From Flavobacterium sp. LHD-85 (GTDB lineage: Bacteria; Bacteroidota; Bacteroidia; Flavobacteriales; Flavobacteriaceae), in assembly GCF_030929595.1 (NCBI RefSeq), contig NZ_JAVFVR010000015.1:124001-188000 (forward strand): a DNA stretch of 64,000 nt, given 5' to 3'. Position numbers and translations under genes: made by a program. Shown piece after piece: positions 1 through 64,000 of the stretch. The notes under the pieces were generated by a model that was given only the letters and a program-made list of their open reading frames with translations, searched no databases and was not told where the DNA came from. Each line of letters opens with the position of its first letter. Within the stretch, counting starts at the first letter, position 1.

Positions 1-3000
1 ATAATCATTTTCAGTTGGTACTCCGTTGCCTGGAGTCGAATTAGGATCAGGCAGGCTACTTGCAGTCACTTCTGCAATGTTTTCATAATTTCCTGTCGGA
101 TTTACAGTTGCAGTTATGCGCAACACTTGCGAATCTCCATTTAAGAATGAACCAATTATCCATTTCCCTGTTGCAGCATTGTAAGTTCCTTTTGTAGCGC
201 TGTAATTAGCGAAAGTATAGCCAGAAGGCAATAAATCGGTTACTTCGACCCCAGTAGTATTTTGAGGACCATTGTTTGTTGCAATTATTTCAAAAATAAC
301 AATAGATCCTACTAGTGGAGTAGTATTGTTTACTGTCTTAGTTAAAGATAAATCTGCGGCTTGAGCATTTGGAGTAGTGGTTGCGGTCGCATAATCATTT
401 TCAGTAGGAACTCCATTATTTGGCGTTGAGTTAGGATCTTGAATGTCTGCGGCAGTTACTTCTGCAATATTGGTATAATTTCCAGTTGCATTTACGGTCG
501 CTGTAATCTGTAAAGTTTCAGATTTTCCATTTATTATATTGCCAACATTCCACAAACCTGTCGCTGGTGTATAGGTTCCTGTTGAAATAGTGTATCCGGT
601 AAGCGTATATCCAGACGGAAGCAAATCGGTCACTTGTACTCCTGTATTATCATCACTTCCGTTGTTGGTAATGATAACTTCAAAGGTGATTTGTGAACCT
701 ACTAATGGTGTTGAATTATTTACCGTTTTAGTTAAAGACAGGTCTGATGCTGGGATTTTAGTTATTACTGTTACCACCGCAGAGCCGTAATCATCCTCTG
801 AAGCTATTCCATTATTTGGAGTTGAGTCAGGATCGGGAAGATCAGATGCTGTTACTTCAGCAATATTTGTATAATTCCCAGTTGCTTTCACGGTTGCAAC
901 GATCTGTAAAGTTTCAGAATATCCTATTGGTAAACTTCCTATATTCCATATGCCAGTTGTTGAATTATAGGTTCCTTTTGAAATAGTATACCCATTTAAT
1001 CCGTACCCGCTAGGAAGTAAATCTGTAACTTGTACGCCAGTTGCATCCTGTGGACCGCTATTGCTTACTATAATTTCAAAAGTTACCAAAGAATCTACTA
1101 ACGGAAAAGGATTACTAACTGTTTTCGTTAATGATAAATCGGCTGATGCTGGAATCGGAGCTGTTGTTATTTCTGCATAGTCATCTTCTGCTATAACTCC
1201 ATTATTTGGAGTAGAATCTGGATCAGGCTGATTGCTTGCTGTGATTTCGGTAGTGTTTGTGTAGTTTCCTGTTGCATTTACTACCGCTGTTATTTGCAAT
1301 GTATGAGTAGCGCCAATTGCTATATTTCCAACTGTCCATATACCTGTTGCCGAATCATAACTTCCAGCAGTTGCACTGTAGGAGGCATAAGTATATCCAG
1401 AAGGCAGTAAATCGGTAACAGCAACGCCATCTGCGGCTTGCGGTCCAGCATTGTTTACCTGAAGACTGAAAGTTACTTGAGAACCTACAAGTGGGGTAGT
1501 GTTGTTGACTGTTTTAGTTAATGATAAATCAGCTGATGCTGTAACCGGAATCGTTGTTGCTTCTGCATAGTCATCCTCTGTCGTAACGCCATTGTTTGGA
1601 GTAGAATCAGGATCAGGCTGGCTGCTTGCTGTAATTTCTGCACTATTGGTATAATTTCCAGAAGCATTTACTATAGCCGTTATCTGTAAAGTATAAGAAT
1701 CTGTAATTGGCATATTTCCAACATCCCAAAGCCCTGTTGTAGAATCATAAGATCCTGTTGTTGCGCTGTAGGATACATAAGTATAACCAGAAGGCAATAA
1801 ATCGGTAACTGTTACGCCATTTGCTTCCTGAGGGCCAGAATTGGTTATTTGGACGCTGAAGGTTACCTGAGATCCTACAAGCGGAGTAGGATTATTTACA
1901 GTTTTGGTTAATGATAAATCTGCAGATGTCGGAACTGGCACTGTTGTAGCTTCTGAATAATCATCTTCAGTAGTGATTCCGTTGTTTGGAGTGGAGTCAG
2001 GATCAGGAAGATTTGCTGCAGTTACTTCAGTTTTATTCGTATAATCTCCACTTGGATTTACCCTTGCCACAATTTGAAGTGTTTCTGCGTCACCAGCAAC
2101 CAAATTACCAACAGTCCATATTCCTGTTGCGGTATCATAAGTTCCGGTAGAAACCGTAAATCCAGTAAAAGTATAACCAGACGGAAGCACATCTGTTACC
2201 TGCACGCCAAAGTTATCTTGCGGGCCATTATTGGTAACCACAACTTCAAAAGTAACCACTGAGCCTACTAGTGGAGTAGCGTTATTAACAGTTTTAACTA
2301 AAGATAAATCCGAAGACTGCGGAATTGGAGTGGTAGTGGCTGTTCCATAATCATCTTCTGTTGGCACGCCGTTATTTGGTGTCGAGTCAGGATCTGGAGT
2401 GTCACTATTGGTAACTTCCGCTATATTGGTATAATCTCCTGTTGGATTAACTATAGCATTTATCTGTAATGTTTCAGACTCACTGCTTTCTAATATATCG
2501 AGTGTCCAAAGACCAGTTGTACTGTTATATGTTCCGCTTGTTGCACTAAAAGTAGCAAAAGTATAACCAGAAGGCAGTAAATCAGTTACTTGAACTTGAG
2601 CAGCATCTTGTGGGCCACTGTTTGTAGTGATAATAGTAAACGTTACTAGAGAACCAACCAAAGGGGTAGCGTTATTTACTGTTTTTGTTAATGATAAATC
2701 TGCTGCTGGAGGTATAGGAGTTAAAACTACATTATCTTCATCATCTTCGCTCTGATCGCCATCGTCATTATTAGGCGTACTGTCTGGATCAGGAAGGTTG
2801 CTTGCCGAAACTTGCGCTATATTTTTGTAATCTCCAGCGGGCAATACTTTTGCATCTAGAATAAGTGATTCCGTAACACCAACATCGACTGTACCAACAT
2901 TCCAAATTCCAGTAGCACTGTCGTATGTTCCGGCAGACGAACTATAATTTACGTACTGAAAGCCAGAAGGCAATAAATCAGTTACCTGCACCCCAGTTGC

Positions 3001-4305
3001 ATTATTTGGGCCGTCATTTGTTATTTTAAGTTCAAAAGAAACTTGGCTTCCAACGACTGGACTTGTATTGCCTGTAACGACATTTTTGACTAAAGATAAG
3101 TCGGCAGAAGGGCCTATAAAAGTGATTTCAGCATCATCTTGATCATCTTCCGAAGCAATATTGTTATTGGGTACGCTGTCAGGATCTGGTAAATCGCTGG
3201 TTATAACTTGAGCGACATTTTGATAGCTTCCCAAAGGATTAACAAAAGCATTAAAAGTAAGATTAACATTTGAGTTTGCAGGCAATACTAGGTTTCTCCA
3301 TTCAAGTGTAGCCGTAGCAACTTGATAGGTGCCTCCAGCAGATACCGATCCCGGAATAAGCGTATAGCCTACAGGAATAACATCTTTTACGCCAACTCCT
3401 GTAGCATTTCCTGGGCCTCTGTTAAGGACATTAATGGTAAAGCTTACCTGTTCGCCTGCCGCGGCAGAAGTTGGCGTCACAGATTTAGTAAGTTCCAGAT
3501 CAGCTTGTTTTAGAGAAACAGAAGCTGTAGCTATATCATCTTCTGGCAACCCGTTTCCTGGAGTACTATCTGGATCGAACTGATGTGCGGTCTGAATTTC
3601 TGCCGTATTAAAGTAATCGTTCATTGATGTTACGACATTTACTTTGGCTGTAATCTGTAAAGCGAGAGAGTTTCCATTGTTTAGACTGCCAACATTCCAA
3701 ATTCCGGTAAGGCTATTGTACTTTCCGCCACCATTATCGCTTACATAAGTATATCCTGGAGGAAGATGGTCTGATACCGTAATTCCAGTTGCATTATTAG
3801 GTCCGCTGTTTGTAACTCTAATTGTAAACACAACATTGTCGTTTATACTTACAGTTGCTGGTGAAACGGTTTTTTGTAAAGATAAATCGGCTACATCCAG
3901 AACAACTGTTGCGCTATCTTGATCATCCTCTGCTGGGTTTTGATTGTTTGGCGTACTGTCTGGATCAAATTGATCAGATGCGACAACTTCTGCTGTATTT
4001 ACATAAGATCCACCACCCAGAATAGTAGCTTTATAGGTTAAATTTAAGATACTGCCGCTTGGAATCGTTACACCGCTCCAAGTAATCGTATTATCTCCAA
4101 CATTATATATTCCTCCTGAATTAACTGTTCCGGCCACAAGCGCAAAGCCCATCGGAATATAATCGCGTATAGCGACATTTGTGGCAGTAGCAGATCCACC
4201 CAACGAGTTATTATTAAATACATTTATATTAAAAGTAACAACATCGCCCACGCTTCCAGTTGTTGGCGATACGGTTTTGGTCAATTCTAAATCAGCAATT
4301 GATCG
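1..4305 (-). repeat. Tandem ~390-bp coding repeats (DUF11 modules)
   Basis: Within the giant adhesin, DNA encoding the module start (Asp-Leu-Ser-Leu-Thr-Lys) recurs on the minus strand near 344, 736, 1130, 1520, 1910, 2300, 2690, 3097, 3495, 3880 and 4287, a period of about 390 bp. The modules nearest the left edge are the most alike; those towards 3100-4300 are more diverged. This pattern suits recent expansion at the C-terminal side of the array. Confidence 0.9.
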
Positions 4306-7300
4306 AATGGTTAGATTCATGGTGTCTGATGAAACCGCACAATTGCCATTGCTGACAGTCCATTGCATTACATATAATCCTGGAACAGTTCCTGTAACAG
4401 CTGTAGTAGGAGAGCTTGCGTCTGTAAAGCCAACCACACTTGGCCCTGAAATCTGAGTCCATTCGCCAGTACCAACCGTTGGAACAGTTGCATTTAGGTT
4501 TACTGGTGAAAATTGAGGAATTATTTGATTCGGACCTGCTTCTGCAGTTGAAGGATTTTCATAGATTGTAACTAGAACAAGATCTTCTGAAGTACATCCG
4601 GTTGTGGTTATGGTCCATTTAAACGTATAAGTCCCAGCAATTAATCCTAACATCAGTGAGTTTGGATTATTTGGAGCTGAGATTGTAGCCGAATTAGGCC
4701 CAGAAACTTGAGTCCATAGTCCTGTGCCGATAAGTGGTGTATTAGCTGCCATAGTTGCTGTAGTAACATCACAAATTTCTTGATCGGGACCTGCATTGGC
4801 TAAGGTTGGTGGATTATCGTTAAAAGTAATGCTGACAGTGTCTGAGGTTGGCTGACATAACGAAGGATTGGTAAATGGTCCGTTTGTAACTGTCCAGGTT
4901 AAGACATAAGTGCCTAAAACATTGATATTTGATAAGGTAGTAATTGGGCTGTTTGGATTATCAATAACAGCATTTCCGCCAGGAGGCTGAGAGGCAAATG
5001 TCCATGTTCCAATACCTACTGCTGGTGGCAGAGCGGCAGTTTTGTAGGTGGTCTGACAAGCAACTGTATCGTCAGGACCTGCATCTGCTGCACTAGGAGG
5101 AGCATTCATTACGATTCTCACAATATCAGATAATGTTCTGCAAGAAGGGCTTTCAAAAACCCATTCTAGAATATATAAACCTGGCACTGTTAGGCCAGTA
5201 ACTGTTGTAAGTGGAGCGGTAGGAGTTGTTATTACAGCTACACTTCCAGCTGGCTGCGATGCAAAACGCCATTCAAAAGTTGTAACGTCTGCTGGAGGAA
5301 CATTTCCCTGTAAAGTTGCGGTTCCGTTAACATCAGATATACATAATGTTTGATCTGGCCCTGCATTAGGCGGTATGCTTGCTCCACTGAAAACTTCAAC
5401 ATTCACAGAATCAGATGATCCTGGGCAGGTAGATCCATCAGGAAAAGTGGTATCACTAGTCGTATAGGTAAAGACATAGCTAGTTCCAGGTACAACAGTC
5501 GCATTTGCGATGTAGCTATTAGGAGGTGTCTGTGTTATTTGAACATCAGCTGGATTTCCAGACGTGCTAGTCAATGTCCAGATTCCAGTCGAATTTTTAT
5601 TTCCTGTTAGCTGAATGCTAGTGACATCACAATACGTTTGTGTTGTAGTTCCTGCATCTGCTGCAGGAGTAACCACAACAACCATATCATCGAATGTACC
5701 CTGGCATAAGAAAATGCTCTTAGCGGTTATGGTCCATCTGAATGTATACGTACCTGCTACAAGTCCATTGATGATAGTGTTTGGGTTAGTAGGATCCACA
5801 ATGTTGGGCTGATTAGGAGCGCCAGTCAATACTGACCATTGTCCAGTTTCAAAGAAGCTATCGTAAGTGCTTCCCGCCATTGTAACGCTGGTGTCGTCAC
5901 AAACATTTTTATCTGGTCCTGCAACCGCTTGATGGGGCGGAATGCCAATAGTTAAATTAACATCATCAAATGCTTGCCCGCAGACAGCAGCATCAACTGT
6001 CCATCTAAAAATGTAATAACCGCTGTAGGTAAAAGTAAAAACTGCATTAGGATCATGTATATCACTTATGGTATACTCACCAACACCAGAAATTCTTGTC
6101 CAGGTTCCAATTGAACCACTGCTTGTTGTAGCAGCCATTGTAATAGTCGATCCGCAAATTTCCTGATCAGGTCCTGCATCTGCAGCAGGAGGAGTGTCTG
6201 CAATGGTAACCGAAACACTGCTTTGATTTGGCGCGCAAAGTCTTGTTATAGGTTCTATTGACCAAGTAAAAACATAGGTTCCGTTTCCGGGAACGGTTAC
6301 CAGCGTGTTTGGATCGCTAGTATCAGCAATAATAACACCAGCCGAAGGTGTTACAGACCAAAGCCCCACTTCCAAAAAATCAGGGTTATTACCACTTAGG
6401 TTAAAAGAAGTTGTTCCAGATGGATAACAAGCATCTGGACCAGCATCAGAAGTTGAGGCTGCTGTAGAATTATTAGTAGCAATTATTACGTTATCAGAGA
6501 CAGAAGAACTACATGATGGGCCAGGATGAAGATAGGAAACTGTCCATTGCAATTCGTACTGAGACAAGTTTGTTGTAAAGCCCGTAGCTATAGCATTCGG
6601 ATCATTAACATTGGAGAATGAGATAGTATTTGGTCCAGAAATCTGGGTCCATGTGCCTATTTCGCCATCTTGTACGGGCACTGCAGCAAGCTGTACTTGG
6701 GCATTGGCGCAAACAATTTGATTTGCTCCTGCATCGGGAGTGCCCAATGATGTGTCAGAGACATAAATAGTTACAGCTGAAACAGAAAAACCACAAGTTG
6801 CACCGCCTCCTTTTGTTATGTATTGAAAAACATATGTTCCAGGGATAAGCCCTGTTACTTGAGTGTCTATGGCAAAATTGTCTGCAATTACTGCTTGATT
6901 TGGACCGCTAAGCTGACTCCAAAAATGCATGCCATCTCCGGTTACAACTCCAGAGAGCATAGTACTAGTATCTCCACAAGGCAAGCTTACGTCAGATCCT
7001 GCATTAGAAGGAGTCGGGTCGCCAGAGACAAGAATATTTAAAGTGTCAAATCCATAATCGCAGCCAGCAAGAATAGACCCGTTTTGACTCCTGATAAATT
7101 CTACGGTATATTCTCCCGCTTCAGTAAGAGTCAATGTCAGAGAATTTCCAACATCCTGCAATGCAGTCGGAAAAGGCGCTAGAGGAGAGTTGTCTGGTCC
7201 AGTTACAATTCGGTACTGATTTATGCCAGTTCCTGTAACGGTTAGCGGAATAGTAAATACCGTTGCATTACAACTTCCAACCATATCATCGCCATTGTTG

Positions 7301-8547
7301 GCGACAATAGTTCTAGTTGCTCCATTAAATTGAACATTATAATCTTTAGTGAAGATACAGCCTGTATTGTTATTGGTAAGCGTATATCTAAATTTGTAAG
7401 GGTCACCAGAATCAGATATATTGGTAACTAATGTGGTTGGATTTGTTGGAGATACAATTACAGCGCCAGGGTCTCCAGTTATTTGTGTCCATTGAACAGT
7501 TTCTCCAGCATAAAGAGGAGTTTGAGCTACTAAAGTTACTTGAGTAATGGTATTGTCGCAAAAGAAAATATTTTCATCACCGCCAGGGAGAGTAGTAACA
7601 TCTTGTGTCGCTGCTGGAACATTAATTACAACCAAATCGTTGCCAGAAGCACAAGGGCCAGTTACGGTCCATCGGAATGTGTAAGTTCCCTGAACAAGAT
7701 TTGAAACGCCTGTATTATTAGCGCTAGGATTGGCAATTGTTGGCGTATTTGGACCGCTCACAAATGTCCACTGACCATTTTGTCCGTTAAGACCGCAGCC
7801 ACCATAAGTTGCATTAAGATTGGTGCTTTGAGTTGTAGTATAACAATTGCTAAGTGTTTGATCTGGCCCTGCTGAAACAGGTTTAACACCTCCATAATTG
7901 GTTACGGTTATTTGAGAAGTTGTTCTACAACGCTGGCCAGGAGCATATTCAGGTCCTTCAATAACCCATTGCAACGTTGTAACCCCACAGCTTGTATCAG
8001 GTAATGTTATGGTAGAGGTTGGCAAATTTGGAAAATTAATTACAACTCCCGCATTATTAGCGCCAACGATCTCCCAATGGCCAGTTTCTCCTGTATTTTG
8101 GGGCGCATTTGCTGTTATCGACAAATTTCCATTACTATTAGGACAGCTGGCAATATTGCCGCCTGCATTTGCCATCGTAATAGGCTCAACATTTACTACT
8201 TTATCCTGATAAGCTGTAATTCCATCTCCACAGGTTGCGCTATATCTAAAAATATAAGTATTGCCTCCAGTATAACCAGAAACTGTTGTGCTTGAGCTTG
8301 TTGGTGAATTAATGGTTACTGCTGGACCAGAAATTTGAGTCCATTTGACAGTGCCAATAATAGGACTCGGATTATTTCCAGTCAAAACCAGTGCATCTGT
8401 AGCACAAATGGTTACATTCAAAACTCCAGCGTTTACGGTACAGTTTTGTGCATTTGTTTGAAAAATTGAAAGAAAAATTAATAAGGTGGCAAAAGCCAGT
8501 TTTTTTGATAAAGTGCAAATTCTCCAAGAAAAATAAAATTGTGCCAT
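1..8547 (-). CDS. Giant secreted adhesin-like protein, Ig/PKD-like repeats then DUF11 repeats (C-terminus outside window)
   Basis: The minus-strand frame is open from an ATG at 8547 to the window edge: 2849 codons with no stop, so the gene continues beyond position 1. The N-terminus has a signal peptide (hydrophobic run, then Gln-Thr-Asn-Ala-Gln near residue 33). Residues about 35-1415 contain roughly fifteen Ig/PKD-like modules of 85-100 residues, recognisable by recurring AGPDQ, W-x-x-xSGP and TYTFRWTV phrases. After that come at least eleven DUF11 modules of about 130 residues, each opening with ADLSLTKTV and ending with an acidic DPDSTPNNG...EDDY linker that could bind calcium. Such proteins in Flavobacterium are normally T9SS cargo with a C-terminal sorting domain; that end is not visible here. 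A cell-surface adhesin role is inferred from architecture. Its extreme length and near-identical modules make it prone to repeat-number change. Confidence 0.93.
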   Translation of the reverse strand, partial: MAQFYFSWRICTLSKKLAFATLLIFLSIFQTNAQNCTVNAGVLNVTICATDALVLTGNNPSPIIGTVKWTQISGPAVTINSPTSSSTTVSGYTGGNTYIFRYSATCGDGITAYQDKVVNVEPITMANAGGNIASCPNSNGNLSITANAPQNTGETGHWEIVGANNAGVVINFPNLPTSTITLPDTSCGVTTLQWVIEGPEYAPGQRCRTTSQITVTNYGGVKPVSAGPDQTLSNCYTTTQSTNLNATYGGCGLNGQNGQWTFVSGPNTPTIANPSANNTGVSNLVQGTYTFRWTVTGPCASGNDLVVINVPAATQDVTTLPGGDENIFFCDNTITQVTLVAQTPLYAGETVQWTQITGDPGAVIVSPTNPTTLVTNISDSGDPYKFRYTLTNNNTGCIFTKDYNVQFNGATRTIVANNGDDMVGSCNATVFTIPLTVTGTGINQYRIVTGPDNSPLAPFPTALQDVGNSLTLTLTEAGEYTVEFIRSQNGSILAGCDYGFDTLNILVSGDPTPSNAGSDVSLPCGDTSTMLSGVVTGDGMHFWSQLSGPNQAVIADNFAIDTQVTGLIPGTYVFQYITKGGGATCGFSVSAVTIYVSDTSLGTPDAGANQIVCANAQVQLAAVPVQDGEIGTWTQISGPNTISFSNVNDPNAIATGFTTNLSQYELQWTVSYLHPGPSCSSSVSDNVIIATNNSTAASTSDAGPDACYPSGTTSFNLSGNNPDFLEVGLWSVTPSAGVIIADTSDPNTLVTVPGNGTYVFTWSIEPITRLCAPNQSSVSVTIADTPPAADAGPDQEICGSTITMAATTSSGSIGTWTRISGVGEYTISDIHDPNAVFTFTYSGYYIFRWTVDAAVCGQAFDDVNLTIGIPPHQAVAGPDKNVCDDTSVTMAGSTYDSFFETGQWSVLTGAPNQPNIVDPTNPNTIINGLVAGTYTFRWTITAKSIFLCQGTFDDMVVVVTPAADAGTTTQTYCDVTSIQLTGNKNSTGIWTLTSTSGNPADVQITQTPPNSYIANATVVPGTSYVFTYTTSDTTFPDGSTCPGSSDSVNVEVFSGASIPPNAGPDQTLCISDVNGTATLQGNVPPADVTTFEWRFASQPAGSVAVITTPTAPLTTVTGLTVPGLYILEWVFESPSCRTLSDIVRIVMNAPPSAADAGPDDTVACQTTYKTAALPPAVGIGTWTFASQPPGGNAVIDNPNSPITTLSNINVLGTYVLTWTVTNGPFTNPSLCQPTSDTVSITFNDNPPTLANAGPDQEICDVTTATMAANTPLIGTGLWTQVSGPNSATISAPNNPNSLMLGLIAGTYTFKWTITTTGCTSEDLVLVTIYENPSTAEAGPNQIIPQFSPVNLNATVPTVGTGEWTQISGPSVVGFTDASSPTTAVTGTVPGLYVMQWTVSNGNCAVSSDTMNLTIRSIADLELTKTVSPTTGSVGDVVTFNINVFNNNSLGGSATATNVAIRDYIPMGFALVAGTVNSGGIYNVGDNTITWSGVTIPSGSILNLTYKATILGGGSYVNTAEVVASDQFDPDSTPNNQNPAEDDQDSATVVLDVADLSLQKTVSPATVSINDNVVFTIRVTNSGPNNATGITVSDHLPPGYTYVSDNGGGKYNSLTGIWNVGSLNNGNSLALQITAKVNVVTSMNDYFNTAEIQTAHQFDPDSTPGNGLPEDDIATASVSLKQADLELTKSVTPTSAAAGEQVSFTINVLNRGPGNATGVGVKDVIPVGYTLIPGSVSAGGTYQVATATLEWRNLVLPANSNVNLTFNAFVNPLGSYQNVAQVITSDLPDPDSVPNNNIASEDDQDDAEITFIGPSADLSLVKNVVTGNTSPVVGSQVSFELKITNDGPNNATGVQVTDLLPSGFQYVNYSSSAGTYDSATGIWNVGTVDVGVTESLILDAKVLPAGDYKNIAQVSASNLPDPDSTPNNDDGDQSEDDEDNVVLTPIPPAADLSLTKTVNNATPLVGSLVTFTIITTNSGPQDAAQVQVTDLLPSGYTFATFSATSGTYNSTTGLWTLDILESSESETLQINAIVNPTGDYTNIAEVTNSDTPDPDSTPNNGVPTEDDYGTATTTPIPQSSDLSLVKTVNNATPLVGSVVTFEVVVTNNGPQDNFGVQVTDVLPSGYTFTGFTVSTGTYDTATGIWTVGNLVAGDAETLQIVARVNPSGDYTNKTEVTAANLPDPDSTPNNGITTEDDYSEATTVPVPTSADLSLTKTVNNPTPLVGSQVTFSVQITNSGPQEANGVTVTDLLPSGYTYVSYSATTGSYDSTTGLWDVGNMPITDSYTLQITAIVNASGNYTNSAEITASSQPDPDSTPNNGVTTEDDYAEATTIPVTASADLSLTKTVNNTTPLVGSQVTFSLQVNNAGPQAADGVAVTDLLPSGYTYASYSATAGSYDSATGIWTVGNIAIGATHTLQITAVVNATGNYTNTTEITASNQPDPDSTPNNGVIAEDDYAEITTAPIPASADLSLTKTVSNPFPLVDSLVTFEIIVSNSGPQDATGVQVTDLLPSGYGLNGYTISKGTYNSTTGIWNIGSLPIGYSETLQIVATVKATGNYTNIAEVTASDLPDPDSTPNNGIASEDDYGSAVVTVITKIPASDLSLTKTVNNSTPLVGSQITFEVIITNNGSDDNTGVQVTDLLPSGYTLTGYTISTGTYTPATGLWNVGNIINGKSETLQITATVNATGNYTNIAEVTAADIQDPNSTPNNGVPTENDYATATTTPNAQAADLSLTKTVNNTTPLVGSIVIFEIIATNNGPQNTTGVEVTDLLPSGYTFANYSATKGTYNAATGKWIIGSFLNGDSQVLRITATVNPTGNYENIAEVTASSLPDPNSTPGNGVPTENDY

Positions 8548-8949
8548 AAGCAATCTGGAATAAAAAGGCAGCACAATAATTTATAACTACCTTAAATTAA
8601 TAAATTGATTTTGAGCATTAATTGTAGTTAAGATTTAGAATATATTTTGGGGTTACTTCAAATTTAAAGAAAGATAACCATGAAATTTTTTTTTGTATGT
8701 TGCAGATTATAAAATGAAACATAAAAAATAGATTTTGGAACAATGAAATGCATTACAGTAACGTGAGAAAGCGTTTGCTTGAAAAATAAATTGGCTTCAT
8801 TTTTTTGAAAAGATAGGAGTAAAATAAAGTATTTAAGAAAGAAATTCAGTTTTTGAAGCCTTAAAAAAAGCTCTTAAACGGAGGCTGCGGAAATTAAATA
8901 AAAAAAGACCATCTTTTTTGAGACAGTCCTTTACATGAGTTTTTTGAAA
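8548..8949. other. Intergenic stretch between two minus-strand genes
   Basis: No credible gene is seen in these 402 bases. On the minus strand a TAAATTTG box (8659-8666) fits the Bacteroidota -7 consensus TAnnTTTG and could start the adhesin transcript with a leader of about 110 nt, but I see no well-placed -33 partner. A weak bulged hairpin at 8904-8932 followed by a T-run on the minus strand may terminate the barrel-protein gene that ends at 8950. Confidence 0.4.
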
Positions 8950-10011
8950 TTAAAAAGCCTCACCAATTCTAAAATAAACACCCCAATCTCCTTTACCAAC
9001 TGCACCGTCTAAGCCAACATTAAATTTTGATTTTTTGAAAGGATTGTATCGATAACCAACGCCGCCTCCAGGATACATTTTCCAGTCAAAGCTTGGAGTG
9101 TCAGAACCGTAAATTGTTGCGATACCAAAAAAGCCTACCAAACCCATTTTTTTTCCAAAGTTGTAGCGGTATTCGCCCTGAATATCCATTAATCCCGCAC
9201 CTCTATATTTTCCTTCAGAGTACCCACGAATGTCTGTTCCTCCTATGGTGCTTTGCTGTTCAAACGCCACATTTCCAAGACCAAATTTACCAAACACGCG
9301 AGCTGCAATAACATCTTTATTATCTCTAGTAGGAATATATCTATTGGCCTGAAAAGATATTCTATTAGATGCCAGTTCATTATCTAGGAAATCAGGATAA
9401 GTAGACCAGTCCAATTTAATTTTATATCCTTTTGTTGGGTAATAAACCGCATCTCGGGTATCATATAATAAGTTTACAACCAAGGCATTACTATGTGATA
9501 TTGAAGAAGGAGAAATATCATCTTCATAAACCGTATTATAATGTGCATAAGTATAAGAAAGCCCACCATAAAATTTTCCCACAATTTTCCTTTGGCCGCC
9601 TACACTCAAAATAGTTGTTTTGGTTCCGTAGTCGTAAAAATCGGGTTGGTCTATGTCATCAACATAATACTGTGAGTTCTGATTTCCGGTAAGGAAGAAA
9701 AATTTTACGCGCCATTTATCTTCATTCAAGTACCACCTATTAAAGAAAGCCAAGATATAAGATTTATTGGTGGTATAAATGGCCGACATTCCGGATAATG
9801 ATTTAGGAGAAATCGTATCGTTGTGATTGAGTTTGTACATCGCCATCGGAATTGCCCCAAACATAAAATCGAGATTTCGATTGTAACTCAGATAAGGCAT
9901 TATTCGAAGTTCAATTTTCTTTTCTTTTTTCGGGATAGAATCTGCTTTTTTTTGTCCAAAAGCAGCATACGTAAAAGCAGCAAAAAAGAATAAGAGTAGA
10001 AAATGCCTCAT
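8950..10011 (-). CDS. BamA/Omp85-family outer-membrane beta-barrel protein without POTRA domains
   Basis: This 353-residue protein has a signal peptide (hydrophobic segment ending Ala-Phe-Gly-Gln near residue 20). The remainder consists of alternating amphipathic strands and ends in aromatic Phe, as expected of a barrel. Residues about 254-268 contain GGTDIRGYSEGKYRG, the conserved (V/I)RG(Y/F) motif of the Omp85 barrel, with Arg262 in the usual lumenal position. Length fits a bare 16-strand 'surface antigen' barrel with no room for POTRA domains, so it is unlikely to be the essential BamA. Bacteroidota carry many such short Omp85 members of unknown substrate. It stands 105 bp downstream of the monooxygenase gene on the same strand and may share its transcript. 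Function beyond barrel placement in the outer membrane is not determined. Confidence 0.8.
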   Translation of the reverse strand: MRHFLLLFFFAAFTYAAFGQKKADSIPKKEKKIELRIMPYLSYNRNLDFMFGAIPMAMYKLNHNDTISPKSLSGMSAIYTTNKSYILAFFNRWYLNEDKWRVKFFFLTGNQNSQYYVDDIDQPDFYDYGTKTTILSVGGQRKIVGKFYGGLSYTYAHYNTVYEDDISPSSISHSNALVVNLLYDTRDAVYYPTKGYKIKLDWSTYPDFLDNELASNRISFQANRYIPTRDNKDVIAARVFGKFGLGNVAFEQQSTIGGTDIRGYSEGKYRGAGLMDIQGEYRYNFGKKMGLVGFFGIATIYGSDTPSFDWKMYPGGGVGYRYNPFKKSKFNVGLDGAVGKGDWGVYFRIGEAF

Positions 10012-10116
10012 GGTATAAATTTATTTGGTGAAACTTATATTGGCGCAGAAAATGTTTTTTGGGTATTTGTAAATTTAAATAAAAAATATAAGTAATTGGA
10101 ATAAAATAAATTAAGA

Positions 10117-11313
10117 TTAAACTGTTTGCCCAAATATTGTGAGTAATTTTTCTAAAGCATTTTCAGAATGCAGCTTTTCTCCGTTCTTTAAAGTGTTTTC
10201 CAATGCAATTGCTGCCCTCTCCAGCATTTGTTTTTCAAAATAGGAAATAGCGGTTTTCATATCAGAAAACTGATTGTTGGTTAAATAGTCTACCAATTCA
10301 ACAGCATCTAGCAAAGCCAGATTAGCGCCTTTTCCAGCAAAAGGAGGCATTCTATGCGCAGCATCGCCAATCATGGTTAAGTTTTTCTGTGCTTCCCAAG
10401 ATTGGTTAAACGGAAAATAATATTGGGGACGCAGAATAAAATACAATTCGTTACTTTTAAATAACTCATCCCATTGCAAACTCCAATCTTGATAGACTTC
10501 TTTGAACCATTCAAAAATCTTTTGATTGTTTGTAAAATCCAATTGATTTTCGATGATCCAACTTTCAGAAATTTTACTGCTGAGCAAAAACATCAGAGAA
10601 CCGTCTCCTTTTGTGCCATACATAATGGTTTGTTCTTTTCCTAATGCAAGAACTTTTCCGCCTTTTGAAAACTCAAAAAGATTCGAAGCATTTTCTCTTG
10701 CATTGTAAATTGTGCCTTCAATCATGGTAATTCCAGAATAAATTGGTTTTTCTGCACTTATATAATGACGGACTTTAGAATTTGCGCCATCTGCGGCAAT
10801 TACCAAATCTGCGTAAACAGTAGTTCCGTTCTTAAAATGCAAGCGCCAACCTTCATTTTCTTTTTCCATAGCAGTAAACTGGCTGTTCCAAACAATGGAA
10901 TCAGGAGAAAGAGAATTCAATAAAATATTTCGAAGCACTGAACGGTCTATTTCAGGACGAGGTTTTGAAATGTCTTGGAGTGAATCCAGACTGTTTTCTG
11001 AATTTGTTTGAGAAGATTCTTTTGTAATGGAATGTTCATCAAATTTCAATTCAAAGTTTTGGTTCACAATTCGGGCTTTGCTGGCATTGGGCCTGATGTT
11101 TTTATAAAACTCATCTAATAGATCAGCTTGTTTCATGGCTATCAAACCTGAATCTTCATGTAAATCTAACGGAGATCCCTGCACACGAACTTCTGAGTTG
11201 AGGTCTCTTTCATAAACTTTCACGTTAATATTCTGCAATTGTAAAAGGCGAGCTAGCATTAAACCGCCCATTCCGCCGCCAATCACGGCAACTTGTTTAT
11301 TTTGTAGTAACAT
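10117..11313 (-). CDS. TetX-like FAD-dependent monooxygenase
   Basis: This 398-residue class A flavoprotein monooxygenase has the N-terminal FAD Rossmann motif VIGGGMGGLML (residues about 10-20), a mid-protein DG motif (AADGANSKVRHY) that contacts FAD and NAD(P)H, and the second FAD motif MIGDAAHRMPPFAGKGANLA near residues 336-355. Three features recall TetX tetracycline destructases in particular: an LDLHEDSGLIAM segment matching the LDLH-x-x-SG-x-x-AM of TetX, a PEIDRSVLRNILLNSL block, and overall length close to the TetX 380-390 residues. The substrate cannot be read from sequence; related flavoproteins hydroxylate many aromatic compounds. It lies 30 bp downstream of an AraC-type regulator on the same strand, so the regulator probably controls it. 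Flavobacteriaceae are known hosts of tet(X)-type genes, but this copy looks chromosomal and ancestral. Confidence 0.8.
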   Translation of the reverse strand: MLLQNKQVAVIGGGMGGLMLARLLQLQNINVKVYERDLNSEVRVQGSPLDLHEDSGLIAMKQADLLDEFYKNIRPNASKARIVNQNFELKFDEHSITKESSQTNSENSLDSLQDISKPRPEIDRSVLRNILLNSLSPDSIVWNSQFTAMEKENEGWRLHFKNGTTVYADLVIAADGANSKVRHYISAEKPIYSGITMIEGTIYNARENASNLFEFSKGGKVLALGKEQTIMYGTKGDGSLMFLLSSKISESWIIENQLDFTNNQKIFEWFKEVYQDWSLQWDELFKSNELYFILRPQYYFPFNQSWEAQKNLTMIGDAAHRMPPFAGKGANLALLDAVELVDYLTNNQFSDMKTAISYFEKQMLERAAIALENTLKNGEKLHSENALEKLLTIFGQTV

Positions 11314-11343
11314 AATTTTGTGTTTAAAATCTATGCCACAAAA

Positions 11344-12102
11344 TTATTGAGAGGAAAGAGCTGATAATAGTATAAATCGGTCGTTTTTGTTTTGAAATAA
11401 TTCTTTTGGAAGAGAACCCGAAATCTTTTTGATCTCTTTAATAAAATGGGTCTGATCAGAAAAATTCTCTTCTGGAAATAATTTCCCTTTTGCTATATGT
11501 TCTAAAGAAGCGCGGAATCTAAGGATTGAGCAGTAGCCTTTTAGCGAAATTCCAAAATACTGATTAAAGTATCTGTTGATTTGCCGGCTGCTCCAGTTCG
11601 CTTTTTCTGATAATTCTTTTACAGTCATTGTTCCCTTGGTTTCATAGATAAGACGAAACAGTTTTTGTTTTCTGCTGTCTACATCTTTTAATAATAAGGA
11701 ATGAATTTTTGCAGAAGCTTTCTCGCAGAACAATTCAAAATTTTCCAAATCATTTTCATTAAAATCCCAAAAATTGGAGTTCAGCATTTTCCCCGAATTT
11801 AAAAGCGCTGCAATGCTTTCGTGAAAAACATATTCCGAAGCAAGAAGTTTAAAGCTGATTACGAAGGTCAAGCTGTTGGCTGGAATTATTCCTTTTTCAT
11901 ATTGCTGAGTGCCTAAACCTAGAAGTCTAATTTGAAAGGAAGTTTCAGCCGTTTTTATGAGCGATAAATCAATTCGACCGTCGGGAAGGCCGATTGTTTC
12001 TAAAGTCTGGTCCGATTTATTTTCCATACACCAAAAACTGTCTACAAAATCTGAAAGGTTTTTGTTGGGTTTAATGGATTGATATACTAAATCGTGAATC
12101 AT
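11344..12102 (-). CDS. AraC-family transcriptional regulator
   Basis: The 252-residue protein has an N-terminal ligand-type domain (WCMENKSDQTLETIGLPDGR region, as in the DUF6597-type AraC subgroup) and a C-terminal region with a first helix-turn-helix around LSEKANWSSRQINRYFNQYFG. The second HTH is less clear (HFIKEIKKISGSLPKELF), which is common in this subgroup. It is the first gene of a probable two-gene unit with the TetX-like monooxygenase, whose start is 30 bp downstream. Likely an activator that responds to a substrate of that enzyme (inference). The region upstream of the start has only a poor promoter match. Confidence 0.8.
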   Translation of the reverse strand: MIHDLVYQSIKPNKNLSDFVDSFWCMENKSDQTLETIGLPDGRIDLSLIKTAETSFQIRLLGLGTQQYEKGIIPANSLTFVISFKLLASEYVFHESIAALLNSGKMLNSNFWDFNENDLENFELFCEKASAKIHSLLLKDVDSRKQKLFRLIYETKGTMTVKELSEKANWSSRQINRYFNQYFGISLKGYCSILRFRASLEHIAKGKLFPEENFSDQTHFIKEIKKISGSLPKELFQNKNDRFILLSALSSQ

Positions 12103-12206
12103 TTTATCAAAATTAAAGCGAAATTATGCAATTCGTCACTCATTATTAAAAGAAAGAACAGCTTTAAAAAGGCTGTAAAGACGTTTTGGCTTTCGGAAAG
12201 ATGGCA

Positions 12207-12290
12207 ATGAAAAACTTAACATTGGGTAATTGCTTGATTTTTAGTTTAATAAGTTCTGTTTTTTATGCTCATGAAAAACTTAACATTGGG
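12207..12290 (+). repeat. Pair of 20-bp direct repeats
   Basis: ATGAAAAACTTAACATTGGG occurs at 12207-12226 and again, identically, at 12271-12290, 64 bp apart start to start. The second copy supplies the TTG of the best promoter match for the downstream lysine-rich gene. The first copy has a degenerate -7-like sequence at an equivalent position. The surrounding 12103-12411 interval contains no other convincing feature. Confidence 0.7.
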
Positions 12291-12315
12291 GAATGTGTTT
12301 TTCAATCTATATTTG
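12286..12315 (+). promoter_or_regulatory. Promoter (TTG, 19-bp spacer, TATATTTG)
   Basis: TTG at 12286-12288 and TATATTTG at 12308-12315, separated by 19 bp, match the Flavobacterium consensus TTG-N17-23-TAnnTTTG. Transcription would begin near 12322, about 90 nt before the start codon at 12412. Confidence 0.6.
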
Positions 12316-12411
12316 TTTATTATTTTTTGATGTTAATTTAATGATTTAATAACATTAAGAATTAGTTTAATCCACAATAAATTTAATCAATTTCTTAAAA
12401 TTAACAGAATA

Positions 12412-12933
12412 ATGACAAAAGAAGTACTTACTAATGAAATCGATCAGGAAGTAGAAGCTGCTCCAGTTATCTCGAACGAAGAAAAGGAACAGCAAGAGAG
12501 TTCGGTTTCAGAAACAGAATCTGCTGTTGAAATTTCAGAATCAAAACCAAAACCTAAAAGAGCTCCAAAAAAAGCTGCAACTGAAGAGGTAGCAGAAAAT
12601 AAAGAAGTCGAAACAGGAGAGGAGATTGTATCTGAAGCTGAAACAGAGACATCAGAAGAAAACGAAGATCAGCCAAAATCTAAAAAAAATAAAAAGATGA
12701 AAGACAAAGACAAAGACAAAGAGAAAAAAGAAAAACTGAAAAAGAAAAAAGCTGCTGCTAAGAAAAAAGAAAAAGCTAAAGACAAAAAGAAGGAAAAAGC
12801 GAAAAAAGCAAAACTAAAAGCGAAAGCTAAAAAGAAAGCCAAAGCAAAAAAAGCAAAGGATAAAGCTAAAGCTAAAAAAATCGCAAAAAACAAAGCGAAA
12901 CGATCTAAAGCAAAGAAGAACAAGAAAAAATAA
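12412..12933 (+). CDS. Lysine-rich, charge-segregated protein (histone H1-like tail)
   Basis: The 173-residue product has two halves of opposite charge. Residues 1-86 are acidic, rich in Glu, Ser and Ala, with a small PKPKRAPKKAA basic patch. Residues 87-173 are more than half lysine, with Ala, Asp and Glu and runs such as KAKAKKAKDKAKAKK, resembling histone H1 C-terminal tails and bacterial Hc1/AlgP-type tails. No signal peptide, cysteine or membrane segment is present. Nucleoid or RNA binding through the basic tail is plausible, with the acidic half as internal counter-charge, but no function is demonstrated. The many AAA/AAG codons make a shadow frame on the opposite strand. A promoter lies at 12286-12315 and the stop codon begins an outer arm of the large inverted repeat that follows. 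Confidence 0.8.
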   Translation: MTKEVLTNEIDQEVEAAPVISNEEKEQQESSVSETESAVEISESKPKPKRAPKKAATEEVAENKEVETGEEIVSEAETETSEENEDQPKSKKNKKMKDKDKDKEKKEKLKKKKAAAKKKEKAKDKKKEKAKKAKLKAKAKKKAKAKKAKDKAKAKKIAKNKAKRSKAKKNKKK

Positions 12934-13091
12934 TTGTGAATTGTGAATGGTTAATTGTGAATTTTCCAAAGCAACCACAAAATAGAATTAAAAAGCCACA
13001 GATTACAAGATTAACACAGATTTTCAAAAATCATTTTAATCCTGTAATCTGTGGCTTTTTATTAGAGTCTTGTATTTCACAATTCACAATT
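12932..13091. terminator. Nested inverted repeat between convergent genes, overlapping both stop codons
   Basis: Two nested dyads share one axis. The outer arms are 12932-12947 and 13076-13091 (16 bp, perfect, AATTGTGAATTGTGAA and its complement). The inner arms are 12991-13014 and 13036-13059 (24 bp, one mismatch, AAAAGCCACAGATTACA core). The left outer arm starts inside the TAA of the lysine-rich gene and the right outer arm contains the stop codon of the convergent zinc-ribbon gene. A bidirectional terminator is the simplest reading; RNA from either strand could fold into the same structure. Confidence 0.75.
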
Positions 13092-13542
13092 CTTTAGCTT
13101 TTTTCTTTAGCGTGAGTTTATCAATTTTCTGAAGAAATTCAGGATCAAATTCAGAATAGGCTCTCAATCTGTATTTTTCGTCTCTAATTTTCATAACCAG
13201 ACGAATTTTCTGCACCATCAGCCAGATTGGCTCATACCTTTTATGTCCTAGTAAATATTGAATTCTAAGAATGGATAATCTTCTGTGCGAAAGTGTCATC
13301 AATTCAATACAGATCATCCAGTATCGAACAGGAAGATTGGAGTTTTCCATTACGGTTCCAGAGCGCAGACTAGTGCGGCTACTACATTTTCGGCACTGAA
13401 ATTTTAAATCACTCTGACGGAAAGAATGCGCATTATGCCCGCATTTCCTGCATAAAAGGCCATTCTCTAAACGTTTGTTTTTGAGCTCTTCAATGCAAGT
13501 TGCTTCATCAGAATATTTTTCAAAATAGGCGCGTAGCTCCAT
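13084..13542 (-). CDS. Orphan IS1595/ISXO2-type transposase zinc-ribbon protein
   Basis: The 152-residue protein has a zinc ribbon formed by Cys31-x2-Cys34 and Cys50-x2-Cys53 followed by a SLRSGTVMENSNLPVRYW segment, which is the hallmark of the N-terminal domain of IS1595-family transposases. In full transposases this is followed by a DDE-type ISXO2 catalytic domain. Here only about 75 residues follow (a helical region with HRRLSILRIQYLLGHKRYEPIW) and the catalytic domain is missing. No terminal inverted repeats or target duplications are visible nearby. It is therefore either a truncated relic or a domesticated DNA-binding protein; the intact frame and clean stop favour a retained gene. Start chosen as the ATG at 13542. 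Confidence 0.75.
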   Translation of the reverse strand: MELRAYFEKYSDEATCIEELKNKRLENGLLCRKCGHNAHSFRQSDLKFQCRKCSSRTSLRSGTVMENSNLPVRYWMICIELMTLSHRRLSILRIQYLLGHKRYEPIWLMVQKIRLVMKIRDEKYRLRAYSEFDPEFLQKIDKLTLKKKAKEL

Positions 13543-13671
13543 CTATACAAATCCATAATTTACGTTTCGAAATATAAAATATTTTAAAAGAAACGAATAA
13601 CAATTTGCATAAAAAATAAAAAAGGGTTTTTGTGATTTTTTAAATAGGAATTGTTTGTGTCAATATATTTC

Positions 13672-13902
13672 GCCCCGCTGGGGCTCCTTTATGTCTGGGG
13701 TCGTTTTTCTACAAATATTTCGCCTCTCTGAGGCTCTTCCGAAATTATCGATTTTTTTTTGACAACATGAAGCTCCGTTGAAGCTCTTATTCAACAAAAA
13801 AACATTTCATTTCTCCAAGATTTTTAGCCATGAGCAGAGCTCAAGCGGAGCTCAATATTTATAGGAAGAAATAACGTAAAGGACGTAAAGCTCCAGTGGA
13901 GC
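13672..13902. repeat. Array of short REP-like hairpins
   Basis: Hairpins: 13672-13684 (GCCCC, loop GCT, GGGGC), 13722-13734 (GCCTC, TCT, GAGGC), 13771-13785 (AGCTCC...GAAGCT, one mismatch), 13837-13853 (GAGCTC, AAGCG, GAGCTC) and 13890-13902 (GCTCC, AGT, GGAGC). On one side of four of them is an AT-rich tail of the type AATATTT or ACATATTT. The first two point one way and the last two the other, like inverted REP pairs. Successive starts are about 50-53 bp apart within each pair. Two other clusters with the same spacing occur near 36036-36100 and 51507-51628. Confidence 0.7.
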
Positions 13903-13931
13903 AACATATTTAAAGGTATGGCTGAAAAAAT

Positions 13932-13965
13932 AAAAAGGAATATTCATTCATGAATATTCCTTTTT
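13932..13965 (-). terminator. Rho-independent terminator
   Basis: A perfect 15-bp stem (AAAAAGGAATATTCA at 13932-13946 with its complement at 13951-13965, 4-nt loop) with T-runs on both strands follows the roadblock-like gene that ends at 13984. Confidence 0.8.
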
Positions 13966-13983
13966 ATGAAGGGCAAAATTGTG

Positions 13984-14361
13984 TTATAATTTAGCTACGA
14001 TTTCTTTTTTGTACTTATTAAGGATAGATTTTGTCATTCCTAAATTAGCTTTTGTAGAATCTACAGCCAGGTAAATAAAGTATTCCTGATTGTCAGAAAC
14101 GTCAATAATGTGAATTTGAGAACTCAATGTAATCATGATATTGTCGATTACTTGACCTTGTAGTCCTAAAGCTTTAATAGCGTTCATTTTTGCTTTTACC
14201 ACTTCCAGATTATAAGCTGATGCTAGTTCTGGATCAAAATCTGCAACTACAGATTGAGAATAGTATGACATGCCGCTTGCAATTTCAGCTACCGAAACTG
14301 CGATGAACCCAGGGACGTTCTTTTTTAGGTCTTCCCCAAATTGAGTTAAAAAATCAGACAT
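13984..14361 (-). CDS. Roadblock/LC7-like small protein
   Basis: The 125-residue protein has no signal peptide or membrane segment. Its layout matches the roadblock/LC7 fold: an N-terminal helix (FLTQFGEDLKKNVPG), a strand pair around FIAVSVAEIASGM, a central helix (ASAYNLEVVKAKMNAIKALG), strands IDNIMITLSSQIHIIDV and QEYFIYLAVD, and a final helix after ANLGMTKSILNKYKKEI. In bacteria such proteins often pair with small GTPases of the MglA type or act as dimeric scaffolds. No GTPase gene is adjacent here. The assignment rests on pattern only. It is flanked by terminators at both ends, so it is probably monocistronic. The TAATTTTG on the minus strand at 14414-14421 may be its -7 box. Confidence 0.6.
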   Translation of the reverse strand: MSDFLTQFGEDLKKNVPGFIAVSVAEIASGMSYYSQSVVADFDPELASAYNLEVVKAKMNAIKALGLQGQVIDNIMITLSSQIHIIDVSDNQEYFIYLAVDSTKANLGMTKSILNKYKKEIVAKL

Positions 14362-14561
14362 AATGTTAGAATTTTAGTTGTTGTAAATAAGATTGAATTG
14401 TTTTGGATAAGAGCAAAATTAGGGATACAATATTATTTAATTATCCGCATTGCGTACCTTTTTTTATGCAATAATTAAAAAATAACATAAGTCTGATAAA
14501 ATCAGTTTTTGTTCTTATAAACTTAATTTTGTTTTGGTTTGAAAATGAAATGATTAAACTA

Positions 14562-14606
14562 AAAATGCTTCTGAAAAAGCGCTTGTAGGCCTTTCAGAAG
14601 CATTTT
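14562..14606 (-). terminator. Rho-independent terminator of the nitroreductase gene
   Basis: AAAATGCTTCTGAAA (14562-14576) is perfectly complementary to TTTCAGAAGCATTTT (14592-14606). The stem stands just past the nitroreductase stop codon at 14629 and ends in T-runs on either strand. Confidence 0.8.
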
Positions 14607-14628
14607 CTTTTAAGAAAAAAATAATTTT

Positions 14629-15261
14629 TTACTTGATTTCTGTTATAAAATCTTCTTGAGAAGTTCTTACTTTTTTCAAGTTTACCAACCAGTCGTTTGC
14701 ATCATCTCTATAGCCAAGGGGTAAAACTAGAACGCTATTTAAACCAAGTTCGTTTAAACCTAGCAGTTTGTCTACTTCAGCCGGAATAAAACCTTCCATT
14801 GGAGTTGCGTCTACTTGCTGTTCTGCAGCTGCAGCGATTGCAATACCAAACGAAATATAAGCTTGTTTTGCAGCATGATGAGCGTGCCATTCCTGTCCAA
14901 GAGGTTCGTACATTCCCCAAAGTCTTTGTTTGTATTCGTCCATTGCATCTGCAGGAATTCCTCTTTCAGCAATTGTTTTGTCAAATACAGCAGAAATTTT
15001 TTCTAAGCTGTAACCGTCCCAAGCAGCCCAAACCAAAACGTGAGAAGCATCTGTAACCTGACTTTGATCAAAACTTACTGCTCTTAGTTTTTCTTTAAGT
15101 TCTTGATTTGTAATAACAAAGATTTTATAAGGTTGCAAACCAGAAGAAGAAGGAGCTAGTTTTGCAGCTTCAAGAATATAATCTACTTTTTCTTGCGGAA
15201 CAGCTTGTCCGTTCATTTTTTTTGTAGCGTAACGCCACTTTAGTGCATCTATTAAGGCCAT
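14629..15261 (-). CDS. NfsB-like FMN nitroreductase, NAD(P)H-dependent
   Basis: This 210-residue protein fits the nitroreductase family in length and order: N-terminal RYATKKMNG (FMN phosphate contact), LAPSSSGLQPYKIFVI near residues 36-51, and C-terminal LPLGYRDDANDWL. These are cytoplasmic homodimeric flavoenzymes that reduce nitroaromatics or quinones with NAD(P)H. The gene is divergent from an HxlR-type regulator, with 106 bp between the starts. DUF24/HxlR regulators controlling adjacent nitroreductases under quinone or disulfide stress are known from Bacillus (HypR-HypO), and the same logic is likely here. A possible -7 box, TACATTTG on the minus strand, lies at 15287-15294. Confidence 0.88.
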   Translation of the reverse strand: MALIDALKWRYATKKMNGQAVPQEKVDYILEAAKLAPSSSGLQPYKIFVITNQELKEKLRAVSFDQSQVTDASHVLVWAAWDGYSLEKISAVFDKTIAERGIPADAMDEYKQRLWGMYEPLGQEWHAHHAAKQAYISFGIAIAAAAEQQVDATPMEGFIPAEVDKLLGLNELGLNSVLVLPLGYRDDANDWLVNLKKVRTSQEDFITEIK

Positions 15262-15307
15262 TTTTTTTATTGATTAAAATTGTATTCAAATGTAAAAACT
15301 TTAAGTG

Positions 15308-15358
15308 TATTTTTGTCATTAGATTACCAAAAGTAACTCTAACATCGAGGTAACCTAT
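15308..15358. promoter_or_regulatory. Divergent promoter/operator region for the nitroreductase and HxlR genes
   Basis: The intergenic region holds a plus-strand TATTTTTG box (15308-15315) for the regulator and, further right, three related short sites: GATTACC (15322-15328), AGTAACT (15331-15337) and GGTAACC (15350-15356). The first and third form an imperfect dyad. These could be HxlR binding sites; the assignment is by pattern only. Confidence 0.4.
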
Positions 15359-15367
15359 AAATACAGC

Positions 15368-15724
15368 ATGATAAAAGAACCAATACACGATAAAAAATCG
15401 TGCAATCAGCATATTATGGCAGTGCACGACGCCATGTATATTTTAAACGGAAGATGGAAAATTTCTATCATAGCTTCTCTTTGTTTTAATACATTGAGAT
15501 TTACCGACTTATTAAGAGAAGTTGAAGGCATTTCGGGAAAAATGCTAAGTAGGGAATTAAAAAATCTCGAAGAAAATCAATTGGTAACCAGAACTGTTCT
15601 CAATACGCAGCCTGTTACAGTTGAGTATGAATTAACAGAATACGGACATACCTTAAAGGAAGTTATCGATTCTCTTGCAAAATGGGGGCACAACCACAGA
15701 AAGAAAATAACAGGCAAAGATTAG
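15368..15724 (+). CDS. HxlR-family (DUF24) redox-type regulator
   Basis: The 118-residue protein shows the compact winged-helix pattern of HxlR regulators: ILNGRWKISIIASL, then FTDLLREVEGISGKMLSRELKNLEENQLVTR and a wing around VTVEYELTEYG. A cysteine at position 12 just before the DNA-binding domain corresponds to the sensing cysteine of YodB/HypR-type members, which respond to quinones or disulfide stress. It is divergent from the nitroreductase gene and presumably controls it. The last base pairs overlap the convergent MarR gene: the shared TTAG at 15721-15724 holds both stop codons. Confidence 0.85.
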   Translation: MIKEPIHDKKSCNQHIMAVHDAMYILNGRWKISIIASLCFNTLRFTDLLREVEGISGKMLSRELKNLEENQLVTRTVLNTQPVTVEYELTEYGHTLKEVIDSLAKWGHNHRKKITGKD

Positions 15725-16200
15725 CTTTTGTTTTTTATTTCGATAGCTCTTTGCAAAAAACCTTGACGAGTTAGATTCTGTTCTGCTTCTTCAATTGCTC
15801 TTAGAAGATTGTTTTGCGTATTAGTAATTTCGTTCAGTGTTATTGTCATAATGCCCCAAACTGGTTGCATTTTAGAAACCAGTTCTTTCCCTTTTGCCGT
15901 TAAGATGATCAATCTCTTACGTTCATCTTGTTTGTCTTTTTTAGAACTAATGATTTTTTCTTTCTCCAATTCTTTCAATAAACTGATGGTCGACGGATGG
16001 CTGTAGCCAATTTCATTTGCAATTTCAACGACACTCAGCATTTCTTTTACATGCAGAGTGTAAATCACTGGAAACCATTTTGGTTCAAAATCAATATTAA
16101 AATAACTGTATATCTGTGCTCCGTCCTTGCGTAATTGCTCGCTAAGGCGCTGTAACCGTGTTGATATGGCTAATATTCCAATTTCGTCAATTATATTCAT
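15721..16200 (-). CDS. MarR-family transcriptional regulator
   Basis: I take the start as the ATG at 16200, giving 159 residues beginning MNIIDEIGILAIS. A longer frame to 16227 would need a TTG start and would overlap the upstream gene. The winged-helix core reads LSVVEIANEIGYSHPSTISLLKELEKEKIISSKKDKQDERKRLIILT, with the DxRxR-type wing (DERKR) typical of MarR. It follows the GNAT gene by two bases, so the two are co-translated in one operon. The symmetric operator in front of that operon (16706-16739) suggests autorepression. MarR-GNAT pairs are common in Bacteroidota; the effector is unknown. Confidence 0.87.
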   Translation of the reverse strand: MNIIDEIGILAISTRLQRLSEQLRKDGAQIYSYFNIDFEPKWFPVIYTLHVKEMLSVVEIANEIGYSHPSTISLLKELEKEKIISSKKDKQDERKRLIILTAKGKELVSKMQPVWGIMTITLNEITNTQNNLLRAIEEAEQNLTRQGFLQRAIEIKNKS

Positions 16201-16202
16201 TT

Positions 16203-16688
16203 TTATTGATTTAGTTTTAGGTGACAAAAAACATTATCTGGTCGCATTAACGGAAAATCAGTCGGAAGCGATTCTTTTGGTATTGTTACAAAATTATTCT
16301 TTTCGTAAAAACGTAATGCCGCCTGCAATAATGTAACCGTTCCTAAATATAAGTCTTTAATTCCTTTTTCCTTGCTGTATGCAATTAATTGCTCGAGTAA
16401 TTGTTGGGCTATTTGAAATTCTTTTCCTCTGTATTCTTTCTTGACGAACATTTTTCTAATGGCTCCAGCTTCAGAATTGAATTTTACCAAAGCAATAGTT
16501 CCCACAAGTTTTTCATCTATAAACGCTCCAAGAAAAATCCCGCCCGGTTTATAGTAGAAGTTCTCAATATCCAGTAAATCTGGTTGGTCTTCTAAAGTAA
16601 CAGGAACATTAAACTCTTTTTGCTGAATGTTTAAAATCAAATCTACGATTTCATTTTCATGCTTGTTTTGTATAGGTTGAATGTGCAT
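16203..16688 (-). CDS. GNAT-family N-acetyltransferase
   Basis: This 161-residue protein has the GNAT fold order: N-terminal strand-helix, a central GTIALVKF strand, IRKMFVKKEYRGKEFQIAQQL, where RGKEFQ replaces the usual Q/R-x-x-G-x-G/A acetyl-CoA loop, and a C-terminal LRFYEKNNF segment. The pyrophosphate loop is less canonical than in most members (R-G-K-E-F-Q), yet length and context are normal. The acetyl acceptor is unknown. It is the first gene of an operon with the MarR regulator. Confidence 0.82.
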   Translation of the reverse strand: MHIQPIQNKHENEIVDLILNIQQKEFNVPVTLEDQPDLLDIENFYYKPGGIFLGAFIDEKLVGTIALVKFNSEAGAIRKMFVKKEYRGKEFQIAQQLLEQLIAYSKEKGIKDLYLGTVTLLQAALRFYEKNNFVTIPKESLPTDFPLMRPDNVFCHLKLNQ

Positions 16689-16705
16689 TTGATTGTAAAT
16701 TAAAA

Positions 16706-16739
16706 TATATGTACAAAACTACGTAGTTAGCTACATATA
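16706..16739. promoter_or_regulatory. 34-bp dyad operator overlapping the GNAT-MarR promoter
   Basis: A perfect 12-bp palindrome AACTACGTAGTT (16717-16728) is flanked symmetrically by TATATGTA (16706-16713) and TACATATA (16732-16739), all around one axis. Only the two 3-bp spacers break symmetry. On the minus strand TAGTTTTG (16714-16721) fits the -7 consensus and a TTG (16742-16744) lies 20 bp upstream, so a bound dimer would cover the promoter. MarR autorepression is the natural reading. Confidence 0.65.
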
Positions 16740-16748
16740 AACAACAAA

Positions 16749-16772
16749 AAAACTGCTGAGATGAGCAGTTTT
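16749..16772 (-). terminator. Rho-independent terminator
   Basis: AAAACTGCT (16749-16757) pairs with AGCAGTTTT (16764-16772) around a 6-nt loop, followed on the minus strand by a T-rich run. It lies 41 bp beyond the stop of the secreted-protein gene ending at 16814. Confidence 0.75.
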
Positions 16773-16813
16773 AAGTGTTTTTTATGATTTCAAACGATTT
16801 CTGTTTGAAAGTT

Positions 16814-17407
16814 TTATTCTTTAACTAATACAATAACGGCTTTATATCCCGTACCAACATTCCATTCGCTTGACGAAATAACCTGGCCTTTATCATCATA
16901 AACTTTAAATTCGGCTGTGTTTGGAGAAGCAAAACCTTCGTTTAAAGCTTCAATATCAATTTTATTGATTCCTTTTTCCAAGTTTATTTTGACGCTTTTA
17001 AAATCACCGTTCAAAAAAACTTCAGGTTCAATAATTTTATCGTTCAAATATACTTTTACTTTATCTCCGTCCACAAAAGCTGCATCGCGGTACATTATAG
17101 TAGAAGTAACAGCGGTAGTGTTGAAATTGCCCAAAAATTGGTTTCTTCTATAAAATATTCCCTCAACATTAGCTTCTGGCTTATAAAGATTAGTGTTTTT
17201 AAACAATTCGTCTGGATTAACCTGCAATGGTGCTGGTTTCTCAATAGGCGCTGGCGGGTTTTCTTTAGGAGCGGCTTCTGTTGGCGGAATAACTTCTTTT
17301 ACAGGAGATTTTTTTGCTGGAATCGATTTGAATTTATTATCCAGTTCTTGAGCAAAACTGTGCAGTGAAAAAGAAGCAAAGGCAATTATCAAAAATATTT
17401 TTTTCAT
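16814..17407 (-). CDS. Secreted proline-rich protein of unknown function
   Basis: The 197-residue protein has a clear signal peptide (MKKIFLIIAFASFSLHSFAQ). Residues about 25-70 are a low-complexity Pro/Lys/Glu linker (EVIPPTEAAPKENPPAPIEKPAPLQ in part), often seen in periplasm-spanning segments. The remaining ~125 residues look like a beta-rich domain (VKVYLNDKIIEPEVFLNGDF, KINLEKGINKIDIEALNEG) reminiscent of Ig-like or C2-like folds. There is no lipobox and no T9SS tail, so it is probably periplasmic. I do not recognise a named family. Monocistronic, with a terminator downstream. Confidence 0.7.
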   Translation of the reverse strand: MKKIFLIIAFASFSLHSFAQELDNKFKSIPAKKSPVKEVIPPTEAAPKENPPAPIEKPAPLQVNPDELFKNTNLYKPEANVEGIFYRRNQFLGNFNTTAVTSTIMYRDAAFVDGDKVKVYLNDKIIEPEVFLNGDFKSVKINLEKGINKIDIEALNEGFASPNTAEFKVYDDKGQVISSSEWNVGTGYKAVIVLVKE

Positions 17408-17649
17408 GTTTTTATACTATTAATCTGTGTGGTATTGATTTAAAAAATTAGATGCATCATAATCTTTTATATATAAACATTTTATGAAACCAAATATTGT
17501 CTTGTTATGAATTTTTTGTCGAAAAATTAACTTCTTTAAAGGCAGAATCATAATGTTTTCTGCTAAAACTGACTTATCTTTATGTTCTCTTGAAATTTTG
17601 AAGATTGTATTGTTTTAAAGTGATTTTCTTCAAATAAAAATGAAATAGT

Positions 17650-18714
17650 ATGGAATGGAAAAATGTTCTTACCGATTTATTTAAAACGGATTATCCGATT
17701 ATACAAGCTCCAATGCTGGGCGTTACAACTCCAGAAATGGTTGCGGCTGCAAGCAATGCTGGAGCCTTAGGATCATTGGCTTTAGGAGATCTTCCTGCAG
17801 AAAAATGTATCGAATTAATTAGAGCGACAAGAAAATTGACTGATAAACCTTTCGCAGTCAATATTTTTGTACATAAAATAGATCCAATTACGTCAAAATT
17901 GGAGGATGATTATGCTAAAACGAAAAAGCATCTGCAGAAACTTACTGAGAAATTGGGCATTGAAACCGATTTTCCTGATATAAAGGAACTCAAACTTACA
18001 GATTATCACGATCAGATCGAAGCTATTTTATTGGAAAACTGCAAAATTGTGAGTTTCACTTTTGGAAATTTGGATCAGGAAAGTATTGCAACATTCAAAG
18101 AAAACAAAGTGATTCTGATTGGAACTTGTACTTCTGTTCAGGAAGCTATCGTATTGGAAAATAGCGGTATCGATATTATTTGTGTTCAAGGTATTGAAGC
18201 AGGTGGGCATCGTGGCAGTTTTCTAGAAGAAACGATTCCGCAGATCGGCGGATTATCACTGCTTTCTCAGGTTACTGAAGCTGTAAATATTCCTGTAATT
18301 TATGGAGGTGGAATTTATAATGCCAAAACTTTACTGGCTGCCAAAACTTTGGGCGCAGCTGGTTTCCAGATTGGAAGCCTGTTTCTAGGAAGTGCTGAAA
18401 GTGCTTTACAGGATTTTGAAAAACACCGTCTTAGAAATATAAAAGAAAATGAAATTGTTTTGACCAAAAGTTTTACAGGAAGATACGCGCGCGGAATTAG
18501 AAATACGTTTATAAAAGAAATTGAAAATTCGGCATTTGTGCTGCCGTATCCATATCAAAATAAGCTGACTGCGGAGTTGAGAAAAACAGCAAAATTAGAG
18601 CAAAACGCCGATTTTGTAAGCATTTGGATGGGACAATCTATTACTAGTTTTAGTGATGTTTCGACTGAAATTATTATCAGGAATTTAATAGAAGAAACCG
18701 AAAATTTTGCCTGA
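17650..18714 (+). CDS. Nitronate monooxygenase (2-nitropropane dioxygenase family)
   Basis: This 354-residue TIM-barrel flavoprotein opens with YPIIQAPMLGVTTPEMVAAASNAGALGSLALG, the FMN-binding start of the NMO family. It also carries the family signature QGIEAGGHRGSF (near residues 183-194) with its conserved histidine, and the C-terminal phosphate-binding YGGGIYNAKTLLAAKTLGAAGFQIGSLFL. Members oxidise alkyl nitronates such as propionate-3-nitronate using FMN and oxygen. Length is typical of class I enzymes. The protein is cytosolic. The gene is flanked by unrelated genes and probably stands alone; a TATCTTTA sequence about 70 bp upstream resembles the one before the hybrid kinase gene at 39449. 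Confidence 0.85.
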   Translation: MEWKNVLTDLFKTDYPIIQAPMLGVTTPEMVAAASNAGALGSLALGDLPAEKCIELIRATRKLTDKPFAVNIFVHKIDPITSKLEDDYAKTKKHLQKLTEKLGIETDFPDIKELKLTDYHDQIEAILLENCKIVSFTFGNLDQESIATFKENKVILIGTCTSVQEAIVLENSGIDIICVQGIEAGGHRGSFLEETIPQIGGLSLLSQVTEAVNIPVIYGGGIYNAKTLLAAKTLGAAGFQIGSLFLGSAESALQDFEKHRLRNIKENEIVLTKSFTGRYARGIRNTFIKEIENSAFVLPYPYQNKLTAELRKTAKLEQNADFVSIWMGQSITSFSDVSTEIIIRNLIEETENFA

Positions 18715-18774
18715 AAGTTAATTTCATTAGTTAGATCTGTTTTTGGTTGTAATGTATTGAATGTTAATATTTTA

Positions 18775-18782
18775 TATATTTG
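18775..18782 (+). promoter_or_regulatory. Putative -7 box TATATTTG
   Basis: A perfect TAnnTTTG match 24 bp upstream of the ATG at 18807. The -33 partner is not at ideal distance. Confidence 0.4.
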
Positions 18783-18806
18783 TTGTTCAATTAGATAACT
18801 TCAGAT

Positions 18807-19718
18807 ATGAATAGGTTTAATTTTATCTTTTTTCTTTTAGCATCCGTTACTTTTGCTCAAGGGAGTAAAACAGATTCGGTTATTAAAAAACAAATTGAAG
18901 AGTATAATACTTCATTTTCAAACGCTCTCGTAAAAGGAAGTCAAGGCGATTTAGTAAAAGCTTATACAGATGAAACCATATTTATGCCGGAACACAGCAG
19001 AGAGCGTGTGGGCAGTAAAACGATTCGAGATTTTTATAAGCAATGGCTGGCTCAAGCAAAAATTGCATCTTATGAAAGAAAAATTCTGGACTTGCAGGAT
19101 TTTGGAAATTATATTTTGGAAATCGGAACTTTTGATGAAAACTTAAATCTAAATGAACAGAATGCATTTTTGTACACGGGCAAATATGCGGTTTTATGGA
19201 AAAAGTCTTCAAATAGGAGCTTGCCTCCAACAATTGCTGCCGAGATCTGGGGATCTTCAAGTTATTTTGATGATAAAAATATTCCTAATATCGATGATTC
19301 TTCTGTTCCAAAAACGGAAGAATATAGTTTCTCAGACAAATTAGCATCTGAAATTAAAGAGCGAAATAATACCATTAGAGATTTTGTTAAAAATAGACAA
19401 GGAGCAGAACATGCCAAAATGTTTATGCCTGATGCCATGTATCTGACCTATTACACACCAATTCTTTCGGGAGAAAAAGAAATTACGGATTATTTTACAG
19501 AACATGAGAAACCTGGAACATTAAATATTGATAAAATTTCAATTCTGACTTCGGGAATTATTTATGCTAGAACAGCAATCATAGAAGTTGGCTATTATAG
19601 TGTAGATTGGCGTGATGGTGACAATCATGGAAATGTAAAAGGAAAAAGTATGAATGTTTGGAAAAAAGATAACAACGGAGCATTACTGCTTTTTCGTCAA
19701 ATCGTAAATCATGATTAA
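18807..19718 (+). CDS. Secreted protein with two NTF2-like (SnoaL/DUF4440) domains
   Basis: The 303-residue product begins with a signal peptide (hydrophobic stretch ending Thr-Phe-Ala-Gln, residue 18). Two halves repeat the NTF2-like pattern: residues about 25-135 (IKKQIEEYNTSFSNALVKG, LVKAYTDETIFMPEHS, TIRDFYKQWL, ending YAVLWKK) and about 180-300 (IKERNNTIRDFVKNR, MFMPDAMYLTYYTPILSG, EITDYFTEHE, ending KSMNVWKKDN). The first half keeps the classic helix-strand-cone order of DUF4440. Such domains bind small hydrophobic ligands or act as isomerases; no catalytic assignment is possible here. A -7 box lies just upstream. Probably periplasmic. Confidence 0.75.
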   Translation: MNRFNFIFFLLASVTFAQGSKTDSVIKKQIEEYNTSFSNALVKGSQGDLVKAYTDETIFMPEHSRERVGSKTIRDFYKQWLAQAKIASYERKILDLQDFGNYILEIGTFDENLNLNEQNAFLYTGKYAVLWKKSSNRSLPPTIAAEIWGSSSYFDDKNIPNIDDSSVPKTEEYSFSDKLASEIKERNNTIRDFVKNRQGAEHAKMFMPDAMYLTYYTPILSGEKEITDYFTEHEKPGTLNIDKISILTSGIIYARTAIIEVGYYSVDWRDGDNHGNVKGKSMNVWKKDNNGALLLFRQIVNHD

Positions 19719-19783
19719 CTTTTGGGTTTTTGTGTTAGAATGTTTATTTCTCCTATTTGTTATTAAATGCTATTAATTTTATA

Positions 19784-19791
19784 TAATTTTG
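19784..19791 (+). promoter_or_regulatory. Putative -7 box TAATTTTG
   Basis: TAATTTTG matches TAnnTTTG, with TTTG at 19756-19759 (24-bp spacer, slightly long) as a possible -33. It lies 27 bp before the TPR/HTH gene. Confidence 0.45.
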
Positions 19792-19818
19792 GACTTGTAC
19801 TTATGATTTTTATACGTG

Positions 19819-21444
19819 ATGGGTCGAATACTTTGCATATTTTTTATTTTCACAACTTTTTATATTTATCCGCAATCTTCAACAAAAGAATGGATCGATA
19901 GCCTAAATACTATTGATAATCATGAGAAAAAAGTGGATTTAGCTCTCAAAATTGCATCAAAACTTCAAGATTCCGATTGGGAAAGAGCTGTAAAATATAT
20001 CGAACTGGCAGAGTCTGAAGCAAAAAAAACAGATAAAAGCGATCTGTCTCTGGCTAAAACCTATGTGACAGCAGCTCAAATTTACGATGCAAAAGATGTT
20101 ATTGATATTACATTGCAGTATAATTTGAAAGCCTACGATATTTACAAAAGCAATAATATTATAGATGAAACTGCAAGAATAGAAAATAACCTTGCTATTA
20201 TTTATGCCAAAAGCAATAATGAGGAAAAAGCACTTAAGTATTTTTTGCACGTCTATCGTTATCAAAAATCTAAGAATGAGCCTGATAAACTAGTCAAAAT
20301 TTTAAACAATATTGGTACAACTTATCTAGGTAAAAGTTTAGATTCTTCACTTTATTATTACCATAAAGCCGATGCAATTGCCAAAACATTAAAAGACAAC
20401 AGGCTGAAGGTTTATGTTTATACCAATTTAGCACGTGCGTACGGATTAAAGAAAGATAAGAAAAATGCTGGTTTTTATTTTGAAAAAGCATTTTCGTTAA
20501 CAGATTCTTCCATCGATAACTCATTAAAAGCTTTTACTTATGAGTCGCTTTCAGAATATAATTTTCAGGAAAAGAAACTCGACGAGGCGATTCTAAATGC
20601 CAAAAGTGCTTTGGAATTATCAAAAGACAATGAATTTGGTTTTGCAGGACTACGACTGAATAAAATATTGTATCAAGCTTATTTAGGGAAAGAGGATTAT
20701 AAAAATGCAGTTCATTACTTTGAAAAATACAACGCAATCAGCGATAGTATCAATATTGAGCAGAAAGCAGTAAACTTAGAACGAATTAGGCTCGAACAAG
20801 ATTATAAAGTGCGAAGCCAGATTCGAACTCTTGTAGAGGAAAAAACCAGATTCAAGTATTATGTCGTCGGGTTAATATTAGTTGTCGGAATATTGACTTT
20901 AGTTCTTCTGCTTATCCGTTATCGAAATAGGAATATTAAAAATCAGCTGGAAAAGGAGAAACTAAAAGCCAAACAGCAAGAATTGAATCAAAGTCTCGAA
21001 GCCAAAAATATGGTTTTGGTAGGTAAGGCTATGGCCGAAATTCATCGTACTGATAATATCAACGAAATTTTGACCGATCTTAAAAAAATTAAACTCAAAA
21101 CAGCCAACAAAGAATTACAGCAGGCAATTGATATTGTCTTGAAACGTTTGGAAAAAGATTTGAATGCGGATATCTGGAAAGAATTTGAAATTAGTTTTGA
21201 ACAGGTTCATAAATCTTTCTTCGATAAATTGACTATCGATTATCCGACACTTACTCCAAAAGAACGCCGACTTTGTGCGCTGCTTTATTTAGATTTAACT
21301 ACAAAAGAAATTTCCCAAATTACAGGACAATCTTTTAAATCGATAGAAAATGCCAGAACCAGATTGCGCAAAAAGTTCGATTTAACCAACGAAAAAGTAA
21401 ATCTTTCCACTTATCTGAATAGTTTTAAAGGCGATTCATTGTAA
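19819..21444 (+). CDS. Membrane TPR protein with C-terminal LuxR-like helix-turn-helix
   Basis: I prefer the ATG at 19819 to the GTG at 19816, giving 541 residues. Order: signal sequence (CIFFIFTTFYIYPQ), about six to seven TPR-like helical repeats in the periplasm (for example EKALKYFLHVYRYQKS, DSSLYYYHKADAIAKTL, NAGFYFEKAFSL), one transmembrane helix near residue 350 (YYVVGLILVVGILTLVLLLI), a coiled coil (QLEKEKLKAKQQELNQSLEAK), and a cytoplasmic HTH (LTPKERRLCALLYLDLTTKEISQ, then SFKSIENARTRLRKKF). This one-component arrangement, a periplasmic TPR sensor joined to a LuxR-like DNA-binding domain, is widespread in Bacteroidota; targets are unknown. The large T9SS protease gene lies next downstream and could be a target (inference). 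Confidence 0.85.
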   Translation: MGRILCIFFIFTTFYIYPQSSTKEWIDSLNTIDNHEKKVDLALKIASKLQDSDWERAVKYIELAESEAKKTDKSDLSLAKTYVTAAQIYDAKDVIDITLQYNLKAYDIYKSNNIIDETARIENNLAIIYAKSNNEEKALKYFLHVYRYQKSKNEPDKLVKILNNIGTTYLGKSLDSSLYYYHKADAIAKTLKDNRLKVYVYTNLARAYGLKKDKKNAGFYFEKAFSLTDSSIDNSLKAFTYESLSEYNFQEKKLDEAILNAKSALELSKDNEFGFAGLRLNKILYQAYLGKEDYKNAVHYFEKYNAISDSINIEQKAVNLERIRLEQDYKVRSQIRTLVEEKTRFKYYVVGLILVVGILTLVLLLIRYRNRNIKNQLEKEKLKAKQQELNQSLEAKNMVLVGKAMAEIHRTDNINEILTDLKKIKLKTANKELQQAIDIVLKRLEKDLNADIWKEFEISFEQVHKSFFDKLTIDYPTLTPKERRLCALLYLDLTTKEISQITGQSFKSIENARTRLRKKFDLTNEKVNLSTYLNSFKGDSL

Positions 21445-21607
21445 AATAATTTTATTTGTAACTATTTGATATAGTTTGTTTTAGTTTAAAATGAGTGTTT
21501 TCTGAGTGCTCCATTTCTGCCTGCGAGTGTTTTTGCATTAGTCCTTTTTTTTCGAGCCTTATAGTGTCCGTCTATTTTTACCAAACAATTATCAAAAACA
21601 AGTTTGG

Positions 21608-21745
21608 ATGAATACCACAAAAAAAGAAGAACCCTCTAAAAGTTTGGAAGAACTTCTAGAAGAAACAAAAACAAAAAAGAGTGCGCTCTTAAAAATTCTA
21701 CAAAAAATAACGAAAGCAAGTTCTAAGAATCAACCGCCGAATTGA
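21608..21745 (+). CDS. Possible small ORF, 45 residues
   Basis: ATG at 21608 to TGA at 21745 encodes a lysine- and glutamate-rich peptide starting MNTTKKEEPSKSLEELLEET, predicted helical, without signal peptide or cysteine. It occupies the otherwise empty 387-bp interval between the TPR/HTH gene and the M4 protease. Its 3' end lies inside a long stem-loop (21713-21762). Codon use resembles neighbouring genes, but at this length chance cannot be excluded and no family is recognised. Confidence 0.35.
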   Translation: MNTTKKEEPSKSLEELLEETKTKKSALLKILQKITKASSKNQPPN

Positions 21746-21762
21746 TTCTAAGGACTTGCTTT
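21713..21762 (+). terminator. Stem-loop terminator or attenuator before the M4 protease gene
   Basis: Left arm 21713-21733 and right arm 21742-21762 pair over 21 bp with two mismatches, followed by a T-rich stretch (TTTTGTGGTTTT). It ends 70 bp before the protease ATG at 21832. It would stop any transcript carrying the small ORF or leader. Confidence 0.7.
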
Positions 21763-21831
21763 TGTGGTTTTCTGCGAACCATTATATTCTATTAACTCGC
21801 AGCCTTAATACTAATTTTTAAATTAAAAAAA

Positions 21832-24800
21832 ATGAACCAGATTTACTCTAAACCCAGGTATTTGTTTCTTTTGTTAGGTTTCTTGATCTGTTCCGTCGGA
21901 ATGGCCCAGTCTCCTTTTCCAAAAAACAAAACGTCTAATGCGCAGACGGCTGTACAATCGCCAGCTGCTAATCAGAAAAAGAATCAAGTTTATCAGAAAA
22001 ACAGCGATTCAAGTGTTAATCAAGAGGATGATGCCAATACTCTTTTGACGCAAAAAAGCATAAATGGAAAAACGCTTTCGCAGGAAGAAAGTGATGATGT
22101 AAATAAGAGATTAAAAGCAAGCCAGAAGCTTTTTAATAAAAGCGGAAGCGCTTCAACAGCTAAAAATCTTCAAACAACAGACAGCACAAAAGTGAGATCT
22201 TTTGCAAAATCTTCTAATTTGACTATCCGTAATGTATTTGAAGTTAAAAAAGCAGATTTCGAACTTTCTAATGCAGACAAAATGCAGCTGAGATCGGTTT
22301 CAGACAAACACGGCAGAAGTTTGGCAACCTATCAGCAAATGCATAATGCTGTTCCTGTTGAAGGCGCTATTTATAAAGTAAGAGATAACAAGAGCAAAAT
22401 TGAAGCATTTGGGCATATCAGTAAAAAATTGCCTGCAAACAGTAATTATAAAGTAAATGCGTCGGCCGCTTTACAAAACGCATTAAATACTGTAAATGCT
22501 AAAGAATATGTTTGGCAGAGCAAAAAACTATCGTCTTTAGTCCATAAAAAAATCAGTACAAAACCACAGGGAGAATTGGTTTATGTTGGGCCTAATTTTT
22601 CTTCAGAATTGACAGAATATCATTTGGCATGGAAATTCGACGTTTTTGCTACAAATCCGCAGTCAAGCCAGACGATTTATGTTGATGCCAATACCGGAAA
22701 AGTCATTTTAAAAATTGATTTAAGCAGAGATCTTCGTTCGTCTTCTTCGCCTTATGCAGACGGAAGAAGTGCAATTGGTAAAGGAAAAGCAAGATTTGCG
22801 GGAGATGTAACTTTTGGAACTACTCAATATGCAGATGGTTACAGATTGGAGGATTTAGTAGGAAAGTATAAAGTACAGATGTATACTTTAAACATGAATC
22901 ATGCGGAACACGCATCTGATGAAGTCTTAACCGAATTTATCGATGAAGATAACAATTGGAATGATTTGTACAATAAGGATCACGACGAAGCAGCAATTGA
23001 TATTCATTGGGGAATTCAAAAGACTTTGAACTATTACGAAGAAAAATTTGACCGTAATAGTGTTGATGATAAAGGAATGACCATTTTTGCATTGGCGCAT
23101 TTAGGAACTAATGTTCAAAATGCCTCTTGGACAGGAGGATGGGCACAGTTTGGAGACGGAGATAAACAGCCTTTTGTGAGTTTAGGAATTACTGGACATG
23201 AAATGACTCATGCTGTAACACAATTCTCTGCAGGATTGATTTATCAGGGAGAATCTGGAGCAATGAATGAATCTTTTAGTGATATTTTCGGGATTTCTAT
23301 AGAGCTGTATGCCGCAAAAGATAGTACAAAGGATATTTGGCTGCTAGGTGACGAATTATATTCTCACGGAAGTTTGAGAAGTATGGCAAATCCAAAAGCG
23401 GCTGGACAACCGGATACTTATGGAGGTGAATTTTGGACAAACCCGGCAAATACAAGTTATGATAATGGCGGTGTGCACCAGAACAGCGGAATTACCAATT
23501 ATTGGTATTATCTGTTAGTAGAAGGAGGAGAAGGCGTAAATGACCTTAACAACAGTTATAGCGTTAAACCAATCGGATTGGCTAAGGCTGAGAAAATTGC
23601 TTATTTAGCGCTTACCGAATATTTGTCACCTTCTTCAAATTTCAGCGACATGCGTCAGGCGACTTTGATGGCTGTAGAAGATTTGTATGGTCTAGGTTCT
23701 GAAGAGTTTAAACAAGTTACTAATGCTTGGTATGCCATCGGTGTAGGTACAGCTTATGCAGATAGACAAATAACTATTGTTTCGGTAGAAAATCCGTCAA
23801 CATCTTGCGGACCATTAAAAGGAGATGAGCCTTTTTATATTACAGTAAGAAATACAGGAACTAAGATCATTAAAGCTGATGAAGGTTTAAATTTCAAATT
23901 AAGAGCCATGGCTAGCGCACTTGGCAGACTTATTACTTTTTATACCAATGATGGAGAAGTTCCTTTTACAAAAGATTTAGGAATTGGAGAAGAAACAACT
24001 GTTGCAATAAAAAGCAAAATCCCATATCAGATAAATGCGACGAGCTATGTAGAAGTTAAAGTAGATCTTGATCCTATTGTAGATTTTGGCGTTAAAGAGG
24101 GATATTCTTTTGTTACGGGGATTTACGTTGGTACTGCACAAAAAGATTTTGATATTAAAGCTACGGCTTTAGATCTTCCAATGTATACAGGAGATTTGCT
24201 AATGTCAAGTTATACTCCTGCTATTACAATTTTTAATTTAGGCTGTCAGGATATTCCAGCAGGAACTGTTTTAAAAGTTGGATATGCAAATACAAAAGCA
24301 GGAAGCACAACAATTTGGAAAGATGTGACATTGCAGACTGCTTTCAAAGCAAATTCAGAAATGAAAATAACTTTTGATACTGCGGTCGATTTATCAGCTG
24401 CAGGTTTACACACTTATGAAGCTTATGTAACCTATGACAAAGATCCTATTACTACAAATAATAGTATTATAAATGGGGCTTACAGTGATGTTATAACACA
24501 ATTTCCTTATACAGAAGGATTCGAGAGAACGCCAGGAGGATGGAATACAAAAGCGTTAAGCGGGAATCAGAAGTTTGTATTTCAAAATTATCCAGCATCT
24601 TTTAGAACTGTTAAGTCACAATATATGTGGGGAATGGTAGACTTTAAAGGAAATGACAGAATGGGACTTAATTCTGATTTCGTTTTAGAATCGCCAATCT
24701 TTGATTTTACCAATGTGGTTTCTCCTTATGTAGAGTTCGATTTGTATTATTTATTGCATAGAACGTACGATGGTTTAATCGTTGAATATTCGGAAGATAA

Positions 24801-27800
24801 AGGTAAAAGCTGGAAAAAAATAAATACAGTTAATTATCCGGAAATAGAACACAATAATGATTTATTTGATGGCGGCTGGTTTACGGGAGCAAATAATAGT
24901 CTGAAAAAAGATCCGTATCAAATTCGTTTAAATGAATTGGCAGGAAAGAAAGCGGCTATTCGTTTCCATGTAAAATCAGATGATTATTATGACGGATTCT
25001 TAGGCGGATTTATAGATAACATTTTGGTAAGTGATGCACCTTACGATTTAGAAGTTGTATCTGCAAAATTAGACGCTGGTAAATGTGATATCAATAATAA
25101 TAACGCTGCCATAATTGCTAAAGTAACAAACAATTTTGCGACAGCAAGTCAGGAAGTTAATATCACAACTAAAGTTCTTGATGCTGCAAAAGTGGAGATT
25201 TTTTCAAAAATAGAAAAAACAACTTTAAACTTCGCAAGGTTTAAAGACACAATAAGCTATTCTATTCCTAATATTAATTTAAAGAATGTTGGAGAACATA
25301 CCATTTCGGTTTCTGTTTTTCCTGTGGACATGGCAAAAGACCTTAAACAAGGAAACAATGCTGTAACATTAACATACGATAATTGGAATAACGAAGACAT
25401 GAAAGTTTCTGCACTTCCGTACAAAATGGACTTTGAAGACGCTTCTAAATACAAAGGATGGAGAACTTCTGAGAATAAAGGTTCTGCAGGATGGAAACAT
25501 GGAGTACGAGCAGATTTAGGCTCTCCAGCATGGTTTATTGCAGATCATACCAAATTTATGGCAAGTAATGATGATAAATGCAATTGTGATGCTTCCAACG
25601 ATATGCTGGTTTCTCCAGTATTTGATTTAACCAATTACAAAGAAGCGCATTTATCTTTTGATGGTTTTGGAGATCCGCAGCAATGGTCAGACGGTTATGT
25701 AAAAGTAAGTACCGACGGAGGAACAACTTGGAAAGAAGTGTTTAAAATGCCTTATTATGGCGCTTGGTTTGGATATAATGTTGACTTAAGTGCGTATGCA
25801 GGGAATTCTTGCGTACAGCTTGCTTTTCAGCATAATGACAATGGCTTTTTTGCGAATGGTTTTGCAGTAGATAACATTGAAATTACACCAACGAAGAGTA
25901 ATTTACAATTATCGAATTTAGTGGTAGGTGAAACCGTTTACGAAGATGCGCCTACGCATGAGTTTTACATTAATGCAAGAAATGTAGCTTATAAAACATT
26001 GGAGAAAATTACTCTTAAATATCAAATTCTTCAGAACGGAAACGCTATCGGTGAACCAGTTTCATTAGAAAGAACCCAAACAATACGACAAGGCGAAACT
26101 CTAGTTTATAAAATAGACGGTTTGCCTAAATTAGCAGCTGGAAACTATGAAATTAAAGTGCAGGCAACTGCCGATGGAGAGGCAAGTACAAATGTTAAAA
26201 GCCTAACTGCATCTTTTCAAGTTGCTGAGAAAGCATTGGAGTTGAGCGAAGAGAATTTCTCTAGCCTGACGCAAGGTTCAATATTTGGATCAAAAGGGTT
26301 TATTTCTAATCAAAGCGATGAAAATTATCCATGGAGAGCGGTTACTACTCCAGATAATACTAATCTAACGGTTCCGTTGAAGAATAGAACGGGAGATGCT
26401 GGCGGAAAACTATTATACAGTCAGCTAGAAGGCTATTATTACTATAGCGAATTAATTTCTCCACTTTATAAACTATCTGAAAATACTACAGCTTTAGAGT
26501 TTTACTACGCTCTGCAAAGCAATGTTAATGATGCTTTAATTGTAGATATTAAGCCAGTTGGCGGAGAATGGACTGAAGCTTGGAGAGCAACAAGTAAAGG
26601 AACTTACGTAGATACAGAATGGCAGAAAGCGGCATTAAATATTACGAAATACGCTGGAAAATCAGTTTTATTCCGTTTTAGACATGCAAAATCAGATGGA
26701 TATTCTTATTTGGTTTTAGACGATCTTAAAGTAATGAGTGAGCCTGTTTTAGACGTTTCTGTTCAAATTTTATCTCCAAAGGATATTTGCGGCAATAGCG
26801 AAGTAAAAGTTAGACTTACAAACGAAGGACAAGTTGCTATTAAAGAAAATTCTATCCAGTTAGATTTAGAATATGTTAATACGTCAGAAAAAATTTCAGA
26901 AGCCATTGCATCAGGAATTCCGGTTGGAGAAAGTATCGAGTATACTTTTATCAAACAGCCTAAATTAGATGATTCTGGAGATTCTCATGTATTTGCCATT
27001 AATGCAAAAATGGAGAATGATGCTATTGAACAAAACAATAACATCAAGAATTATGTATATCAAGGAGTACCATCAGATTTTAAAATGTTTGACACGTCTG
27101 TTATCCATGCTTATGCAGGTAAAAGTGTGTATCTGGATGCAGAAAGAAATCTTGTGGCTAGAGAGTTAGAAGCAACTTCATACAAATGGAGTTCAGGTGA
27201 AAGCACCAATTCTATCAATGTTGATAAAGCAGGAGATTATAGCGTAACGGCAACATTGGAAAACGGATGTACTCTTACCGAAAAAGTAACAGTAGTATTT
27301 GATACTTTCGAATCTGGTCTGCCAAGCGGTGATGTTTGCGGTCCAGAAGTAGTATTAAATCCAGGAAATTATGCTGCTTACGAATGGTTTGATGGTTCTA
27401 CAGATCCAACTTTCACGACTACAGAAAGTGGTGAGTACTATGTAACGGTTTACAACGAACACGGATTAGGTAAAATTTTCACTACAACTATTAATGTTCT
27501 TGAAAATATAGTTCCGGAGATTCAGGCATTAGAAGGAAATAAAATTACAGCTTCTGCTGATGCGACAGGTTATCAGTGGTATTTAAACGGAAGAGTTTTA
27601 CCAAATGCAACCGAAAAAACAGTTGCAACAATTTGGGAAGGAAGCTATAGTCTTCAGGTAACAAATGCGCATGGCTGTACAAGCATGTCTGCTCCAATTG
27701 AATCTAAAGGATTGCTTATCGGAAAATTGACAAATTCTTTCAGAGTGTTCCCAAACCCTGTGGCAGATAATGTAAACATTTTCTTGGCTGAAAAAGCAGA

Positions 27801-27969
27801 AGGTGAGGCTGAAATGAAAATTTATTCTATGGAAGGTAATGCGGTTTGGAGTAAAACTTACAGTGCAGTTCCGTCTAGCGTAAATGTAAGTCAGCTAACT
27901 ACTGGGGTTTACATTTTAGATTGTACCATACAAGGTAAAAAGTACACAGCTAAGATTATTAAAAAGTAA
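21832..27969 (+). CDS. Giant M4 (thermolysin-type) metalloprotease with T9SS sorting tail
   Basis: The 2045-residue protein has a signal peptide (to about residue 26), then an FTP/PepSY-type propeptide (residues about 120-300, including YQQMHNAVPVEGAIYKVRDN). The peptidase M4 domain has zinc ligands His456 and His460 in HEMTH, third ligand Glu480 in NESFSDIFG, and the catalytic His549 in GGVHQNSGITNYWYYLL. After about residue 640 come about 1300 residues of beta-rich modules: repeated CARDB-like and MAM/jelly-roll-like domains (FDFTNVVSPYVEFDLYY; FDLTNYKEAHLSFDGFG) and Ig-like segments with ACxW-type SYKWSSGESTNSINV. The last ~75 residues are a type A T9SS sorting domain (FRVFPNPVADNV ... VYILDCTIQGKKYTAKIIKK). 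It should be secreted across the outer membrane and either released or anchored to the surface, degrading extracellular protein. It is much longer than typical M4 enzymes because of the accessory modules. Confidence 0.95.
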   Translation: MNQIYSKPRYLFLLLGFLICSVGMAQSPFPKNKTSNAQTAVQSPAANQKKNQVYQKNSDSSVNQEDDANTLLTQKSINGKTLSQEESDDVNKRLKASQKLFNKSGSASTAKNLQTTDSTKVRSFAKSSNLTIRNVFEVKKADFELSNADKMQLRSVSDKHGRSLATYQQMHNAVPVEGAIYKVRDNKSKIEAFGHISKKLPANSNYKVNASAALQNALNTVNAKEYVWQSKKLSSLVHKKISTKPQGELVYVGPNFSSELTEYHLAWKFDVFATNPQSSQTIYVDANTGKVILKIDLSRDLRSSSSPYADGRSAIGKGKARFAGDVTFGTTQYADGYRLEDLVGKYKVQMYTLNMNHAEHASDEVLTEFIDEDNNWNDLYNKDHDEAAIDIHWGIQKTLNYYEEKFDRNSVDDKGMTIFALAHLGTNVQNASWTGGWAQFGDGDKQPFVSLGITGHEMTHAVTQFSAGLIYQGESGAMNESFSDIFGISIELYAAKDSTKDIWLLGDELYSHGSLRSMANPKAAGQPDTYGGEFWTNPANTSYDNGGVHQNSGITNYWYYLLVEGGEGVNDLNNSYSVKPIGLAKAEKIAYLALTEYLSPSSNFSDMRQATLMAVEDLYGLGSEEFKQVTNAWYAIGVGTAYADRQITIVSVENPSTSCGPLKGDEPFYITVRNTGTKIIKADEGLNFKLRAMASALGRLITFYTNDGEVPFTKDLGIGEETTVAIKSKIPYQINATSYVEVKVDLDPIVDFGVKEGYSFVTGIYVGTAQKDFDIKATALDLPMYTGDLLMSSYTPAITIFNLGCQDIPAGTVLKVGYANTKAGSTTIWKDVTLQTAFKANSEMKITFDTAVDLSAAGLHTYEAYVTYDKDPITTNNSIINGAYSDVITQFPYTEGFERTPGGWNTKALSGNQKFVFQNYPASFRTVKSQYMWGMVDFKGNDRMGLNSDFVLESPIFDFTNVVSPYVEFDLYYLLHRTYDGLIVEYSEDKGKSWKKINTVNYPEIEHNNDLFDGGWFTGANNSLKKDPYQIRLNELAGKKAAIRFHVKSDDYYDGFLGGFIDNILVSDAPYDLEVVSAKLDAGKCDINNNNAAIIAKVTNNFATASQEVNITTKVLDAAKVEIFSKIEKTTLNFARFKDTISYSIPNINLKNVGEHTISVSVFPVDMAKDLKQGNNAVTLTYDNWNNEDMKVSALPYKMDFEDASKYKGWRTSENKGSAGWKHGVRADLGSPAWFIADHTKFMASNDDKCNCDASNDMLVSPVFDLTNYKEAHLSFDGFGDPQQWSDGYVKVSTDGGTTWKEVFKMPYYGAWFGYNVDLSAYAGNSCVQLAFQHNDNGFFANGFAVDNIEITPTKSNLQLSNLVVGETVYEDAPTHEFYINARNVAYKTLEKITLKYQILQNGNAIGEPVSLERTQTIRQGETLVYKIDGLPKLAAGNYEIKVQATADGEASTNVKSLTASFQVAEKALELSEENFSSLTQGSIFGSKGFISNQSDENYPWRAVTTPDNTNLTVPLKNRTGDAGGKLLYSQLEGYYYYSELISPLYKLSENTTALEFYYALQSNVNDALIVDIKPVGGEWTEAWRATSKGTYVDTEWQKAALNITKYAGKSVLFRFRHAKSDGYSYLVLDDLKVMSEPVLDVSVQILSPKDICGNSEVKVRLTNEGQVAIKENSIQLDLEYVNTSEKISEAIASGIPVGESIEYTFIKQPKLDDSGDSHVFAINAKMENDAIEQNNNIKNYVYQGVPSDFKMFDTSVIHAYAGKSVYLDAERNLVARELEATSYKWSSGESTNSINVDKAGDYSVTATLENGCTLTEKVTVVFDTFESGLPSGDVCGPEVVLNPGNYAAYEWFDGSTDPTFTTTESGEYYVTVYNEHGLGKIFTTTINVLENIVPEIQALEGNKITASADATGYQWYLNGRVLPNATEKTVATIWEGSYSLQVTNAHGCTSMSAPIESKGLLIGKLTNSFRVFPNPVADNVNIFLAEKAEGEAEMKIYSMEGNAVWSKTYSAVPSSVNVSQLTTGVYILDCTIQGKKYTAKIIKK

Positions 27970-27988
27970 CAAATTTACAGATAGAAAC

Positions 27989-28011
27989 GGCAGTTCTCAC
28001 GTAGAACTGCC
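27989..28011 (+). terminator. Hairpin between protease and barrel genes
   Basis: GGCAGTTCT (27989-27997) pairs perfectly with AGAACTGCC (28003-28011) around a 5-nt loop, 20 bp after the protease stop. The following T-run is short (CTTCTT), so it may attenuate or protect the 3' end rather than stop all transcription into the barrel gene at 28035. Confidence 0.6.
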
Positions 28012-28034
28012 CTTCTTAAAAACAACAAAATACG

Positions 28035-28682
28035 ATGAAAAAATCAAAGCTAATAATCTGTGCATTGCTAATGTGTGCAGGTGCAATGGCTCAAACCGAA
28101 AAGGTAAAACTGGGCGTAAAAGCAGGTTTAAATATTTCGAGCCTATCATTTGATGAAAACGAATTGGATTCATCTTCTAAAACAGGATTTACAGCAGGTT
28201 TAATGGCAGAAATTCCGTTGGCAAAAAACTTTTCGGTACAGCCAGAGTTATTGTACAGCCAGCAGGGAATGAAATTGTCTTATTCTGATCCAGAAGTGCA
28301 AAATTCAAATTACAAAAGTACTATTGCCTTAAACTATTTAAACATTCCTGTAATGTTGAAATATTACGTAGTGAAAGGTTTAAGCATTCAGGCGGGACCA
28401 CAAGTCGGAATTTTGCTTAAAGCAAACAACAAATACCAAGACAACTTTTTAGGTTACGATAACCATGAAAAAATGGATTTAAAAGATTACTCAAATGGAG
28501 TAGATGCTTCTGTAAATTTTGGATTGGGTTATCAGTTTAAAGACAAGTTTTATGCAGATGCAAGATATAATTTATCTTATACCAATGTGTTTAAAGATGT
28601 AACAGCAAACACAAATTATATTATTAACAGTGATATGAAGAATAAAGTTTTTCAAATAACGATCGGTTATTTTTTTAAATAG
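28035..28682 (+). CDS. Small outer-membrane beta-barrel protein (PorT-like/OMP_b-brl_2)
   Basis: This 215-residue protein has a signal peptide (MKKSKLIICALLMCAGAMAQ). The rest is a typical 8-strand barrel of the family often labelled PorT-like: VKLGVKAGLNISSLSF at the start, GFTAGLMAEIPLAKNFSVQPELLYSQQG, LNYLNIPVMLKYYVVKGLSIQAGPQVGILL, and VNFGLGYQFKDKFYADARYNLS, ending in KVFQITIGYFFK. It lies 65 bp downstream of the protease gene on the same strand, separated by a hairpin. A porin-like, structural or T9SS-linked role is possible; nothing in the sequence decides. Confidence 0.85.
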   Translation: MKKSKLIICALLMCAGAMAQTEKVKLGVKAGLNISSLSFDENELDSSSKTGFTAGLMAEIPLAKNFSVQPELLYSQQGMKLSYSDPEVQNSNYKSTIALNYLNIPVMLKYYVVKGLSIQAGPQVGILLKANNKYQDNFLGYDNHEKMDLKDYSNGVDASVNFGLGYQFKDKFYADARYNLSYTNVFKDVTANTNYIINSDMKNKVFQITIGYFFK

Positions 28683-28709
28683 AGTTAGTAACACCTTCAT
28701 AACTGTTTA

Positions 28710-28740
28710 AAACCACTCTTTTTTAGGAGTGGTTTTTTTG
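28710..28740 (+). terminator. Rho-independent terminator
   Basis: AAACCACTC (28710-28718) pairs with GAGTGGTTT (28727-28735) and runs into a T-stretch. It closes the protease/barrel unit before the riboswitch promoter. Confidence 0.85.
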
Positions 28741-28764
28741 TTTTTCCAAAAAATCAAATTCTTA

Positions 28765-28796
28765 TTTGCAGACACCATACCTGCGTCATATATTTG
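28765..28796 (+). promoter_or_regulatory. Promoter of the corrinoid-uptake operon
   Basis: TTTG (28765-28768), a 20-bp spacer and TATATTTG (28789-28796) match the Bacteroidota vegetative promoter exactly. Transcription should begin near 28803, just at the 5' edge of the riboswitch. Confidence 0.7.
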
Positions 28797-28801
28797 CGCC
28801 A

Positions 28802-29010
28802 GATTTTGGTCTGCTTTTTTCAATCTGAAATAAGCAGTTAAAAGGGAATCAGGTGCAAATCCTGAACAGACCCGCTACTGTAAGTTCTACACAAAGTCTT
28901 TAAACATACTAATGCCATTGTCCCGCTTTGCGGGGTGAGAAGGCCGTTTAAAGATAGAATAAGTCAGGAGACCTGCCACGATCACATAGTTTAAAACTTT
29001 CGCGGTATGA
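28802..29010 (+). promoter_or_regulatory. Cobalamin riboswitch
   Basis: The conserved core reads GGGAATCAGGTGCAAATCC (28844-28862), then GACCCGCTACTGTAAG (28869-28884), a variable hairpin CCCGCTTTGCGGGG (28922-28935), and the B12-box type AAGTCAGGAGACCTGCC (28961-28977). These are the hallmark elements in the right order and spacing. The aptamer precedes a BtuB-like receptor gene, as is usual. A start-codon hairpin at 29074-29107 may be its expression platform. Confidence 0.93.
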
Positions 29011-29030
29011 AGTTGATGACAAGAGAATAA

Positions 29031-29049
29031 CCTGCTATTGCATAGCGGG
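29031..29049 (+). promoter_or_regulatory. Short hairpin 3' of the riboswitch aptamer
   Basis: CCTGCTAT pairs with ATAGCGGG around TGC (8 bp with one G-U pair). No T-run follows, so it does not look like a terminator; it may be part of the switching region. Confidence 0.4.
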
Positions 29050-29073
29050 ATTACTACTGTTATATAATTACGG

Positions 29074-29107
29074 CATCACGCAAAGTTTATTTAATAAAAT
29101 CGTGATG
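29074..29107 (+). promoter_or_regulatory. Start-codon sequestering hairpin (candidate riboswitch expression platform)
   Basis: CATCACG (29074-29080) is perfectly complementary to CGTGATG (29101-29107), and the right arm contains the ATG start (29105-29107) of the receptor gene. The loop has an inner TTTATT/AATAAA dyad that would extend the fold. Closing this stem would hide the initiation site, consistent with translational control by the upstream aptamer. Confidence 0.5.
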
Positions 29108-31153
29108 TATAATTTGAGTAAAACTTTATTTTCTGTTTTTTTAGCACTTGTTCCTTTTTTGCTTCATTCGCAAGCGGTGACTGACAGTTCGCGGGTTTTA
29201 AAAGAAGTGGTTTTAAAAGGAAAACCTTATCAGGAAGTTATTCCGGTGCAAAGCCTTTCGGGCGTTCTGCTCGAAAATCTTTCTAGTCATAATGTGGCCG
29301 ATGCGCTTCGTTATTTTGCCGGAACTCAAATTAAAGATTATGGAGGAGTCGGCGGACTCAAAACGGTTGATGTCCGAAATATGGGAACGCACCATGTTGG
29401 TGTTTTTTATGACGGAATTCAGCTTGGAAACGCTCAAAACGGCGTAACCGATTTAGGAAAATATTCGCTTGACGATATGGAATCGCTTACCATGTACAAT
29501 GGTCAGAAAAGCGAAATTTTTCAGTCAGCGAAAGACTTTGCATCAGCTTCCACGATTTATTTGCGAACTAAACGTCCTGCTTTTATAGGCAATAAAAAAA
29601 CAAATTTGCTGGTTCGTTACAAAACAATGTCCATCAATTATCACGATCCTTCTTTTAGATGGGAACAAAAGCTGAGCGATAAAGTGAGTTTGAGCGTAAG
29701 TTCTGAATACATTAAGTCGAATGGACAATATAAATTTAGATACAAAAGAAAAAATCAAGACGGCAGCATTGCCTACGATACTACAGCTACACGATGGAAC
29801 AGTGATATAGAAGCATTCCGATTTGAATCTGGACTTTATGGAAAAATAAATAAAGGAACTTGGGACGCCAAAGTCTATTATTACGATTCTGAACGCGGTG
29901 CGCCGGGGGCCATTGTAGAAAATAAGTTTAAAGACGGTTTCAGACAATTCGACAAGAACTTTTTCGGACAATCTTCTTTAACGAAAGACGTTTCAGAAAA
30001 ATATAAATTTCAGCTAAAAGGAAAATTCGCTTACGATTACACGCATTATATTGCACGAGATACTACCAATGTTTTAGGCGAAACCGTGACCGAAGGCGCA
30101 CAATCTGATGATAGTTATTATCAGCAGGAAGCTTATTTTTCGGCTGTTAACATGTACAGCATTTTACCTACTTGGGATGTTTCGCTCTCAACCGATTTTC
30201 AATACAATAAATTAAATGCGACAAGAAGAGGGATCCAAACGCAATTCTCTTTTCCACACCGTTATACGGCGTTAGTTTCTTTGGCAACTTCGTATCGATA
30301 TGAAGGCTTTAAAGTTTTAGGGAATGTACTCGCAACCCGCGTCATCGAAGAGGTAAAGTATAATGCCAAAGCACCCAATAAAACCGAATTTACACCTGCT
30401 TTATTTCTTGGTTATACTCCGTTTAAGAAATACGATTTCAATTTAAGGGCTTTCGCTAAACGTATTTTCAGAATGCCAACTTTCAACGATTTGTATTATA
30501 CCATGATTGGTTCACGCACTTTGAGACCAGAATACATGAATCAGTACGATGTTGGTTTTACGTATAATTTTCCTGTAAGAGAAAGCTTTTTCGATAGATT
30601 TTCTTTTCAGGCAGATGCTTATTATACCAATACAAAAGACAAAATTGTTGCTGCTCCAACAGGAAATTTATTTCGATGGATGATGACCAATATCGGACAA
30701 GTGAAAGGAAAGGGAATCGAAACGGTTCTGAATATGGGAACTCATTTTAATAAGCTAAAACTTGATGCTAATTTAACGTATACCTATTCTAAAAGTCAGG
30801 ATTTTACAAAGTTTGTCGGTTTAGAAATGTCTTCTTATGGAGATCAGATTCCGTACACACCTTGGCATAGCGGATCTGGAATTTTAAACGCCAATTATGA
30901 ATCTTGGAACTTCAATTACAGTTTCATTTACGTCGGAAAGCGCTACAACGGCAATGTCAATAATATCAAAGTGAATGAAGTGCAGCCTTGGTATACACAT
31001 GATTTGGCGATTCAGAAATCTTTCGCATTCAAAAATTACAAATTAAACGGAACGATTGAAGTCAACAACGCTTTTAATCAGCAATATGAAGTGATTTACA
31101 ATTATCCGATGCCAGGGCGAACATTCAAATTTATAATCAGTTTTGAGTTATGA
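29105..31153 (+). CDS. btuB: TonB-dependent corrinoid receptor, BtuB-like
   Basis: I prefer the ATG at 29105, with 682 residues, over the GTG at 29102. Signal peptide to about residue 23 (LVPFLLHSQA). A TonB-box-like VLKEVVLKG precedes the plug domain (residues about 45-150: VADALRYFAGTQIKDYGGVGGLKTVDVRNMGTHHVGVFYDGIQLGN). The remaining ~520 residues form a 22-strand barrel ending in MPGRTFKFIISFEL with a terminal aromatic/hydrophobic motif. There is no CarboxypepD-like extension, so this is the short BtuB type rather than SusC. The cobalamin riboswitch directly upstream identifies a corrinoid substrate. The stop overlaps the next ATG (ATGA at 31150-31153), showing translational coupling to the BtuG-like lipoprotein. 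Confidence 0.9.
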   Translation: MYNLSKTLFSVFLALVPFLLHSQAVTDSSRVLKEVVLKGKPYQEVIPVQSLSGVLLENLSSHNVADALRYFAGTQIKDYGGVGGLKTVDVRNMGTHHVGVFYDGIQLGNAQNGVTDLGKYSLDDMESLTMYNGQKSEIFQSAKDFASASTIYLRTKRPAFIGNKKTNLLVRYKTMSINYHDPSFRWEQKLSDKVSLSVSSEYIKSNGQYKFRYKRKNQDGSIAYDTTATRWNSDIEAFRFESGLYGKINKGTWDAKVYYYDSERGAPGAIVENKFKDGFRQFDKNFFGQSSLTKDVSEKYKFQLKGKFAYDYTHYIARDTTNVLGETVTEGAQSDDSYYQQEAYFSAVNMYSILPTWDVSLSTDFQYNKLNATRRGIQTQFSFPHRYTALVSLATSYRYEGFKVLGNVLATRVIEEVKYNAKAPNKTEFTPALFLGYTPFKKYDFNLRAFAKRIFRMPTFNDLYYTMIGSRTLRPEYMNQYDVGFTYNFPVRESFFDRFSFQADAYYTNTKDKIVAAPTGNLFRWMMTNIGQVKGKGIETVLNMGTHFNKLKLDANLTYTYSKSQDFTKFVGLEMSSYGDQIPYTPWHSGSGILNANYESWNFNYSFIYVGKRYNGNVNNIKVNEVQPWYTHDLAIQKSFAFKNYKLNGTIEVNNAFNQQYEVIYNYPMPGRTFKFIISFEL

Positions 31154-32295
31154 AAAAGAGCTTTTTAAAAATACTATTCGTTTTAGCCGTAACGATTTTA
31201 ATGATTTCCTGTCGTGAAGATGAAACTGTATTTCTTTCTTCAGATACAGCCGTAGCCGCGCCAAGAAGCGACGGAAATATTGAAGGTTTCTATCTTTTAA
31301 ACGAGGGAAATATGGGCATGAATCGTGCGAGTTTGGATGTTTTCAATTACAGAACAGGAAATTATACCACAGATGTTTATTCCGAACGAAATCCGAGTGT
31401 GGTAAAGGAATTGGGAGATGTTGGAAACGATATCAAAATCTATGGAAATAAGGTTTATGCAGTAATAAATTGCTCCAACAAAGTTGAGGTTTTAGAAAAA
31501 TGGACAGCAAAACGCATTAAAAAAATTGACATTCCCAATTGCCGTTATGTGGCTTTTTATAAAGACAAAGCCTATGTGAGTTCGTATTCGGGACCAGTTG
31601 CCATTAATCCGAATGCAGAAATCGGTTTTGTAGCTGAAATTGATACTACTTCATTAGAAATAAAAAGAAAAGTGACCGTTGGTTATCAGCCTGAACAAAT
31701 GGTTATTCATAACGGAAAATTATATGTCGCAAATTCTGGCGGTTACAGGGTTCCAAATTACGATAGAACTGTTTCTGTTATTGATCTGGCGACTTTCACA
31801 GAAATCAAAAAAATAGATGTGGGCATTAATTTGTATAGCATGCAGATTGACAGTCGCGGCGATATTTATGTGAGTTCACGAGGCGATTATTACAACACGC
31901 CATCTAATCTTTTTGTGATTGATACACAGACAGACGAAAAGAAAATGCAGCTGGATATTCCTGTTTCTGGAACTTGTCTGGTAGATGATTTATTGTATTA
32001 CTACAGCGTTTCTTGGAGTTACTTATCAGGCAGTAATAAAGTGAGTTACGGAATTTTGGACACCAAAACCAAAAAGGTAATCACCAATCAGATTATTACG
32101 GACGGAACCGACAAAAAAATCATGATTCCGTACGGACTTCAAGTCAATCCCGAAACCAAAGAAATCTACATTACCGACGCTCAAAACTATGTCGTAACGG
32201 GCTACATCTACTGTTTTACGCCCGACGGAAAATTAAAATGGAAAACGACCGCAGGAAATATTCCTGCCCATATTGCTTTTATAACTAAAAAATAA
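31150..32295 (+). CDS. btuG: BtuG-like surface lipoprotein, beta-propeller corrinoid binder
   Basis: The 381-residue protein has a lipobox ending at Cys21 (ILMISC) followed by the acidic REDE, resembling the Bacteroidota lipoprotein export signal for the outer cell surface. The rest is a YncE-like propeller with repeated strands such as YLLNEGNMGMNRASLDVF, VKELGDVGNDIKIYGNKVYAVINC, RTVSVIDLATFTEIKKIDVG and YGLQVNPETKEIYITDA. In Bacteroides, BtuG is a seven-bladed propeller lipoprotein that binds cobalamin on the cell surface and hands it to BtuB; the phrases above match my recollection of that family. Coupling to the receptor gene by a 4-nt overlap supports a receptor-BtuG complex. The conclusion that it binds corrinoids is by homology and context. 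Confidence 0.85.
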   Translation: MKKSFLKILFVLAVTILMISCREDETVFLSSDTAVAAPRSDGNIEGFYLLNEGNMGMNRASLDVFNYRTGNYTTDVYSERNPSVVKELGDVGNDIKIYGNKVYAVINCSNKVEVLEKWTAKRIKKIDIPNCRYVAFYKDKAYVSSYSGPVAINPNAEIGFVAEIDTTSLEIKRKVTVGYQPEQMVIHNGKLYVANSGGYRVPNYDRTVSVIDLATFTEIKKIDVGINLYSMQIDSRGDIYVSSRGDYYNTPSNLFVIDTQTDEKKMQLDIPVSGTCLVDDLLYYYSVSWSYLSGSNKVSYGILDTKTKKVITNQIITDGTDKKIMIPYGLQVNPETKEIYITDAQNYVVTGYIYCFTPDGKLKWKTTAGNIPAHIAFITKK

Positions 32296-32304
32296 CCCTT
32301 AAAA

Positions 32305-33507
32305 ATGATGAATAAAAATCTTTTTAAAATCGCTTTGTTTTCAATTCTCTTTTTGGGATTTGTGGCTTGTGATAAAGACAATGATAATGAAGAAAATCTG
32401 CTCCCCGCAGAAGTTCTGAAAGAATCCTACACAATTGACCGTTTTAAGGTTCTGAATATCGCAACAAACCTTCCGAGTACAGCAAAACTGACTTGGAGTG
32501 TTAAAGATTCTATTATTTCAGAAAATGCTGATTTGGATTTTATCAGTCCGTTTCAAAAAAGTTATCCATTGACTTTAAAAGTTGAAATAAACGGAGAAAC
32601 CAAGATTTATAACTCGTCAATCAATGTTACAAAAGAAACGGGAACATATAGTAAATATATTTCTAATGTATTTGATTTTCGTCCTGCAGTTGGACAGTTT
32701 ACAAATGAAATTCCACAATATACCGTAAGGAATACAGAAGCCAATATGATTTCTGCCGCCAAGAAAGCAATTGCAGGTTCAAACACCACAATGATTTCAC
32801 TAGGCGGTTTTGGAGGTTACGTGGTTTTTGGTTTCGATCACACGATTCCAAATATGGGCGGACGAGATTTTAAGGTTTTAGGAAATGCTTTTTGGGGAAA
32901 TGAAGCAAACGAAGCGCGTGCAGGATCTTGCGAACCCGGAATTATTATGGTGGCTTACGACAAGAATAAAAATGGAAAACCTGACGAAGACGAATGGTAC
33001 GAAATTGCTGGAAGTGAATATTTTAAAAACACGACTACAAAAAACTATTCTATTACTTATTTCAAACCTGATCCAAATAAATTGCCAGTTGCAGGAAATG
33101 AATTTTGGCAAGTTAATACCGAATACATTAAATGGCAGGACAACGCTGGAAAATCAGGATATAAATCACAAAATGTGTTTCATGAACAAAATTACTATCC
33201 ACTTTGGATTGCCGATGCTTCTTATAGCTTGAAAGGAACGCGAATAGCAGATAACTTCTACGATCAAAGCGGAGAAGGTTCGTATTGGGTAGGCAAATCG
33301 TTTGAATTTGGTTATGCCGATAATGCTCCAAATAGTGATGAAGCTTCGAATATCGATATTTCTTGGGCAGTAGATAAAAACGGAAAATACTTAAAACTTC
33401 CTGGAATAGATTTCGTAAAAATATACACCGCAATCAATCAGGAAGCAGGCTGGCTTGGCGAAGTTTCTACAGAGGTTTCTGGGGCTTACGATTTACATCT
33501 TAACTAA
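32305..33507 (+). CDS. Surface lipoprotein of corrinoid-uptake loci
   Basis: This 400-residue lipoprotein has a lipobox cysteine at residue 22 (LGFVAC) and then DKDNDNEEN, again fitting the surface-export signal. After an Ig/PKD-like N-terminal part (YTIDRFKVLNIATNLPSTAKLTWSV) comes a conserved domain with SLGGFGGYVVFGFDHTIPN, GRDFKVLGNAFWGNE and an EF-hand-like DKNKNGKPDEDEWYEIAG calcium loop. Similar proteins are found next to BtuB/BtuG genes in Bacteroidota and are usually annotated only as cell-surface proteins. It lies 9 bp after the BtuG-like gene in the riboswitch operon. A role as an accessory corrinoid or carrier binder is inferred. Confidence 0.75.
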   Translation: MMNKNLFKIALFSILFLGFVACDKDNDNEENLLPAEVLKESYTIDRFKVLNIATNLPSTAKLTWSVKDSIISENADLDFISPFQKSYPLTLKVEINGETKIYNSSINVTKETGTYSKYISNVFDFRPAVGQFTNEIPQYTVRNTEANMISAAKKAIAGSNTTMISLGGFGGYVVFGFDHTIPNMGGRDFKVLGNAFWGNEANEARAGSCEPGIIMVAYDKNKNGKPDEDEWYEIAGSEYFKNTTTKNYSITYFKPDPNKLPVAGNEFWQVNTEYIKWQDNAGKSGYKSQNVFHEQNYYPLWIADASYSLKGTRIADNFYDQSGEGSYWVGKSFEFGYADNAPNSDEASNIDISWAVDKNGKYLKLPGIDFVKIYTAINQEAGWLGEVSTEVSGAYDLHLN

Positions 33508-33520
33508 CACAGTAAAATTT

Positions 33521-33659
33521 TTAACACATAGAGACATAATTTTTTAGAAACTCAGAAAGGCGTTTCACTTTATTTTAAAACACATAGCTATGTGTTAGAA
33601 ACTAGTTTCTTTTTTCTATTCTTTTCGATGAAATAAAATCTATGTCTCTATGTGTTTAA
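33521..33659. repeat. Nested inverted repeats built on one ACACATAG core
   Basis: Outer arms 33521-33538 (TTAACACATAGAGACATA) and 33641-33659 (TATGTCTCTATGTGTTTAA) are complementary but for one inserted T. Between them, 33579-33596 is a perfect 18-bp palindrome AACACATAGCTATGTGTT that uses the same core. The structure fills the 188-bp gap before the T9SS propeller gene and may attenuate or process the operon transcript. Confidence 0.7.
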
Positions 33660-33695
33660 AAAAATAGTAACACAACATTTTAAAACCATAACATT

Positions 33696-35975
33696 ATGAA
33701 GAAAAACTACTTTATAGTAATAATGCTTTTTTTTGCATTTCTAACCAATGCACAGATAACAGTGCAAGGCGTTCCTAGAAATGACATTAAATTAAATACA
33801 GTTACACAAAAACAACTAACAGCAAAAAGTGCCAATGCGACCACTTTTGATGATATTCAGTTTTGGGTTGGTACAGGTGCCAATAAAGCAGCATTTGCTG
33901 TGCAATGGAACGATGGAAAAAATGCAGACGCTTTAATCTGGGGATTTAAATGGGATGGAAGTGCAACTGGCGAAGATATGATGAAAGCCATTGCAAAAGC
34001 CGACCCACGTTTTTATACTCTTTTATTGCAAGGAACACAATTTGGAACTGCAATTGGTGGATTCGGTTTCGATTTGGATGGAGCCAACACCATTGGATTG
34101 TACAAAAGCGGAAATCTAACTTATCCTTATTATCCTGTGAGCGGTATTGTAAATACAGCGGCTTATGATTTTGACGAATACACACCAATTGATGCATCAG
34201 ATCACTGGCAGTCTGGCTGGACAACTAAAGGATATTGGTCGTATTGGGTAAGAGATGATGTGAATAATAGTTTTGATTATTCTGGATTAGGAGCATCAAG
34301 CCGAGTTTTACAAAATGGTTCTTGGGATGTTTGGAATTTTAATGTTTCGTTTGCAGAAGAACCCATTGCTGCATTTACTCCTGTAACACCATACTCTAAT
34401 GTGATAGATTTTACAAAGGGGTATTTTATGGTAAACGAAGAGTGGTTTGGCCACACCAATGGATCTGTAAATTTTGTTAGCAATGACGGGAAAATTAATT
34501 ATAGGGTTTATAGCGATGTAAATGAAAATAAAGCTTTTGGAGCTACAACACAATACGGAACTATTTATGGGGATAAATTTTATTTTGTTTCTAAACAGCC
34601 TAAAGATGGAGGCGATACGCAATATACTCCAGGCGGAAGGCTAGTTGTTGCCGATGCGTTAACCATGAAAACCCTTGCAGAATTTGATAATGTTGGAGGA
34701 GGCGATGGTCGTTCTTTTGTTGGAGTTGATGAAAAAACGGGATATATAGGCGCTTCAAACGGAATTTTTATTTTTGATATTGCCAATATGAAAGTAGGAA
34801 CTCTCATTGCAGGAACAGGAGGCGGAAGCCAGTATGCTGGGCAGATTGGAAATATGATTCGCACTTCTCAATATGTATTTGCTGTAAAACAAAACGGTGG
34901 AATTTTGGTCATTGATCCTAAAACAAATAGTGTCGTAAAAACGATTACAGGCGCGTTTCATTCGGTTACGCAATCTAAAGATGGAAGCATTTGGGGAATT
35001 CAAAACAAGAAAATAATTAATATTAACCCCTTAACTTTTGCAACTATTGAATATGCCATACCAACCACTCAATATTTAGGTTCTTGGGGAGCATGGAATG
35101 CTGGTAGTTTCACTTATAGCAATAAAGAAAATGCTTTGTATTGGATGAATTCTGTCAACGCATTTACTTCGGGTGTTCAAATTATAAAATTTGATGTGGC
35201 AGCCAAAACATTCAATGAAAGTTTTGCGAAACTTCCAGGACAAACAGGAACTTTTAAGCAAATTCCTTATGGAGCAGCATTGAGAATTGATCCTGTTTCA
35301 GATCAGATTATTGTAAACACAACCGAAAGTGGTTTTGGAGCACATTACCAAAAAAACTGGATTCATACTTTTGACAATACAGGAAAATTAGTTGATACCA
35401 AAACTTTAAATGATTATTATTGGTTTCCTGCCATGACAGTCTTTCCAGATAATGCAGCTCCAATTGTAAATGCAATTCTGCCTTCGGAAATTTCAACAGG
35501 AAGTCCGACAATTATTGATTTAAAAACAGTGGTTTCAGATGAAGATAATTTGTCTGGTGCGATTGTAAAAAACATAAAATCTAATAGTGATGAAACTATT
35601 GTTTCAGTAGAAATTAATGCGAATGAAGAACTGATTGTAACGCCAAAAACAGGAGGAAAAGCAACAATTGTAATCAGTTTTAATTCTAATGGAAAAATAG
35701 TCGAAAAATCGATTTTGGTTGATACAGCGGTTTTAGGCAGAGACGAATTCACGAAAGTGCAATTATCAATTTATCCAAATCCAGTTTCAGATTATCTGAA
35801 TATTAGTACTGAAGATGAAATTACCGATGTTGTGATTTATGATGTTAATGGAAGAACCATCAATACGAGACTAAATAACAATCAAATTGATGTAAGTGAT
35901 TTTGCCAAAGGTTTTTATATTATCAATATTGTGACTGATAAAGCAAAGTATACTCAGAAATTTATTAAAAGATAA
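33696..35975 (+). CDS. T9SS-exported propeller protein of the corrinoid locus (DUF5074-like)
   Basis: The 759-residue protein has a signal peptide (MKKNYFIVIMLFFAFLTNAQ). The N-terminal domain (residues about 45-230) is marked by DIQFWVGTGANKAAFAVQW, ALIWGFKWDGSATGEDMMKAIAKAD and GGFGFDLDG. A second propeller-like region (about 235-590) has DUF5074-type blades (YGTIYGDKFYFVSKQ, GGRLVVADALTMKTLAEF, VGVDEKTGYIGASNGIFIFDI, ILVIDPKTNSVVKTI). A short Ig-like segment and a type A T9SS tail (IYPNPVSDYLNIST ... FYIINIVTDKAKYTQKFIKR) follow. So the locus pairs a lipid-anchored BtuG-like propeller with a T9SS-secreted one. A role in capturing corrinoids, free or protein-bound, is inferred from position downstream of the riboswitch. 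A terminator follows. Confidence 0.8.
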   Translation: MKKNYFIVIMLFFAFLTNAQITVQGVPRNDIKLNTVTQKQLTAKSANATTFDDIQFWVGTGANKAAFAVQWNDGKNADALIWGFKWDGSATGEDMMKAIAKADPRFYTLLLQGTQFGTAIGGFGFDLDGANTIGLYKSGNLTYPYYPVSGIVNTAAYDFDEYTPIDASDHWQSGWTTKGYWSYWVRDDVNNSFDYSGLGASSRVLQNGSWDVWNFNVSFAEEPIAAFTPVTPYSNVIDFTKGYFMVNEEWFGHTNGSVNFVSNDGKINYRVYSDVNENKAFGATTQYGTIYGDKFYFVSKQPKDGGDTQYTPGGRLVVADALTMKTLAEFDNVGGGDGRSFVGVDEKTGYIGASNGIFIFDIANMKVGTLIAGTGGGSQYAGQIGNMIRTSQYVFAVKQNGGILVIDPKTNSVVKTITGAFHSVTQSKDGSIWGIQNKKIININPLTFATIEYAIPTTQYLGSWGAWNAGSFTYSNKENALYWMNSVNAFTSGVQIIKFDVAAKTFNESFAKLPGQTGTFKQIPYGAALRIDPVSDQIIVNTTESGFGAHYQKNWIHTFDNTGKLVDTKTLNDYYWFPAMTVFPDNAAPIVNAILPSEISTGSPTIIDLKTVVSDEDNLSGAIVKNIKSNSDETIVSVEINANEELIVTPKTGGKATIVISFNSNGKIVEKSILVDTAVLGRDEFTKVQLSIYPNPVSDYLNISTEDEITDVVIYDVNGRTINTRLNNNQIDVSDFAKGFYIINIVTDKAKYTQKFIKR

Positions 35976-35995
35976 AATTTTAAAATTGAATAATT

Positions 35996-36027
35996 AAAGG
36001 CTGTCACCAAATTGACAGCTTTTTTTT
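35996..36027 (+). terminator. Rho-independent terminator of the corrinoid operon
   Basis: GCTGTCA (36000-36006) pairs with TGACAGC (36013-36019), followed by eight T residues. It lies 20 bp past the stop codon at 35975. Confidence 0.85.
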
Positions 36028-36035
36028 GTAGCAAA

Positions 36036-36100
36036 ATGCTTCGGAGAAGCATAATATTTATAGCAAATAAAATAGCGAGAGGAAAAAGCTCCAGAGGAGC
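36036..36100 (+). repeat. Pair of short REP-like hairpins
   Basis: ATGCTTC-GGA-GAAGCAT (36036-36052) and GCTCC-AGA-GGAGC (36088-36100) start 52 bp apart. The first is followed by AATATTTATAG and the second by GACATAT, the same tails as in the 13837-13902 pair. Confidence 0.7.
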
Positions 36101-36168
36101 GACATATCGGGAGACGTTTTTTTCAATAAAAAAGATCATTATATTTACGATACAAAATTCCGAACATT

Positions 36169-36807
36169 ATGAAAGCATTGGTAATTGGAGCAACAGGTGC
36201 AACAGGAAAAGAGTTGGTTAATCTGCTATTGGAAAATAATGATTATGAAGCGGTATCAATTTTTGTGAGACGTCCAACAGGAAAATCTCATCCAAAATTG
36301 ACAGAGCATGTTGTTGATTTTTCGAATGTAAATTCATTTCAAAGCGAAATTACCGGAGATGCGCTTTTTTCTTGTTTAGGAACTACGCTGAAAGATGCCG
36401 GTTCAAAAGAAAAACAATGGAAAATCGACTACGATATTCCCGCGGATTTCGCAGCTGTGGCAAAACAAAACAATGTGCAATCTTTGATTTTGGTTTCTTC
36501 TTACGGAGCTTCAGCAAAAAGCAGCGTATATTATTCTATGATGAAAGGCAAACTAGAAGACTATCTCCAAGAGCTTCATTTTCCTCAATATATTATTTTC
36601 AGACCTGGACCTTTAATTCGAGAGAATACAGATCGTTTCGGCGAAAAGATTTCTGTCAAAGTCATAAAATTCTTTAATGCAATTGGGCTTTTTAAAAACC
36701 TGAAACCAATTACAACTACATTTTTAGCCGAAAAACTGGTAAAAGCACCAAAAGTACTTCCGTCAGGAAATACAACGCTTGAACTGAATCGAATTATTGA
36801 GTTATGA
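36169..36807 (+). CDS. NAD(P)-binding atypical short-chain dehydrogenase/NmrA-like protein
   Basis: This 212-residue protein begins MKALVIGATGATGKELVNLLL, the GxxGxxG NAD(P) Rossmann loop of atypical/extended SDRs, followed by an acidic-to-basic FVRRP that suits NADPH. ALFSCLGTTLKDAGSKE, LILVSSYGASAKSSVYYSMMKGKLEDYL (Ser-Tyr-x3-Lys-like catalytic pattern) and IIFRPGPLIREN follow the family order seen in HTATIP2/TIP30-like and YbjT-like proteins. Substrate unknown; it may be a redox sensor. The end of the gene runs into a heptanucleotide repeat: the TGA stop (36805-36807) is part of the GAGTTAT series. Confidence 0.8.
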   Translation: MKALVIGATGATGKELVNLLLENNDYEAVSIFVRRPTGKSHPKLTEHVVDFSNVNSFQSEITGDALFSCLGTTLKDAGSKEKQWKIDYDIPADFAAVAKQNNVQSLILVSSYGASAKSSVYYSMMKGKLEDYLQELHFPQYIIFRPGPLIRENTDRFGEKISVKVIKFFNAIGLFKNLKPITTTFLAEKLVKAPKVLPSGNTTLELNRIIEL

Positions 36808-36833
36808 GTTATGAGTTATGAGTTATGAATTAT
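36799..36833 (+). repeat. Heptanucleotide tandem repeat across a stop codon
   Basis: GAGTTAT is repeated four times (36799-36826) with a fifth diverged GAATTAT (36827-36833). The first unit is the last codons and stop of the SDR-like gene. Confidence 0.75.
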
Positions 36834-36875
36834 AAGTTACAGACCTATTTGCAACTCATAACTTATAATTCATAA
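36823..36875. terminator. Inverted repeat between convergent genes
   Basis: TTATGAATTATAAGTTA (36823-36839) is perfectly complementary to TAACTTATAATTCATAA (36859-36875), 17 bp around a 19-nt loop. It separates the SDR-like gene from the antiporter gene (ending at 36888 on the minus strand) and is followed by an A/T tract. A bidirectional terminator is likely. Confidence 0.65.
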
Positions 36876-36887
36876 TTTTAAAAAAAG

Positions 36888-39170
36888 CTATTTTTTATCT
36901 TCAGAAAGAATTAAAGTAGAAGGAATATTAGTCAGCCAAGGGCTTTTAATATCTACTAAATGTTTCCATCCATCAATAGAAATCAGCATAAGATCTTGCT
37001 GGTCGAGAAAATCTTTTTCTATAGATTGTTCTTTTCTCAATGTCAGCTGGTTTGGAGCTGCTTGTTCCATTAACCTAATTTTTTCTTTCGTGTCCAGATC
37101 GGCCATAATTTTGCCTTCAACATCCAAAATTTCAATTCTCGCATTGATATTCTGAATAAACTTCTGAACATAATTCTGCATAAAACCCCAGTCTTTTAAG
37201 CTGAAAATCGGAATAAAAATCGAGTTGATGTCGGCTAAATCCTTGTCAATTAGAACTCCAACCGGAATATGTGATTTTGCAATAATTTGCCTAGTTCCAT
37301 CATCAAAAGGAGCAGATTCTAAAATGTTTTCCTTTCCGGTTACGGTATTTAGTATATTTTCAGGATTAATAATTCGTGTTGTAAATCCGAGTACGCGTCC
37401 TAATAAACTTCCTTGGTAAATAGATTGCCCAATTCCAACCAATAATAAATCATGTTTGCTTTTGTTGGCAACATTTACAATCTCATTGTCAATATCGGCA
37501 GATGCCTTAAACATAGTAGTGATATTTCGGTTTAAAGCAACAGATTCTTCCACAATATCTTTAAACTTTTCGTCTTCATAAACATCAGTGTTGTAATGAT
37601 GTAGTTCTTCAGAAGGAAGAAAGTGCATTGCCGTTATTTCAGAGCTTTCAGAACGTTTATTGGTCAATCCGTCAGCAACTTTAAGTAAAGCTCTTCCAGA
37701 TTCAGGTCTGTCAAAAGACAATAATATTCGGTACTTGTTTTTTAATGCAATGTCTTCTTCGGTTTCTGGCTTGCTAGATCTAAAAAGCCAATTGATTAAA
37801 TCTAAAGTTGGGCCAGTCATAAAAGTAGTGGCAAGTGCCATAATAACAAACATAGAGAACAATTCGGGGCTTAAAACGCCAAGATCGTAACCAATATTTA
37901 AAGCAACCAATTCTGTTAGACCTCTTGTATTCATCAAAGCACCGATTGACAAACTATCTTTCCAGTTTTGTCCCACAAATCTTGCTGCAAGCGCACTGCT
38001 TACAAATTTACCTATAACAGCCACTGCAAAAATTAATCCTGCAATTTTCCATAAATAAGGTTCGTTCAACAAACCAATCTGTGTCCTTAAACCAGTAAAA
38101 ACAAAGAATAAAGGCAATAAAAGCACAAGAGCAACGTCTTCCACTTTTTCGATAAATAGATTTCTGAATCTAATATTTTCCGGCATGATTGCTCCAGCAA
38201 TAAAAGCACCAAATAAAGCATGGATTCCGATAACTTCTGTCAAGTAAGAAGAAACCACAAGAGTCAAAAAGAAAATGGCAACAATGGGTTTGCTTAGTTT
38301 ATCGCTTGTCGCATACAAATCTCCAATTCTTTTCAGGAACGGACGAACGACTTTTATCATTAAGAAAACATAACCTAAAGCCAAAACAACTGTGTATAAA
38401 GCACTTCCAAAAGAACCAGCTTTTACAATTGCAATTACAACAGCCAAAATACACCAAGCCGTGATATCATCGGCGGCGGCACAGGTAATTACAATAGTTC
38501 CCAGTTTTGTTTTATGAATGCCACGTTCCTGCACAATTCTGGCAAGCACCGGAAAAGCAGTGATACTCATTGCAATTCCGGCAAACAAACCAAAAGATGT
38601 AAATTGTACATCAGCGGGGGCAAACTCGTCATATATAAAATACGCCAGTCCCATTCCTAAAACAAACGGAATGATAATACTTGCGTGGCTTATAACTACA
38701 GCATCGTGGGCTTTGTTTCTCAAAATCTTCATATCAATTTCCATTCCCACGATATACATGAAAAGGATTAAACCAATCTGGCTTAAGAACTGAAGATTTC
38801 CAAGCGATTCGGCAGGAAACAAAGCGGCAGAAAACTCAGGGAGATACATTCCGATTAAGGAAGGTCCCATCACAATTCCGGCAATCATTTCTCCAATAAC
38901 GACGGGCTGTTTTATTTTAATGCATATCCATCCAAAAATACGGGCAACAAATATAATCGTAACAATTTGTGCCAATAAAAGAGCTAAAGGATGGTGCAGG
39001 TTTTTTATAAGAGAATCGAGAAATTCGCTCCATTGACTTTTGTCTGAAGTAGGGATTTTAAGATTTCGACCTGTTTCCAGTTTTACGCCTAACAAAATAA
39101 TCCAATACATTAGAACGGAGAATCCTCCAATAACTCCAACGTAAAAAATACTGTTTCTTAAATTTTTCAT
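36888..39170 (-). CDS. Kef/CPA2-type cation/proton antiporter with cytosolic C-terminal domain
   Basis: The 760-residue protein has an N-terminal membrane anchor (residues 7-27), then a 12-13 helix Na+/H+ exchanger domain (residues about 60-455). Its signatures are VVIGEMIAGIVMGPSLIG, GIAMSITAFPVLARIVQERG and the ion-site CAAADDITAWCIL with an Asp-Asp pair, and GALMNTRGLTELVALNIGYDLG. The soluble C-terminal ~290 residues (from YRILLSFDRPESGRALLKVADGL) resemble tandem universal-stress-like domains, as in plant CHX-type exchangers, rather than the TrkA-N domain of E. coli Kef. It exports K+ or Na+ in exchange for protons at the inner membrane. Start chosen at the ATG 39170; no partner gene is adjacent. 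Confidence 0.88.
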   Translation of the reverse strand: MKNLRNSIFYVGVIGGFSVLMYWIILLGVKLETGRNLKIPTSDKSQWSEFLDSLIKNLHHPLALLLAQIVTIIFVARIFGWICIKIKQPVVIGEMIAGIVMGPSLIGMYLPEFSAALFPAESLGNLQFLSQIGLILFMYIVGMEIDMKILRNKAHDAVVISHASIIIPFVLGMGLAYFIYDEFAPADVQFTSFGLFAGIAMSITAFPVLARIVQERGIHKTKLGTIVITCAAADDITAWCILAVVIAIVKAGSFGSALYTVVLALGYVFLMIKVVRPFLKRIGDLYATSDKLSKPIVAIFFLTLVVSSYLTEVIGIHALFGAFIAGAIMPENIRFRNLFIEKVEDVALVLLLPLFFVFTGLRTQIGLLNEPYLWKIAGLIFAVAVIGKFVSSALAARFVGQNWKDSLSIGALMNTRGLTELVALNIGYDLGVLSPELFSMFVIMALATTFMTGPTLDLINWLFRSSKPETEEDIALKNKYRILLSFDRPESGRALLKVADGLTNKRSESSEITAMHFLPSEELHHYNTDVYEDEKFKDIVEESVALNRNITTMFKASADIDNEIVNVANKSKHDLLLVGIGQSIYQGSLLGRVLGFTTRIINPENILNTVTGKENILESAPFDDGTRQIIAKSHIPVGVLIDKDLADINSIFIPIFSLKDWGFMQNYVQKFIQNINARIEILDVEGKIMADLDTKEKIRLMEQAAPNQLTLRKEQSIEKDFLDQQDLMLISIDGWKHLVDIKSPWLTNIPSTLILSEDKK

Positions 39171-39448
39171 TTATTTTCATTTTTTGCTCTTCGCAGCGAC
39201 TTGATTTTTCTTGTGAAAAAGGTAGAAAAAAGGCTTTTTTGAAGAGATTAGTTCATAAAATCAGGGCAATTTTATAACAAAATCAGCATTTGCCCAATAG
39301 GGGCTATTCAATTTTGTAATGACCTAGAAAAAATTTGTAATGAAATAAAAAAAGGAAGATTTGACCGATAAAAATTACAGTTTTTTAAGGTGGCTTTTTA
39401 GAAAAGTCGAGATAGTGCAAGGGTTTTAGAGTAATTTGCCTTATCTTT

Positions 39449-41455
39449 ATGCCTTTACCATGCCAAAAAATGAATAAGAATTACCCCATTCCAGAAAACG
39501 AACTGCAACGTTTAGCAGCCCTAAAACGTTATAATATACTAGACACGCTTCCAGACAATGCCTTTGACGATGCGACAAAGCTTGTTTCTTATATCTGCGG
39601 TGTGCCAATTGCCCATATTTCTTTTATTGATGAAGACAGACAATGGTTTAAGTCTGAGATAGGAATAGGAGTTTCTGAAGTGCCAAGGGAAATTACGTTC
39701 TGTAATTACACTATTTTAGATACTGAAATTGTAGAAATCAATGATACTCATGTCAACGAAAGATTTAAAGATGATCCCAATGTTACAGGAGGTTTCAATG
39801 TAAGGTTTTATGCCGGCGTACCGCTTACAACGCCAGATGGCTATAATATTGGAACGCTATGTGCTATTGATCATGTCGTTAAGGAATTAAATGATAATCA
39901 GCGCAATGCACTTTCGATTATTGCAAAACACGTTATTGCACAGCTGGAATTAGGCACAAAAAACAATCAGTTATATACGCAAAGAAAAATTGCAGAGCGT
40001 GCTGTTCTGGCAAGAGACAGTTTTTTGGCTAATATGAGCCACGAAATTAGAACCCCTTTAAACGCAATTATTGGTTTTACCGATTTGCTTGCACAAACAG
40101 AACTCGATGATACACAGCGCGATTATATTGGAAGTGTTCAGATTGCAGGCGAAAATTTACTTTTGATTGTGAATGATATTCTGGATCTTTCAAAAATGGA
40201 ATCTGGAAATTTGACAATCGAAACCGAATCTTTTAATTTGAAGAAAACCCTCAAACATGTTTATAGTTTGTTGAAGGTAAAAGTGCAGAAAGAGGTTGAG
40301 TTTAATCTTTTTCTTGATGCCGAATTGCCAGATATGGTGATTGGCGATCAAGGAAGACTTAATCAGATATTGGTGAACCTTATCGGGAATGCGCTTAAGT
40401 TTACAAATGAAGGAGAAGTAACGGTTTCAGTTAAGAAAATTGAGGAAACAGAAGATAGTTATTCGTTTAAATTTTCTATAAAAGACACTGGAATCGGAAT
40501 CCCGAAAGATAAGCTTGAAACTATTTTTGAACGTTTTACGCAAGGCGAAGAAAGCACAACACGAACCTTTGGTGGTACAGGACTTGGGCTTAATATTGTC
40601 AAACAATTAGTAGAGCTTCAGAAAGGAGAAGTTCATGTTAAAAGTACACTAAACCGCGGTTCGGAGTTTTTCTTTATCCTTTCGTACAAAAAATCAGATT
40701 CTGAAGAAGCAGCAGTAAAAACGGTTTCTAAGAACGATTTAGGAAATCTTAAAATATTGCTTTGCGAAGACAATGTTTTAAACCAAAAACTGGCAAAAAG
40801 CGTAATTAATAATTTTGGTTTTGATTTAGATATCGCGCAAAACGGAGAAGAAGGCATCGAACTTTTGTCTCAAAACAAATATGATCTGGTTTTAATGGAT
40901 TTGCAAATGCCTGTTAAAGACGGCTACCAAACGACAGAATATATTCGAAATGAAATGAATTCGACTATTCCGATTATTGCCATGACGGCACATTCTCTAG
41001 TAGGAGAGCAGGAGCGCTGCTACAAAGTAGGAATGAATGCTTATGTGCCAAAGCCTTTTAAACAGGCCGTTCTTTTAAAAGCCATAAAAACGGTTATGAC
41101 TCCAGACAGCGATGGGCATCATAAGAGAATTATTGATATGTCTTTTCTGGACGAAATGTCTGGTGGCGATCCGCAATTTAAGAAAGAAATGATTGGTCTT
41201 TTTATAGAAAAAATTCCAGTTCAAGCGACACAGCTGGAAGAGGCATTTAAGAATATTGATCATGACAGCGTAAAAAAATTGGCACATAATATGAAATCGA
41301 GCATGGACATTTTTATGCTGCAAGATTTAAGCAATTGTCTGTCGATTATCGAAGAAGAAGCGTCATCTGGCGAATTTACTGCTGAAACATTAGATAAAGT
41401 AAATATTTTCAGCTGCGGAATCGAGGAAGTCGTTAAAATTTTAAAAGAGCTATGA
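39449..41455 (+). CDS. Soluble hybrid histidine kinase (GAF-HisKA-HATPase-REC-Hpt)
   Basis: The 668-residue frame starts at 39449; an in-frame ATG at 39470 (MNKNYPIPENELQRL) is probably the true start, because a TATCTTTA promoter-like box lies at 39442-39449. Domains: GAF (about 30-165, IAHISFIDEDRQWFKS ... YAGVPLTTPDGYNIGTLCAID), HisKA with His198 in SHEIRTPLNAIIGF, HATPase (NLIGNALKFTNEG, DTGIGIPKDKLETIFERF, GGTGLGLNIVKQLV), a receiver domain with Asp484 in LVLMDLQMPVKDGYQ, and an Hpt domain with His613 in LAHNMKSSMD. A complete internal phosphorelay is therefore present. No transmembrane helix is seen, so it is cytosolic. The lone receiver encoded 75 bp downstream is the natural phospho-acceptor. 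Confidence 0.93.
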   Translation: MPLPCQKMNKNYPIPENELQRLAALKRYNILDTLPDNAFDDATKLVSYICGVPIAHISFIDEDRQWFKSEIGIGVSEVPREITFCNYTILDTEIVEINDTHVNERFKDDPNVTGGFNVRFYAGVPLTTPDGYNIGTLCAIDHVVKELNDNQRNALSIIAKHVIAQLELGTKNNQLYTQRKIAERAVLARDSFLANMSHEIRTPLNAIIGFTDLLAQTELDDTQRDYIGSVQIAGENLLLIVNDILDLSKMESGNLTIETESFNLKKTLKHVYSLLKVKVQKEVEFNLFLDAELPDMVIGDQGRLNQILVNLIGNALKFTNEGEVTVSVKKIEETEDSYSFKFSIKDTGIGIPKDKLETIFERFTQGEESTTRTFGGTGLGLNIVKQLVELQKGEVHVKSTLNRGSEFFFILSYKKSDSEEAAVKTVSKNDLGNLKILLCEDNVLNQKLAKSVINNFGFDLDIAQNGEEGIELLSQNKYDLVLMDLQMPVKDGYQTTEYIRNEMNSTIPIIAMTAHSLVGEQERCYKVGMNAYVPKPFKQAVLLKAIKTVMTPDSDGHHKRIIDMSFLDEMSGGDPQFKKEMIGLFIEKIPVQATQLEEAFKNIDHDSVKKLAHNMKSSMDIFMLQDLSNCLSIIEEEASSGEFTAETLDKVNIFSCGIEEVVKILKEL

Positions 41456-41530
41456 TATAAGGGAAATATACTGTAGCTTTATAGTAATGATGATATAAAT
41501 TAGTTTGTCCCAAAGAGAAAAAATAAAAAA

Positions 41531-41896
41531 ATGAGAATTATTGTAGCCGAAGATAATGATATCCTACGCAAATCGTTATCTTTTTTTCTAGAATCTAAAG
41601 GATTTAGTATTGACCAGTTTTCTGATGGTAAAGAGGCGCTAGAAGCGATCGAAAAAGAAAACTATGATTTAATATTGACCGATATAAACATGCCGGGCGT
41701 TAGCGGAATGGAAATTACCCAGCATGTTAGAGAGAATCTTAAATCTGATATTCCTGTCATTATCTTGACTTCTTCGGGTGTTGAGCAGACCGAGCTTGAC
41801 TCTTTTGATATTGGAGCAAACGAATTTATTGCTAAACCAGTAAGTCCGGCTGTACTTTTAGTGAGGATTAATAGATTACTAAAACCCCGAATCTGA
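41531..41896 (+). CDS. Single-domain response regulator (receiver only)
   Basis: The 121-residue receiver has all key residues: acidic pair Glu7-Asp8, phospho-acceptor Asp51 in LILTDINMPGVSG, Thr80 in ILTSSG and Lys102 in FIAKPVSPA. There is no output domain. It lies between the hybrid kinase and the YaiO-like gene and overlaps the latter by one base (TGATG at 41894-41898), so it is translated with the polysaccharide-type genes. It probably relays phosphoryl groups or acts by protein contact, for example on the glycosyltransferase or HEAT protein (inference). Confidence 0.9.
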   Translation: MRIIVAEDNDILRKSLSFFLESKGFSIDQFSDGKEALEAIEKENYDLILTDINMPGVSGMEITQHVRENLKSDIPVIILTSSGVEQTELDSFDIGANEFIAKPVSPAVLLVRINRLLKPRI

Positions 41897-43110
41897 TGAA
41901 GTTTGTATATTATTCTATTTTCCTTCTTTTCATTTCCTCTATTGCAATTGGACAAGAAATCAATATAGATGAGGCTTTAGCCAATGTAAAGCGTGAAGTC
42001 GAAAAAGAAAATTACGATAAAGCATTATCGATAATTGAGCCTCTCCGAGCCAAATATCCTGAAAATGAAGATATACAGACTTATGCAGGACGCATTTACA
42101 GCTGGAAAAAAGACTATAAAACGGCAATAAAGATTTTGTCTCCAATGGCAGACAGAAATAATCCAAATCCTGAGGCTCTGCAAGCGCTTGTAAACATTTA
42201 CTTCTGGACAGAAGATTACGAAAAATGTATTTCGTATTGCGATAAATATCTTGCGATAGACCCAAAATCGGTTGAAGTTTTGAAGATTAAAGCCACTTGT
42301 CTAGAGAAATTAAATCGAGATCAAGAAGCGTTAGATTTAATAGAAAAAGCATCTTACATCGATAATAGTACACAAGCTTTTAGTGGAATACGTACGCTTA
42401 TTGGACGTAAAGCAAAAAATACAGTTTCGGCTTCTTACTTAAATATTTCGACTTCCGATCCTGGACAGCAACCATTTCATTATGGATATGTTGAATATTC
42501 GCATAAGTTCAGTAAATCGGCAATTGTAGGAAGGACAAATATTGGAAATATCAGCAACGAAACCCAAATGTTATTTGAAACCGATTTTTATCAAACCTTT
42601 TCAAACAAAAGTTATTTGTATGCAAATGCTGGCGTTTCGACAGGAGAAACCATTTTTCCTGTAGCCAAAGCAGGTTTAGAATATTATTTTAAGCCACAGA
42701 AACATTTTGATTTTTCGCTTGGAGGAAGATTTATGCATTTTGATACAGACGATATTACCTTGCTTACAGGACAAGTTGCCTACAATGCAGGAGTTTATAG
42801 TTTTGCTTATAGACCTTATTATGATATTTCGAACGAACTTTTTTCTCATGTTTTAAGCATTCAGCGTGTCAATGAAGAAAAAGAACGTCTTATAAGATTG
42901 GAATTGCAATACGGAAACGTTCCGTACCTGTATCTCTACAATAATTTTACAGAGCCATTAAAGGCATATCGTGTTGGACTTCAATATCAGCATCGTTTTG
43001 GCGATTCGTTTTTTGTACGTCCAATTTTCCTTTATGAATATGAAGAGTATATTCCTAGTGAATATCGAAACAAGTTTAATGTACAGCTAATTGTAACAAA
43101 ACGTTTTTAA
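41896..43110 (+). CDS. YaiO-family outer-membrane protein (TPR domain plus beta-barrel)
   Basis: The 404-residue protein has a signal peptide (FLLFISSIAIGQ), TPR repeats at residues about 25-155 (YDKALSIIEPLRAKYPENEDIQTYAGRIYSWKKDY; EDYEKCISYCDKYLAIDPKSVEVLKIKA in part), and from about residue 165 a 14-16 strand barrel (NTVSASYLNISTSDPGQQPF, YGYVEYSHKF, YLYANAGVSTGETIFPVAKAG) ending FNVQLIVTKRF. This is the YaiO architecture, a small analogue of PgaA, whose periplasmic TPRs and barrel export poly-N-acetylglucosamine. It is translationally coupled to the receiver gene upstream and one base from the HEAT gene downstream. Predicted role: outer-membrane passage or modification of the polymer made by the neighbouring glycosyltransferase. 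Confidence 0.85.
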   Translation: MKFVYYSIFLLFISSIAIGQEINIDEALANVKREVEKENYDKALSIIEPLRAKYPENEDIQTYAGRIYSWKKDYKTAIKILSPMADRNNPNPEALQALVNIYFWTEDYEKCISYCDKYLAIDPKSVEVLKIKATCLEKLNRDQEALDLIEKASYIDNSTQAFSGIRTLIGRKAKNTVSASYLNISTSDPGQQPFHYGYVEYSHKFSKSAIVGRTNIGNISNETQMLFETDFYQTFSNKSYLYANAGVSTGETIFPVAKAGLEYYFKPQKHFDFSLGGRFMHFDTDDITLLTGQVAYNAGVYSFAYRPYYDISNELFSHVLSIQRVNEEKERLIRLELQYGNVPYLYLYNNFTEPLKAYRVGLQYQHRFGDSFFVRPIFLYEYEEYIPSEYRNKFNVQLIVTKRF

Positions 43111-43111
43111 G

Positions 43112-43936
43112 ATGAGAGAATTCTGGGAACTATATAAAAACGGCCAGTGGGAAGTACCTTTTCTTACTTTCTCCATTTATCTGTTTGTAGCGGCCTCTCT
43201 TATTCTATATCTTATTATTGTTGCCAGCAGAAACGGTAAAATCAAAAAAGAACGTCTTAGCAAAGAATACAGTTCTATAATTGATAAGGTTATGTCGGCT
43301 GTTATTTTTGAGGATATATCTTTTGCCGAAGTAATACAAAAAGACAAAAATTTTCCATTTCTTTTTGATACGCCTTTTTTTAGAGAAGTTTTGACAGATT
43401 CGCTTATCAATCTGCATAAAAATTATGAAGGTGTTTATGCTAAAAAACTAGAACAGTTTTATAGAGATTCTCATCTGATGAAAATTTCTTTTAGAAAACT
43501 TAAAAGTTTGAGATGGGAAGTAAAATGTAAAGGTATTACTGAATTGGCAGAGTTTAATATTAAAGAAGCATTTGTTCCAATTGTGGCCTGTTCTAAAGCC
43601 AGAAAAAAAACATTAAAGATTGTTGCCTTAAATGCCGCAATCAAACTTGAAGGAACTCGGAGTATTAGATATTTAGTAGAACATTCAGATCCTATTGATG
43701 ATTGGATGCAGCTGAATATTATTGGCGCTTTCAAAAAACACGATGTTGGTGATACAGTTGGAATAGAACATTTATTAGAATCGCAAAATACGACAGTAGT
43801 GGCACTTGGTTTAAAATTGATAAAAGAGCTTAAACTAACACAGAAGCTTCCTCATGTTGTTCATTTGGCAGAGAATACTTCAAACACTGTAATTAAATAC
43901 AAAGCACAGAGTCTTTTGCAGGCATTAACAGTATAA
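43112..43936 (+). CDS. Membrane-anchored HEAT-repeat protein
   Basis: This 274-residue protein has one N-terminal transmembrane helix (residues about 17-40, FLTFSIYLFVAASLILYLIIVA) and a basic cytoplasmic stretch after it. The soluble part is all-helical with HEAT-like repeats towards the C-terminus (RWEVKCKGITELAEFNIKEAFVPIV; KIVALNAAIKLEGTRSIRYLVEH; TTVVALGLKLIKELKLTQKLPHVV, parts cited). The gene is one base after the YaiO gene and 11 bp before the glycosyltransferase. A scaffold or regulatory partner of the synthase at the inner membrane is the likely role (inference); no enzyme motif is seen. Confidence 0.75.
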   Translation: MREFWELYKNGQWEVPFLTFSIYLFVAASLILYLIIVASRNGKIKKERLSKEYSSIIDKVMSAVIFEDISFAEVIQKDKNFPFLFDTPFFREVLTDSLINLHKNYEGVYAKKLEQFYRDSHLMKISFRKLKSLRWEVKCKGITELAEFNIKEAFVPIVACSKARKKTLKIVALNAAIKLEGTRSIRYLVEHSDPIDDWMQLNIIGAFKKHDVGDTVGIEHLLESQNTTVVALGLKLIKELKLTQKLPHVVHLAENTSNTVIKYKAQSLLQALTV

Positions 43937-43947
43937 TTGAACAAGAA

Positions 43948-45378
43948 ATGACTTTTTTTAATACTGAAATAACGTGGTTTTTGGATGTATATATACTCCT
44001 TATTCTTGGTTACGCCATACTAATCATGTCTTCTTATTTAGCATTGGCTTATATTTCTACAAAAGAGCTTAGAAGATACCTTAAACGAAACAGTTTTGTC
44101 GATTACGATGTGCTGTTGACTAGCGAGTTTGCTCCAAAACTTTCGCTTATTGCGCCCGCATATAATGAAGGTCTTACGATTGAAGAAAATGTAAAATCAT
44201 TGCTTTCGCTGAATTACAACAATTATCAGGTTATTGTAGTCAATGACGGAAGCAAAGACAATTCGATGGAAATCTTAACCAAAACCTACGATTTGGTTTT
44301 GACTGATTTGGAGTTTCATCCAAAAATTGAGACCAAAAAAATTAGAGGCATTTATACTTCAAGAAATGCAGCTTTAAAAAAACTGATTGTGGTCGATAAA
44401 GAAAATGGCGGTAAAGCAGATGCTTTAAATGTCGGACTTAATATTGCCCAGAATCCTTATGTGGTTTGTATTGATGTCGATTGTATCTTAGACAAAGATT
44501 CACTTTTAAAACTCGCAAAACCATTTTTAGAATCATACGGAAAACGCATTATTGCCACTGGAGGAGTAGTGCGAATTGCGAACCAATGTATAATAAAAAA
44601 CGGACGCCTAGTCGAAGTAAATGTTCCAGATGTGATGCTGTCGAGAATTCAGGTTTTAGAATATTTAAGAGCATTTCTTTTAGGTAGAATGGCGTGGGGA
44701 AAACTAGACGGATTATTGCTTATCAGCGGTGCTTTTGGAGCTTTTGATAAAGAAATTGCCATACTTTCTGGCGGTTACAGCACCAAAACGGTTGGAGAAG
44801 ATATGGAGCTTATTGTCAGAATGCGCCGTTATATGCTGGATAATAAACTGCCATATTCGGTGAGCTATATTCCAGATCCGCTTTGTTGGACAGAAGCGCC
44901 TGAAGATTTTAAAATATTCAAAAAACAGCGTTCCAGATGGATGAGAGGAACAATAGAAACCTTAAGCATTCACCGCAGAATGTTTTTAAATCCGAAATAT
45001 AAATTGTTAGGAATGCTGAGTGTGCCATATTGGACTTTGTTTGAATTTCTAGCGCCTGCAATAGAATTTATTGGCTTGGTCATCACTGCAGTATTTATAG
45101 TATTCGGTCTTTTAAACTGGCATTTTTTCTTTTTACTGCTGCTTTTTGTGTATACATTTGCAGTGCTCTTTTCTGTTATTGCTTTGTACAGCGAAGAAAA
45201 AACCTATCATAAATACCCAAAACAAGCCGATTTTTTCAAATTGCTGATGGCGGCTTTTATAGAACCATTTTATTTTCATCCGCTTACCGTTTATGCGGCT
45301 TTAATTGGGTATAAAGAAAAAATGATGGGAACCAAGGGATGGGGCGAAATGACCAGAAAAGGATTTACCAAGAAATAA
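43948..45378 (+). CDS. Processive family-2 glycosyltransferase (PgaC/cellulose synthase-like)
   Basis: The 476-residue inner-membrane protein begins with a transmembrane helix (about 12-36), then a GT-A catalytic domain with APAYNEG, VVNDGSKDN, DKENGGKADALN, the DxD motif in CIDVDCILDKDS, the acceptor-site acid in TVGEDMEL, and the processivity motif QRSRWMRG. Three to four C-terminal helices (about 355-460) form the export channel part. This set of motifs marks processive synthases that make and push a beta-linked polysaccharide across the inner membrane. No PilZ domain is present; control may come from the adjacent receiver proteins. The stop (TAA) overlaps the next ATG by one base. Confidence 0.9.
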   Translation: MTFFNTEITWFLDVYILLILGYAILIMSSYLALAYISTKELRRYLKRNSFVDYDVLLTSEFAPKLSLIAPAYNEGLTIEENVKSLLSLNYNNYQVIVVNDGSKDNSMEILTKTYDLVLTDLEFHPKIETKKIRGIYTSRNAALKKLIVVDKENGGKADALNVGLNIAQNPYVVCIDVDCILDKDSLLKLAKPFLESYGKRIIATGGVVRIANQCIIKNGRLVEVNVPDVMLSRIQVLEYLRAFLLGRMAWGKLDGLLLISGAFGAFDKEIAILSGGYSTKTVGEDMELIVRMRRYMLDNKLPYSVSYIPDPLCWTEAPEDFKIFKKQRSRWMRGTIETLSIHRRMFLNPKYKLLGMLSVPYWTLFEFLAPAIEFIGLVITAVFIVFGLLNWHFFFLLLLFVYTFAVLFSVIALYSEEKTYHKYPKQADFFKLLMAAFIEPFYFHPLTVYAALIGYKEKMMGTKGWGEMTRKGFTKK

Positions 45379-46013
45379 TGAAGATGACAAAGAAGATTTT
45401 AATAGTAGATGATCATTTGGTAGTGCGAAATGGAGTTGCCATGATTTTGGAACGGCAGTTTGATGATGTTGCCATTTCGAATGCCGAAAATTTCTTTGAA
45501 GCGATTACACTTTTAAAAAATCTTTCTTTTGACTTAGTGATTTTAGATATTAATATTCCAGGCGGAAAAAATACCGATATGATAACCGACATCAGAGCGA
45601 TTCAACCCGATGTCAAAATATTGGTTTTCTCTGCCCACGAAGAAGAACAATATGCTTTAAAATACCTTTCTTCTGGCGCCAACGGTTATGTAGACAAACT
45701 CTGCAGCGAAGAAAAAATCATGTTTGCTATTACATCAATTTTCGAATCGGGAACGTATATTTCTTCTGAATTGGTTAGTAAATTGGTAAATACTCAGACT
45801 AGTAAAAAAACTTTAAATCCGTTGGAAGGTTTATCCAAAAGAGAACTTCAGATTACAGATTTATTGGTTCAGGGAAATGGCAATTTAGAAATTTCAAACC
45901 AGCTCAACATTCATATGTCTACCGTGAGCACGTATAAAGCAAGAGTTTTTGAGAAACTAAAAGTCAATAACTTGGTAGAGCTCATCAATTTGTACAAAAC
46001 GTTTAAGAGCTAG
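45378..46013 (+). CDS. NarL/LuxR-type response regulator
   Basis: I set the start at ATG 45378 (TAATG overlap with the glycosyltransferase stop) instead of the longer frame from 45339; it yields MKMTKKILIVDDHLVVRNG, the usual receiver beginning, and 211 residues. The receiver has its acceptor Asp in LVILDINIPGGKN and Lys in GYVDKLCSEE. A C-terminal LuxR HTH follows (LSKRELQITDLLVQGNGNLEISNQLNIHMSTVSTYKARVFEKL). It closes the polysaccharide operon. Its stop (TAG, 46011-46013) overlaps that of the convergent propeller kinase by the shared CTAG, making the two a likely cognate pair. Confidence 0.9.
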   Translation: MKMTKKILIVDDHLVVRNGVAMILERQFDDVAISNAENFFEAITLLKNLSFDLVILDINIPGGKNTDMITDIRAIQPDVKILVFSAHEEEQYALKYLSSGANGYVDKLCSEEKIMFAITSIFESGTYISSELVSKLVNTQTSKKTLNPLEGLSKRELQITDLLVQGNGNLEISNQLNIHMSTVSTYKARVFEKLKVNNLVELINLYKTFKS

Positions 46014-49000
46014 TTGTACTCAACCATAATTTCGATTGTAGTTCCCTTATCAATGTCGCTAATAATATTGATGTTTCCTTCAATTAGGATAAGAAGTTCA
46101 ATAATCATGTGAAGTCCGAGATGATAATTTTTTGAAATCGGATTTTTATAAAAATTGTGATAATAATCAATAAGCTCTTTGCTCATTCCTTGGCCATTAT
46201 CAATAATTTTTAAGTTAAGAATGTTATTCTGGGTAGTACATAATAGTGCAATTCTTCCATTTTTGGTATTTTTTATGGCATTATCAATCAAATTATGAAT
46301 AATGATGGAAAGCGCTTTTTTGTTTGTTTTTACAAATAAAGCCTTCGGTACATTATTGATAATGGTATTATTTTCGGCTTCTGCAATCTTTTCAAAAATC
46401 TGAATGCTTTCTTCGATGAGTTCATGTAAAGAATAACATTCATCTTCCAGTTTTTTTCCTTCAATAAAAATAGAAGAGTATTTGATAAGATTTTCGACAT
46501 ACTCATACAGTTGAGAAGTAGATGTCTGTAAGGTTCCCAATTGCTGTTTGAGTTTTGGATCTTCTTGTATCGTACTGTTTTCAAAAAGATGTTTTATAGA
46601 AGAAGACAAGAATTTCAGCGGACTTTTGATGTCGTGGCTCATGCTTTTAACCAACATTTCGTGCTGTTTAATTTCTTGTTTTAAATTGTTTTCTGCCTTT
46701 TCAAGTTTTTTAACGGTAGAAGCTAATTTTTTTGTCTTTTTTGCAATGACTTCTTCCAGTTGCATTCTTTTCATTCTTTGATAGTACAATCGTATGTACC
46801 AAAGTGAAATTACAAAACCAGCTGTAAGAAAACAGCAAAGAATAGCAAACCAGATGGTCTGGTAGAATTTTGCAGGCACAACAAGAATGACAGTTTTGTA
46901 GGCATAATTGGCATCAAAACCAGACAAACTTCTAAAAGTAAGTTTGTAAGTTCCAGGCGGCAGTGTAGTAAAAGATATCGATTTATCGGCTCTCAGCCTT
47001 TCCCAACGGTCACTGCCAATTTTATCCATTCTTGCTTCGATGGTCAAGTTTTTAGGATTGCCATAATAAGGATAAGAAAGTAGAAAACTAACCCTCTGAA
47101 AATTGTTTTTTAAGACAATGGTATCTTTTGGCAAAAGTGTTTTCTGATCTAGAACAACCCTGTCTATAAAAAGATCTTTGCTAGGCAGTAAAGGAGACAC
47201 TTTATCAGGATTAAAAAATACAATTCCGTTCATAGACGGAAAAGCGATAGTGTTATTTTTAAGAAGATTGCCACATGGTTGGCATCCGCCATTAAATTCG
47301 TTAATCAGAAAACCATCCGATTTGTTGTATTGATGGTAATATATTATGGTGCTTTTATTTTTAGAATAGTTGAGCAGCACTTTTCTTGAAACCTGAAAAA
47401 GCCCTTTGTTGGTTGATATCCAGAAAAAGCCATTTTTGTCTTCAATGATGCAGTGCGAAGAATTAAGCGAGTTTTCTTCGTCTGTTGGGAACGTATATAA
47501 GTTATGATCGGAGTAGAGATAAAAACCTTTTTCGTATGTGGTAAGCCAAATTTTCTGTTGGCTGTCGATAAAAACGCTTCTAATATTTAATTTTTCAGTA
47601 TTTTTTTCAAAATGTATTTTCTCAGTTTTTAAATCATATTGAAATAAACCTTGATCTCCACCCAAATAAAGTGCATTTTTGAGCTGGACAATATAATTAA
47701 TGTTTTTTTTGAAAACAGCTTTTAGCGTTACCGTTCCGTTTTTTATAGCATACAATTTGGGTTTATGAAATTCATCGATACCCATAGAAACCCAGATCGT
47801 ATTACTGTTATCCTTGAATATTGTTTTCGGATTTTGATCAAAACGATAAGTGAGATATTTTTTGTAGCCCGAGTTTTTTAGATAACAAAGCACATTTAGG
47901 TTTCGGCTGATCCAGATATTTTTTTCATCGTCAAGAGCAATATTTAGACGCTCTTCCAAAAAAACACTTTTAGGAAAAGGAATATGGCCAACAATTTTTT
48001 TATCGTTAATAATTAACCCCTCAGAAGTGACGATCGTGCTGTCTGTGAAAGCTTGTGCGGCATAATAGACTTCGGCTCTTCCCGTATTTTTGGTTACAGA
48101 TTTAAAAGCAGGGAAAGAAATGATGCACAATCCATTTGTACTGCTTCCCAGATATAGTTTTCTATTTTTCTGATCAAAATAAACCGCAATAATATTGCTT
48201 GCTTCAAAATCTTTGTATTCAACAATTAATTGGGCTGTCAGTTTGCCATTCTGGTTTTTTAGCTGGTAAATTTTATTTTTAACAGAAAGAAAAACCTGTC
48301 CAGTAGTAATATTCCAAAAAAGCTTACGATTACTTTCTGATGATAATACATTAAGCTTTCCAGATGATTTGCCTTTTTGTGAGAAACAGTGATAATCTCC
48401 ATTTTCTGTTAGGTAGAAAAGAGAATTGTTTAGCGCAAAAAAATTAAAAACATTATCGTTTTTAAAAGCTGTCTTAGAAATGCTTTTCATTTTTGAATCG
48501 CATAATTCAATGCTCTCATTATCTACGAAAAATGTATTTCCAGTAGCTAATTTGATATAATAAGGCTCATGCTGATTGATGGTATAGTTTGAGGGAAGGC
48601 CATCATGAAAAAAGAAACGTCTGCCGTTTCGGTCTAAACTAGAACGAGGAGCATTTTTTTTGAGTATTTGAACTTTGGCATTCCGAATAAAAACTAGCTC
48701 TTTTTTGCTCTCGTTGTAACTGGTGAGGCTGTCTTTTTCTATACTTCCGAAAATATCAGTAAAACGATTGTGCTCTAGCGAAGTGTTGGATGAATTGAAA
48801 ACCAGAAAATTGTTTCCGTCATAACGCACAATACCATTTTCAGTCGTCATCCATATAAAATTATGTTTGCCCTGAACGATTGCCTTTATGCTATTCTGCT
48901 GCAGTTCGTTATTGTCCGCAGTGTACCATCTGGCCTTGTAGTTTTGTTGGCAGACCATTTTAGTTGTTAAGAGCAGCAGCAAAAAACAACCATAACGAAA

Positions 49001-49063
49001 AGAAACAAAAGCCGTCATTTTAGACATCTGACTAATTTTATAGGATACAAACTTATAAAACAT
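46010..49063 (-). CDS. Two-component-regulator propeller histidine kinase
   Basis: This 1017-residue sensor has an N-terminal signal/anchor (YGCFLLLLLTTKMVC, near residue 30). It then has a large periplasmic region of Reg_prop blades forming a propeller (IKAIVQGKHNFIWMTTENGIVRYDG; CIIEDKNGFFWISTNKGLFQVSR, parts cited), and a Y_Y_Y Ig-like domain (about 640-725, with LPPGTYKLTFRSLSG). One transmembrane helix (about 735-760), a coiled coil, HisKA with His810 in MSHDIKSPLKFLSSS and a HATPase domain (IIHNLIDNAIKNTKNG, DNGQGM) complete it. Unlike the Bacteroides hybrid systems it has no receiver or AraC domain, so it needs a separate regulator. The LuxR-type regulator encoded tail-to-tail, with overlapping stop codons, is the obvious candidate. 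Such propellers usually sense glycans, fitting the neighbouring polysaccharide genes. Confidence 0.92.
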   Translation of the reverse strand: MFYKFVSYKISQMSKMTAFVSFRYGCFLLLLLTTKMVCQQNYKARWYTADNNELQQNSIKAIVQGKHNFIWMTTENGIVRYDGNNFLVFNSSNTSLEHNRFTDIFGSIEKDSLTSYNESKKELVFIRNAKVQILKKNAPRSSLDRNGRRFFFHDGLPSNYTINQHEPYYIKLATGNTFFVDNESIELCDSKMKSISKTAFKNDNVFNFFALNNSLFYLTENGDYHCFSQKGKSSGKLNVLSSESNRKLFWNITTGQVFLSVKNKIYQLKNQNGKLTAQLIVEYKDFEASNIIAVYFDQKNRKLYLGSSTNGLCIISFPAFKSVTKNTGRAEVYYAAQAFTDSTIVTSEGLIINDKKIVGHIPFPKSVFLEERLNIALDDEKNIWISRNLNVLCYLKNSGYKKYLTYRFDQNPKTIFKDNSNTIWVSMGIDEFHKPKLYAIKNGTVTLKAVFKKNINYIVQLKNALYLGGDQGLFQYDLKTEKIHFEKNTEKLNIRSVFIDSQQKIWLTTYEKGFYLYSDHNLYTFPTDEENSLNSSHCIIEDKNGFFWISTNKGLFQVSRKVLLNYSKNKSTIIYYHQYNKSDGFLINEFNGGCQPCGNLLKNNTIAFPSMNGIVFFNPDKVSPLLPSKDLFIDRVVLDQKTLLPKDTIVLKNNFQRVSFLLSYPYYGNPKNLTIEARMDKIGSDRWERLRADKSISFTTLPPGTYKLTFRSLSGFDANYAYKTVILVVPAKFYQTIWFAILCCFLTAGFVISLWYIRLYYQRMKRMQLEEVIAKKTKKLASTVKKLEKAENNLKQEIKQHEMLVKSMSHDIKSPLKFLSSSIKHLFENSTIQEDPKLKQQLGTLQTSTSQLYEYVENLIKYSSIFIEGKKLEDECYSLHELIEESIQIFEKIAEAENNTIINNVPKALFVKTNKKALSIIIHNLIDNAIKNTKNGRIALLCTTQNNILNLKIIDNGQGMSKELIDYYHNFYKNPISKNYHLGLHMIIELLILIEGNINIISDIDKGTTIEIMVEYN

Positions 49064-49153
49064 AAATCAGAAATTGCCGTTTGTAGTTTTAAATCTACAG
49101 CGTTGTAGGTGTATTGGTACATTCAGAATAGGCTCTATAAGGGTTTGTAACGC

Positions 49154-49161
49154 TATATTTG
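49154..49161 (+). promoter_or_regulatory. Putative -7 box TATATTTG
   Basis: A perfect TAnnTTTG match 31 bp before the ATG at 49193; no well-spaced -33 box is evident. Confidence 0.4.
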
Positions 49162-49192
49162 TTTAAAAGGTTAACAACAAAGTTCAAAACAG

Positions 49193-49747
49193 ATGAGGAT
49201 AGGAGTAATTGGTTTATGCAGTTTTACAATGAATTTTGTGAATAGGGCAGTAGAGGCTGGACATCAGGTATTATTAAGTTCCACCCGCGAAAATCGCCAG
49301 TTTCAGGACTTGGCTAAAAAAATGGGAGAAAATGTAAAATTGGTAAGCAGAAACGAAGCTGCAAAAGCCAGTATTTTGATATTATTTATTCCCCGTGAAG
49401 ATGTTGGACTATTCCTAACGGACTTGCCCGATATGAATGAAAAAATAATAATTCACGAGAGCAATCCAATTTTTAGCTTAGAATGCTTGAGGCCAAATGC
49501 AAAATCTTCATCAGAAATAATTGCATCGCTATTGCCAGAATCTCATGTTATAAGGGTTCTTAATGTAGTTAATCCAGAAGTGCTTTCTATGATAAACCAA
49601 AAGCAGAATGGCAATGAAATATTTTATACAGGATTGGATAAACAGGCAAAAAATAAAGCAAAAGCATTTTTTAAAAGCCTAAATCTTGCTGGAATAGATT
49701 TTGAAGAATTGTACCAACTTCCAATGCATTCTTGTTTCATGAATTAG
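49193..49747 (+). CDS. F420/NADP oxidoreductase-like Rossmann protein with altered glycine loop
   Basis: The 184-residue protein resembles the NAD(P)-binding domain of the F420-dependent NADP oxidoreductase/ProC-like group: N-terminal strand MRIGVIGL, helix to AVEAGHQVLLSSTREN, then KLVSRNEAAKASILILFIPRED and HVIRVLNVVNPE. The normal GxGxxG nucleotide loop reads GLCSFTMNF here, so two of three glycines are lost and cofactor binding may be weak or changed. Length covers only the Rossmann domain. Function unknown. A terminator follows and no operon partner is present. Confidence 0.65.
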   Translation: MRIGVIGLCSFTMNFVNRAVEAGHQVLLSSTRENRQFQDLAKKMGENVKLVSRNEAAKASILILFIPREDVGLFLTDLPDMNEKIIIHESNPIFSLECLRPNAKSSSEIIASLLPESHVIRVLNVVNPEVLSMINQKQNGNEIFYTGLDKQAKNKAKAFFKSLNLAGIDFEELYQLPMHSCFMN

Positions 49748-49802
49748 AAAATATATTACGAAACCAGCTTTGAATAATTAGAATTGTTCAATCCTAAATG
49801 TT

Positions 49803-49833
49803 CCCAGAAAAGCTAACTTTCTGGGGCATTTTT
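49803..49833 (+). terminator. Rho-independent terminator
   Basis: CCCAGAAA (49803-49810) pairs with TTTCTGGG (49818-49825), followed by GCATTTTTTTT. It ends the Rossmann-protein transcript. Confidence 0.8.
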
Positions 49834-49879
49834 TTTGATTTAAATTGCGCAATAGATGGCTTTGCGTTAATTTAGTAAT

Positions 49880-50692
49880 ATGAAAATCGAACTGAAACAA
49901 TCTTCTTTTCTTGATAAGGAAATCAACGAACCGTATTATAACATTTTGATGTTTGATGGGGTAGCCACTTTTTCTGTTGATTTAACCGATTACGAATGCA
50001 AAGGAAAAAGTCTTTTGTTTTTAACGCCGTATCAGTTATTGCAATGGAAAAGTTCGACAGCCCCTTTCATAAATATTCTCAGTTTTCATGGAGATTTTTA
50101 TTGCATTGAATACCATAAAAAAGAAGTGGCTTGCAACGGAATTTTATTCAATGATATTTATAGCGAACCTTTCGTAATTGTTTCCGATTTTATTTACGAA
50201 GAAATCACGAGCATTATGGAAAGAATGAAAAGGGTAGAAGATTCTGAACAGGATTATGACAACTCGATTCTAAAATCCTATCTGCAAGTTATTCTCGCCT
50301 TGAGCAGTAAAGAAAAACAGCTCAAAATGTCACCTCAGATTCAGGAGTCTATTGGAAATGCCGATATCTTGAAGTTTCAGCATTTGTTAGACACGCATTT
50401 TCTAGAAGCAAAAGAAGTCGCTTTTTATGCCTCAAAATACAATTTGAGTGTGAATACTTTCAGTAAAAGAATCAAAAAACATTTCGGAAAATCGCCTTCT
50501 CAGCTTATTCAAGATCGCATTGTTTTGGAAGCTAAGAAACAGTTGCATTTAACAACTAAGACCATAAAAGAAATTGCAGACGATCTTAATTTTGAAGACG
50601 AATTTTATTTCAGCCGCTATTTCAAGAAAAGCGTAGGCATTTCGCCTAAAGAATTCAGAAAAGAAGTTGGCATTTCTATCGTGGCAAAATAG
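49880..50692 (+). CDS. AraC-family transcriptional regulator
   Basis: This 270-residue regulator has an N-terminal sensing domain (cupin-like strands, FLTPYQLLQWKSSTAPFINILSFHG) and a C-terminal AraC DNA-binding pair: first HTH EVAFYASKYNLSVNTFSKRIKKHFG and second TIKEIADDLNFEDEFYFSRYFKKSVGISPKEFRK, with the standard spacing. It is followed 79 bp later on the same strand by a DUF417 membrane protein gene. That order recalls rclR and rclC of E. coli, where the AraC protein senses reactive chlorine; homology beyond domain type is not shown. It probably controls the neighbour. Confidence 0.88.
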   Translation: MKIELKQSSFLDKEINEPYYNILMFDGVATFSVDLTDYECKGKSLLFLTPYQLLQWKSSTAPFINILSFHGDFYCIEYHKKEVACNGILFNDIYSEPFVIVSDFIYEEITSIMERMKRVEDSEQDYDNSILKSYLQVILALSSKEKQLKMSPQIQESIGNADILKFQHLLDTHFLEAKEVAFYASKYNLSVNTFSKRIKKHFGKSPSQLIQDRIVLEAKKQLHLTTKTIKEIADDLNFEDEFYFSRYFKKSVGISPKEFRKEVGISIVAK

Positions 50693-50771
50693 TCCATGAA
50701 AACTCCTTTACGTCCATTTTTATCCAGATAAGCATAAAGTAATTTTGATTTGTATTTAAAACATAATCAAA

Positions 50772-51383
50772 ATGGAAAAATTTATACGATTTATTGCGGG
50801 TGGACAAAGCAACTTTATTCATTTTTTAAGAATTGCCATATTTGTTGTAATGGCATGGATTGGCGGATTAAAAGCCTTTAAATATGAAGCAGACGGAATA
50901 GTTCCGCTTGTAGCGAATAGTCCGTTTATGAGTTTCTTTTATAAAGATGCCAATAAACAGGTTGTGAATGATGAAGGTAAAACTGTAAAAGCCTACACAC
51001 TTTACAAAAACGTTGAAGGTAAAACCGTTGAGAAAAACATTAAATGGCACGAAGCCAACGGAACTTATATTTTTTCTTACGGATTGGGAACTGTTATTGT
51101 TACAATTGGCTTGTTGGTTCTTTTGGGAATCTGGTTTCCTAAAATGGGTTTTTTGGGTGGACTTCTGACATTCGGAATGGCGTTTGTAACCTTATCATTT
51201 TTAATCACAACGCCAGAAGTTTACGTTCCAAATTTGGGCGGAGATTTTCCAACACCAGAGTTTGGGTTTCCGTATCTTTCTGTTGGAGGCCGTTTGGTTC
51301 TCAAAGACATTATCATGATGAGTGGCGGATTGATTGTCGCTTCAGACAATGCAAAGAAAATTTTAAACCGTTTTTACGCTTAA
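50772..51383 (+). CDS. DUF417 (YkgB/RclC-like) membrane protein
   Basis: The 203-residue inner-membrane protein has four predicted helices: FLRIAIFVVMAWIGGLKAFKYEADGIVPLVANSP (the DUF417 opening phrase, in part), FSYGLGTVIVTIGLLVLLGIW, MGFLGGLLTFGMAFVTLSFLITTPE and VLKDIIMMSGGLIV. The family signature K-x-x-x-YEA-x-G-I-x-P-L is present near residues 35-47. An insertion of about 35 hydrophilic residues (YKDANKQVVNDEGKTVKAYT) between helices one and two is longer than in E. coli YkgB. The family is linked to resistance to reactive chlorine and other electrophiles; the mechanism is unknown. A perfect palindromic terminator follows. Confidence 0.85.
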   Translation: MEKFIRFIAGGQSNFIHFLRIAIFVVMAWIGGLKAFKYEADGIVPLVANSPFMSFFYKDANKQVVNDEGKTVKAYTLYKNVEGKTVEKNIKWHEANGTYIFSYGLGTVIVTIGLLVLLGIWFPKMGFLGGLLTFGMAFVTLSFLITTPEVYVPNLGGDFPTPEFGFPYLSVGGRLVLKDIIMMSGGLIVASDNAKKILNRFYA

Positions 51384-51425
51384 TTTGTCTTGAAAAAGAA
51401 AGACTCAATTAGTAACATAAAATAA

Positions 51426-51455
51426 AATAGGAACAGAATTAATTCTGTTCCTATT
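51426..51455 (+). terminator. Perfect 30-bp palindromic terminator
   Basis: AATAGGAACAGAATT (51426-51440) is directly followed by its exact complement AATTCTGTTCCTATT (51441-51455). It ends the DUF417 transcript. The full 51384-51859 interval has no intact gene; it holds this terminator, a hairpin array, a second terminator, a gene relic and a long hairpin, listed separately. Confidence 0.75.
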
Positions 51456-51506
51456 CATTCTGCAGGAATGTCTGATTGGTAGATTTTTTTAATGGATTCA
51501 CAGAAC

Positions 51507-51628
51507 ACGTTCCGTAGGAACGTTTGATTATCTTCACAACATTTATTCCGCAAAACGGGTGTCCCTACAGGACACTATGCAAATACGCAACTTTTTTTTC
51601 TACCAACGAGATATTCCTAACGGAATAT
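51507..51628. repeat. Three short hairpins at exact 52-bp period
   Basis: ACGTTCC-GTA-GGAACGT (51507-51523), GTGTCC-CTACA-GGACAC (51559-51575) and ATATTCC-TAAC-GGAATAT (51611-51628) start at 52-bp intervals. All share a CC-(N3-5)-GG centre while the outer stem bases differ. Confidence 0.7.
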
Positions 51629-51641
51629 AATTTTATAAAAA

Positions 51642-51677
51642 AAAACTGCGCAAGGGCTCAGACTTGCACAGCTTTTT
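51642..51677 (-). terminator. Terminator-like hairpin after the permease relic
   Basis: AAAAACTG-c-GCAAG pairs with CTTGC-a-CAG-cTTTTT around an 8-nt loop. On the minus strand it lies just beyond the permease relic at 51695-51724 and before a T-run, so it is placed to end the transport-operon transcript. Confidence 0.6.
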
Positions 51678-51694
51678 ACAAAAACTCAAAACTA

Positions 51695-51724
51695 ATTATT
51701 CATATTTTAAATATTTCAGCACAT
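51695..51724 (-). pseudogene. 3'-end relic of a fourth FtsX/MacB-like permease
   Basis: Thirty bases are identical to 51859-51888, the last codons and stop of the adjacent permease gene. On the minus strand they read Val-Leu-Lys-Tyr-Leu-Lys-Tyr-Glu-stop, the ending shared by all three intact permeases. Nothing else of a permease precedes it; instead a long hairpin (51753-51842) and then the intact gene follow. It is best explained as what remains after deletion of a fourth tandem copy. Confidence 0.6.
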
Positions 51725-51752
51725 TAATGCAAAGCATGTTAGGTAAGGTTAG

Positions 51753-51842
51753 TTTCACGCAGATTTTGCTGATTTGGGCAGATTATTTTAAATCTATAAT
51801 ATATCTGCCTAATCAGCTTAAATCTGTAAAATCTGCGTGAAA
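51753..51842. repeat. Long TTTCACGCAGATTT hairpin, copy A
   Basis: TTTCACGCAGATTTT (51753-51767) pairs with AAAATCTGCGTGAAA (51828-51842), and inner parts (GCTGATTTGGGCAGAT with ATCTGCCTAATCAGC) pair further with small bulges. It lies just 3' of the permease gene that ends at 51860. Copies B (54349-54440) and C (62991-63077) share the same outer arms. Confidence 0.75.
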
Positions 51843-51859
51843 AAAAAACTAAAAAATGA

Positions 51860-54283
51860 TTATTCATATTTTAAATATTTCAGCACATCTACTTTTGTTG
51901 CTTGATATGCTTTTGCTAAAACAATGCATAGCGTTAAAAACAATAAGAGCAAAAAGGAAAGTAGAAACGGCAGTATCGGAATTTGGATTCTAAAGGCAAA
52001 ATTATTCAGCCATTTCTGCAATAAAACATAGGCAGGAAATACAGCAATAAGAAAACCTATTGCACAATACACTACATATTGTTTAGACAGTTCTTTCAGT
52101 AAGATATTGGTCTCTGCGCCCAAAGTTTTTCGAATCGCAATTTCTTTCATTCTTCTTTGAATAGAATAAGATGCGAGAGCAAAAAGTCCAAAAAGGGCAA
52201 TAAGAATCACAATAATATTGAGCAGAGAAAACAAATTTTTCTGCTTTACATAAGACTCGTAAGTTCGTGCATATTCTTTATCGGCAAAATCATATTGAAA
52301 AGGATATTCGGTATCGACTTTTGATTTCCAGAATTTTTCAATTTCAGCAATAGAACTTTGAATTTGATCTGCTTTTAATTTTACGTAAATGCGATTCATT
52401 TCATTGGCCATATCTAGAGATTTTATATGATAAAAAGTAACAGGCGGAACATCGACTTCTGGGCTTAAAAGATTAAAATCTTTTACCACGCCAATAATCC
52501 TCATTTTCTGATTTCCAATTTTGATCTCTTTACCAATAGGATCTTTTATCTGCATTAAAGCCAATGATTTTTCATTAACTAAAACAGAATTTATAGTGTC
52601 TGAAGCTATGTTTGGAGTAAGATTTCTGCCTTTTATTACTTTTATATTTAGCAGATTTAGCATGTCATAATCAAGTCCGATTGCTTTTTGTTTGAAAAGC
52701 ACATCTCGATACCAAATTGGCCATTGTGAATCATCTTCTCCATCAAAAGAAAGAAGACCAGTTGAAACTTTTTCAACGCCTTTAATTTTTGAAAGTTCCT
52801 GTTTTATAGTGTTATATCTTTCAAAAATATTCTTTCCAACATTTTCTCCCTGATAATAGGAAGACGGAAGATTTAACGAAATTGCCATAACCTGATCGCC
52901 TTTAAAACCAAGATCTTTATTATTTAAAAATTTAATTTGCTGATAGACAATTACAGAACCAATAATAAAAAAGGAAGCAATGGCAAATTGAAAAATCAGC
53001 ATTCCATTTCTAAGCCAAATACCGCTTTTACTTCGAGCGTAATTGCCTCTTAAAACTTTTAAAGTCTCAAAATTAGCAACATATAAAGCAGGAAATATTC
53101 CAGCAAAAACAATGGTTATAATGAAAACTAGTATTAATTGAAGATAAAATTGACTTTCGATTATCCTTAAATTTTTCTCCAAAAAAGAATTGTAATAAGG
53201 AAGAGCAATTTCTACAATCATTAACGCTAATAAAACCGAAAAAGCAGTCATCAAAATGGTTTCAAAAATGAATTGCCAAACAATCTGTTTTTTGGAAGCG
53301 CCCAATATTTTACGAACCCCAACTTCTTTAGCTCTTTTAATTGAATTTGCCGTTGCCAAATTGATATAATTGACAATAGACAGAATAAGAATCAAAACAG
53401 ACAAGCAAGCCATAATTACCAGAAACTGATAATTTCCTCTTCCTTCAGGATAACCGTCGGTTACAGAATGCAGTCTGGCAGATGAAAGCGGTTCCATCAA
53501 AACCTTGAAACTTCCCATTTTCTTGACCATTTCTGCTGGTGTAAAACCCGCTTGTTTGGCAGTTCTTACAATAACCTCGTCATAAAATACTTGATCAAGC
53601 ATTTTCCGAGTTAAGTCTGCTTTGGATGGATCTTTTAATTTTACCAATACTTTTAAAACAAAAAGACCAGGGTTTTTGTCGGGATCTGCCAAGTCTTTCA
53701 TGCGGTTTATCACTATGTTTGGTGCGATCGATGAATTTCCTGGAATGCGATAAACGCCCGCAATTGTAAACGTAGCATCCAAACATTTGATTTGTTTGCC
53801 TATTGGGTTTTTATTTCCAAAAAAACGTTCTGCAAGCTTCTCTGAAATGGCAATACTGTTTTCGTCTTTTATAGCCGATTTTGCATTTCCATGAATAAAT
53901 TCAAAAGGAAAAAGAGAAAAGAAATCTTTTTCGGCATTTACGATTTTATCTACAAATTCCTTTTGGCCATTGTAAACAACTTTGTCTTTTTGATACCATT
54001 CATCTGCATAAACAACAGCTTCTACGTTGGGATCATTTTTTAAATGAGGTTTTAAGCGCACAGGATTATTTGCCGTTACAGGCATATCGCTTAATTGCGC
54101 TAAAACCTGATAAACTTTGTCTTTTTCTGGATTCCAAGCATTATAATTATGTTCGTCATTCCAATACAGAAGCGCGAAAATCAAGCCCGAAATTCCTATT
54201 GATAATCCGAGAATATTGAGAGCAGTAAATAATTTACTGTGTTTTATTTGATAGATAAATATATTGATCCAGTTTTTTAGCAT
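51860..54283 (-). CDS. FtsX/MacB-type ABC permease, paralogue 1 (last in operon)
   Basis: The 807-residue membrane protein has the MacB layout in duplicate: N-terminal helix (KLFTALNILGLSIGISGLIFALLYW), a MacB-PCD-like periplasmic domain (about 60-270), three helices around VMACLSVLILILSIVNYINLATANSIKRAKEVGVRKILGASKKQI (first FtsX domain, cited in part). A second cycle follows with periplasmic domain about 440-680 and a C-terminal FtsX domain (SIQRRMKEIAIRKTLGAETNILLKELSKQYV in part), ending DVLKYLKYE. These proteins lack an ATPase and use the LolD-like ATPase of the operon. In E. coli MacB-type transporters export peptides, macrolides or lipoproteins; the substrate here is unknown. It is separated from paralogue 2 by a long hairpin (54349-54440). 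Confidence 0.88.
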   Translation of the reverse strand: MLKNWINIFIYQIKHSKLFTALNILGLSIGISGLIFALLYWNDEHNYNAWNPEKDKVYQVLAQLSDMPVTANNPVRLKPHLKNDPNVEAVVYADEWYQKDKVVYNGQKEFVDKIVNAEKDFFSLFPFEFIHGNAKSAIKDENSIAISEKLAERFFGNKNPIGKQIKCLDATFTIAGVYRIPGNSSIAPNIVINRMKDLADPDKNPGLFVLKVLVKLKDPSKADLTRKMLDQVFYDEVIVRTAKQAGFTPAEMVKKMGSFKVLMEPLSSARLHSVTDGYPEGRGNYQFLVIMACLSVLILILSIVNYINLATANSIKRAKEVGVRKILGASKKQIVWQFIFETILMTAFSVLLALMIVEIALPYYNSFLEKNLRIIESQFYLQLILVFIITIVFAGIFPALYVANFETLKVLRGNYARSKSGIWLRNGMLIFQFAIASFFIIGSVIVYQQIKFLNNKDLGFKGDQVMAISLNLPSSYYQGENVGKNIFERYNTIKQELSKIKGVEKVSTGLLSFDGEDDSQWPIWYRDVLFKQKAIGLDYDMLNLLNIKVIKGRNLTPNIASDTINSVLVNEKSLALMQIKDPIGKEIKIGNQKMRIIGVVKDFNLLSPEVDVPPVTFYHIKSLDMANEMNRIYVKLKADQIQSSIAEIEKFWKSKVDTEYPFQYDFADKEYARTYESYVKQKNLFSLLNIIVILIALFGLFALASYSIQRRMKEIAIRKTLGAETNILLKELSKQYVVYCAIGFLIAVFPAYVLLQKWLNNFAFRIQIPILPFLLSFLLLLFLTLCIVLAKAYQATKVDVLKYLKYE

Positions 54284-54348
54284 TTTGTTGGTGGTTTAAA
54301 TAATATAGAGCATCAGTTTATGCTATGCCTTATACTTAGTGAGGTTAG

Positions 54349-54440
54349 TTTCACGCAGATTTTACAGATTTTGGCAGATGCATTTTAAATCTAAAAATAG
54401 ATCTGCCTTATCAGCTTAAATCTGTAAAATCTGCGTGAAA
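54349..54440. repeat. Long TTTCACGCAGATTT hairpin, copy B
   Basis: TTTCACGCAGATTTT (54349-54363) pairs with AAAATCTGCGTGAAA (54426-54440), with further pairing inside. It occupies the gap between permease paralogues 2 and 1. Together with copy A it shares the left flank GGTTAG just outside the arm. Confidence 0.75.
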
Positions 54441-54457
54441 TAAAAAAAACAAACTAA

Positions 54458-56869
54458 TTATTCGTATTTCAAATATTTTAAAACGTCTACTTTGGTCACT
54501 TGATAGGCTTTCGCTAGAACAATTGTCAGCGTTAAAAATAACAGCGAAACAAAAGCAACTAAGAAAGGCAGAAACGGAATATCGATTCGAGAAGCAAAGT
54601 TTTCTAGCCATTTCTGCATTAGTAAATAAGCAGGAACAATTCCGATAAGAAAACCAATTATGCAGAAAAGGACATACTGTTTAGACAATTCTTTTAGCAA
54701 AATATTGGTTTCAGCGCCAAGCGTTTTTCTGATGGCAATTTCGCGCAATCTTCTTTCCATAGAAAAAGAAGCCAAAGCAAATAATCCGAAAACGGCAATT
54801 AATATTACCACAACATTCAGTAAAGCAAATAAATTTCTTTGGTCTTGATATTTTTTATAAGTTCGAGCAAAGTTTTTATCTACAAAACCATATTCAAAGG
54901 GATATTCCTGATCGACCTTAGATTTCCAGAATTTGTCTATAGCAGCGATTGTTTCAGGCATTTGATCGGTAGATATTTTAACCGAAATAAAGCGCATCTC
55001 GTTATCTATCCAGTCAAAAGCCTTAATATGGAAAAAAATCATTGGTGCAATATTATATTCCATTCCGATGTAATGGAAGTTTTTGACAATACCTACAACT
55101 TTAAATTTTTTTCCTCCAAAAGTGACATCTTGATTTACAGGATCCTTTACCTGAAGCGTTTTTGCAGCGGTTTCATTCAATAAAGCACTCGAAATGCTGT
55201 CGGTTGCCAATTCAGGATTCAAATCTTTTCCTTTGATTACTTGGATTCCTAAAAGATTTAATTGTCCAAAATCCATTGGCATTTGCTGTGTTATGACTTC
55301 TTTATTGGATTTATAATGAAGACCTTGCCAAGAATTTTCGTTGCTGCCAATAGAGAACATTCCAGCAGAAACAGCTTCAACGCCTTTAATTTTCAACAAT
55401 TCTTGTTTAATGAGTTTATACCTTTCGTATTGACTTTTTCCTTTTTGAGGTTTAAAAGAAATATCCATAACCTGAGTACCGTTAAAACCTAAATCTTTAT
55501 CCATCATAAAGTTTACCTGTTTGTAAACAATAAACGACCCGATAATGAAAAGTGTAGCAATAGAAAATTGTAAAACAAGCATTCCGTTACGAATCCAAAC
55601 ACCATTTTTACTTCTAGAAAAATTGCCTTTTAAGACTTTAAGCGTCTCAAAATTCGAAATATAAACTGCCGGAAAAACTCCCGAAACGATAATGACAAAA
55701 AAGAAAATTAGAATAAGCTGGGAGTAAAATTGAGTTCCAATTAGCATTAAGTTTTTGTTTAAAAAAGCATTATAAAACGGAAGCGAAAGTTCTACGATCA
55801 CCATTGCCAACAAAACAGAAAACAAAGTGATGAGAGTGGTTTCAAAAACAAACTGCGTAACAATTTGTGATTTCGTAGCACCGACAATCTTGCGAACCCC
55901 AACTTCTTTAGCACGTCTTACCGCATTTGCAGTAGCCATATTGATGTAGTTTACAATCGAAAGTATTAAAATTAAGATAGATAAACCCACTACAATTTTT
56001 AAGAACTGCAAATTGGCGTTTTGTTCAGGAAAAGCATAATTTCCCTGATAAAGTCTTGCCTTTGTAAGCGGCAGAAGTCTTGATTTTATAGGATCTCCAT
56101 ATTGTTTTATAAACTGTTCAATAGATAATCCGTCTGCTTTTGCCTGTTTTTTGTAGTTGTCTTCAAGAAATATTTTATCTAAGTTTTGAATGACTGCCGT
56201 AGTATCGCTTTGTTTTTTCAGCTTAAGCATTAATCCGTAGCTAAAACCCCAGTTATCCTTATTTTTTTCTAGTTCATCTTCAACTACAGGAGTAATAACC
56301 GAAGGCATTATCGATGATTTTTCGGGTGTTTTGTAAATACCGCGAACGACAAAAATTCGATCAGCATATTTAACCTGTTTGCCCATAGGATTTTCATTCT
56401 TAAAAATGCGCGAAGCCGTTTCCTGAGAAAGAACCATGCTGTTGCGGTCACTAAAAGCTGTTTTAGCATTTCCTTGTACAAATTCAAAAGGAAAAAAAGA
56501 AAAGAAACTTCTTTGAGCCGAAAAAATTTTGTCTACCAATTCTATTTTTCCGTTATATTGAATTGTTTCTTTTGTGTAATACAGTCTATAATAACAGTAT
56601 TGGTCTAAATAAGAAGTCGTTTCGTTTAACATTCTTCCCGGAATCGGAGAGTTTGATGTCCAAACATTTCCTCCTCCAAAATCGTTCATTACGTTATAAA
56701 TTTTATCCTTTTCAGGATTCCATTGATCGTAAGCGTGTTCGTCATTCCAGTATAGAATGGCAAATATTAAACCTGCAATTCCTATACTTAATCCCAATAT
56801 ATTTAGGGCTGTAAAGAATTTGTTATTCTTTATATGATAAACAAATATGTTTGTCCAATTTTTAATCAT
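54458..56869 (-). CDS. FtsX/MacB-type ABC permease, paralogue 2
   Basis: This 803-residue protein has the same two-cycle FtsX/MacB-PCD architecture as its neighbours. It begins MIKNWTNIFVYHIKNNKFFT, has first FtsX motif RRAKEVGVRKIVGATKSQIV, second FtsX motif RRLREIAIRKTLGAETNILL, and ends DVLKYLKYE. It is more similar to paralogue 3 (shared phrases NENPMGKQVKYADRIFVVRG against NENPIGRQVKYADKIFVVRG; FVDKNFARTYKKYQDQRNL against EDQRNL) than to paralogue 1. Its start is one base after the stop of paralogue 3, so the two are co-translated. Three diverged permeases served by one ATPase suggest alternative heterodimers with different substrates (inference). Confidence 0.88.
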   Translation of the reverse strand: MIKNWTNIFVYHIKNNKFFTALNILGLSIGIAGLIFAILYWNDEHAYDQWNPEKDKIYNVMNDFGGGNVWTSNSPIPGRMLNETTSYLDQYCYYRLYYTKETIQYNGKIELVDKIFSAQRSFFSFFPFEFVQGNAKTAFSDRNSMVLSQETASRIFKNENPMGKQVKYADRIFVVRGIYKTPEKSSIMPSVITPVVEDELEKNKDNWGFSYGLMLKLKKQSDTTAVIQNLDKIFLEDNYKKQAKADGLSIEQFIKQYGDPIKSRLLPLTKARLYQGNYAFPEQNANLQFLKIVVGLSILILILSIVNYINMATANAVRRAKEVGVRKIVGATKSQIVTQFVFETTLITLFSVLLAMVIVELSLPFYNAFLNKNLMLIGTQFYSQLILIFFFVIIVSGVFPAVYISNFETLKVLKGNFSRSKNGVWIRNGMLVLQFSIATLFIIGSFIVYKQVNFMMDKDLGFNGTQVMDISFKPQKGKSQYERYKLIKQELLKIKGVEAVSAGMFSIGSNENSWQGLHYKSNKEVITQQMPMDFGQLNLLGIQVIKGKDLNPELATDSISSALLNETAAKTLQVKDPVNQDVTFGGKKFKVVGIVKNFHYIGMEYNIAPMIFFHIKAFDWIDNEMRFISVKISTDQMPETIAAIDKFWKSKVDQEYPFEYGFVDKNFARTYKKYQDQRNLFALLNVVVILIAVFGLFALASFSMERRLREIAIRKTLGAETNILLKELSKQYVLFCIIGFLIGIVPAYLLMQKWLENFASRIDIPFLPFLVAFVSLLFLTLTIVLAKAYQVTKVDVLKYLKYE

Positions 56870-56870
56870 T

Positions 56871-59273
56871 TTACTCGTATTTTAAGTATTTTAAAACATC
56901 GACTTTTGTTACTTGATAGGCTTTTACTAGAACTATGGTCAGCGTGAGAAAAAGCAAAGACACAAAAGCAATAAAAAAGGGTAGTAGAGTAATATCAATT
57001 CGGAATGGGAAATTTTCGAGCCATTTTTGCAATAGCAAATAAGCAGGTACAATTCCGATAAAGAAACCAATGATACAGAAAACTACATATTGTTTAGATA
57101 GTTCTTTCAGTAAAGTATTGGTTTCAGCGCCAAGTGTTTTTCTTATCGCAATTTCTTTCAGTCTTCTTTCCATCGAAAAAGAAGCTAAGGCAAACAGCCC
57201 GAAAACGGCAATTAGAATTACAACAACATTCAATAAAGCAAATAAATTTCTTTGGTCTTCGTATTTTTTATAAGTGCGGGCAAAATTTTTGTCTACAAAA
57301 CTGTATTCAAATGGATATTCGGAATCTACATTTTTGACCCAAAAATTCTTTAGCGAAGCAATAGTCTGATCCATATTTTTTGGAGAAACTTTAACTGTAA
57401 TAGATTCGATATTACCTTGTGTCCATTTTTGAGTATTTATATGAAAGAAAATCATAGGAGCAATTTCGGTATCAAGACCAAAATAATGGAAGTCTTTTAC
57501 AATTCCGACAACCTTATAATCTTGTCCGTTCCATCCAATAGTTTTATCCAAAGGATTTTTCTCACGCATAGTTTTAGCAGCAGTTTCGTTTAGTAAAACA
57601 TTAGAAATTGTGTCAGAAGCTAGCTTTTTAGAAAGAAATCTTCCTTTCGCTAACTTAATATTCAACATTTCCAACATTCCAAAATCAGAACCTAGTTGAT
57701 TAACAATAACAACTTCATTATTTTTGTAATGCACGCCACCTCTCGAACACCAGTTATCGCCGATAGAAAACGCTCCAACTGAAACTCCTTCAATATCTTG
57801 AATCTTTGAGATTTCTTGTTTTATGCTTTCGTAGCGCTCAAATTGCCCTTTGTCTTTTTGTTCTCTAAATGAAATATTCATTAATTGTGAGCCACTAAAC
57901 CCCAAATCTTTTTCTACCATAAATTGAACTTGCTGATAGACTACAATAGAACCAATAATGAAGAAAACAGCAATCGAAAATTGTAAAACAAGCATGGTAT
58001 TTCTAAGCCACAAACCATTTTTACTGTGTGAAAAATTTCCTTTTAAAACTTTAAAATTTGAAATGTAAACCGCTGGAAAAACGCCACTCACAACAACTAC
58101 AAGACTAAAGATTACAACAAGCTGAAGATAAAACTGAGATCCTGCAAGAACCAATTCTTTGTTTAAAAACTGATTGTAAAAAGGCAAAGAAACTTCCACA
58201 ATTACAAGTGCTAATAATGTAGCGAAAAGCATGGTCAATGCGGTTTCAAATACAAACTGAAACACAATCTGTCTTTTTGTGGCTCCAATAATTTTTCTCA
58301 CGCCAACTTCCTTTGCTCGTTTTATGGCATTGGCTGTAACTAAATTGATATAATTTACAATTGAAAGCAATAAAATTAAAATTGACAATCCCATCAAGAT
58401 TCGTAAAAACTGAAGATTTCCTGTTCCTTCCGGAAATGGATATACTCCTTTATAAAGTCGTGAATTTTCAAAAGGGAGTAATTGGACTTTCATAGGTTCG
58501 CCAAATGCCTTAGTATACTCCTTAATTGTCATTCCTTCACGTTTAGCCTGTTTTTTGAAGTTGCTTTCAATAAAAAAATCATCTAGACTTTTAGCTACAA
58601 GAGGCAAGTCACTGTTTTGCTTTAACTTTAAAATTAAACCAAAACTGAAGCCCCAGTGATCCTTACGCCCTTCGAGATCTTCTTCGATCATATTGGTAAC
58701 AGCATTTGGCATTACAACCGATTTTCCAGGTATTCTATATACGCCTCGAACGACAAATATTTTGTCGGCATATTTTACTTGTCTGCCAATTGGATTTTCA
58801 TTTTTAAATAAACGAAATGCCGTTTCATCAGAGAAAACAATACTTTGTGGTTCTTTAAGAGCAGTTTTCGGATTCCCGTATTTGAATTCAAAAGGAAAAA
58901 AAGAAAAGAAACTATTTTGTGCTGAAAAGATTTTATCAATCAATTCTGTTTTGCCATTAAACTGTATGGTTTCTCTACTATAGTAGTCATTGAAATAGCA
59001 ATAATTTTCTAAATATGGAGTAGATGATTTTAAATATGGCCCAGTCATAGCTGAGTTTGTAGCCCAAACATCTCCTTTTCCTAAATCATTCATTACAATA
59101 AATGTTCTATCCTTTTCAGGATTCCATTTATCATAAGAATACTCATCATTCCAGTACAGCGTTGCAAAGATCAAACCTGCAATTCCAATACTCAGACCAA
59201 GAATATTCAGAGCCGTGAAAAGCTTGTTATGCTTTAATTGATAAATAAATATATTAATCCAATTCTGAAGCAT
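56871..59273 (-). CDS. FtsX/MacB-type ABC permease, paralogue 3
   Basis: The 800-residue protein starts MLQNWINIFIYQLKHNKLFT and repeats the two-cycle permease layout: first FtsX segment KRAKEVGVRKIIGATKRQIV, second RRLKEIAIRKTLGAETNTLL, ending DVLKYLKYE. Relative to the other two copies it lacks three residues in the loop before the middle periplasmic domain (ISNFKVLKGN, where the others have SNFETLKVL). It is the permease closest to the ATPase gene, with only 3 bp between ATPase stop region and its start, and stands one base before paralogue 2. Inner-membrane location; substrate unknown. Confidence 0.88.
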   Translation of the reverse strand: MLQNWINIFIYQLKHNKLFTALNILGLSIGIAGLIFATLYWNDEYSYDKWNPEKDRTFIVMNDLGKGDVWATNSAMTGPYLKSSTPYLENYCYFNDYYSRETIQFNGKTELIDKIFSAQNSFFSFFPFEFKYGNPKTALKEPQSIVFSDETAFRLFKNENPIGRQVKYADKIFVVRGVYRIPGKSVVMPNAVTNMIEEDLEGRKDHWGFSFGLILKLKQNSDLPLVAKSLDDFFIESNFKKQAKREGMTIKEYTKAFGEPMKVQLLPFENSRLYKGVYPFPEGTGNLQFLRILMGLSILILLLSIVNYINLVTANAIKRAKEVGVRKIIGATKRQIVFQFVFETALTMLFATLLALVIVEVSLPFYNQFLNKELVLAGSQFYLQLVVIFSLVVVVSGVFPAVYISNFKVLKGNFSHSKNGLWLRNTMLVLQFSIAVFFIIGSIVVYQQVQFMVEKDLGFSGSQLMNISFREQKDKGQFERYESIKQEISKIQDIEGVSVGAFSIGDNWCSRGGVHYKNNEVVIVNQLGSDFGMLEMLNIKLAKGRFLSKKLASDTISNVLLNETAAKTMREKNPLDKTIGWNGQDYKVVGIVKDFHYFGLDTEIAPMIFFHINTQKWTQGNIESITVKVSPKNMDQTIASLKNFWVKNVDSEYPFEYSFVDKNFARTYKKYEDQRNLFALLNVVVILIAVFGLFALASFSMERRLKEIAIRKTLGAETNTLLKELSKQYVVFCIIGFFIGIVPAYLLLQKWLENFPFRIDITLLPFFIAFVSLLFLTLTIVLVKAYQVTKVDVLKYLKYE

Positions 59274-59276
59274 AAA

Positions 59277-59987
59277 TTAGTTGTTAGCAGTTACTAAAAC
59301 ATCAACATTTCTATGATTCACTTTTTCAGAAAGGATTTCGCCATCTTTCATTAAAATAGTTCTTTGAGAAAAAGAAGCATCATAATCGGAGTGCGTTACC
59401 ATCAAAATTGTCGATCCGCTGGCATGAAGATCGGTCAACAATTCCATTACTTCATTTCCATTTCGGCTGTCCAAGTTTCCTGTTGGCTCATCGGCCAAAA
59501 TAATTTTCGGATTATTGATTAAAGCTCTTGCTACAGCCACACGCTGCTGCTGTCCGCCTGAAAGCTGTTGGGGAAAATGCTTCAAACGGTGTGCAATTCC
59601 TAAAATTTTTGCCATTTCGTTTACTCGAGATTTTCTTTCGGCAGAAGGAACGTTGTTATAAATTAAAGGCAGTTCGATATTATCAAAAACCGATAATTCG
59701 TCAATTAAATTGAAGTTCTGGAAAATGAATCCGATGTTTTCTTTTCTAGCTTGCGATTTTTGTTTTTCCTTTAAACCTACCATTTCCTGATCCAGAAGTT
59801 TATAGCTTCCGCTAGAAGCGCTGTCCAGAAGTCCAATGATGTTTAATAAAGTCGATTTTCCGCTTCCTGACGGTCCCATAATAGAAACAAAATCGCCTTG
59901 ATTGATGGTTAACGAAATTTCACTTAATGCTTTAGTTTCTAATTCCTCAGTTCTAAATACTTTTGAAAGTTTTGTAATGGTAATCAT
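59277..59987 (-). CDS. LolD/MacB-type ABC transporter ATP-binding protein
   Basis: This 236-residue ATPase has Walker A GPSGSGKST (residues 38-46), Q-loop GFIFQNFNLIDELSV, ABC signature LSGGQQQRVAVARAL, Walker B IILADEPTGNLDS and the H-loop TILMVTHSDYDA. The DEPTGNLDS ending and FNLIDELSVFDNIELPL are typical of the MacB/LolD/FtsE group that powers type VII ABC 'mechanotransmission' systems. It is the first gene of a four-gene operon with three permeases. No membrane-fusion (MacA) or TolC gene is in the operon. The upstream gap contains a -24-like element and a dyad that point to control by the divergent NtrC-type regulator. Confidence 0.92.
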   Translation of the reverse strand: MITITKLSKVFRTEELETKALSEISLTINQGDFVSIMGPSGSGKSTLLNIIGLLDSASSGSYKLLDQEMVGLKEKQKSQARKENIGFIFQNFNLIDELSVFDNIELPLIYNNVPSAERKSRVNEMAKILGIAHRLKHFPQQLSGGQQQRVAVARALINNPKIILADEPTGNLDSRNGNEVMELLTDLHASGSTILMVTHSDYDASFSQRTILMKDGEILSEKVNHRNVDVLVTANN

Positions 59988-60156
59988 AATTTGACTGTTT
60001 TTAATTTTTGATTGATTTTCTTTTAAAATTTTTATGCCTTCGGAAATGACAGAAACAAGTCTGAAAATTAAGATAAATTATTTTTAATTTATCGCTATTT
60101 ATTTTGTTATTTGTACTTCCGAAAGGGTTTAATTATTAATGATTTACAAGTTCTAA

Positions 60157-60173
60157 TGTGATTTTCGTGCCAG
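60157..60173 (-). promoter_or_regulatory. Possible sigma54-type promoter of the ABC operon
   Basis: On the minus strand CTGGCACG (60166-60173) matches the -24 consensus, and TCAC (60158-60161) stands where TTGC is expected, keeping correct spacing but losing the G of the -12 GC pair. Transcription would start near 60146, about 160 nt before the ATPase ATG at 59987. Confidence 0.35.
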
Positions 60174-60233
60174 TAAATTAAACCTTGTAAATACCTTGTT
60201 TTTAAGGGATTATTTTTCAATAAAATTTTAAAC

Positions 60234-60249
60234 TGTCCATAAGTGGACA
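60234..60249. promoter_or_regulatory. Dyad site, candidate enhancer for the NtrC-type regulator
   Basis: TGTCCA-TAAG-TGGACA is a perfect 6-bp dyad; a further half-site GTCCA follows at 60256-60260. Its centre lies about 95 bp upstream of the predicted sigma54 start for the ABC operon, the usual distance for NtrC-family activators, and 24 bp before the regulator's own ATG, allowing autoregulation. Confidence 0.5.
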
Positions 60250-60273
60250 CCTTTCGTCCAAAACTGAACAATA

Positions 60274-61623
60274 ATGAAAAAGACCAACGCATCTATTTTA
60301 ATCATCGACGATCAAGAAGACATTCTTTTTGCATCAAAAGTCTACCTGAAAAAGTATTTTGAGAACATTTATACGCTCAATAATCCGAATAATATTGTCG
60401 AATTATTGGCAAAAAATGCCATTGATGTTGTACTCTTAGACATGAATTACAGATTAGGATTTGAAGATGGGAGAGAAGGTTTGTATTTATTGAAAGAAAT
60501 AAAAACGCTTTCGCCAAAAACTGTCGTAATCTTGATGACCGCTTTCGGAAAAGTAGAAACAGCTGTTGAAGGTTTAAAATCGGGTGCTTTTGATTATATT
60601 CTGAAACCTTGGGAAAATAAAAAGCTTTTAGAATCGGTAAAACAAGCCGTAGATAAAGCTCGAAAAGAACAGAAGAAAAACAAGGAAGTTGAGATAAAAG
60701 AAGAATTCTTTGTCGGCAGTTCTGAAATTATAAAAAAGGCTTATTCTCTAGCAGATAAAGTTGCAAAAACGGATGCTAATGTTTTGATTTTGGGCGAAAA
60801 CGGAACAGGAAAATTTGTTCTGGCGCATCATATTCATACACAATCCGAAAGAAAAAATCAGCCGTTTATTGCAGTTGATTTGGGTTCTTTGAATTCAAAC
60901 ATTTTCGAAAGCGAATTGTTTGGTTATGCGAAAGGCGCTTTTACCGATGCTAAAACTGATACAGCGGGACGTTTTGAAATGGCACAAAATGGAACTATTT
61001 TCTTAGACGAAATAGGAAATGTACCGCTTCATTTACAATCAAAACTTTTGCAAGTTATTCAGACCAAAACGGTAACAAGATTGGGAGAAACAAAAGCAAG
61101 ACCTTTAAACGTTAGAATTATTACAGCAACCAATTTGAACTTAAAACTAGAAGTTGCCGATAAAAACTTCCGTGAAGACTTGTATTATCGCATCAATACG
61201 ATGGAAATTGTTTTGCCTCCGTTAAGAGAAAGACATGAAGATAAAATTCCGCTTGCTGAATATCTTTTGGACAAAATGATTGAAAAATATAGCCGTGACG
61301 AAATCACTTTTGATAAAAAAGTCTTAGAACAGATTGAAAAACACGCTTGGAATGGAAACATTCGCGAAATGGAAAATAAGATTGAACGTGCGGTTATTCT
61401 TTGCGAAAACAACACTATAACGGTTTCTGATTTGGATTTGGAAACGATAACGCCTTACGAGGAAAACTCAGATGATATTCAGCTTTCTTCGGTTGAAAAA
61501 GCAACGGTTGAAAAAGCGCTTCTTAAAAACAACAACAATATCAGTAAAACTGCCGAAGAATTGGGATTATCAAGAGGTGCGCTTTACAGACGTTTGGAGA
61601 AATTTAATATCAATATCGACTAA
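60274..61623 (+). CDS. NtrC-family sigma54-dependent response regulator
   Basis: The 449-residue regulator has a receiver (acidic pair Asp12-Asp13, acceptor Asp56 in VVLLDMNYRLG, Lys in YILKPWENK), an AAA+ domain with Walker A GENGTGK (174-180), the sigma54-contact loop GAFTDA (221-226, usual GAFTGA), Walker B FLDE (Asp245-Glu246) and an arginine-finger region REDLYYRINTMEIVLPPLRER. A C-terminal Fis-type HTH (VEKALLKNNNNISKTAEELGLSRGALYRRLEKF) completes it. It is encoded divergently from the LolD/permease operon and 2 bp before its kinase. It most likely activates that operon with RpoN. Confidence 0.93.
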   Translation: MKKTNASILIIDDQEDILFASKVYLKKYFENIYTLNNPNNIVELLAKNAIDVVLLDMNYRLGFEDGREGLYLLKEIKTLSPKTVVILMTAFGKVETAVEGLKSGAFDYILKPWENKKLLESVKQAVDKARKEQKKNKEVEIKEEFFVGSSEIIKKAYSLADKVAKTDANVLILGENGTGKFVLAHHIHTQSERKNQPFIAVDLGSLNSNIFESELFGYAKGAFTDAKTDTAGRFEMAQNGTIFLDEIGNVPLHLQSKLLQVIQTKTVTRLGETKARPLNVRIITATNLNLKLEVADKNFREDLYYRINTMEIVLPPLRERHEDKIPLAEYLLDKMIEKYSRDEITFDKKVLEQIEKHAWNGNIREMENKIERAVILCENNTITVSDLDLETITPYEENSDDIQLSSVEKATVEKALLKNNNNISKTAEELGLSRGALYRRLEKFNINID

Positions 61624-61625
61624 TT

Positions 61626-62960
61626 ATGCTAAGGACTTTACAAACTTATAAACTCCTTTTTCTGCGATTAATTTTTATCGTGATTGGAATCGAATTGTCG
61701 CTGTATTTCTTTAGAATCGGTTTGCTTTTTACGGGAATTTTTGGTCTCTGCATGGTTTTTCTGCTGGGAAGAGAAATGTATTTTTATGTTAGAAATATGG
61801 TTTTAATCTATAATAAAACTATTTCTTCGATATTGCAGGATGATTTTAGTTCCGATTTCTCAAAACATAAATTCAATAGTACTTATAACGAGCTTTTCAC
61901 TTTGTATGAAACTTTAAAAAGTAAACAAAATGAGCAAGTTACGAGAGATATTATTTACCGTTCTATTTTAAACAATATCGAATCGGGCGTTATTATTTTG
62001 CAAAAGCAAGAAAACGATTGGAGTATTTTTTTGATGAACGATTATTTTTCGAGTCATTTTAATGTGCCGAAAGTTTCAAAGTGGAAATATCTTAAGAACC
62101 AGCTGCCGTCTTTGTGTGAGATTATCGAAGAAGATGATTTTCATGAAATAAAAACTTCAATCGAGCTTAGCATAAACGAACAAAGCAAACAGACGTTTGT
62201 TTTGCAGGCTTCTCGTACTGAAATTTTTGGACAGGACTATTTTATTGTTTTGCTCGATTCTATTCAGAATGTGGTAGAGAAAAAAGAAAAAGATGCGTGG
62301 ATCAATTTGATGAAAGTGATTTCGCATGAATTGCTAAATTCTATAACGCCAATTCGTTCGATCTGCCAAAATCTAGAGGATTTAGTAGAACAAGATTCGC
62401 TTTCGACAGAAGACTTAGAAGATATAAAAAACAGTGTGCAGACGATGCTGAGACGAAGCGATCATTTGCAGAAATTTGTTGAAGGATATCGAAAACTGGC
62501 TATGTTGCCTTCGCCTAAAAAAGAAAAAGCAGCATTACAGCAGCTGGTTGAAAATTGCATTCAAGTTATGAATCCGTTGTTTCGAAAAAGTAATATCGAA
62601 GTCATTAATGTTGTTACCCAAAACTATTTGATAAATGTCGATTCCCAGCAGTTAGAACAGGTATTGATTAATTTATTGACTAATTCTATTAATGCTTTAG
62701 ATAATAGCAATCATAAGCAAATTTCGATTTCGGCGGAAGCCAAAAACAATCGCATTTTTATAAAAGTTTCGGACTCCGGAAAAGGAATTGAAAAAGAAAT
62801 TGAAGAAAAAATATTTCTTCCGTTTTTCACCACCCGAACCGAAGGCGCTGGTATTGGTCTGACATTATCTAAAAATATTATTGAAGCACACGGCGGTTAT
62901 ATTTCGCATAAAAATGAAAATGGGAAAACGGTTTTTGAGATATCTTTGATTGAGGATTGA
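61626..62960 (+). CDS. NtrB-like sensor histidine kinase
   Basis: The 444-residue kinase has two N-terminal transmembrane helices (about 8-48, LLFLRLIFIVIGIELSLYF and RIGLLFTGIFGLCMVFLLG) with almost no periplasmic loop, so it likely senses the membrane or the cytosol. A PAS-like region (about 110-215) precedes HisKA with His234 in ISHELLNSITPIRSI and a HATPase domain (NLLTNSINALDNSNH, DSGKGIEKEIEEKIFLPFFTTR, GAGIGLTLSKNIIEAHGG). The HELLN form of the H-box is typical of partners of NtrC-type regulators. It is co-transcribed with the regulator gene 2 bp upstream. Confidence 0.92.
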   Translation: MLRTLQTYKLLFLRLIFIVIGIELSLYFFRIGLLFTGIFGLCMVFLLGREMYFYVRNMVLIYNKTISSILQDDFSSDFSKHKFNSTYNELFTLYETLKSKQNEQVTRDIIYRSILNNIESGVIILQKQENDWSIFLMNDYFSSHFNVPKVSKWKYLKNQLPSLCEIIEEDDFHEIKTSIELSINEQSKQTFVLQASRTEIFGQDYFIVLLDSIQNVVEKKEKDAWINLMKVISHELLNSITPIRSICQNLEDLVEQDSLSTEDLEDIKNSVQTMLRRSDHLQKFVEGYRKLAMLPSPKKEKAALQQLVENCIQVMNPLFRKSNIEVINVVTQNYLINVDSQQLEQVLINLLTNSINALDNSNHKQISISAEAKNNRIFIKVSDSGKGIEKEIEEKIFLPFFTTRTEGAGIGLTLSKNIIEAHGGYISHKNENGKTVFEISLIED

Positions 62961-62990
62961 TTAGCCTAAATAAAAAAAGGTTTAGATTTT

Positions 62991-63077
62991 TTCACGCAGA
63001 TTTTTGCAGATTTAAAAAGATTTATTAGAATAAAAATCTGCGTTGATCTGCTTAAATCTTTTTAAATCTGCGTGAAA
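62991..63077. repeat. Long TTTCACGCAGATTT hairpin, copy C (bidirectional terminator)
   Basis: TTTCACGCAGATTT (62991-63004) pairs with AAATCTGCGTGAAA (63064-63077), with inner AAAAAGATTTA/TAAATCTTTTT-like pairing. It lies between the stops of two convergent genes (62960 and 63090), so it is well placed to end both transcripts. Confidence 0.75.
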
Positions 63078-63089
63078 TATTTTAAAATG

Positions 63090-63977
63090 TTAATTTTTTC
63101 TAATCAACAGTCTTAATCTTTCACTTTTAAAATTGACTTCAGAAATAATAGTGGCAGAAAAAATCAAAGTTCCGCCCAAAAGTAAACGCCACGAAAGATT
63201 TTCTCCTAAAATAAAAAAAGCTCCAATTGCGCCAAAAACAGGCTCAAACAAATAAATTACCGCTACACGTTCTGCCGATAAATAGCGTTGTGAAATGTTT
63301 GAAACCGTATACATAAAAGCTGTAGAAAATAATGCACAATAAATTACGCCCATCCAGAACGTATTATTTTGCGGAAGCCATTCTGATGTCCTGTCTGTTA
63401 TCGCGATAAAAAAAGTAAAAAGCGCACAAAATGCAAACATTGGAACAATCGAATACAAAAGGTTTTTGGTGGCCGAATGTTTTTCAACAGCAATCAAATA
63501 AACTGCAAAAGCAAAAGCTCCCGCAATGGTAAATAAGTCTCCAAAGTTTATGGTAAACTTATCCTGAATGGCAATAATAAATAACCCAGTTAAAGCTGTC
63601 AAAGCGGCAATCCAGATTTTTAGCGAAGCGTTGGTTTTATAAATTGCTAGTTTTAATAACGGAATAATAATTACGGTTAATCCCGCAATAAAAGAGCATT
63701 GAGAAGCATCTGTATATATAAGCCCAACAGTTTGAAGCTGAATGCCTAAAAACATTGGTACAGCAAGTAAAAAGCCTGTTTTAATAGCTTCTCGATTAAT
63801 GTCTTTCACATATTTCCAAAAAATAATACTCAATACCACAACAGCCAGCAGGAAGCGATAAAACAAAAATACGTTTAGCGAATAGTGGCCAATTGCCATT
63901 TTAGTAACAGAGTAAGATACTCCCCAAAAGGCAGTGCCAAGAATTAATAAAAACAATAAAAGCTGTCTTCTTTCCAT
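63090..63977 (-). CDS. EamA/DMT-family transporter
   Basis: This 295-residue protein has ten transmembrane helices in two EamA repeats: first half LLLFLLILGTAFWGVSYSVTKMAIG through QTVGLIYTDASQCSFIAGLTVIIIPLL; second half FGDLFTIAGAFAFAVYLIAVEKHS through AERVAVIYLFEPVFGAIGAFFILGENLSWRLLLGG (parts cited). The GEnLSWrqllG ending of each repeat is characteristic of the family. These are inner-membrane exporters of amino acids, metabolites or drugs; the substrate cannot be told. The lysine/arginine-rich tail is cytoplasmic. It is the last gene of the window; only 23 bp of upstream sequence is visible. Confidence 0.9.
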   Translation of the reverse strand: MERRQLLLFLLILGTAFWGVSYSVTKMAIGHYSLNVFLFYRFLLAVVVLSIIFWKYVKDINREAIKTGFLLAVPMFLGIQLQTVGLIYTDASQCSFIAGLTVIIIPLLKLAIYKTNASLKIWIAALTALTGLFIIAIQDKFTINFGDLFTIAGAFAFAVYLIAVEKHSATKNLLYSIVPMFAFCALFTFFIAITDRTSEWLPQNNTFWMGVIYCALFSTAFMYTVSNISQRYLSAERVAVIYLFEPVFGAIGAFFILGENLSWRLLLGGTLIFSATIISEVNFKSERLRLLIRKN

Positions 63978-64000
63978 TTTAAATCAAGATTTTTTTCATC

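Follow-up and report, generated by a model that had tools for sequence, protein, structure and literature searches.

Positions 28765-35975 of the window (the whole stretch of Flavobacterium sp. LHD-85 DNA analysed, 64,000 nucleotides) form one unit that consists of a cobalamin riboswitch, btuB, btuG, btuH and a gene for a T9SS cargo protein (gene 4), with all four genes on the + strand. We conclude that this is probably a B12-repressed corrinoid scavenging operon, in which the T9SS-exported product of gene 4 captures corrinoid for BtuG/BtuB. Judged from its sequence and structural models, gene 4 most likely encodes an extracellular corrinoid catcher with hand-over to BtuG/BtuB, as the combination of an exported N-terminal domain (N-domain; predicted to resemble in shape one half of animal B12 carriers such as intrinsic factor and transcobalamin) with a BtuK1-related propeller suggests a B12 catcher outside the outer membrane.

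In the proposed mechanism, corrinoid scarcity would lead to expression of the unit through the riboswitch. BtuB would serve as the outer-membrane channel, BtuG as its lid and binding lipoprotein, and BtuH as a surface lipoprotein capturing corrinoid. The T9SS would carry the gene 4 protein across the outer membrane, where it would be surface-anchored or released, capture corrinoid with its N-terminal beta-grasp, its BtuK1-type propeller, or both, and pass it on to BtuG/BtuB.

Operon anatomy and the BtuG and BtuH lipoproteins

An upstream terminator-like hairpin (28709-28736, + strand; 12-pair stem with a T run) ends the preceding unit, and another one lies at the end of the operon (35996-36023, + strand); both are consensus matches only. 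The cobalamin riboswitch (RF00174; 28790-28994, + strand) scores 106.4 bits against a gathering score of 31.5 (E 1.3e-25) and covers the whole model (1-189 of 189). When corrinoid is scarce, riboswitches of this family allow the downstream unit to be expressed. A cobalamin riboswitch was present in all nine loci scanned, which were taken from the best 80 of 186 relatives. The four-gene order is kept in 78 of these 80 loci, a biased sample, as the 80 are the closest of the 186.

The first gene (29105-31153, + strand; start ATG 29105, alternative GTG 29102) encodes a BtuB-like TonB-dependent receptor with plug and barrel domains; its match to the vitamin B12 receptor model TIGR01779 (E 1.5e-22, 79.9 bits) is far below the equivalog cut-off of 599.7. 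It overlaps by 4 bp with the gene for a BtuG-like propeller lipoprotein (31150-32295, + strand), and the same -4 overlap was found in 78/78 relatives measured. The gene positions and the coupling of the receptor/BtuG-like pair are as the sequence-only reading of this DNA had given them. The BtuG-like protein matches the BtuG entries 8ptf, 8ptd and 8blw of the PDB (E 1.7e-52 to 1.2e-51) and has a Cys within residues 13-45 in all 78 relatives. It is a homologous propeller encoded directly next to btuB and would presumably bind B12 and form a complex with BtuB.

The product of the third gene (32305-33507, + strand) is BtuH, as identified by homology. Its C-terminal B12-binding domain (residues ~107-399, 32623-33501) matches the H-domain of 8blw (E 9.7e-68) and 7biz (BtuH2; E 7.2e-42), and its N-terminal part is weakly PKD-like (PKD_3, E 0.0085, below the cut-off). 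All eight residues reported to contact B12 in BtuH2 (Gln333, Asn399, Phe401, His476, Tyr510, Trp511, Trp577, Leu578; PMC8941943) are identical in the window protein (Q131, N194, F196, H293, Y327, W328, W383, L384), and each is conserved in 82-86 of 86 sequences; three of the eight differ in the H-domain of BtuG1. The homology and these eight identities led us to reject the view of this protein as an undescribed one. The EF-hand-like D-x-N-x-N loop that had been noticed in this lipoprotein is present (D-x-N-x-N-G, residues 219-230; 32959-32994, + strand); its counterpart in the alignment with BtuH2 is DINGNGLPDDEW, and D219, N221, N223, D227 and E230 are kept in 86/86 sequences. The riboswitch, together with homologues of BtuG and BtuH proteins of known structure, supports the original assignment of the cluster as a corrinoid-uptake operon.

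The gap between btuH and gene 4 contains a MITE-like multi-copy palindromic element (33524-33655, no strand assigned) with the inverted ends ACACATAGAGACATA and 14 exact matches in the genome (0 with a reversed control); it probably has no role in the operon. The genome also carries a B12-dependent MetH domain. For cobJ/cbiH, the sole biosynthesis family tested, the genome gave no match above the cut-off and three below it, so that B12 auxotrophy is a possibility at most.

Domains and export of the gene 4 protein

Gene 4 (33696-35975, + strand) encodes a protein of 759 amino acids comprising the N-domain (residues ~50-225; 33843-34370), a DUF5074 propeller (34416-35447; 402.4 bits against a cut-off of 27.2), an Ig-like linker with approximate limits (35448-35735; Big_9 weak, E 0.0086, below the cut-off; modelled with beta strands) and, at the C-terminus, a T9SS type A sorting domain (35769-35966; PF18962 56.7 bits; TIGR04183 56 bits against a cut-off of 23), all on the + strand. 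Of its earlier description as a two-domain T9SS-exported protein, the export tail stands and the number of domains has to be raised. SprA, the sole T9SS component tested, is encoded in the genome (2775 bits). Residues 1-45 of the gene 4 protein contain no Cys that could serve as a lipoprotein anchor, and the protein ends in the T9SS tail; among 79 relatives, 19 possess a Cys within residues 11-45. Since lipoprotein anchoring was not found, we call the propeller BtuK-type rather than BtuK.

This propeller is matched over its whole length by the profile comparison with BtuK1 (PDB 9s6c, 'B12 binding protein'; profile positions 240-583, E 6.3e-16), and its best structural match is BtuK1 as well (Z 31.3). 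BtuK1 was reported in 2025 to bind cobalamin (PMC12751083) and BtuH was described in 2022 (PMC8941943), so the former statement that the last two proteins lack a functional description does not hold. According to the same 2025 report (PMC12751083), the close paralogue BtuK2 does not bind cobalamin; as its structure (BT1487, 4r5o) also matches the gene 4 propeller (Z 27.7), a BtuK-type propeller need not be a cobalamin binder. From sequence and model we infer that the propeller, the N-domain or both may bind corrinoid. The whole-protein model (pLDDT 69, pTM 0.63, N-domain poor) is uninformative on domain packing.

The N-domain has no family in Pfam or NCBIfam, and no published description of it was found in the open-licence literature (preprints excluded). 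Its AlphaFold2 model (mean pLDDT 84) is a beta-grasp folded like the beta-domain that haptocorrin, intrinsic factor and transcobalamin share, the structurally aligned part corresponding to ~33873-34355. In the structure comparison, the top 15 entries were haptocorrin, intrinsic factor, transcobalamin or 3u7z from R. gnavus (Z 9.9-11.7), and the first other fold followed at Z 6.2; against 4kki, 2pmv, 2bb6 and 5np4, the rmsd of this predicted (not solved) structure was 2.0-2.4 over 101-108 residues (Z 10.6-11.7). We take 3u7z and DUF4430 to be members of the transcobalamin-like clade of the SLBB superfamily. In the model, helix H72-82 is followed by a hairpin of strands E86-94 and E97-105, an arrangement that marks this clade. 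The N-domain alignment contains near-invariant aromatic residues and invariant glycines, which may or may not correspond to the two conserved glycines of the SLBB superfamily.

At the sequence level, the DUF4430 model (PF14478) gave 0 matches at E <=10 to 36 N-domains, with HMMER filters dropping most weak matches, and had no match in the genome itself; hhalign of the N-domain against one DUF4430 protein gave 1.2%, which is not significant. Membership in DUF4430 thus agrees with the fold and finds no match by sequence, whereas an assignment to DUF4465/BtuJ was rejected, as there was no Pfam match. The best hit of the N-domain profile among PDB sequences was unrelated (E 0.32); searches of viral structures, and of PDB sequences and plasmids with the DUF4430 protein, gave no lead. 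The kinship of the N-domain with animal B12 carriers is thus a matter of predicted structure, with no support from sequence.

Riboswitch association of the N-domain and alternative functions

The N-domain is patchily distributed: it was found in 13/199 genomes of the genus, 3/199 of the family, 14/395 of the class and at least 8/395 of the phylum, the last figure being a lower bound since scoring stopped at 10 candidates for any one genome. The proposal that T9SS cargo in corrinoid uptake is an aerobic-Bacteroidota variant is hence too broad in view of the genus and phylum figures. Participation of the cargo itself is supported by the conserved operon order, the BtuK1-type propeller and the link between N-domain and cobalamin riboswitch. 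A cobalamin riboswitch adjoins 26 of the 28 strong N-domain loci fetched, and the other two are cut by contig ends; these loci share descent, so that the counts are not independent trials, and L154 and L155 probably represent the same strains as L090 and L117, whose contigs have identical lengths. The 28 exclude five of the 13 matched genus genomes as well as two weak matches (G309/L045 and G240/L046; E 2.5e-4 and 9.7e-4; 26/30 if included), which lack a riboswitch as well as any match to BtuB, BtuG or BtuH and look like another family. L038, one of the 28, possesses the riboswitch and has no btuB/btuG match in its stretch; its reading frame extends into other sequence.

At five loci (L063, L069, L070, L152, L153), the gene directly behind the riboswitch encodes two or four N-domains and a T9SS tail alone, and nothing within the stretch matches BtuB, BtuG or BtuH of the window. 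These genes bear on the best surviving of the alternative readings (not all of which are mutually exclusive), namely that gene 4 binds no corrinoid and is a structural or docking part (holding BtuH or BtuBG, or BtuL-like) with inherited folds and lost pockets. BtuK2 and BtuL of B. thetaiotaomicron do sit in such operons without binding cobalamin (PMC12751083); nevertheless, riboswitch control of N-domain genes that have no such partners in their stretch, and retention of the near-invariant aromatic residues, make this reading rather unlikely.

Less likely still, the N-domain could be an ordinary beta-grasp that binds a polysaccharide or a surface partner, its resemblance to transcobalamin being just a common arrangement. 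The beta-grasp is a common fold, no link to transcobalamin was found by sequence in the searches described above, and Foldseek ranked an unrelated chain first and placed transcobalamin entries at weak E-values (0.26-1.8). Against this stand the wide gap between B12 carriers (Z 9.9-11.7) and other folds (<=6.2), the post-helix hairpin described as a mark of the transcobalamin-like clade (PMC1796856), and the riboswitch beside nearly all strong N-domain loci. Finally, gene 4 might act on corrinoid carriers or bound corrinoid (e.g., strip B12 from proteins) rather than simply catch free B12, for which one can cite its predicted location outside the outer membrane and the ability of BtuG2 to take B12 from human intrinsic factor (PMC6143338), yet domain profile searches found no protease or hydrolase domain in gene 4, and we regard this function as improbable.

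Comparison with known systems

The preferred reading of gene 4 as an exported corrinoid catcher extends what is known of surface B12 capture in Bacteroidota, which comes mainly from gut Bacteroides with lipoprotein binders: a Flavobacterium/Chryseobacterium lineage adds an exported protein with two corrinoid-type modules. The cobamide loci of B. thetaiotaomicron are reported to encode BtuB-BtuG, BtuGH, BtuH, BtuK1/K2, BtuJ and BtuL (PMC12751083, PMC10404256, PMC8941943). They have in common with the window the cobalamin riboswitch, BtuB with a BtuG lipoprotein, the BtuH B12-binding domain and a BtuK-type propeller. However, the propeller of the window belongs to a T9SS cargo protein, in which it follows a new N-terminal domain, rather than to a lipoprotein, and btuG and btuH are separate genes, whereas BtuG and BtuH are fused in BtuG1 of B. 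thetaiotaomicron.

We take IPR026444 to be the T9SS sorting domain. C-terminal export tails on B12-binding proteins are already known from DUF4465, where 229 of 824 sequences carry IPR026444 (PMC12751083). DUF4465/BtuJ proteins, which occur in Bacteroidota and other phyla, are likewise exported and bind B12 (PMC12751083, PMC13398666), but their fold is a jelly-roll, and none of the operon's four proteins matched DUF4465 at E <=1.

The transcobalamin-like clade of the SLBB beta-grasp superfamily was reported from animals, low-GC Gram-positives, planctomycetes and euryarchaea; its members are exported, carry a hairpin that follows the helix and are predicted to be B12 scavengers, one Clostridium member being fused to a beta-propeller (PMC1796856). 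In contrast, the N-domain family is found in Bacteroidota, is T9SS-exported and riboswitch-controlled, and is missed by the DUF4430 model. Its riboswitch link provides genomic, regulatory support from another phylum for the B12-scavenging role that was proposed in 2007 for transcobalamin-like domains of bacteria.

With animal haptocorrin, intrinsic factor and transcobalamin, the N-domain has the predicted beta-domain fold in common, without a sequence match. The alpha/alpha toroid of these carriers was not found in the four operon proteins, and the propeller follows the N-domain instead. Crystals of the isolated beta-domain of transcobalamin have been obtained with cyanocobalamin and with cobinamide (PMC5599065). 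Being small and amenable to testing, the N-domain could help to address the origin of animal carriers. More tentatively, gene 4 may encode a secreted 'corrinophore', whose beta-grasp and BtuK-type propeller would act as jaws clamping one corrinoid, much as the alpha and beta domains of animal carriers close on it, with the loaded protein docking on BtuB-BtuG. If so, the proteins with two or four N-domains would be pure beta-domain versions, and the family would be the equivalent of intrinsic factor in bacteria other than Gram-positives, with its riboswitches as the link to B12.

A riboswitch-led, probable corrinoid-capture operon

A cobalamin riboswitch at 28790-28994 (+ strand, 106.4 bits), the sole Rfam match above the gathering score within the window, is followed on the same strand by btuB (29105-31153), btuG (31150-32295), btuH (32305-33507) and a gene for a T9SS cargo protein (33696-35975, 759 aa; gene 4), and together these elements form one unit. 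BtuB, BtuG, BtuH and the riboswitch are of known kinds. The btuB and btuG genes overlap by 4 bases, as they do in all 78 relatives measured. Terminator-like hairpins flank the unit (28709-28736 and 35996-36023); as the region contains 13 such sites versus 5.0 (sd 2.5) in shuffles, single hairpins are weak evidence. The gap between btuH and gene 4 carries a palindromic multi-copy element (33524-33655) with inverted ends ACACATAGAGACATA, which have 14 exact matches in the genome (0 for the reversed control). Among 78 relatives this gap measures 22-42 bp in 70 and 183-203 bp in 6, and it is called as an overlap in 2. Positions 21832-27969, upstream of the operon but not part of it, encode a thermolysin-like (M4) metallopeptidase of 2045 aa that carries choice-of-anchor J domains and a T9SS tail.

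A scan of named genomes gave 186 relatives, the best 80 of which are titled Flavobacterium, Chryseobacterium, Epilithonimonas, Soonwooa and, once, '[Flexibacter]'. The order btuB-btuG-btuH-gene 4 is intact in 78 of these best 80. Of the remaining two, one has split btuB and gene 4 frames, and the other (L137) has a split btuH, with btuB not found at the thresholds used. The riboswitch was present in 9/9 loci scanned among the best 80.

The btuG product matches BtuG structures with E-values of 1.7e-52 to 1.2e-51, and the btuH product matches the H-domain of BtuG1 (8blw, E 9.7e-68) and BtuH2 (7biz, E 7.2e-42). All eight B12-touching residues of BtuH2 named in PMC8941943 are identical in the window's BtuH (Q131, N194, F196, H293, Y327, W328, W383, L384; chain position equals residue number minus 100, an offset yielding the right residue type at 8/8), and each is conserved in 82 to 86 of 86 sequences. 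Strict identity is unnecessary for binding, since the H-domain of BtuG1 deviates at 3/8 of these positions. The EF-hand-like loop noted in the sequence-only reading is indeed present (BtuH residues 219-230) and can be aligned to the corresponding loop of BtuH2.

The propeller and the N-terminal domain of gene 4

The DUF5074 propeller of gene 4 (402.4 bits) is homologous to PDB entry 9s6c, entitled 'B12 Binding protein - BtuK1' (E 3.4e-9 in a single-sequence search; E 6.3e-16 over the entire propeller with a 38-sequence profile). The same entry also ranks first in the structural comparison of the whole-protein model (Z 31.3); several BtuG entries come within one unit of it. BtuK1 binds cobalamin with a Kd of 0.089 nM (SPR), yet BtuK2 is a non-binder (PMC12751083); the gene 4 propeller is therefore of a B12-binding kind, but its binding cannot be assumed.

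The N-terminal domain (N-domain, residues ~50-225) has its closest named relative in F. tagetis (98% identity). A Pfam search with it gave nothing at E 10 or better, 36 N-domain members gave scattered single matches, each to a different unrelated family (best E 0.039), and no NCBIfam family exceeded its cut-off. An AlphaFold2 model from 36 sequences (mean pLDDT 84.2, pTM 0.83; blocks beyond the first 30 residues at 82-98, the last excepted) predicts a beta-grasp fold. In VIA-align against the PDB its top matches are haptocorrin (Z 11.7, rmsd 2.0 over 102 residues), intrinsic factor (Z 11.7) and transcobalamin (up to 11.3), with the isolated transcobalamin beta-domain at 10.6-10.7 and the R. 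gnavus entry 3u7z at 9.9; the first different fold scores 6.2, and according to the tool, models lacking a clear match typically score 7 to 8. Taken by itself, Foldseek is weak here: rank 1 is an unrelated chain, and transcobalamin entries have E 0.26 to 1.8 with probabilities of at most 0.80; for 5no0, 5np4 and 3u7z the TM by target is 0.65-0.68. The model contains a beta-hairpin after the helix, the mark of the transcobalamin-like clade (PMC1796856). Kinship with the animal carriers is suggested by predicted structure only.

Distribution and arrangements of N-domain genes

N-domain matches occur in 14/395 genomes of the class, and profile matches in 3/199 family and 13/199 genus genomes and in at least 8/395 genomes of the phylum. 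We examined 30 loci, the window included, found by sequence alone; 28 are strong, and the two weak ones (L045, L046) have no B12 context. A cobalamin riboswitch lies within the stretch at 26/28 strong loci, which share descent, so that these are not 26 independent events; the contigs of L039 and L068 stop short of the expected place.

Three arrangements can be distinguished. In (a), the N-domain, a BtuK-type propeller and a T9SS tail form one chain encoded after btuH; L065 has the riboswitch, btuH and gene 4, with btuB and btuG matches absent. In (b), a gene for two N-domains and a tail adjoins btuB and btuG, being first behind the riboswitch in six loci (L035, L036, L037, L040, L042, L043) and after btuB in four (L034, L039, L041, L044). 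In (c), the riboswitch is directly followed by a gene for two or four N-domains and a T9SS tail above the Pfam cut-off (L063 9360-10481, L069 3918-5039, L070 9020-11074, L152 8735-9850, L153 8517-9620), and these five stretches gave no BtuB, BtuG or BtuH matches. A close downstream same-strand gene is absent in 4/5; the exception is L152, where a frame of 497 aa, weakly matching the SusC/RagA type, lies within 90 bases downstream. By eye, repeats 1 and 2 of the (c) proteins differ in kind, and L070 alternates A-B-A-B, as if the two types pair up. The occurrence of these arrangements across several genome families speaks against one frozen neighbourhood.

In L033 (10372-13112), an N-domain stands alone behind a lipoprotein-like start, and a separate DUF4988-DUF5074 gene comes next under the same riboswitch; gene 4 looks like these two genes joined with a T9SS tail gained, and L033 like the unfused form. 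In L038 (7957-9843), the riboswitch is followed by ~90 residues of one N-domain running into a long, by eye RHS-type sequence, a broken-looking case due to either natural insertion or an assembly join.

Corrinoid supply and comparison with known systems

The genome, 5.64 Mb in 39 contigs and 99.93% complete, contains two cobalamin riboswitches. The second belongs to the locus L032 9207-13729 (contig 5), in which cobS-like and cobC-like genes (names read by eye from the sequences) are followed just downstream by the riboswitch, another btuB-like gene and a gene for a lipoprotein with a DUF5074 propeller; this locus resembles one reported in F. psychrophilum, where a TonB receptor stands behind a cobalamin riboswitch near cob genes (PMC9723704). 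A B12-dependent methionine synthase domain is present, and cobJ/cbiH, the one biosynthesis family tested, gave three matches below and none above the curated cut-off, which is compatible with a B12 scavenger.

Most likely, corrinoid shortage would open the riboswitch, the lipoprotein BtuH and the T9SS-exported gene 4 product (anchored or released) would catch corrinoids, and BtuG and BtuB would then take them in. Crystals of the isolated human beta-domain were obtained with cyanocobalamin and cobinamide, and its association with the alpha domain requires added cobalamin (PMC5599065). As the exported gene 4 product unites two corrinoid-type modules in a single chain, we conjecture that its propeller might stand in for the alpha domain of animal carriers in a clamp. 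C-terminal export tails were noted earlier for DUF4465 B12 binders (PMC12751083), and a 2007 proposal saw B12 scavengers in transcobalamin-like beta-grasp proteins from other bacteria, one of which has a propeller (PMC1796856). Within the reach of the literature searches, four things are new: the N-domain family in Bacteroidota, the control of this family by riboswitches, its export through the T9SS and the fusion to a BtuK-type propeller.
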